Positions 1 through 20,341 of a stretch of 20,341 bases of DNA are shown here, piece by piece. The notes under the pieces were generated by a model. That model worked only from the letters and a program-made list of their open reading frames with translations, did no database searches and was not told the origin of the DNA. Source of the DNA: a virus; the IMG/VR virus record IMGVR_UViG_3300048580_000395, positions 1 through 20,341 of that record; one strand, given 5' to 3'. The position numbers and the translations under genes were made by a program. Every line of letters starts with the position of its first letter. The first letter of the stretch is position 1.

Positions 1-229
1 ACACCGTGTCGAAAGTGGGGAGGGCGTCCACGCCACGCAATCGCGCGACCTCGATGACCGCACGGGCGTAGGCGGCCTGGCGGATGATGCTGGGGTTCCA
101 GTCCTCGCGGGCTTGCTCGAATTCGGCTTTCAGGTCAGGCGGGAGCCGGTCGATCCAGGACTGGTAGCCGAATTTGGTTGGATGAACGGCGGCCGCGACC
201 ATCTGCGTTACGGTCAGTTGTTTTGGCAT
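1..229 (-). CDS. partial hypothetical protein running off the left edge
   Basis: The first 76 residues of a gene whose 3' end lies outside the window. It has ATG at 229, GGAGG 5 nt before it, and an open frame to position 1. It reads MPKQLTVTQMVAAAVHPTKF, then QSWIDRLPPDLKAEFEQARED, then AAYARAVIEVARLRGVDALPTF. The pattern is helical with a basic face; the 'DRLPPDL...' and 'ARAVIEVARLRGV' stretches recall small helix-turn-helix-like phage proteins, but I do not recognise a family. Being separated from the operon by a 48-bp gap with its own ribosome site, it may begin another functional unit. Confidence 0.65.
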   Translation of the reverse strand, partial: MPKQLTVTQMVAAAVHPTKFGYQSWIDRLPPDLKAEFEQAREDWNPSIIRQAAYARAVIEVARLRGVDALPTFDTV

Positions 230-234
230 GCGAA

Positions 235-239
235 CCTCC
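235..239 (-). promoter_or_regulatory. Shine-Dalgarno of the leftmost gene
   Basis: GGAGG on the transcript, 5 nt before the ATG at 229. It decides the start of the partial gene at the left edge, since the preceding gene ends about 48 bp upstream and there is no overlap coupling. Confidence 0.65.
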
Positions 240-277
240 AGGGCCAGCGTCGTGCGACGTCGCGCGGTGTGTAAAGG

Positions 278-709
278 TCAGTTTTTTGTGCGTGCTTGGG
301 GCGCGGCGGATGTCGGTGGGCGCGGTGTCCTGCGGGCGCTGGCGATTGCGCGCGTGACCACCAGACGGCCGGCGGCGTCAACGAACGGCAGTTTGCGCCG
401 GGCGGCTTCATTGCGGAGCCAGCCGACGATCGTGTCGAGGTTGTTCGCACACCAGTCGCAGCCGCGGCGGTCCATCTCTTCCGCGTGCTGATTGCATGGG
501 CAATCGGGTGTGGCGACGATGCCCAACCAGCGGCGCAGGAGTTTTTTGAGTTCCGTCCCCGGACCGGCCGTCGGAATTTCGCGCTCCACCACGATTCGCA
601 CCCAGCCGCGCCCCGGAGCGTCGCCGAGCAACTGGCGCAGCGCTTTTTCCACGGCAGCCGTTGGCACGGAACCGCGGTACGGCAGCGAAACGTGGGCGCG
701 TCGTATCAT
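278..709 (-). CDS. small Cys/His-rich protein of unknown function
   Basis: A 143-residue basic protein. The ATG at 709 overlaps the previous stop (ATGA). The N-terminal part is a small alpha/beta region (VPTAAVEKALRQLLGD, GWVRIVVEREIPTA). The middle has DCPCNQHAEEMDRRGCDWCANN, i.e. C-x-C...H...C-x2-C, which can bind zinc, followed by LDTIVGWLRNEAARRKLPFVD and a basic helix RLVVTRAIASARRT. The pattern 'C.C...A..MD..G.DWC......IVGWL..EA..R.LPF....' is one I associate with small proteins next to tail genes in planctomycete phages; no function is known to me. Gene position after the tip protein suggests tail assembly or a role after it. Confidence 0.6.
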   Translation of the reverse strand: MIRRAHVSLPYRGSVPTAAVEKALRQLLGDAPGRGWVRIVVEREIPTAGPGTELKKLLRRWLGIVATPDCPCNQHAEEMDRRGCDWCANNLDTIVGWLRNEAARRKLPFVDAAGRLVVTRAIASARRTPRPPTSAAPQARTKN

Positions 710-3252
710 TCGTCGTACTGGTCCGTGTCGGAGGCGTAGCCGTAGCAGCATGTAAATTCGAGGCCGTTGTCGTTCCCGAACGTCTGCCACGCATCGGATG
801 CGCATGATCCGTCTGGCCGCATGTTCGCGGCCTCGCAGTCCGCCTGACTGGCGTACGGCCGAAAGGCGAGCGTGTTTTCAATTAGGTCGCCGGTGATGTC
901 GGTCGTGGTGTTGGTGGCATGGTCGGTAACGGTGAGCAAATACTCGGCGACATACGGCCCGGGATTGCCGGTCGGGGGGAAATTTGATTTAGGCTCGCAT
1001 GGCCGAAAGCCAATGGTGAGTTCCCACGTTTCCACGGGGTCGCCGGCATTCAGCGTGCTGGCTGAAATCTTGATCCACTTCAGGCCGGCCAGCGGAACGT
1101 CGGCATTCACATCACCAACGTCGATGTCGTCGCAAGTCTCGCGGCTTTCAAACGTCACCGCCTTGGCATAGTCGGTCAGCGGGTCGTCAAGCTCGTCCTC
1201 GACCACGCTTTTTCCACGAGTGCCTGTCTCAAGCAGCCGGTCGATTACGTTGTTGCCAGTAGTTCCGGTGAGCGTTACGTCACGAACTGGCGGCACGGTT
1301 TCGTTGGCAAAGATGCCTGCACCCCACGCCTCGAACACCGCTGGGTATGTCTCGGAAGGTTGTTTCTTCCACGGCACGCCGTCGCTGCACAGTTCGGCCA
1401 TTTTGGACGGTGTCAGCGGAAACCCCTTGCGGTAGGGCGTGCTCCAGCCCAGCAGGTAGCCGCCGGCCAAGAGCGTCCGCTCGGAGCAGTAGCCCTTGTA
1501 ACTGGCGGCCGCATCCATCGGGCCGCCGGCTCCAAACAGTGCGGCGATTTTGTCTTCAACCTCTGCTTGGTCGGCAAATTTGACCGGCGCATGCTTCGAC
1601 AAGTTTTCCCAAAACCCGGAAGTGTACGGCCCGCTGTTGCTGCCAGCGCACCACGCGTCCAGCAGCGTCTGGCGGTCTGCCGGCGTCAAGGCCGATGTCG
1701 GCGTCGGCAGGAGCGGCTGGCCGCCGGCCCCGGTGCCCGTGTACGAAATTGCCGTGAGTTTGCCAAACGTCGCTGACTCAGTGTTGGTGTCGATTGTTCC
1801 AGAGAAATCCGCAGCCGCCCCCTTGTTGGTTGTGTAGATCGTGAGCGTAGCCACATCGGGCGTGGCGCTTTTGTCCTCGCGGTAATACTGGCCGCCGTTG
1901 GTGACGGTGACGGCACTGGCCGCTCCGACCTTGTTGTGGTACGTGGTCTCCGGGGCGTAGGTCACTGATTCGATGACACCCGCCAGCCTCCATCCGAAGA
2001 GCCCGTCCAGCGGTACTCCCCACCCGCTGACTCCAGTGATTGCGCCTCCCGACACCGTGTAGGTCAGGGTGATTGGGCCAGACCACGGCAGGCTGTTGCC
2101 CTCTGCCGTCGTATCGCTGGACTTGTTGAGGACGACCGTGCCGCCCGTGCTGTAGCCGCTGCCGCCGTTGGTCACGTTAATCGCGGTTAGTTCGTAGTCG
2201 TTGTAAACCGAGTCGTAGGCGTAGGAAAACGAGAACGTCGCCCCGGTTCCGCCGGCACCGCTGGCGTCCACGGAGAACTCTGGTTCCGTGCGTTCGTCGC
2301 TGACGACAACGCTGGCAGACGTGCTGCCCGAAACCACTACGTTGCTGCTGTAGCCCAGCGTCACCGGGTCGCCGGCTTTGTATCCGGTGCCGCCATTGGT
2401 GACTGATATAGCCGAAATGTTCCACGTCTGTGGTGTGTCGCCGGTCTCGGCCACGGCCACGCCGAGCGTGGCCCCGCTGCCGCTGCCGCCGGCCGTAGCC
2501 GTTATCGACGGCTGACTGCGTGCCGTCACCGTAACCGTTGCCTTGGTGACTGTCGTGTCGCCGCTTGCGGCCGTTATGGTTAGACTTTCTCCATCGACGT
2601 AACCGCTGCCGCCGCTGGCCGTGGCACTGGCCAGCGCCCAGACCGTAGGCGAGCCGCTACTTGAGAGCGTCGGCGTAATTGTCGCCCCGGTGCCGCTGCC
2701 GCCGGCAATCGTCAGTGTCGGGGCTTTGCGGGCGTACCGGGCGTAACCGCTGCCGCTGTCACTGACGGTTATCTCCGTGATCTTGCACCGCGCCTGCTTG
2801 GTTACCGATGCCTTTGCACCGCTGCCGAACGTCGCCTCAATCGTGACCGCTAGGCCGGTGAAGGTGGACCGGCACCAGCCGTACCACGGATCCCACTCGT
2901 ACGGCTCGCCAGCGGCGACGATGGCGGCGACCTCGCCGGCGATCAGGGCGTTTACGCATGCGGACTGCGATGCCCAGCGACGTGCAATCTGGCAATCCGG
3001 CAGAAGATCCTTGATTCGGTCGTAGCTGCGTGGCGACAAATATCGGGTGTAGGTGGCAATACTGGGAACGCACGGCAGGTCCGAAACGACGTTGGCGGCC
3101 GCCGTGGTCCCGAGTTTGCCCGACATGAAGCGGGCCCACCGAGCCGTGGGCGTTTCCGCCGTGTCGCTCGGGATCGCGCCGTCGCATTCGCAGCACTGGC
3201 AACTCTGGCAGGTGCATTTGTCGCAGCACTCACCGCATGGCATCAGTACCAT
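706..3252 (-). CDS. large Cys-rich tail-tip protein with GGSGY repeats
   Basis: An 848-residue protein, the largest in the window. Residues 6-23 hold nine Cys (CGECC, CTCQSCQCCEC). Residues about 157-460 carry five repeats of a beta motif around '(V/I)TNGGSGY..G..VTL': GSGY at 167-170 and 215-218, GTGY at 288-291, GSGY at 364-367 and a degenerate GQYY at 454-457. These repeats are common in tail spikes and fibres. The C-terminal half (about 510-848) is unlike them; it contains WCAGSNSGPYTSGFWENLSKHAP, LTPSKMAELCSDGVPW and ends in a Cys pair (FTCCYGYA). ATG at 3252 is preceded by GGAG 9 nt away; an ATG at 3243 is an alternative. Host recognition or tip stabilisation is the likely role; no enzymatic motif is visible. 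Confidence 0.7.
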   Translation of the reverse strand: MVLMPCGECCDKCTCQSCQCCECDGAIPSDTAETPTARWARFMSGKLGTTAAANVVSDLPCVPSIATYTRYLSPRSYDRIKDLLPDCQIARRWASQSACVNALIAGEVAAIVAAGEPYEWDPWYGWCRSTFTGLAVTIEATFGSGAKASVTKQARCKITEITVSDSGSGYARYARKAPTLTIAGGSGTGATITPTLSSSGSPTVWALASATASGGSGYVDGESLTITAASGDTTVTKATVTVTARSQPSITATAGGSGSGATLGVAVAETGDTPQTWNISAISVTNGGTGYKAGDPVTLGYSSNVVVSGSTSASVVVSDERTEPEFSVDASGAGGTGATFSFSYAYDSVYNDYELTAINVTNGGSGYSTGGTVVLNKSSDTTAEGNSLPWSGPITLTYTVSGGAITGVSGWGVPLDGLFGWRLAGVIESVTYAPETTYHNKVGAASAVTVTNGGQYYREDKSATPDVATLTIYTTNKGAAADFSGTIDTNTESATFGKLTAISYTGTGAGGQPLLPTPTSALTPADRQTLLDAWCAGSNSGPYTSGFWENLSKHAPVKFADQAEVEDKIAALFGAGGPMDAAASYKGYCSERTLLAGGYLLGWSTPYRKGFPLTPSKMAELCSDGVPWKKQPSETYPAVFEAWGAGIFANETVPPVRDVTLTGTTGNNVIDRLLETGTRGKSVVEDELDDPLTDYAKAVTFESRETCDDIDVGDVNADVPLAGLKWIKISASTLNAGDPVETWELTIGFRPCEPKSNFPPTGNPGPYVAEYLLTVTDHATNTTTDITGDLIENTLAFRPYASQADCEAANMRPDGSCASDAWQTFGNDNGLEFTCCYGYASDTDQYDE

Positions 3253-3255
3253 GAT

Positions 3256-4011
3256 TCAGCACTCCGCAGAGATGAGATACCACGCCCCGAACGGGCCGCG
3301 GGCGACGTGAACGCCTGTGCCGGACGGAATGTCCGCCATTTTGTTGACGCAATCCGCGAGCGTGTCGGCCGGCGTCTTCTTGGCTTCCGCATTCGGGCCG
3401 CCTTCCTCCCACAGCTCGATCGTGGCGAGCGTGTTTTTGTTCCACGCGGCGGTGGTTTTGCCATATCGTATTCCGTCGGACGAGTCGCCAAGCCGGATCC
3501 AGCACCATTTGGTGCCGGCCCCGTTGCCGTCGCGGTACAGAATCCGCGCCGATCCGGCCGGCGATGATTTCAGCTTGGTGCGGTCGCCGGAAATTACGTC
3601 GCAGAAGTGGTGGGCATCCCCGGCGACCTCGACCTGGGCGTGGCAGACGCCGGCAATCCACGCCCGGCCGATCTGGTTGGCGTCCAGGGGCTCTAGGCAG
3701 ACGACGAATTTCCCCAAGTGGGTCGCCGCCGGCGTGATGCCGCGGACGGCGACCTGACTCTGGAATTCCGGGAGCGAATCCGTCGGCGTGACGATGGCGC
3801 CGTCGATGCCGAGGATGCCGAACCGCGGCACGGTGTTGCCGCTGCCGTTGCGAACGAGCACGATATCGGCTTGGCGGAATTGCTGGATGGCGCCGCCGCC
3901 GTTCGGGCGTTGCCGATGGGCATCCGCGGCATCGAGACACGCATTCCAGGCCGCGGCTGAGAAGGTCAGCCGCTCCCCGGGCCGGGCTCGCTTGAACGCG
4001 TCGCCGTTCAT
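3256..4011 (-). CDS. tail-tip protein of unknown family
   Basis: A 251-residue protein. It starts FKRARPGERLTFSAAAWNACL, a 'FSA..WN' opening also seen in proteins that follow tail genes in planctomycete prophages. The rest is beta-rich: ADIVLVRNGSGNTVPRFGILG, LGKFVVCLEPLDANQIGRAW, GSARILYRDGNGAGTKWCWIRLG and GTGVHVARGPFGAWYLISAEC. The middle part (GRAWIAGVCHAQVEVAGDAHH) suggests a small barrel of the sort that decorates tail fibres. It contains five Cys (27th, about 111, 123, 137, 172 and near the end), notable in a phage tail protein. It is placed between a probable ring protein and the large Cys-rich tip protein. A structural tail role is inferred; no enzyme motif is seen. Confidence 0.55.
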   Translation of the reverse strand: MNGDAFKRARPGERLTFSAAAWNACLDAADAHRQRPNGGGAIQQFRQADIVLVRNGSGNTVPRFGILGIDGAIVTPTDSLPEFQSQVAVRGITPAATHLGKFVVCLEPLDANQIGRAWIAGVCHAQVEVAGDAHHFCDVISGDRTKLKSSPAGSARILYRDGNGAGTKWCWIRLGDSSDGIRYGKTTAAWNKNTLATIELWEEGGPNAEAKKTPADTLADCVNKMADIPSGTGVHVARGPFGAWYLISAEC

Positions 4012-4799
4012 GTGCCGATCCCGAGGGTGGAGAAGTCGGCGGACTCGTACACCCGTTCAACGTAGGCCGCGGCCGGGCGCTTGACGAGCGCGTTGGCGGC
4101 GCCGTCGTTGTCGTCGCGGAACCGCACCCAGAGGTATTCCCACCCCTTTTTGGCGGCGACGGTGATGTTTCCGACGGACAGGTTGGTTACGTTGGGGCTG
4201 GCCGCGAACTTGAACGCGAGTTCCCAGTGTTGGGAACCCGTTTTCGAGCCGCTCGCACCCAGAAACAGCACTTCCCCGGCGGCGAACCCTTTGAACGTGG
4301 CGTTGTTGATTTTGCCCGTGCAGTTGAAGAGGGCGAGTTTGTAGGCGCCGGTCACGGTGGATGCGAGCATCTTCCGCGTCTCGGTGAAGTTGTAGACGGG
4401 GACAGTGATGTCCGTGCCGTCGATCGAGTCGCCATTGACACCAATGGCCCCGTTGAAGTTTGGAGCCGTCTGGCCGGCGGCCGCGTGGCGGGCAATCGTC
4501 TGGAGTGATTGCGTGATGTGGGCGGTGGCCCCGCCCGTCTCGAACGTCCATTGCGTTTCGTCCGGTTTGCCTTCGTAGGCGACCACGCAATCCCACACGT
4601 CATTGCCGAGGGGCGTCACGTCGATCGACATGCGCACCATCGGGCCGATCGTCGTCGGTGCGGTGATTGCGACCAGGGCAATGACGTCGGACTCATCGTC
4701 TTCGCCGGTGACGATGTAGTGCAGCTCTTCGGTTTCGCTGTCCGCCGACGTGGCGCGGCCCGAGTCGAACGCTTCGACGATCCTGGCGGTTCCGCTCAT
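4008..4799 (-). CDS. tail protein after the tape measure (distal tail candidate)
   Basis: A 263-residue protein in the place where siphoviruses encode the distal tail protein. It is mostly beta: ELHYIVTGEDDESDVIALVAI, GPMVRMSIDVTPLGNDVWDCVV, WTFETGGATAHITQSLQTIARH, and then a domain NFNGAIGVNGDSIDGTDITVPVY, which with TRKMLASTVTGAYKLALFNCTG and SQHWELAFKFAASPNVTNLSVGNITV looks like a folded shell or ring protein. It ends with KGWEYLWVRFRDD. I have seen this kind of protein behind tape measures in planctomycete prophages, but do not know a named family. The ATG overlaps the tape measure stop and the stop overlaps the next ATG, both as ATGA. A tail-tip ring protein is the most likely role. Confidence 0.55.
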   Translation of the reverse strand: MSGTARIVEAFDSGRATSADSETEELHYIVTGEDDESDVIALVAITAPTTIGPMVRMSIDVTPLGNDVWDCVVAYEGKPDETQWTFETGGATAHITQSLQTIARHAAAGQTAPNFNGAIGVNGDSIDGTDITVPVYNFTETRKMLASTVTGAYKLALFNCTGKINNATFKGFAAGEVLFLGASGSKTGSQHWELAFKFAASPNVTNLSVGNITVAAKKGWEYLWVRFRDDNDGAANALVKRPAAAYVERVYESADFSTLGIGT

Positions 4800-6370
4800 A
4801 CGAATACGGCCCCTCCCTTTCGGATTTGGTTGTCGATGTTTTTGAGGAGTTCGGCGCCGCGTTCGACGCCCTTGGCCGTGCGCTCGGCCACCGAGTCGGC
4901 CCCGAGTCCGCGAACGGCGAGCGCGTTAAACGAGCCTTTGCTTTCCAGCTTCTGCTGCTCATTCCCGAGGACGACCGGCAGGTCGGGCGGCGGCGGATTG
5001 CGTTTTTCGTAGTCCGCCCGTTGCGTGGCGGCTTTGTCGCGTGCCTTGGTTAGATCGTTCTTGGCGCTCGTGAGCGCCTGTTCGCTGGCCTTGCGCTGTT
5101 GGTCGAATGCGTCCTGTCGTCGCTGTTGGTCGGTGACGAGGTCGGCGCCGAGGGCGTCCTGGCTGCCACGGCGGGTGGACTCGATGTCCTTGCGACGATC
5201 CTGCCGGCGTTTTTCCGTCTGCGCCTTTTTGTCGGTGGTCTGTTGGTCGAGGATTTCGCCGGCTCGCTTGGTTGTGTCGTCGATTTCCTTGACGCGGGCA
5301 TTGACGTCGATGTCCTCGCCGAGCCATTTGCGGAACTTCACCCACATCTTTTCCATTTCGCCGACGGCCCAGTTGAGATTTTTTGACAGGAAGCCGGTGA
5401 ACGTCAGCCAGCCCTGTTGCATGAACGCCACGGTTTCCGTCCACGCGCTTTCGACCGCGGCCCACGCGTCGGTGAACATCATGGCGACGCCGAAGACCGC
5501 GTCTTTCCACAGGTTGACGAAGAATTGTTTCGCGCTGATCCACAGTTGGTTGACGAAGTTCACCCCCTTCTGCCATTCCATTTTGATGTGGAGCCAGAGG
5601 ATTTCGGCGGCCAACTTGATATCGCCGGTGGCGAGCGCGTCGCCGATTCCCTTCCACGTTTTCAGCGCTTCGTCGTGCAGTTCGGTAAACGTGTCTTGCA
5701 GCCATTGGATGCCCTGAGCGGCGATCCCGGTGTGCTGGAGGATCACCGTTCCAAGGGCGACGGCGGCCCCGATCACGAGCCCCATTGGCGTGAGCAGGAG
5801 CGCCACGGCACTCCCGAGCATGCCGACCGCCGTGGCCACCGTAGACGCGATGCCGGCGAGCACCCCGAGCACGCCGCCAAGGCCGGCGATTCCCTTGCCG
5901 ACGACCCCGATGACGGTGCCGGCGACGACCAGAACACTCCCGATCTTGGCGATGCTTTGCACCAGCCCGCGGTTTTGCCGGACCCATGCGGCCGCCTGGG
6001 TTACGATCCGGGCCAGCGCATTGGGCCAGCGGGCCATGAGCGGCAGCACGGCCGACCCGACGGCGTCCCGCAGTTCGCCGAACGCGTTGTTGAGCCGTTG
6101 CAGGGCGTTGACATAGTTGAACACCGCGGCCGCGTCGCGCTTGTTGGCGAACCGGCCCGCCTCCAGGGCGGAGGACGCGAACGAATGGGCCATGGCCGCG
6201 AGCGGCGCGGTGATGGCGGCCCCCATGGCGGCGATCTTGGCCCCCTGCCACGCGACGGCGTTCCCGAAGTCTTTGAGCGCGACCGATGCCGACTGCAGCG
6301 GCCGGGACACCCGGTCGCGGAGCGTCAATTCGATGTAGGCGGCGCCGGCGCGGATGGCGGAGGACGACAT
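4796..6370 (-). CDS. tail tape measure protein
   Basis: A 524-residue protein that sets tail length and is ejected into the host. The N-terminus (AYIELTLRDRVSRPLQSASVALKDFGNAVAWQGAKI) is a typical tape-measure opening. Residues about 143-212 are strongly hydrophobic and Gly/Ala-rich (IGSVLVVAGTVIGVVGKGIAG, ALLLTPMGLVIGAAVALGTVIL), as membrane-inserting tape-measure regions are. A Trp/Phe-rich repeat-like middle follows (WLHIKMEWQKGVNFVNQLW, WKDAVFGVAMMFTDAWAAV), then a long charged coiled coil at about 355-470 (KKAQTEKRRQDRRKDIESTRR, QQRKASEQALTSAKNDLTKAR). At roughly 1.5 angstrom per residue the tail would be near 75-80 nm, on the short side. It overlaps the T-like frame and the following gene (ATGA). 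Confidence 0.9.
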   Translation of the reverse strand: MSSSAIRAGAAYIELTLRDRVSRPLQSASVALKDFGNAVAWQGAKIAAMGAAITAPLAAMAHSFASSALEAGRFANKRDAAAVFNYVNALQRLNNAFGELRDAVGSAVLPLMARWPNALARIVTQAAAWVRQNRGLVQSIAKIGSVLVVAGTVIGVVGKGIAGLGGVLGVLAGIASTVATAVGMLGSAVALLLTPMGLVIGAAVALGTVILQHTGIAAQGIQWLQDTFTELHDEALKTWKGIGDALATGDIKLAAEILWLHIKMEWQKGVNFVNQLWISAKQFFVNLWKDAVFGVAMMFTDAWAAVESAWTETVAFMQQGWLTFTGFLSKNLNWAVGEMEKMWVKFRKWLGEDIDVNARVKEIDDTTKRAGEILDQQTTDKKAQTEKRRQDRRKDIESTRRGSQDALGADLVTDQQRRQDAFDQQRKASEQALTSAKNDLTKARDKAATQRADYEKRNPPPPDLPVVLGNEQQKLESKGSFNALAVRGLGADSVAERTAKGVERGAELLKNIDNQIRKGGAVFV

Positions 6371-6693
6371 GGCCTTGTTGATTCCCTGGGTACGAAAATG
6401 CTTTTCAGGACCGTAATGGGGGCCGTGATCCGCTGCTCTGGCGGCGGTGGCGGGGCGTAATCGTTGAAGTCGTCATCGGTGAACGGTCGCGGGTGTGTTT
6501 TGCGGTCGCGATGGATGTTTGCGAGCACGCTGCATACGCGAGCCGTTCGTTTCCATTCGTCTCGCCTCCGTCCATCCGCCATCCAGAACAGTTCTCGGAG
6601 CGTCAGCGGCCCCGGGTTTACGCCGACGACCCCGGCGAGTTGCCAGAGGAGTTTCCAGGCGTCGGCCGCGGTGATTCGAGGCCGGTCGTTTCC
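6325..6693 (-). CDS. tail assembly chaperone T-like extension in the -1 frame
   Basis: An open frame at -1 relative to the gpG-like gene; the conserved part starts near RITAADAWKLLWQLAGVVGV and continues LTLRELFWMADGRRRDEWKR, VLANIHRD, PFTDDDFNDYAPPPPP and ITVLKSIFV. The 'LRELFWMA.GR...W' and 'N.HRD....PFT..DFN' patterns are common in small tail-assembly proteins of siphoviruses, and I take this as the T part of a G-T pair. No ATG, GTG or TTG with a ribosome site lies close before the conserved domain, so access by ribosomal frameshifting is likely. The start given here is the approximate first in-frame codon near the G/T junction, not a true start. The frame ends 46 bases inside the tape measure gene. 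Confidence 0.6.
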   Translation of the reverse strand, partial: GNDRPRITAADAWKLLWQLAGVVGVNPGPLTLRELFWMADGRRRDEWKRTARVCSVLANIHRDRKTHPRPFTDDDFNDYAPPPPPEQRITAPITVLKSIFVPRESTRPCRPPPSAPAPPTSN

Positions 6694-7115
6694 AGTTGTT
6701 CCTCGAACATCCGGTCGATCCGTGGATCCCGCAGTCGCACCGTCGCCAGTTCGCAGGCCCGCGTTCTCAGTTGCTTCATTTTCTCCCACGCCGTCCGCGC
6801 CGCTTCGCGGCGGGACGGGTGGGAAAAAGTAAAAAGCCCCTCGGCCAGTGCCTCCTCCGCGGCTTGAAGAACGTCGCCGCTCATCGCCTGACCGAACTGT
6901 TCGTCGGTGATGCCCCGGGCATCTGCGTCCGGCTTGCAGATGGCATAGAGCACGTCGACGAACAGGACGACGTCGGCCATGAGTTTCCCCATGAGGGTTC
7001 CCTCGACGAACTCCATGAGGTCGACGGAGAGGAGAGACCGGACGCGCTTGACCGTGTCGGTGCCGATCGACACAGACCAAACGCGCCCGGCCGTATCCTG
7101 GAAGGTGTGAGGCAT
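6618..7115 (-). CDS. tail assembly chaperone (gpG-like)
   Basis: A 165-residue protein. The ATG at 7115 (MPHTFQDTAGRVWSV) overlaps the tail tube stop and is preferred to an upstream ATG inside that gene. It is helical: VKRVRSLLSVDLMEFVEGTLMGKLMADVVLFVDVL, ITDEQFGQAMSGDVLQAAEEALAEGLFTFS, and EKMKQLRTRACELATVRL. The place between tail tube and tape measure and the overlapping downstream frame are those of the gpG/gpGT chaperone pair that coats the tape measure before tube assembly. The last 20 residues are Pro/Ser/Gly-rich (PTPGNSSGNSPGSSA) where the other frame begins its conserved domain, as expected if only the frameshifted form carries a structured C-terminus. Confidence 0.75.
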   Translation of the reverse strand: MPHTFQDTAGRVWSVSIGTDTVKRVRSLLSVDLMEFVEGTLMGKLMADVVLFVDVLYAICKPDADARGITDEQFGQAMSGDVLQAAEEALAEGLFTFSHPSRREAARTAWEKMKQLRTRACELATVRLRDPRIDRMFEEQLETTGLESPRPTPGNSSGNSPGSSA

Positions 7116-7582
7116 CACGAACCCCCGCCAGCCGGAACGGTGAACCACGTCGGCGTGATCGGAGCGCCGGCGGTGTCGAACGCCGGCGCCGGCTTGGCCG
7201 ACACGTCGAACGTCACCGCCGATTCGAGGGCCTGACCCTCTTGGAAGTTGAACACCTCACACACCGCCCGCAGCCCCTGCGATCCGGTGGTGCCGATGGG
7301 GCCGTCGAGTGCCAGCAGTTCGATCGTGCTGCCGTCGATGTACGATGCGAGCAGCGCGGCGTAGTCGGCGTCGCCCGGCACGTACTTCAACTGGAAGTCG
7401 ATCGACGCGTCCTTGAGCGTGCCCTTGCGGGTTTTCCACTTGGATGCCCGGGTGCTCGTGTCGGCCTCGCCCTTGGAAAGCGGGATCGTCACGTCCGAGA
7501 CGTTGGGCATTTCGTTCCACACCGGGGAGGCATACGTGCCGGTGTTGCGGTAGAGCTTGCAGTCGAGTCCGATTCGCGTCAT
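7115..7582 (-). CDS. major tail tube protein
   Basis: A 155-residue protein forming the stacked hexameric rings of the tail tube. It reads LDCKLYRNTGTYASPVWNEM and NVSDVTIPLSKGEADTSTRASKW, then TLKDASIDFQLKYVPGDADYAALLASY, and a later EGQALESAVTFDVSAKPAP. The early 'V.DVT.......DTSTRAS', the middle 'D..Y..L...Y..G' and the late 'A...TF.......P' are the familiar pattern of siphovirus tube proteins (gpV-like). Position before the tail assembly chaperones is the expected one. The gene has its own strong ribosome binding site and its stop overlaps the next ATG by one base (TGATG). No Ig-like C-terminal domain is present; the chain is short for the family but complete. Confidence 0.88.
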   Translation of the reverse strand: MTRIGLDCKLYRNTGTYASPVWNEMPNVSDVTIPLSKGEADTSTRASKWKTRKGTLKDASIDFQLKYVPGDADYAALLASYIDGSTIELLALDGPIGTTGSQGLRAVCEVFNFQEGQALESAVTFDVSAKPAPAFDTAGAPITPTWFTVPAGGGS

Positions 7583-7589
7583 CTGCGGT

Positions 7590-7597
7590 CCCTCCTT
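7590..7597 (-). promoter_or_regulatory. strong Shine-Dalgarno of the tail tube gene
   Basis: AAGGAGGG on the transcript, 8 nt before the ATG at 7582, is the best match to the anti-Shine-Dalgarno in the window. It stands in a 40-bp gap, whereas most other genes here are started by overlap coupling. This fits a protein needed in many copies. Confidence 0.7.
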
Positions 7598-7622
7598 GGG
7601 GGGTTTGGGTTACGGTCGGTGG

Positions 7623-8264
7623 TCACTGAACGCTGTTGGCCCAGAATTTCGGCAGCCGGTCGAGGTTTTCCATGAGGGCCGGCCCCATGAATGGGCGTTG
7701 CGGGTAGGTGGCGACGCCGCCTTGCGCGGCGACCAGGGCGCGCACCCGGCGCTTCTCGGATTGGAGTCGCGCTTTGCGCGTGTTGCCGAACGCGTCGGGC
7801 GGCGCGGATTCGATGTACTGCACGCTCCTGTCGACCTGCGCTTGCGTTGTGAATTTGATGTAGGCCGTGCCGGCGGAGTCGCCGATGGGGCCATGGCCGC
7901 CGACGTGCAGTTCCCAATTCGTGCCGGCGGCGAGCAGGGTTTCCTTGGTTTGGCCGCGGAGCGACCGCGGCCGTTGCGTGCCGCCGTGCTCGTGCACCCT
8001 GGCCACGTCGGAAATTAGGTGGGCGGCAGGGCCGATGACCACTGTGTGGTCGCCCTCCACGGCGTAGAGGATCGAGTTTCGCAGGGCGCCGCGGCGGGTG
8101 TTTGGCGGCTGGCCCGGGTCGCTGGCCGTTTGCCGTGTGCGGATCAGCCGGCGGGCCGCAATCCGCAGACTTGCCCCGGCGTGGCCCAGGTTTTTGAATG
8201 TCGCCCGGCGCATGGCCCGGCGGACGTCTGACGTCTGGTCGACGATGGTCACCGTGGCACTCAT
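7623..8264 (-). CDS. HK97 gp10-like phage morphogenesis (tail completion) protein
   Basis: A 213-residue protein starting at the ATG in an ATGA overlap. The N-terminal helix ATFKNLGHAGASLRIAARR is followed by DPGQPPNTRRGALRNSILYAVE, VVIGPAAHL, VHEHGG and, near the C-terminus, RPFMGPALMENLDRLPKFW. 'PGQPP.T..GALR.SI', 'GP', 'HE.GG' and 'RPFM.PAL' in this order are the signature of HK97-gp10/phage virion morphogenesis proteins, which complete or terminate the tail at the head-tail joint. The protein is longer than many relatives, with an insertion around 100-170 (TNWELHVGGHGPIGDSAGTA). It is the first gene of the tail module and is followed by the tail tube. Confidence 0.8.
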   Translation of the reverse strand: MSATVTIVDQTSDVRRAMRRATFKNLGHAGASLRIAARRLIRTRQTASDPGQPPNTRRGALRNSILYAVEGDHTVVIGPAAHLISDVARVHEHGGTQRPRSLRGQTKETLLAAGTNWELHVGGHGPIGDSAGTAYIKFTTQAQVDRSVQYIESAPPDAFGNTRKARLQSEKRRVRALVAAQGGVATYPQRPFMGPALMENLDRLPKFWANSVQ

Positions 8265-8566
8265 CGGCGGCCTCCATCCGGGGCGTCGCGGCCGATCGCG
8301 TGCTGGAGTTCGCGCTGGCCGGCGGCTAGTTCGTCGAGCGTGTCCGCCTGCCGCTCCTGCGCCCGCGAGAGCGTGGAGAGCGTTTCGGACGTCGTCCGGA
8401 GAAACGCTGTGTGCGATTCCACGACCGGCACGAGGACCGTGGCGTGCAGGGCGACGGCGGCCAGCTGGCCCCAGTAGCCGAGGACGGCGAGCACGACACA
8501 CGGAAACCCGAATTCGCGGGCGATCCGCAGGCCGACGTCGACGATATCGCGGGTTTGCTGGGTCAT
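8261..8566 (-). CDS. small membrane protein with coiled coil
   Basis: A 101-residue protein starting at the ATG in an ATGA overlap. A hydrophobic stretch at about 20-48 (FPCVVLAVLGYWGQLAAVAL plus ATVLVPVV) is one long or two tight transmembrane helices. It is followed by a heptad-like segment (about 50-92) TAFLRTTSETLSTLSRAQ and ADTLDELAAGQRELQHAIG, with the spacing of a coiled coil. The shape recalls small phage membrane proteins of the lysis region, but no family is recognised. It closes the run of envelope-directed genes; the next gene is a tail protein. Confidence 0.6.
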   Translation of the reverse strand: MTQQTRDIVDVGLRIAREFGFPCVVLAVLGYWGQLAAVALHATVLVPVVESHTAFLRTTSETLSTLSRAQERQADTLDELAAGQRELQHAIGRDAPDGGRR

Positions 8567-8880
8567 TCGCTCGGCTCCAGCCAGCGTTGCACGACGATTT
8601 GCACGATGATTCCGATGGCCCACATGACGAGCATGGTGGTAAAGGCGAACCCGGATCGCTGGTCGTACTCGTCGCGGACTTGCCGCTCGACGTCGGCGAT
8701 GAGCGTTCGTTTGAGGACCGGGCCCCAGTAACGTGCGGCCAGCAGTCCGTCGGGCGCGAGCTTGGCTTGGGCAACGGTGGCGATGGCGTCGCACCGCTCG
8801 CGGCCGAGCATCGCCCGGCGGATCGGGTGCGCGGCGAGCCGTTCCCAGACGTAATCGGTGAGGTCTGGTTTGGGAGTCAT
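8563..8880 (-). CDS. small C-terminally anchored membrane protein
   Basis: A 105-residue protein whose ATG overlaps the protease stop (ATGA). The first 75 residues are soluble, helical and charged (VWERLAAHPIRRAMLGRERC, LKRTLIADVERQVRDEYDQRSG); residues about 78-98 form a transmembrane helix (FAFTTMLVMWAIGIIVQIVV) followed by a short tail. A tail-anchored layout is predicted, with the body in the cytoplasm. I do not recognise the family. Coupling to the secreted protease and to another membrane protein suggests that the three act together at the membrane, for example as holin/antiholin or export helper. Confidence 0.6.
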   Translation of the reverse strand: MTPKPDLTDYVWERLAAHPIRRAMLGRERCDAIATVAQAKLAPDGLLAARYWGPVLKRTLIADVERQVRDEYDQRSGFAFTTMLVMWAIGIIVQIVVQRWLEPSE

Positions 8881-9686
8881 TTCGCGGCGCACCTCCCGTC
8901 CGCGCAGTCCGCCCCCGGCCAGCGGACGCCGGCGAGGAACGTGCGGACCCGCGTCGAGCATGGCCCGACGGTTTCCCCCGGGTTCGCCCCGAGGAGCACG
9001 CCGGCCAAGTGCCCGTCGGCGTTGAAGATCGGTCCGCCACTGTCACCCCGGCGGGCCGTGGCCCGGCACTCGATCAGTTCCTTGGTCCCGCCGCGGCCCG
9101 GCGTCAGGTACTCCGTCAGGGCCCCCGACTCCTCGCGGTAGACGTAGGGGCGACCGCCGTAGCCGGCGATTGTCAACTGGTCGCCGACCCGCGGGGCCTG
9201 GGCCGCGATGGTCACCGGCTCGGCGGCCGGCCGGGGCACGAGGACGGCGGCGAGGTCGTAGAGTTGGTCGGTCTTGAGCACGCGTCCGGCCCCGCGCTTT
9301 CCGTCCGGCCAGTGAACCGTCAAGGAATCCTTGACGCTTCGCACGACGTGCCAGTTGGTGACCACGAGCCCATGCGATCCGCTCACCGCCACGAGGACGC
9401 CGGACCCGCCGTGCAATTCGTCCCCGACGCGGGCCTCCAGGCGGGCGACGGCCGGCCGGGGTCCGGGGGCGGCGGCGGCAACGGTTCGGGAATCCCGAAT
9501 GGTTGGCGCGGCCGGGCCGGGGGGCGGCACTGGCGTTGCCGCCTCCCCCGACCCGCCGCAGACTGGGCACGCGAACCGCACCGGGCCCGGGCCGACGACC
9601 CGGGCGCCGTGGCAGTTGTCGCACGGGCCGGCGGCGGCGATGGTGCAGGCCGCGGCGAACAGGAGCGCGAGGAACGCGGATTTCAT
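8877..9686 (-). CDS. secreted trypsin-like serine protease with DnaJ-type zinc motif
   Basis: A 269-residue protein. Signal peptide MKSAFLALLFAAACTIAAAG; then CDNCHGARVV...FACPVCGGSG, a C-x2-C...C-x2-C zinc module like half of a DnaJ Cys-rich domain (C22, C25, C40, C43); a Pro/Ala linker (about 50-80); then a trypsin-fold protease. The catalytic triad is complete: H113 in VVTNWHVV, D144 in YDLAAVLV, and S216 in RRGDSGGPIF. The C-terminal end has four more Cys-containing positions (GPCSTR, GADCADGRC). The ATG at 9686 is chosen; a GTG at 9695 overlapping the previous TGA (GTGA) would add three residues. Such HtrA/trypsin proteases are common in Planctomycetes, but a phage-encoded, exported one within a morphogenesis operon is unusual. 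Target is unknown; host envelope protein is a reasonable guess. Confidence 0.85.
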   Translation of the reverse strand: MKSAFLALLFAAACTIAAAGPCDNCHGARVVGPGPVRFACPVCGGSGEAATPVPPPGPAAPTIRDSRTVAAAAPGPRPAVARLEARVGDELHGGSGVLVAVSGSHGLVVTNWHVVRSVKDSLTVHWPDGKRGAGRVLKTDQLYDLAAVLVPRPAAEPVTIAAQAPRVGDQLTIAGYGGRPYVYREESGALTEYLTPGRGGTKELIECRATARRGDSGGPIFNADGHLAGVLLGANPGETVGPCSTRVRTFLAGVRWPGADCADGRCAAK

Positions 9687-9691
9687 GGTTT

Positions 9692-10570
9692 TCACCCGGC
9701 GGCCGGCCGGCTCCAGTCGTCGGGGAGGGTGCACGACGCGATGGCGAACGATCCCCGCCACGCGGATTTGGCGGTCCGCTCGGAGTCGTACCGCGTCAGG
9801 TCGTAGGAATCGGGGTAGGCCATGAGCCGTTGCCCGGGGATCCACCGGGCCCACGGCACCGCGTGGCCGTTGCGGCCGACGCTGACGACCATCCCGTGGA
9901 GGACACAGCACACGGCGTGTTCGTAACTGGCCGGGAAAATCACCTCCAAGGGCCGGAACAGTCGGGCGGTTTCTGCCCACCCGGCAGGGAACCGATTTAG
10001 GGCCACCCACGAATCCCCAGTTTGGTTTGCGTTGCCCCGGCCGCTGGTTCCCGCCATGGCGTGGCGGAAGCCGTATTCGGCCGGCTGGAGCCGGTCCGGG
10101 AGCATCCCGCGGCGGACGGCGATTTCGAGGACGCTGCGGACGTTGGCGCCGCCCCAGCGCTTTGGGTTGGCTTCGGCGTAGACCGACAGCGGCGACAGCC
10201 AGACCGATCCGTACTGGCCCGACTCGGCATAGCGGTAGCCGGCCCGCGGCCCGTCCCGGTAGATGACCCCGCGGGCCCGGTTGCGGGCGGCCTCTAGGTT
10301 GGCCCGGAGGGAATGGCAGGTGCATTCGTGGGTGGGCGTCTGGTTCGTGTAGCGGTCGATGCAGTTCATCGCCCACGCATTCGCCCGGTCGTTTTCGGCG
10401 GCACGTTCGGCCCACTCGCGCGGCTCGATCCACAGGGCTTCCGGGAAGTCGCGTGAGGCGTCGCCGCAGGCGTCGCGCAGGGCGTCGGTCGTGTCCTCGG
10501 CCGCGAGATGGTCGGGGTAGCCGTCGTGTTCGTCGGGAAAGACGTCGATGAGGCGCGGGTGGATCTTCAC
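9692..10570 (-). CDS. papain-like cysteine protease candidate
   Basis: A 292-residue protein (GTG start in a GTGA overlap). Several landmarks resemble the papain (C1A-like) fold: NQTPTHECTCHSLRANLE around residues 76-93, comparable to the 'NQG..SC..' nucleophile segment (C83 or C85); WLSPLSVYAEANPKRWGGAN followed by VLEIAVRRGMLPDR at 124-160, comparable to the conserved 'LSEQ...GG....A..Y....G' stretch; and GHAVPWARW at 235-243 for the catalytic His (H236), then YPDSYDL at 252-258 where papain has Asn. The Asn is not conserved, D254 being the nearest candidate. No signal peptide is seen, unlike its two neighbours. It is likely a peptidase acting on the host envelope or on virion proteins. The family call rests on motif order only. 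Confidence 0.55.
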   Translation of the reverse strand: MKIHPRLIDVFPDEHDGYPDHLAAEDTTDALRDACGDASRDFPEALWIEPREWAERAAENDRANAWAMNCIDRYTNQTPTHECTCHSLRANLEAARNRARGVIYRDGPRAGYRYAESGQYGSVWLSPLSVYAEANPKRWGGANVRSVLEIAVRRGMLPDRLQPAEYGFRHAMAGTSGRGNANQTGDSWVALNRFPAGWAETARLFRPLEVIFPASYEHAVCCVLHGMVVSVGRNGHAVPWARWIPGQRLMAYPDSYDLTRYDSERTAKSAWRGSFAIASCTLPDDWSRPAAG

Positions 10571-10950
10571 GGCACGGCCTCCATGACGGCGGCCTCGCTT
10601 GCGGGCTTCGGCGTCACCCGCAGCACGGTCTGGCCGGCCAGCGCGACGACGGCCGGGAGACCGGCCTTGCGGGCGGCCTCCAGGGCGGCGCGGTATTGGT
10701 CCGGGACGTCGCCGGACCCGTCGGTGGTGTCGTCCTCCAGGAGCGTCGCGACGATCTGCCGCTCCCGGTTGAGCCGATCGAGGGCCACGGTGACGCCGGC
10801 CGGAATCGGCCCGGAGTCCTTTTCGTAGACGTAGACCGCGGCGGTCGCCGGTCCGACGACGACGGTCCGCCGGGCGGCGCAGGATTCGACCTGCGGGACG
10901 CCTGCAAGCAGGACCAGGGCGACGGCGATGAGGACGGCGACGCGGATCAC
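10567..10950 (-). CDS. secreted protein of unknown function
   Basis: A 127-residue protein with an evident signal peptide: MIRVAVLIAVALVLLAGVP followed by QVESCAAR. The VESC could be read as a poor lipobox, so lipid attachment is possible but not convincing. The mature part reads AAVYVYEKDSGPIPAGVTVALDRLNRE, then QIVATLLEDDTTDGSGDVPDQYRAALEAARKAGLPAVVALAG. The beta-alpha-beta rhythm and the phrase 'GLPAVVAL' recall a thioredoxin-like fold without the CxxC pair, but this is a weak impression. It lies directly before the papain-like gene with a GTGA overlap and so probably works in the same compartment, outside the inner membrane. Start is GTG at 10950. Confidence 0.6.
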   Translation of the reverse strand: MIRVAVLIAVALVLLAGVPQVESCAARRTVVVGPATAAVYVYEKDSGPIPAGVTVALDRLNRERQIVATLLEDDTTDGSGDVPDQYRAALEAARKAGLPAVVALAGQTVLRVTPKPASEAAVMEAVP

Positions 10951-11186
10951 GACTGCGGGGCCTCCGGCTTCAGCAGTTCGTCGAGGAGCTTCTGGCAGAC
11001 GGCGACGGCGTCGGGCTTTCGCTGGTCGCGCAGCCGGGCGGCAAGGTCGATTACCAGTCGCAGGTCATCCACGGGGGTCCGCTCGCGGCGCGTGAGCCGG
11101 CCCCGGACCCGCTGCCAGATGAGGGCGGCGGCGTAGACGAGACAGCCGACGGCGAGGGCCACCTGGGCGTACTGGATCACGGTCAC
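10947..11186 (-). CDS. small one-pass membrane protein, holin-like candidate
   Basis: A 79-residue protein starting with GTG in a GTGA overlap. Residues about 7-24 (AQVALAVGCLVYAAALIW) form a clear transmembrane helix followed by a positive stretch RVRGRLTRRERT, predicting N-out/C-in topology. The remaining 45 residues are a charged amphipathic helix (DDLRLVIDLAARLRDQRKPDAVAVCQKLLDELLK). Size and layout fit a class III-like holin or a spanin-like helper, but neither family is recognised. The gene heads a run of envelope-directed proteins: a secreted protein, two proteases and two more membrane proteins. Function is inferred from this context alone. Confidence 0.6.
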   Translation of the reverse strand: MTVIQYAQVALAVGCLVYAAALIWQRVRGRLTRRERTPVDDLRLVIDLAARLRDQRKPDAVAVCQKLLDELLKPEAPQS

Positions 11187-11449
11187 GATCTAGCCTCCAT
11201 CTGCGCGGCGAGGGCGATGAGCAGACGGACGAGGGCCGCGCCCTCGGGCGTCCGCAGGACGGCGGCGATGTGCTTGGCGAGTTGGTCGTCGATCCGGCCG
11301 GCGGTCTGGCCGGCCGCCCACTCCAGCGCGTCGGCGACGATGTTGCCCTGCCGGCCGGCGTCGGGCTCGGCCGACCAGCGGCGTGCGAACCCGAGCAGCG
11401 GCGACCACTGGGCGAGCGTTCGGACCTGTTCGATGGTGGGCAGCGGCAT
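11183..11449 (-). CDS. hypothetical small helical protein
   Basis: An 88-residue protein of unknown function. It is predicted almost wholly helical: TIEQVRTLAQWSPLLGFARRW, then NIVADALEWAAGQTAGRIDDQLAKHIAAVL and EGAALVRLLIALAAQMEAR. There is no signal peptide, no membrane segment long enough to be sure, and no Cys. The last part, with LVRLLIALAAQ, echoes the hydrophobic helices of the previous protein (11451-11822), so the two may be related or interacting. The stop overlaps the next GTG start as GTGA. It is accepted as a gene because of the coupling on both sides and coding-like composition. Confidence 0.55.
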   Translation of the reverse strand: MPLPTIEQVRTLAQWSPLLGFARRWSAEPDAGRQGNIVADALEWAAGQTAGRIDDQLAKHIAAVLRTPEGAALVRLLIALAAQMEARS

Positions 11450-11450
11450 G

Positions 11451-11822
11451 TCAGGCCCTTACCAGCGGGAGGAGCTTTTCGATGGCCCCGGATGCGATCG
11501 CGACGACGAGCGACCGGACGGCCGGGCGGACGATCAGCCACAGCGGGTAGACCGGCGCGGGCACGGCCTTGTCGGCCACGGCATCGAACAGCCGTTCCAC
11601 CGCGCCCAAGGCGATCGCCTTTTTTTCCGCCCCGGAAAGCGTCTGGACTGAGTCGAGCGTGGTGAGCACGAGCCGCAGGAGCGACAGGAGCAGTTCGCCG
11701 AACTCCATCCAGGTCAGGCCGTCGGCGGCGGTGTCCCGGGCCTTGTTTATGAACGTGGCCACTTGGTCGGCGATCGTGGCGAACTGCGCGGCGGCGGCCG
11801 CGGGGGCATTGGTGTTGGCCAT
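11451..11822 (-). CDS. hypothetical helical protein
   Basis: A 123-residue protein I do not recognise. It starts 12 bases after the preceding stop and ends one base before the next ATG. The N-terminus is Ala-rich (PAAAAAQFATIADQVATFIN); residues about 40-60 are a strongly hydrophobic amphipathic helix (EFGELLLSLLRLVLTTL), then a charged stretch (SGAEKKAIALGAVERLFDAVADK), then a second hydrophobic stretch (PLWLIVRPAVRSLVVAIASGAIEKLLPLV). Neither hydrophobic part is a clean transmembrane segment, though together they could be membrane-active. Gene context, directly ahead of small membrane and secreted proteins, leaves a lysis or envelope role open; a minor virion component is equally possible. 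Confidence 0.55.
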   Translation of the reverse strand: MANTNAPAAAAAQFATIADQVATFINKARDTAADGLTWMEFGELLLSLLRLVLTTLDSVQTLSGAEKKAIALGAVERLFDAVADKAVPAPVYPLWLIVRPAVRSLVVAIASGAIEKLLPLVRA

Positions 11823-11834
11823 GGGTGTTTTCTT

Positions 11835-12266
11835 TTAGCGGTGGACGATGTAGGTGACGGTGAGCACGCTGGTGAACAGCCGTTTGTCCTGGAGGTGCTC
11901 CGGCGCGTAGATCGGCTGGTTGGCGATTCGGAGCCATGACGCCCCGGGCACGGTGGGCAGCGGTCGCCGGGTCAGGAAGTCGGCGATGTGCTGCACCAGT
12001 TCCATGAGCGGGTCCACTTCCTCCGGGCTCACCGCCAACAGTTTTTTCTGCACCGCCACGTCGACGGCGATTTCGTTGGCGACCCGGGAGCGGTCGGCGT
12101 TGGTGATCGTGTTGGACCGCGGCACGACGGTGACGCGGACGCCGTCCATGGCGCGGAGGTCGAGGTCCGGCAAATACCTCCGGGCGGCCGTGATCGGCGG
12201 CGAAAACGTGTGGCCGGTGAGGTCCGCGAGGATGGCGGCGGCAATGGCGGCGGCTACGGCTGGCAT
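11835..12266 (-). CDS. probable tail terminator / tail completion protein
   Basis: A 143-residue protein with ATG at 12266, inside the end of the adaptor gene. It begins with a hydrophobic Ala-rich helix (AVAAAIAAAILADL), continues with beta strands around VRVTVVPRSNTITNADRS and NEIAVDVAVQKKL, then a helix DPLMELVQHIADFLTRRPL, and ends in a strand, LFTSVLTVTYIVHR. The strand-helix-strand order, the central 'DPLMELVQHIADFL' and the closing strand are the pattern of gpU-like tail-terminator proteins that cap the tail tube where it meets the head. Position right after a head-tail adaptor fits. Similarity was judged by eye; a second HK97 gp10-like protein is encoded at 7623-8264, so the division of labour is uncertain. 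Confidence 0.55.
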   Translation of the reverse strand: MPAVAAAIAAAILADLTGHTFSPPITAARRYLPDLDLRAMDGVRVTVVPRSNTITNADRSRVANEIAVDVAVQKKLLAVSPEEVDPLMELVQHIADFLTRRPLPTVPGASWLRIANQPIYAPEHLQDKRLFTSVLTVTYIVHR

Positions 12267-12655
12267 ACACTGCCCCCTTCCTCGCCGATGAGCTTGGTGT
12301 GGATCCGGAGCGTTTGCCGGTATGGGTCGGAATACCGGTAGTGGGGCTGGAGGCTCCCGACGGGAAGGACTTCGTAGACGAACAGCGTGCCGTGTGCGGT
12401 TTCCTCGATTCGGTCGCCCGCTTCCGGCAGCACTCGCAGGCCGTCGATGACGAGGTCACGGGCCCGGATGAGAAAGTCGCGGCTTTCCGCCCGGATGATG
12501 ACGCCGGCCCCGTCGTCCTGCTGGTATTCGGTGCGGCCGATCGTCGCGCGGACACAGACCGAGCGGTCGTCGCGGCGATAGACGACGTCGGTGGTGGCGA
12601 CAGCGTGCCGTCGGGATTCCAGCCATGTCGAGGCGGTTCGCAAGATGTCGGTCAT
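12254..12655 (-). CDS. head-tail adaptor / connector protein
   Basis: A 133-residue protein starting at the ATG that overlaps the previous stop (ATGA). The sequence VYRRDDRSVCVRATIGRTEYQQDDG, then ESRDFLIRARDLVIDG, PEAGDRIEE, and YRYSDPYRQTLRIHTK matches a head-tail joining family I recognise from planctomycete prophages: small beta-barrel proteins, comparable in size and position to lambda gpFII and SPP1 gp16, that bind under the portal and receive the tail. In particular the 'GDRI...G.....YEV....SDPYR...RIHTK' ending is distinctive. The last 13 bases overlap the next gene, whose Shine-Dalgarno (AGGAAGG) lies within this coding sequence. Assignment is good for a connector; the exact tier in the neck is not known. 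Confidence 0.7.
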   Translation of the reverse strand: MTDILRTASTWLESRRHAVATTDVVYRRDDRSVCVRATIGRTEYQQDDGAGVIIRAESRDFLIRARDLVIDGLRVLPEAGDRIEETAHGTLFVYEVLPVGSLQPHYRYSDPYRQTLRIHTKLIGEEGGSVCQP

Positions 12656-13065
12656 AGCCCTGCGGCCTCCCGGAACGCGGCGTCGAGCGTGGCGGCGTCG
12701 AGGCCGAGGGCCGGGCCGAGCGCGGCCAGCCACGCGATGTTTCGGTTGACGTCCGTCCCGTACTCCCATTCGACGCGGACGCTCTCGCGGGTGATTGCGT
12801 CGGGGATCGACGCGATCACGGCATCGACCTGGGCGAGCGTGATCCCGTGACGGATCAGCCAGAGGCGGGCTTGCCGGGCGGTGATCGTCGGCGGGACAGG
12901 GCCGGCGTCCTGGGCGAACTGCCATCCGGCCGGTAGCTCGTCGTCGGGCACGGCGACGCAGCCGGGGGGCGGCCCCCACTGATCCGGGACGTCGAGCCTC
13001 ACAAGCGTCATCACTCGGCCGTCTGCCTGCCGAACGAGCGCCAAAGATTTCGCGTGTGCGCCCAT
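12652..13065 (-). CDS. probable tail-fibre-associated protein, XkdW-like
   Basis: A 137-residue protein. I take the ATG at 13065, four bases after the fibre stop, not the further upstream frame that overlaps the fibre gene. The N-terminal half (SLALVRQADGRVMTLVRL...PPPGCVAVPDDELPAGW) resembles the substrate-like part of tail-fibre assembly proteins. The C-terminal half, ITARQARLWLIRHGITLAQVDAVI, then VRVEWEYGTDVNRNIAWLAALGPALGLDAATLDAAF, is a helical pattern found in many small proteins encoded right behind tail fibres (XkdW/DUF-type). It probably helps fold or trimerise the fibre or caps it. The stop overlaps the next start as ATGA. The role is inferred from position and pattern only. Confidence 0.6.
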   Translation of the reverse strand: MGAHAKSLALVRQADGRVMTLVRLDVPDQWGPPPGCVAVPDDELPAGWQFAQDAGPVPPTITARQARLWLIRHGITLAQVDAVIASIPDAITRESVRVEWEYGTDVNRNIAWLAALGPALGLDAATLDAAFREAAGL

Positions 13066-13069
13066 AGGA

Positions 13070-14635
13070 TCAAAAGAGAATGACTCGGATGTACCCGTCG
13101 CCGCCGTTTCCGCCGGCGCCGCTTGAGAAGCCGTTCTCGCTCGCGCCGCCGCCGCCGCCGCCGCTGCCCTTGGTCCCGTTGCCCCCGGCGCCTCCCGCGG
13201 CCCCGACGGCGGAACCGCCGCCGCCGCCGCCAGTCGCGCAAATGCTCGCGCCGAACCCGCTGCCGGCCGTCCCGGCGCCGCCGCCAGCCGTGCCGGCCGC
13301 CCCGCCAATGCTTGCCCCGATGTATTGCGAGCCGCCGCCCGCGCCCCCGGCACGAGTCGTGTTCGCGGCGTCGAGGCCGCCGCCTCCACCGCCACCTGTG
13401 GAGGCCTCGGCGAGTGCGCTGCCTCCGGCAGTGCCCGCGGCCCCGACGCCGCCGGCGCCGCCGCTCGTGCCGCCGCTCGGGTCGCTACTCGTTACCGCCG
13501 CGCCGTTGCCGCCGCTGCCGCCGCTGGTTGTGCCGCCGCCGCCGTTCCCAGCCCCTGCCGCGCGGACGAGCACCGGAAAACCTGACCACTGTCCCTGGAT
13601 CAGCGTCACCGCGGCAGGCTGCGACCCTTGGTTGCCGGCCGTGTCGTTGGCCGTGACTGCCGCGCCGCCGGCGCCCCCGGCGGCGACCTGGAAACTTGCG
13701 GTCCGGCCTGGCAGGTCGGCGAGTCGCCACACCAGACGCCGCATCGGGCCAGCAGCGCCTCCACCGCCGCCGCCGCGATTGGTGCCAGCGGCGCCGCGGC
13801 GACCGGAACCGCCGCCAGACCCTGCGCCCTGCACCTCGACGATGGCGTACTGGGCGGCCGCTGGAAACGTCCAGGTGTAGGAGCGGTAGCCGGAAAACGA
13901 GTCGAACGTGGAGCCGGCCGGGCCGCCGGCCATCGTGAACTCGACCATCGTCGGCAGCGTCACCGCTCCGGTCGATCCGTTGACCGACGTCACCGGCTCG
14001 GCGTACGTCTGATCGCCGCGCAGGTACGTCGAGGCCGACGCCGTCCCGCTCCCCAGCCGCGCCGTCGCGATCGTGCCGGTCGTGAGGTCAGAGGCGGAGC
14101 CGCTGGTCGCCACCGGCGCGAGTCCCGTGATCGTGCCGGCGGCCTGGGTGCCCGTGTGCGTCGATCGGTCCCGCAGCTGGGCGTCGGTGGCGTTGGCCGT
14201 GGCATTCGTGGCGATGCCGTCGAGTTTCGTTTTGGCGGCCGACCCGGCCCACCACGCGGCGACGGCCTGGAACACCCGCAGCGGGCTGAACGCGAGCCGG
14301 CTGGTCGATGTGCCGGCCTCGGCCTCGGCCTGGGTCGCCGTTGCGGTTGACCACTCGCGGGCGTCGGTCAGGCGGGCGTCGGTCGTGCTGACCGCCCCCG
14401 ACACGTCCGCCACGGCCAGCGTCACCGCTCCCGTCCGCCCGGCCACGCTCTGCACCGGCGCCGCCGCGGCGGCTCGGGCGGCCGTGTGGTACAGGTTGGT
14501 CGTACCCTCGGCCAGCGCGTCGGTAGACGCGGGCCCAGCGTTTTCGGCTACCTGGACGATCACCTCCGAATTGGCGGTCGCGCACTCGACCGAAACGGTG
14601 ATGTCGTTGCATGCGGTGCAGTTGCTGCTGGTCAT
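13070..14635 (-). CDS. glycine-rich tail fibre / receptor-binding protein
   Basis: A 521-residue protein. The N-terminus has C6, C9 and C18 (NCTACN). Two copies of a fibre motif, SVAGRTGAVTL (63-73) and SVNGSTGAVTL (217-227), bracket a region with DARLTDARE and STHTGTQAAGTITGL, all typical of phage tail fibres and their trimeric shafts. From about 270 to the end the chain is dominated by Gly, with long GGGGG runs, interspersed with short hydrophobic patches (YAIVEVQGAG, RLVWRLADLPG, GDGYIRVILF). This Gly-rich half resembles the polyglycine-type adhesin tips of some phages and other Gly-rich host-recognition domains. Its gene lies between capsid decoration and head-tail connectors, an unusual place for a fibre. 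The matching plus-strand Pro-rich reading frame is an artefact of the GC repeats. Confidence 0.8.
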   Translation of the reverse strand: MTSSNCTACNDITVSVECATANSEVIVQVAENAGPASTDALAEGTTNLYHTAARAAAAAPVQSVAGRTGAVTLAVADVSGAVSTTDARLTDAREWSTATATQAEAEAGTSTSRLAFSPLRVFQAVAAWWAGSAAKTKLDGIATNATANATDAQLRDRSTHTGTQAAGTITGLAPVATSGSASDLTTGTIATARLGSGTASASTYLRGDQTYAEPVTSVNGSTGAVTLPTMVEFTMAGGPAGSTFDSFSGYRSYTWTFPAAAQYAIVEVQGAGSGGGSGRRGAAGTNRGGGGGGAAGPMRRLVWRLADLPGRTASFQVAAGGAGGAAVTANDTAGNQGSQPAAVTLIQGQWSGFPVLVRAAGAGNGGGGTTSGGSGGNGAAVTSSDPSGGTSGGAGGVGAAGTAGGSALAEASTGGGGGGGLDAANTTRAGGAGGGSQYIGASIGGAAGTAGGGAGTAGSGFGASICATGGGGGGSAVGAAGGAGGNGTKGSGGGGGGASENGFSSGAGGNGGDGYIRVILF

Positions 14636-14636
14636 G

Positions 14637-15005
14637 TCACCGCCTCATGGCCACAACGCGGCCGGCCAGGATGGTTCGGGTGTCGCCGCCGGGGGTCGTC
14701 CAGCGAAACGACCAGCGATAGGGCTGCGGCCCGATCACCAGGGCGGTCTGGGCGTCGCTCAGGCTGAATCCGACCCGGGTGTGGGTGTCGCCGTTGACGG
14801 TGACCGGCGTGCTGGTCGTCGTGAACGTGCAGACCGTCGTGCCGGTGGATGCGTTGACGATCGAGGCCGCGAGCGTGTGCCCCGTCAAATTGCGGTTCAC
14901 GACGGCCGTGAACGCGAAGTCGTCGCCCTGCACGAACTCAAGCGGCAGCGAAGCCGGGCGGCGGCCATACGCTGCGCAGTCGTTGGTGCATGTCTCGGTC
15001 GGCAC
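14637..15005 (-). CDS. small beta-rich phage structural protein, BppU-N-like
   Basis: A 122-residue protein with a GTG start and GGAG 7 nt upstream. After a short Cys-bearing N-terminus (MPTETCTNDC) it shows alternating beta pattern: PLEFVQGDDFAFTAVV, NLTGHTLAASIVNASTG and a final PYRWSFRWTTPGGD...TILAGRVVAM. The 'QGDDF...LTGHTLAA' pattern is that of N-terminal domains of baseplate upper proteins (BppU/DUF2479-like), which attach receptor-binding proteins to the tail. It ends one base before the start of the glycine-rich fibre, so the two are surely expressed together; a role as fibre attachment or fibre-base protein is inferred. The Cys residues near the N-terminus recur in the next gene and in the large tail-tip protein. 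Confidence 0.6.
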   Translation of the reverse strand: MPTETCTNDCAAYGRRPASLPLEFVQGDDFAFTAVVNRNLTGHTLAASIVNASTGTTVCTFTTTSTPVTVNGDTHTRVGFSLSDAQTALVIGPQPYRWSFRWTTPGGDTRTILAGRVVAMRR

Positions 15006-15032
15006 GTCGACACTCCACGGTTACGAACCCGA

Positions 15033-15079
15033 TCGACGGGGCGCCGCGCCGGGCTTGGGCTCGCGCGGCGCCCCGTCGA
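15033..15079 (-). terminator. perfect 17-bp hairpin after the decoration gene (terminator-like, no U-tract)
   Basis: TCGACGGGGCGCCGCGC at 15033-15049 pairs perfectly with its complement at 15063-15079, leaving a 13-nt loop. It is the strongest inverted repeat I found and sits in the gap between the decoration protein and the next gene. On the minus-strand transcript it is followed by TCGGGTTCG rather than a run of U, so it is not a standard intrinsic terminator. It may act as a partial terminator, an mRNA stabiliser for capsid transcripts, or a processing site. Confidence 0.55.
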
Positions 15080-15100
15080 ATTTCATGCAGCGGCGGGCGC

Positions 15101-15430
15101 TCAGGCGCAGCCGATGCGGACGCGGACCTTGAGTTGGCCCGACACCTTGGCGACGGCGGCCCGGCCCATGAGCACGTCGGTGTTCGTCGACGTGGCCTTT
15201 GCGGATCCGGCGTTCCAGTAGACGAGGGCCCCGGCGGCGAACGTGGTGCCGCTGGCGGAGTCGACGTCAAACAGGCCCTGCACATGGAGCGTGCCGAGCT
15301 TGTTGGCGGCGATTGCCACCTTGGTGATGCCGACTTGCGTGCCCTGCACGACCACGGTGCCGGCGACGGTGTCCGCCGTCGGCGTGTAGTCGATGGTGTC
15401 CGGTCCCGAAACGTAGTCTGCGATCGACAT
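15101..15430 (-). CDS. capsid decoration protein, DUF2190-like
   Basis: A 109-residue beta-rich protein directly after the capsid gene, the usual place of the head-stabilising (cement) protein. The sequence ADTVAGTVVVQGTQVGITKVA, then LHVQGLFDVDSASGTTFAAGALVYW and a final KVRVRIGCA match the DUF2190 family, small trimeric proteins that bind the outside of the shell much as lambda gpD does. The ATG is preceded by AAGGGA at a suitable distance. The 59-bp gap before it is a run of GGT-type repeats on the plus strand. A strong hairpin lies about 20 bp past its stop, so expression of the capsid and decoration genes may be separated from what follows. Function is from family recognition plus position. 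Confidence 0.85.
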   Translation of the reverse strand: MSIADYVSGPDTIDYTPTADTVAGTVVVQGTQVGITKVAIAANKLGTLHVQGLFDVDSASGTTFAAGALVYWNAGSAKATSTNTDVLMGRAAVAKVSGQLKVRVRIGCA

Positions 15431-15489
15431 GGCGAAGTTTCCCTTCTGGTGGTGGTGGTGGTTGGTGGTTCAGGCGAGCCGGGGGGCGA

Positions 15490-17583
15490 TCACGCCGCCC
15501 CCTTGCTCTTGACGCCGGCCCGGTACTCGGCGAGGGCCACGCCGAAGTCCCAGAACACCCGCCACGACACACCGAGCACGTCGGGGGTGGTGTCCATGCC
15601 GAAGAACTCGACCGTCGGCGTCTGGAGGCCGTTCAGGTACGCGATTTCCAGCGCCGCGAGGTCGGCCGGGTTGCCGAGCAGATACCAGGCGGTCGAACTC
15701 GCCCCGGTCAGGGTCGAATTCGAGAGCCACGGCGAGACCAGCGGCTGGAACGAGCCCTGCCAGATGTTGGCCGACGGCGTCTTGGCCGAAGTCGGCCCGA
15801 CGACGTACTGGCTGTTCATCAACTCCTTGGCGGCCTGTTCCAGGGCCGTCGGGACGAGCAGGATGGTGGGGTCCACCATCACCGGCAGACCGTCCGGCCC
15901 GACTTGGTCGCGGAACATCTGCACCGCCGTCGCGAGGCTGGAGGACTGGAGGTTGGTGGCCGCACCCTCGAAGTAATTGCCCCGCGCGGAGGTGAAGAAC
16001 GACGAACCGTTGGCCGTCGCGTTGAGGGCGGCGAACAGGGTCTTTTCGCGGCTGTGGACTGCCTTTCGGCCGAGGGCCTTGGCGTTGTCCGCGAACGCGT
16101 TGAGGTCGTCGTTGATGAGGTCTTGCCGCGAAATGCTCAGGATCGCACCACGGGTTTCGACCTGCCGCGTCCGGCTCTCCTCGCTCATCCGCAGGTGCTT
16201 CAGTTCACCGTCCTTTGCGACCGGCTGCAGTTCGCCATTCAGGGCGAGGCTGTAGACGGTGTTGGGCTGGAAGTTCGCGTGCGACCTGGTGGCCGTGATC
16301 TGTTCGGCGACCGAGGGCGCCATGGCGAACGCGTCCTGGAGCGCCTTGTTGGCTACGTTGCCGACGACGCCGGACAGTTCGCTCGTGGAGAACGCGGCCC
16401 GAATCCACTCCATCGTGCCGGGGTCGGCCTCGATGGCGTGGCCCTTGGCCGCGGCGATCTGCTCCGCGTGCCACCGCAGGCCGCGCCGGCGGAACTTGCT
16501 GGCACGGTCCAGCGTTTCCTCGTTGTAGGACTTTTCGACGTCGAGACCGGCCGCCATGCACAGCGATGCCTCGATGATCTTGGTGTTCACGCTCCCGGAC
16601 TCCTTCGTGTGGATCGCCGGCAGACGGGGCCGCGACGCGCGGACCGCTTCCTGCACGGCAGAGGTCGTGCGGGCCGAGTCCCACCCTTCGGTGATGGCCT
16701 GGGCCGCGATGTTGCAGTGCCGATCGCCGCAGACGGCGCGGATGGCGGCGACGCGGGTGGATTCCGCGGCGAGTTCCGCCCGGTAGGCGGCGACCATGTC
16801 CGGCGCGGCCGCGGCGGCGACCGGGGCCGGGGCGGTTTCACCCTCGGCGGTGTCGTCGGCGTTTTTGGCCGCCACGATGCGGTCGTAGACGTCCTGGAGC
16901 ACGGCGGTCTGCTCCGGCGTGAGGTCCGCGTACACGTAACCGAGCGACTCGACCCACTTCTGGAAATCCACGTTTGCACCCTCCTGGTTGGCGGCGGCGG
17001 CCGCGATGGAAACACTGGTACGAGCGTCCGCCCCGTTGGGCAGAATCGCGATATGGCGAAGACGGGTTCGGCGGTACAGCAGGAACCCGCCGGGGCCGGC
17101 CGTGATGGCCCGGCCGTTGACGGTGACGGTGTCGCCGCCGCGGATCCGGATCGGCGGCTCGATTGGCTCGGCACCGATCGACGCCTGGAGCGGCACGCCG
17201 GCCCGGCTCAGGTCGATGGCGGTGGCCGCGATCGGATTCGTGCGGGCAATCTCGCCGGTGGCCAGCAGCCGCTGGCCGTCGACGACCTGGACGGTGGCAC
17301 TCCCGAGCGTGGCGATGAGCGTGTTTTCGTGGCCGGACAGGAGCACGACCCGGCCCTCGGCGTCGATGCCGGTGACGTCGACGACGACCGGGCCCAGGTT
17401 GCTGACGGTCATCACGCCGCCGCTGTAGGCGTCGATGCGGACCCGGGCCGGGGCGGTGGCGTCGCCGGCCTCCGGCGCTGCCGCCTCGATCTGGACAGCA
17501 GCGTGGGCGTCGAGCGTGAACGGCACGGCGGCCCCGGCAAGGATCATCCGGTCGCGGCGGCGGCGGCGGGCACGGTTTGCCAT
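15490..17583 (-). CDS. prohead protease / major capsid protein fusion
   Basis: A 697-residue polyprotein. The start is the ATG at 17583, which overlaps the portal stop; the frame stays open upstream only as a GC-rich shadow. Residues about 20-195 look like an HK97-type prohead protease: beta-rich, with a candidate catalytic His at 85 (LLSGHENTL) and Ser at 135 (LQASIGAEP), spaced about 50 residues as usual for the fold. Residues about 200-325 are Ala/Glu/Pro-rich and helical, suiting a scaffold or delta-like linker. From about 330 (SVNTKIIEASLCMAAG) to the end is a major capsid protein with motifs such as ANIWQGSFQPLVSPWL, STAWYLLGNP and a closing WRVFWDFGVALAEYRAGV. Such protease-capsid fusions are known in Mu-like and planctomycete phages. 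The protein presumably cleaves itself during head maturation, releasing the shell subunit. Confidence 0.88.
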   Translation of the reverse strand: MANRARRRRRDRMILAGAAVPFTLDAHAAVQIEAAAPEAGDATAPARVRIDAYSGGVMTVSNLGPVVVDVTGIDAEGRVVLLSGHENTLIATLGSATVQVVDGQRLLATGEIARTNPIAATAIDLSRAGVPLQASIGAEPIEPPIRIRGGDTVTVNGRAITAGPGGFLLYRRTRLRHIAILPNGADARTSVSIAAAAANQEGANVDFQKWVESLGYVYADLTPEQTAVLQDVYDRIVAAKNADDTAEGETAPAPVAAAAAPDMVAAYRAELAAESTRVAAIRAVCGDRHCNIAAQAITEGWDSARTTSAVQEAVRASRPRLPAIHTKESGSVNTKIIEASLCMAAGLDVEKSYNEETLDRASKFRRRGLRWHAEQIAAAKGHAIEADPGTMEWIRAAFSTSELSGVVGNVANKALQDAFAMAPSVAEQITATRSHANFQPNTVYSLALNGELQPVAKDGELKHLRMSEESRTRQVETRGAILSISRQDLINDDLNAFADNAKALGRKAVHSREKTLFAALNATANGSSFFTSARGNYFEGAATNLQSSSLATAVQMFRDQVGPDGLPVMVDPTILLVPTALEQAAKELMNSQYVVGPTSAKTPSANIWQGSFQPLVSPWLSNSTLTGASSTAWYLLGNPADLAALEIAYLNGLQTPTVEFFGMDTTPDVLGVSWRVFWDFGVALAEYRAGVKSKGAA

Positions 17584-19043
17584 TAGCGGCGTCCTCCGGG
17601 GGTGGCGGCGGATTGGTCGGCGATGTCGGCGAGCGTGCTGGCCGTGTTGGCGGCCGTGGTCACCTGCGTCGCGTCGGGCAGTTGCAGGCCCAGTTCGGCG
17701 AGTACGGCACGCTCCCGGGCGATTTGGCGGACGCCCTTCTCCCAGTCGCGGCCGCGGTTGGCCCACTCTTCCGCGAGCGTGGTCGTGAGGTTGGCGAGCC
17801 GGGTGGCCTGGGCGTTGGCTTCCTTGGCCGGGTCAACGTGCTCGCGGCCGTCCCAAAACCATTCGTGGCTGCACTCCGCCATCGGCGGGAATGCGTCCGG
17901 GAAGATGCCGGGCTCGCGGGCGGCCTCGTCGATCCATGCGGCCAGAATCCGGTCGAGCACTTCCTCTTCGACTTCGGAGTGGTCGACGTGCTGGCACCGG
18001 CCGAACATCTGGTTGTCAAGCCGGCCGCTGGCGTAGTTGTAGGCGGAGGAGTTGCCGCGCGCGATGTTGGACGGCACGTTTTCGCAGCGTGCCGCCTCGT
18101 CGATCAGTTCGGCCTTGAACTCGGAGTAGGTCGTCGTGGGCTGTTCGGCCTTCAACTGCTCCAGCCGGTAGCCGCCGGGAAGCGTGGTGAACATGTTCCG
18201 CTCGAACTCGACCGACTCGAACGCCTCACCCTCGACGTCGTCGTCGTTCGGGGCGCCGTCGGTGTAGAGCACGCCCGCCTGCATGGCGGCGGCTTCCGCG
18301 GCCCCGAGGACGGCGAGCGTGAACCGTCGCAGCTTGGAGAACAGCGGCAGCGCGGGGGCGAGGATCGGAACGCCGCGGCGTTGCCCGGGCCGCTCCAGGC
18401 GAAACCAGTGGATCACGTATTCCGCCGGGACGGTGTCGTACGCCATCGTGTGGAGGACGTCGCCCGGATGCGTCCGGAGGATGTGGTACTCCAGCGGGTT
18501 TCCGTGCTCGTCGAAGATGATGCCGTCGACGGCGTTTTCCCGCACGAGCCCCGGCGTGGTGACCTGTTCGGCCTCCACGAGCCGCAGGTCGAGCTTGACC
18601 GGGTGGTCGATCTTGGGATTGGTGAATAGCACGGCGAACGCCTCGCCGTCGCGGCTTAGGCATTGCCGCATGCAGCGGAGTTTCCGGGCCAGCTTGATTT
18701 TGCTGGCCCACGATGCCCACGACCGTTCGATCGGGTTGGCGTCATGGTCGTCGGGGGCGATGATCTGCAGGGTGGGCCCGGTGCCGATCAGGTCGTTGGC
18801 GACCGTGCGCACGAGGCCCGCGGCGTAGCAGTTGTTCGCGACCTCGTACCGGGCCCGGGTGCGGAGCGTTTCGCGCACCATCGGCGACAGGGCCGCGTTG
18901 GCGGACAGGTTGTCGACGTTGGCCCAGTGGCGGCGGTTGTCGTCGGTGGTGCGGGCGGCGTCGTAGCTGGCGCGGATCACGCGCACGGCCCGCTGTACGG
19001 CCCGCTTTGGCGACGCGAAGAGCCCGGAGAACCATCCCATCAT
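17583..19043 (-). CDS. phage portal protein, lambda family
   Basis: A 486-residue protein forming the dodecameric ring at one vertex of the capsid, through which DNA enters and to which the tail attaches. The N-terminal region RTTDDNRRHWANVDNLSAN, followed by RARYEVANNCYAAGLVRTVANDLIGTGP, is the classic opening of lambda-type (GpB-like) portals; the length is in the family's range. Further on, PLEYHILRTHPGD and YVIHWFRLERPGQRRGVPILAPAL are the conserved wing/stem-side motifs, and the segment around NIARGNSSAYNYASGRLDNQ is also characteristic. The ATG overlaps the preceding stop by ATGA and its own TAA overlaps the next ATG by one base (TAATG). The C-terminal part has Ala/Thr-rich low complexity, as is common. 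No oddity is seen. Confidence 0.95.
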   Translation of the reverse strand: MMGWFSGLFASPKRAVQRAVRVIRASYDAARTTDDNRRHWANVDNLSANAALSPMVRETLRTRARYEVANNCYAAGLVRTVANDLIGTGPTLQIIAPDDHDANPIERSWASWASKIKLARKLRCMRQCLSRDGEAFAVLFTNPKIDHPVKLDLRLVEAEQVTTPGLVRENAVDGIIFDEHGNPLEYHILRTHPGDVLHTMAYDTVPAEYVIHWFRLERPGQRRGVPILAPALPLFSKLRRFTLAVLGAAEAAAMQAGVLYTDGAPNDDDVEGEAFESVEFERNMFTTLPGGYRLEQLKAEQPTTTYSEFKAELIDEAARCENVPSNIARGNSSAYNYASGRLDNQMFGRCQHVDHSEVEEEVLDRILAAWIDEAAREPGIFPDAFPPMAECSHEWFWDGREHVDPAKEANAQATRLANLTTTLAEEWANRGRDWEKGVRQIARERAVLAELGLQLPDATQVTTAANTASTLADIADQSAATPGGRR

Positions 19044-19240
19044 TCGGCCCCCGGGGGGACGATGCGGGAAAACCGCAGCCCGCGGTGGGGTTGCTTGGCC
19101 GCGGCCTTGCTGGCGAGGTAGCGGTCGGCCGCGATCTGGTCCTGGATGGAATGCTGCTCGACGGAAATGGAGTCGCCGCTGGCCTGCACGGGGCCGGCGG
19201 CGTTCTCGCGGATGGCGTCGGCAATGGTCTCGTCAGGCAC
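19040..19240 (-). CDS. small head protein in the gpW position
   Basis: A 66-residue protein with a GTG start preceded by GGAG. It sits between terminase and portal, exactly where lambda places gpW, the head-completion protein that prepares the portal for tail joining, and its length is close to the 68 residues of gpW. Visible features are an Ile/Val-rich segment SISVEQHSIQDQ, then an Ala-rich helix AADRYLASKAAAKQ and a basic tail ending in RFSRIVPPGAE. I recognise this pattern as a common small protein beside lambda-type portals in planctomycete prophages, but true homology to gpW is not shown. The stop overlaps the portal ATG by ATGA. Function as head-tail joining protein is inferred from position and size. 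Confidence 0.7.
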   Translation of the reverse strand: MPDETIADAIRENAAGPVQASGDSISVEQHSIQDQIAADRYLASKAAAKQPHRGLRFSRIVPPGAE

Positions 19241-19346
19241 CGTGCGGCGCTCCAGAGGATGATTCCTCTGGAAGTAAGAAACGCCGTTTGCGCCAAAAGT
19301 GCCGGCGCGAATTCCGGATTTTCCCGGATGTTCCTACATATAGGAA
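19241..19346 (-). promoter_or_regulatory. non-coding spacer with inverted repeats
   Basis: About 106 bp without a gene, the longest gap in the window and visibly more AT-rich than its surroundings. It contains a 6-bp inverted repeat TTCCTA/TAGGAA around CATA (19331-19346), two near-direct repeats TTCCGGAT and TTCCCGGAT (19312-19319 and 19321-19329), and a 9-bp perfect hairpin beside the next start codon. An operator or promoter for the head genes would fit, but no clear -35/-10 pair is convincing by eye. Confidence 0.4.
19250..19272 (-). promoter_or_regulatory. hairpin covering the ribosome binding site of the gpW-position gene
   Basis: Arms TCCAGAGGA (19251-19259) and TCCTCTGGA (19264-19272) pair perfectly over 9 bp with a 4-nt loop. 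On the transcript the second arm ends in the GGAG (19250-19253) that lies 9 nt before the GTG start at 19240. Folding would bury the Shine-Dalgarno. The pairing is seen directly; a translational switch is inferred. Confidence 0.45.
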
Positions 19347-19538
19347 TCAGGCTCGCCGCCGGGCGGCTTCACGCCGCGTCGTGCATTCGTGCGTGGTCAT
19401 CGTGCGTCCGCAGTGGCGGCACGCGCGATACCGGCGGATCATGCCCTCGCGGACCCGCATGGTCTTCGTTGTCCGCAGGTCACGGCACCCGCACCGCGGG
19501 CATGCGATACCGACGTCATCCCGGCTGGCCGTCGTCAT
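19347..19538 (-). CDS. small zinc-ribbon protein
   Basis: A 63-residue basic protein with two Cys pairs: CPRC at residues 13-16 (plus C18) and CRHC at 40-43, separated by 23 residues rich in Arg. This C-x2-C...C-x2-C layout is that of a zinc ribbon, as in phage Com/Ogr-like regulators and the N-terminal part of NrdR. The C-terminal tail is Arg-rich and could bind nucleic acid. Its ATG overlaps the terminase stop by ATGA, so it is co-translated with it. The stop codon abuts a small palindrome at 19331-19346. The role is not known; a DNA- or RNA-binding helper of packaging or a regulator of the downstream head genes are both possible. That it is a real gene is supported by the coupling and by the intact Cys4 motif. 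Confidence 0.75.
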   Translation of the reverse strand: MTTASRDDVGIACPRCGCRDLRTTKTMRVREGMIRRYRACRHCGRTMTTHECTTRREAARRRA

Positions 19539-20341
19539 CCTGCGCCCCTCCGTTGGCGTTGCATGGCGGCGAACGAAACCCGTTTTTTCCTGGCCGGCCG
19601 GAAGCCGCTGGCCCCTTCAAGCGTGGCCCCCTGCATCGACGCCCCGACGGCGCACCCGACGAGGCAGTCGAGCCAATGGTTATCGGGTTTTCCGGGCCGG
19701 GCCTGCCATTCCTCGACGGTGCGGCCCTTGGCGGTGTTCGTGACGCGGTACTCGGCGACAAGGTGATCCGCGATCATGCGATGGGTTTCCGCGTGCTCGC
19801 CGAAAAGCGACAGACACCCGGGATCTCCGCGCGGCACCGCGAGCCGCGAGTGGACGAACGATTTCCAATAGTTCGTGTCGATCATCACATGGCGAATGAT
19901 CCTTTTTTTGGCGACGTTTGGCACACGCCAGTAGTGCCCGACGCGGTCGCCGGGTTTCTTGGCGTACATGGCGAACGGCAGACTCGATGCCTTCACGCCC
20001 TGGCCGTGGCTGGGCATGACCACGCCGGCCCGCGACGACTCGCGGCAGAACTGGTAGATCGTGTCGGAGCGGTAGTTCGCGTCCACCAGACACCGCTCGA
20101 TCCGCATGGTGGCGCCGTCTTCGCGCTTCCACTCGCGGCCAAGATATCGAGCGGTGAGCGATTCGAGGCCCTCCATGATGGCCCCTTCGATGCTCTTGGC
20201 CTTGCTGACGTCCGTAAGCGTCTTGGTGATGTCGCGGACGGTGAAATACGGCCGCCGCTGCTCGGGATACGCGCCGTAGTCGATCAAAAACCCCGTGAAG
20301 TTTTCCTCCCACGCGCAGATGGCCCAGTACAGGACGTGCTG
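19535..20341 (-). CDS. phage terminase large subunit, GpA-like (C-terminal part, 5' end outside window)
   Basis: Packaging motor that cuts and translocates phage DNA into proheads. Only the C-terminal 268 residues are visible; the reading frame is open to the right edge (position 20341), so the ATPase part lies outside the window. What is seen matches the nuclease half of GpA-type (lambda-like) terminases: a segment reading YWAICAWEENFTGFLIDYG with an Asp expected to hold the metal, then YFTVRDITKTL, and near the C-terminus HWLDCLVGCAVGASMQG, a typical closing motif of this family. A TTG at 20287 could look like a start but is internal to the domain. The stop overlaps the next gene's ATG (ATGA). 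It opens the head-assembly block, followed by a gpW-position gene and portal as in lambda. Assignment is by recognised motifs and gene order. Confidence 0.9.
   Translation of the reverse strand, partial: QHVLYWAICAWEENFTGFLIDYGAYPEQRRPYFTVRDITKTLTDVSKAKSIEGAIMEGLESLTARYLGREWKREDGATMRIERCLVDANYRSDTIYQFCRESSRAGVVMPSHGQGVKASSLPFAMYAKKPGDRVGHYWRVPNVAKKRIIRHVMIDTNYWKSFVHSRLAVPRGDPGCLSLFGEHAETHRMIADHLVAEYRVTNTAKGRTVEEWQARPGKPDNHWLDCLVGCAVGASMQGATLEGASGFRPARKKRVSFAAMQRQRRGAG

Follow-up and report, generated by a model that had tools for sequence, protein, structure and literature searches.

The window, which is the whole 20,341-base virus record that was analysed, holds nearly all of its genes on the minus strand. 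Their order is terminase, portal, protease–capsid fusion, Gly-rich protein, cassette, neck, major tail, tape measure and distal tail. The cassette comprises eight genes on the minus strand at positions 8261-11822 (Table 1). The original prediction for this DNA described six coupled genes at 8261-11186 on this strand, and read them as a protease-based means of opening the host in place of an endolysin. All six open reading frames are real, but the module was drawn too short, as the genes at 11183-11449 and 11451-11822 also belong to it.

Table 1. Genes of the protease cassette, in the order of the minus strand
Feature	Coordinates	Strand	Characteristics
First cassette gene, 123 aa	11451..11822	-	Hydrophobic C-terminal stretch; syntenic in 67 loci
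Small soluble protein, 88 aa	11183..11449	-	Syntenic in 75 loci; no membrane segment
Small protein, 79 aa	10947..11186	-	N-terminal membrane segment (73/75 orthologues); charged helical C-terminus
Exported or membrane-anchored small protein, 127 aa	10567..10950	-	N-terminal hydrophobic segment
Papain-type cysteine protease, 292 aa	9692..10570	-	No signal peptide; predicted Q77, C83, H236, D254
Exported trypsin-like protease, 269 aa from ATG	8877..9686	-	CxxC...CxxC knuckle; triad H113/D144/S216
Membrane protein, 105 aa	8563..8880	-	C-terminal membrane segment (72/72 orthologues)
Membrane protein, 100 aa	8261..8563	-	N-terminal membrane segment (one segment, 72/72 orthologues); helical tail

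Consistent with the gene coupling that had been proposed, the six genes first described overlap by 4 bp or 1 bp at their junctions, the exception being a 5-bp gap ahead of the trypsin gene. The proposed membrane helices are also borne out, with one hydropathy segment each in the products of 10947-11186, 8563-8880 and 8261-8563. As for the signal peptides, a hydrophobic N-terminal segment is present in the trypsin and in the 10567-10950 product, but the papain-type protein has no signal peptide. The 10947-11186 product is a holin-like candidate, and that of 8261-8563 is a candidate holin- or spanin-like protein. The small membrane proteins match no known holin or spanin family in Pfam or PHROGs, an observation that counts against a lysis reading, and for the module proteins PHROGs offer no function other than protease, apart from a weak match to thioredoxin.

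The product of 9692-10570 had been named as a candidate papain-like protease, and residue conservation upholds this call. Across 81 papain-type sequences Q77, C83, H236 and D254 never change, and C85, H218 and H225 vary. Q77 stands six residues before C83, as expected of an oxyanion Gln, and a helix is predicted at residues 83-99 in the structural model. The order of H236 and D254 fits the criterion of a catalytic His followed by Asn/Asp in C1-like members of clan CA. Moreover, distant homologues (29-33% identity, including L348) have GSC, GHA and NSWG at the aligned positions. The window protein has no match in Pfam, not even to PF00112, for which a homologue reaches an E value of 0.31, below the curated cut-off; the protein is therefore not filed in PF00112 itself. 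An AlphaFold model, for which the alignment was built with the distant homologues, has a pLDDT of 62.7 and a pTM of 0.68. The best BFVD match to this model of pLDDT 62.7 carries the name 'Peptidase C1A' and comes from a phage (probability 0.97, E 0.011). In the PDB no match has E < 0.5, and the top matches, which are not significant, are mostly papain-fold enzymes. A papain-like assignment is very likely. The protein shares with family C1 (PF00112; cathepsins, bleomycin hydrolase) the order and spacing of Gln, Cys, His and Asn/Asp, whereas it lies below Pfam detection, has Asp in place of Asn and is encoded by a phage gene in an operon of membrane proteins.

The trypsin-like protein encoded by 8877-9686 matches PF13365 (E 3.8e-21, 76.8 bits against a cut-off of 27.6) and PF00089 (E 5.8e-8, likewise over the cut-off). 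The complete His-Asp-Ser triad seen earlier is present as His113, Asp144 and Ser216, and all 73 orthologues keep it. The protein resembles trypsin-like S1 peptidases (PF13365) in its score over the curated cut-off and its complete triad. It differs from them in its N-terminal CxxC...CxxC knuckle, which is matched by phrog_3931 and whose four cysteines are invariant in the 73 orthologues, and in its constant papain-type gene partner.

The cassette order is kept in about 80 IMG/VR contigs, and this conservation of gene order and sequence excludes chance. The papain-type protein has 88 to 137 matching IMG/VR stretches at high identity, with the same cassette order in almost every contig, although many contigs are near-identical and the locus and contig counts are thus not independent events. 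Judged by its surroundings, the cassette is portable, occupying three different places in different phage backbones. In window-like phages it lies between 11835-12266 and the neck gene (site 1), in a second backbone (G004, G007, G008, G001) between the S78 prohead protease and major capsid genes (site 2), and in a third (G006) past the late genes, beside the integrase (site 3). Two backbones place the module among head genes, which is unusual for lysis genes and speaks against a lysis reading. The nearest long relative of the window, a 37.3-kb contig (G002), matches its gene order and adds replication genes, RecT, YqaJ nuclease, CsrA and an integrase. The window phage is therefore taken to be temperate.

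A second papain module is evident in a 77-kb contig (G009) of tandem prophages, one of which has the window-type cassette and another the alternative module. The latter encodes a membrane-anchored papain together with a homologue of 11451-11822, a membrane protein and more small membrane proteins. The 11451-11822 family is common to both modules; its homologue opens the alternative module and also precedes it in a chromosomal prophage (L261:17767-18420). With the motifs QGPHGSC...NHC...NSWG, the alternative papain of G009 is a clear C1 papain, and about 590 IMG/VR stretches match this family. Some members have an N-terminal membrane anchor and others have none. The best 60 PDB matches of its profile are all papain-family structures (best E 2.4e-4) and include cathepsins, ficin and bleomycin hydrolase, all of which cut proteins. 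A direct profile comparison of the window-type and alternative families is weak, and close kinship is therefore not claimed. A phage collection contains no relative of either papain.

The two modules exchange as blocks. The alternative module fills capsid-adjacent and integrase-adjacent slots, which are the same as cassette sites 2 and 3. A type II capsid profile, built from module-bearing contigs, gave 52 loci with enough upstream sequence, with the window-type module in 23, the alternative in 29, and both or neither in none. Similarly, both papains occur together in 0 of 350 fetched loci, which are partly redundant. In these 350 loci the trypsin is found only together with the window-type papain gene, never with the alternative papain. 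The alternative papain is often followed by an exported thioredoxin (L263:17715-18275, PF13899, E 7.5e-8; L266:8692-9777, PF00085, E 3.6e-6). A view of the trypsin as the main agent is not upheld: the trypsin always accompanies the papain-type gene, is missing from the alternative module and gives way to a thioredoxin elsewhere. It would be an accessory, with the papain-type protein as the proposed lysis enzyme.

Both modules are also present in bacterial chromosomes. Five Planctomycetota genomes share one terminase (E < 1e-200) and have a module directly upstream of TerS/TerL, a common place for lysis genes. This backbone carries the window-type module in G341 and G219 and the alternative in G347, G135 and G353. 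The arrangement is repeated in IMG/VR records L405, L407 and L408. In chromosomal prophages the genes around the papain encode a small protein anchored at its N-terminus, a second small protein that is exported, and a membrane protein whose tail is helical. In the planctomycete prophage L348, for example, the protein ahead of the papain gene (8311-8577) resembles the 10947-11186 product in architecture, that of 8565-8966 resembles the 10567-10950 product, and that of 10516-11124, between the papain gene and TerL, resembles the 8261-8563 product. The 8563-8880 product has a weak homologue in another planctomycete prophage (L267:8536-8853, E 8e-4). L409 and L410, which have a more distant chromosomal-type terminase (48% identity), carry neither module upstream of TerL, and this too speaks against a lysis reading.

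The window-type papain profile matched 3 of 392 Planctomycetota genomes and the alternative profile 11 of 392. The single match in a species-genome collection is a Planctomycetaceae MAG contig, whose right flank consists of bacterial genes (amine oxidoreductase, MFS/acyltransferase). The Planctomycetota host suggested earlier is supported by the prophages that carry the modules in these genomes.

A further claim was that no peptidoglycan hydrolase is recognisable, and this holds for the cassette and near-complete relatives among the Pfam matches listed. The Pfam search covered all called proteins and the open reading frames in uncalled stretches of relatives. No peptidoglycan hydrolase was among the matches listed for G002, the type II and III genomes and the chromosomal prophages. 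The virus records compared are fragments or of unknown completeness, and gene calling was simple. A six-frame search of 13 virus records found no PF01510, PF00959, PF01464, PF08291 or PF00877, and controls were positive. An endolysin elsewhere in the phage was rejected, given that neither Pfam, among the matches listed, nor the six-frame search of relatives found one. These phages may have a divergent hydrolase beyond the reach of Pfam. A tiny membrane protein and an HExxH protein near the integrase (c38/c39) were weighed as the actual lysis pair and discarded, being present only in window-type phages.

The module behaves like a lysis cassette, a view supported by its portability, its universal presence in its clades, its exchange within a slot and its location before the terminase in chromosomal prophages. 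We propose, with a probability of about 0.6, that host lysis by a temperate planctomycete phage is the task of cassette 8261-11822, with the papain-type protein acting as an endolysin substitute. Host lysis is the best-supported reading because the module is universal in its clades, coupled within a late operon, portable, exchanged as a block, placed before the terminase and rich in membrane proteins, with no recognisable hydrolase. The genes, catalytic residues, membrane segments, synteny, portability and slot-sharing are read from sequence, as are the lack of a recognised peptidoglycan hydrolase and the occurrence in planctomycete chromosomes; lysis itself, its substrate and the choice of holin are inferred.

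Synthesised in the cytoplasm and lacking a signal, the papain-type protein would depend on one of the small cassette membrane proteins for its release across the inner membrane. It would then cut a load-bearing peptide structure of the envelope, replacing the classical endolysin. It might attack envelope proteins, proteins anchored in the wall or the peptides that cross-link it. Two exported proteins, the small one from 10567-10950 and the knuckle-trypsin, would assist in taking apart the periplasm and outer layers.

The argument from a protein-rich envelope, which formed part of the original prediction, is weak, since Planctomycetes possess a peptidoglycan that is sensitive to lysozyme (PMC4432640). 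Proteolysis alone is therefore not obviously enough for exit, and the papain-type enzyme could be an unrecognised peptidase of peptidoglycan cross-links. Lysis would then be ordinary, with the papain-type protein cutting stem or cross-link peptides and the trypsin as an accessory. It speaks for this scenario that papain-fold enzymes include peptidoglycan endopeptidases (NlpC/P60, CHAP) and that the relatives yielded no other hydrolase among the Pfam matches listed or in the six-frame search. However, PF00877 was unmatched in six frames, relatives carry the C1-type Q-x5-C, His and NSWG motif, and the protein-cutting cathepsins, ficin and bleomycin hydrolase are among the best 60 PDB matches of the alternative family. 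We regard such an endolysin as unlikely, but less so than the two readings below.

The position of the cassette among head and neck genes in the window and in type II phages could instead reflect a role in virion morphogenesis or injection, with proteases that mature or travel in the particle and membrane proteins that work during entry. This is improbable given that the trypsin is exported and that the module moves between unrelated backbones, lying outside the head genes in others. Prohead maturation in particular is disfavoured because these phages already own dedicated proteases, either a protease–capsid fusion or an S78 prohead protease. A still more improbable explanation is that the module modifies the envelope during lysogeny, for instance in superinfection exclusion or a change of the host surface. 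Exported and membrane proteins in temperate phages with integrases would suit such a function, but the module is universal in the tested clade (52/52) and is tightly coupled inside a late operon, unlike optional lysogeny genes.

A lysis module of the kind proposed would have several points in common with canonical holin–endolysin–spanin cassettes, namely coupled small membrane proteins with one enzyme, portability, mosaicism, a place that is often beside the terminase, and an enzyme with or without a membrane anchor. The membrane-anchored and cytoplasmic papain versions parallel signal-anchor and classical endolysins. Positions typical of lysis genes are met before TerS/TerL in chromosomal prophages and at the late-gene end near the integrase in others, whereas the window backbone has the cassette among head genes. 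In contrast to canonical cassettes, this one has no peptidoglycan hydrolase and no known holin or spanin family, and it comprises eight genes with two proteases.

Cysteine endopeptidases are used by methanogen phages, which lyse their hosts with PeiW and PeiP (PMC4592898, PMC2989375). The likeness would be one of role, that of phage cysteine endopeptidases as lysis enzymes on an unusual wall. PeiW and PeiP, which are pseudomurein endoisopeptidases (C71), differ in that their hosts are archaea and their target is the isopeptide bond of pseudomurein. To our knowledge, they have no coupled trypsin or thioredoxin.

The papers searched gave no account of how Planctomycetes phages leave the cell, and none is known to us. 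Two exchangeable protease modules, known from hundreds of contigs as well as planctomycete chromosomes, provide a concrete candidate. A papain-centred module of this kind, in phages where no wall-dissolving enzyme was recognised, suggests an undescribed way for viruses to exit bacteria. If true, a C1-type protease would be at the centre of a strategy for lysing bacteria, which would bear on the long-standing debate about what keeps the planctomycete wall intact. It would also offer tools for breaking open planctomycetes, which are hard to manipulate, and a marker for assigning viral contigs to them.

An older view, cited in PMC2754498, took the planctomycete wall to be a protein sacculus with disulfide bonds; the lysozyme-sensitive peptidoglycan goes against it. 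The secreted thioredoxin that replaces the trypsin in other planctomycete prophages would suit the opening of disulfide-linked proteins, but it could equally keep the papain cysteine reduced. Tentatively, planctomycete tailed phages in general might exit by means of a C1-type papain and an exchangeable secreted trypsin or thioredoxin that together dismantle a disulfide- or protein-stabilised envelope without a peptidoglycan hydrolase; we consider this possible rather than probable. The thioredoxin of G313 and G403 also has a CxxCxG...C knuckle, which resembles the one ahead of the window trypsin.

The conserved open frame before the tape measure gene has no good start of its own and overlaps the 3′ end of 6618-7112 in a different frame. 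It looks like the product of a G/GT-type frameshift. No clear slippery heptamer was found in the frame that a −1 shift would require.

In the tandem prophages, the order integrase-early-head-tail is repeated. Adjoining prophages have their heads in common and differ in the tail and the lysis-like module. The knuckle proteins lie 3′ of the papain gene, and a thioredoxin domain is present in some of them and absent in others. The HAD-like extension of the type II prohead protease contains SLDYDRTFTAAPGLW. The integrase-adjacent gene pair occurs only in window-type phages, and its HEYMH-motif protein appears metallopeptidase-like.

Additional features of the window and of related loci (L numbers)
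Feature	Location	Context
Tandem prophages	L105-L108	77-kb contig IMGVR_UViG_3300042453_002958
CxxCxG...C knuckle proteins, exported or lipoprotein-like	L266:8692-9777, L267:9122-9823, L269:8730-9056	planctomycete genomes
Conserved open frame	window 6325-6660 (−)	shortly upstream of tape measure gene
Prohead protease (S78) with C-terminal HAD-like extension	L094:3138-4130, L100:38-1027, L101:15391-16401	type II phages
Adjoining genes for 48-aa membrane protein and HEYMH-motif protein	L090:14078-14897	beside integrase
CsrA homologue	L089:2394-2597	early region of phage
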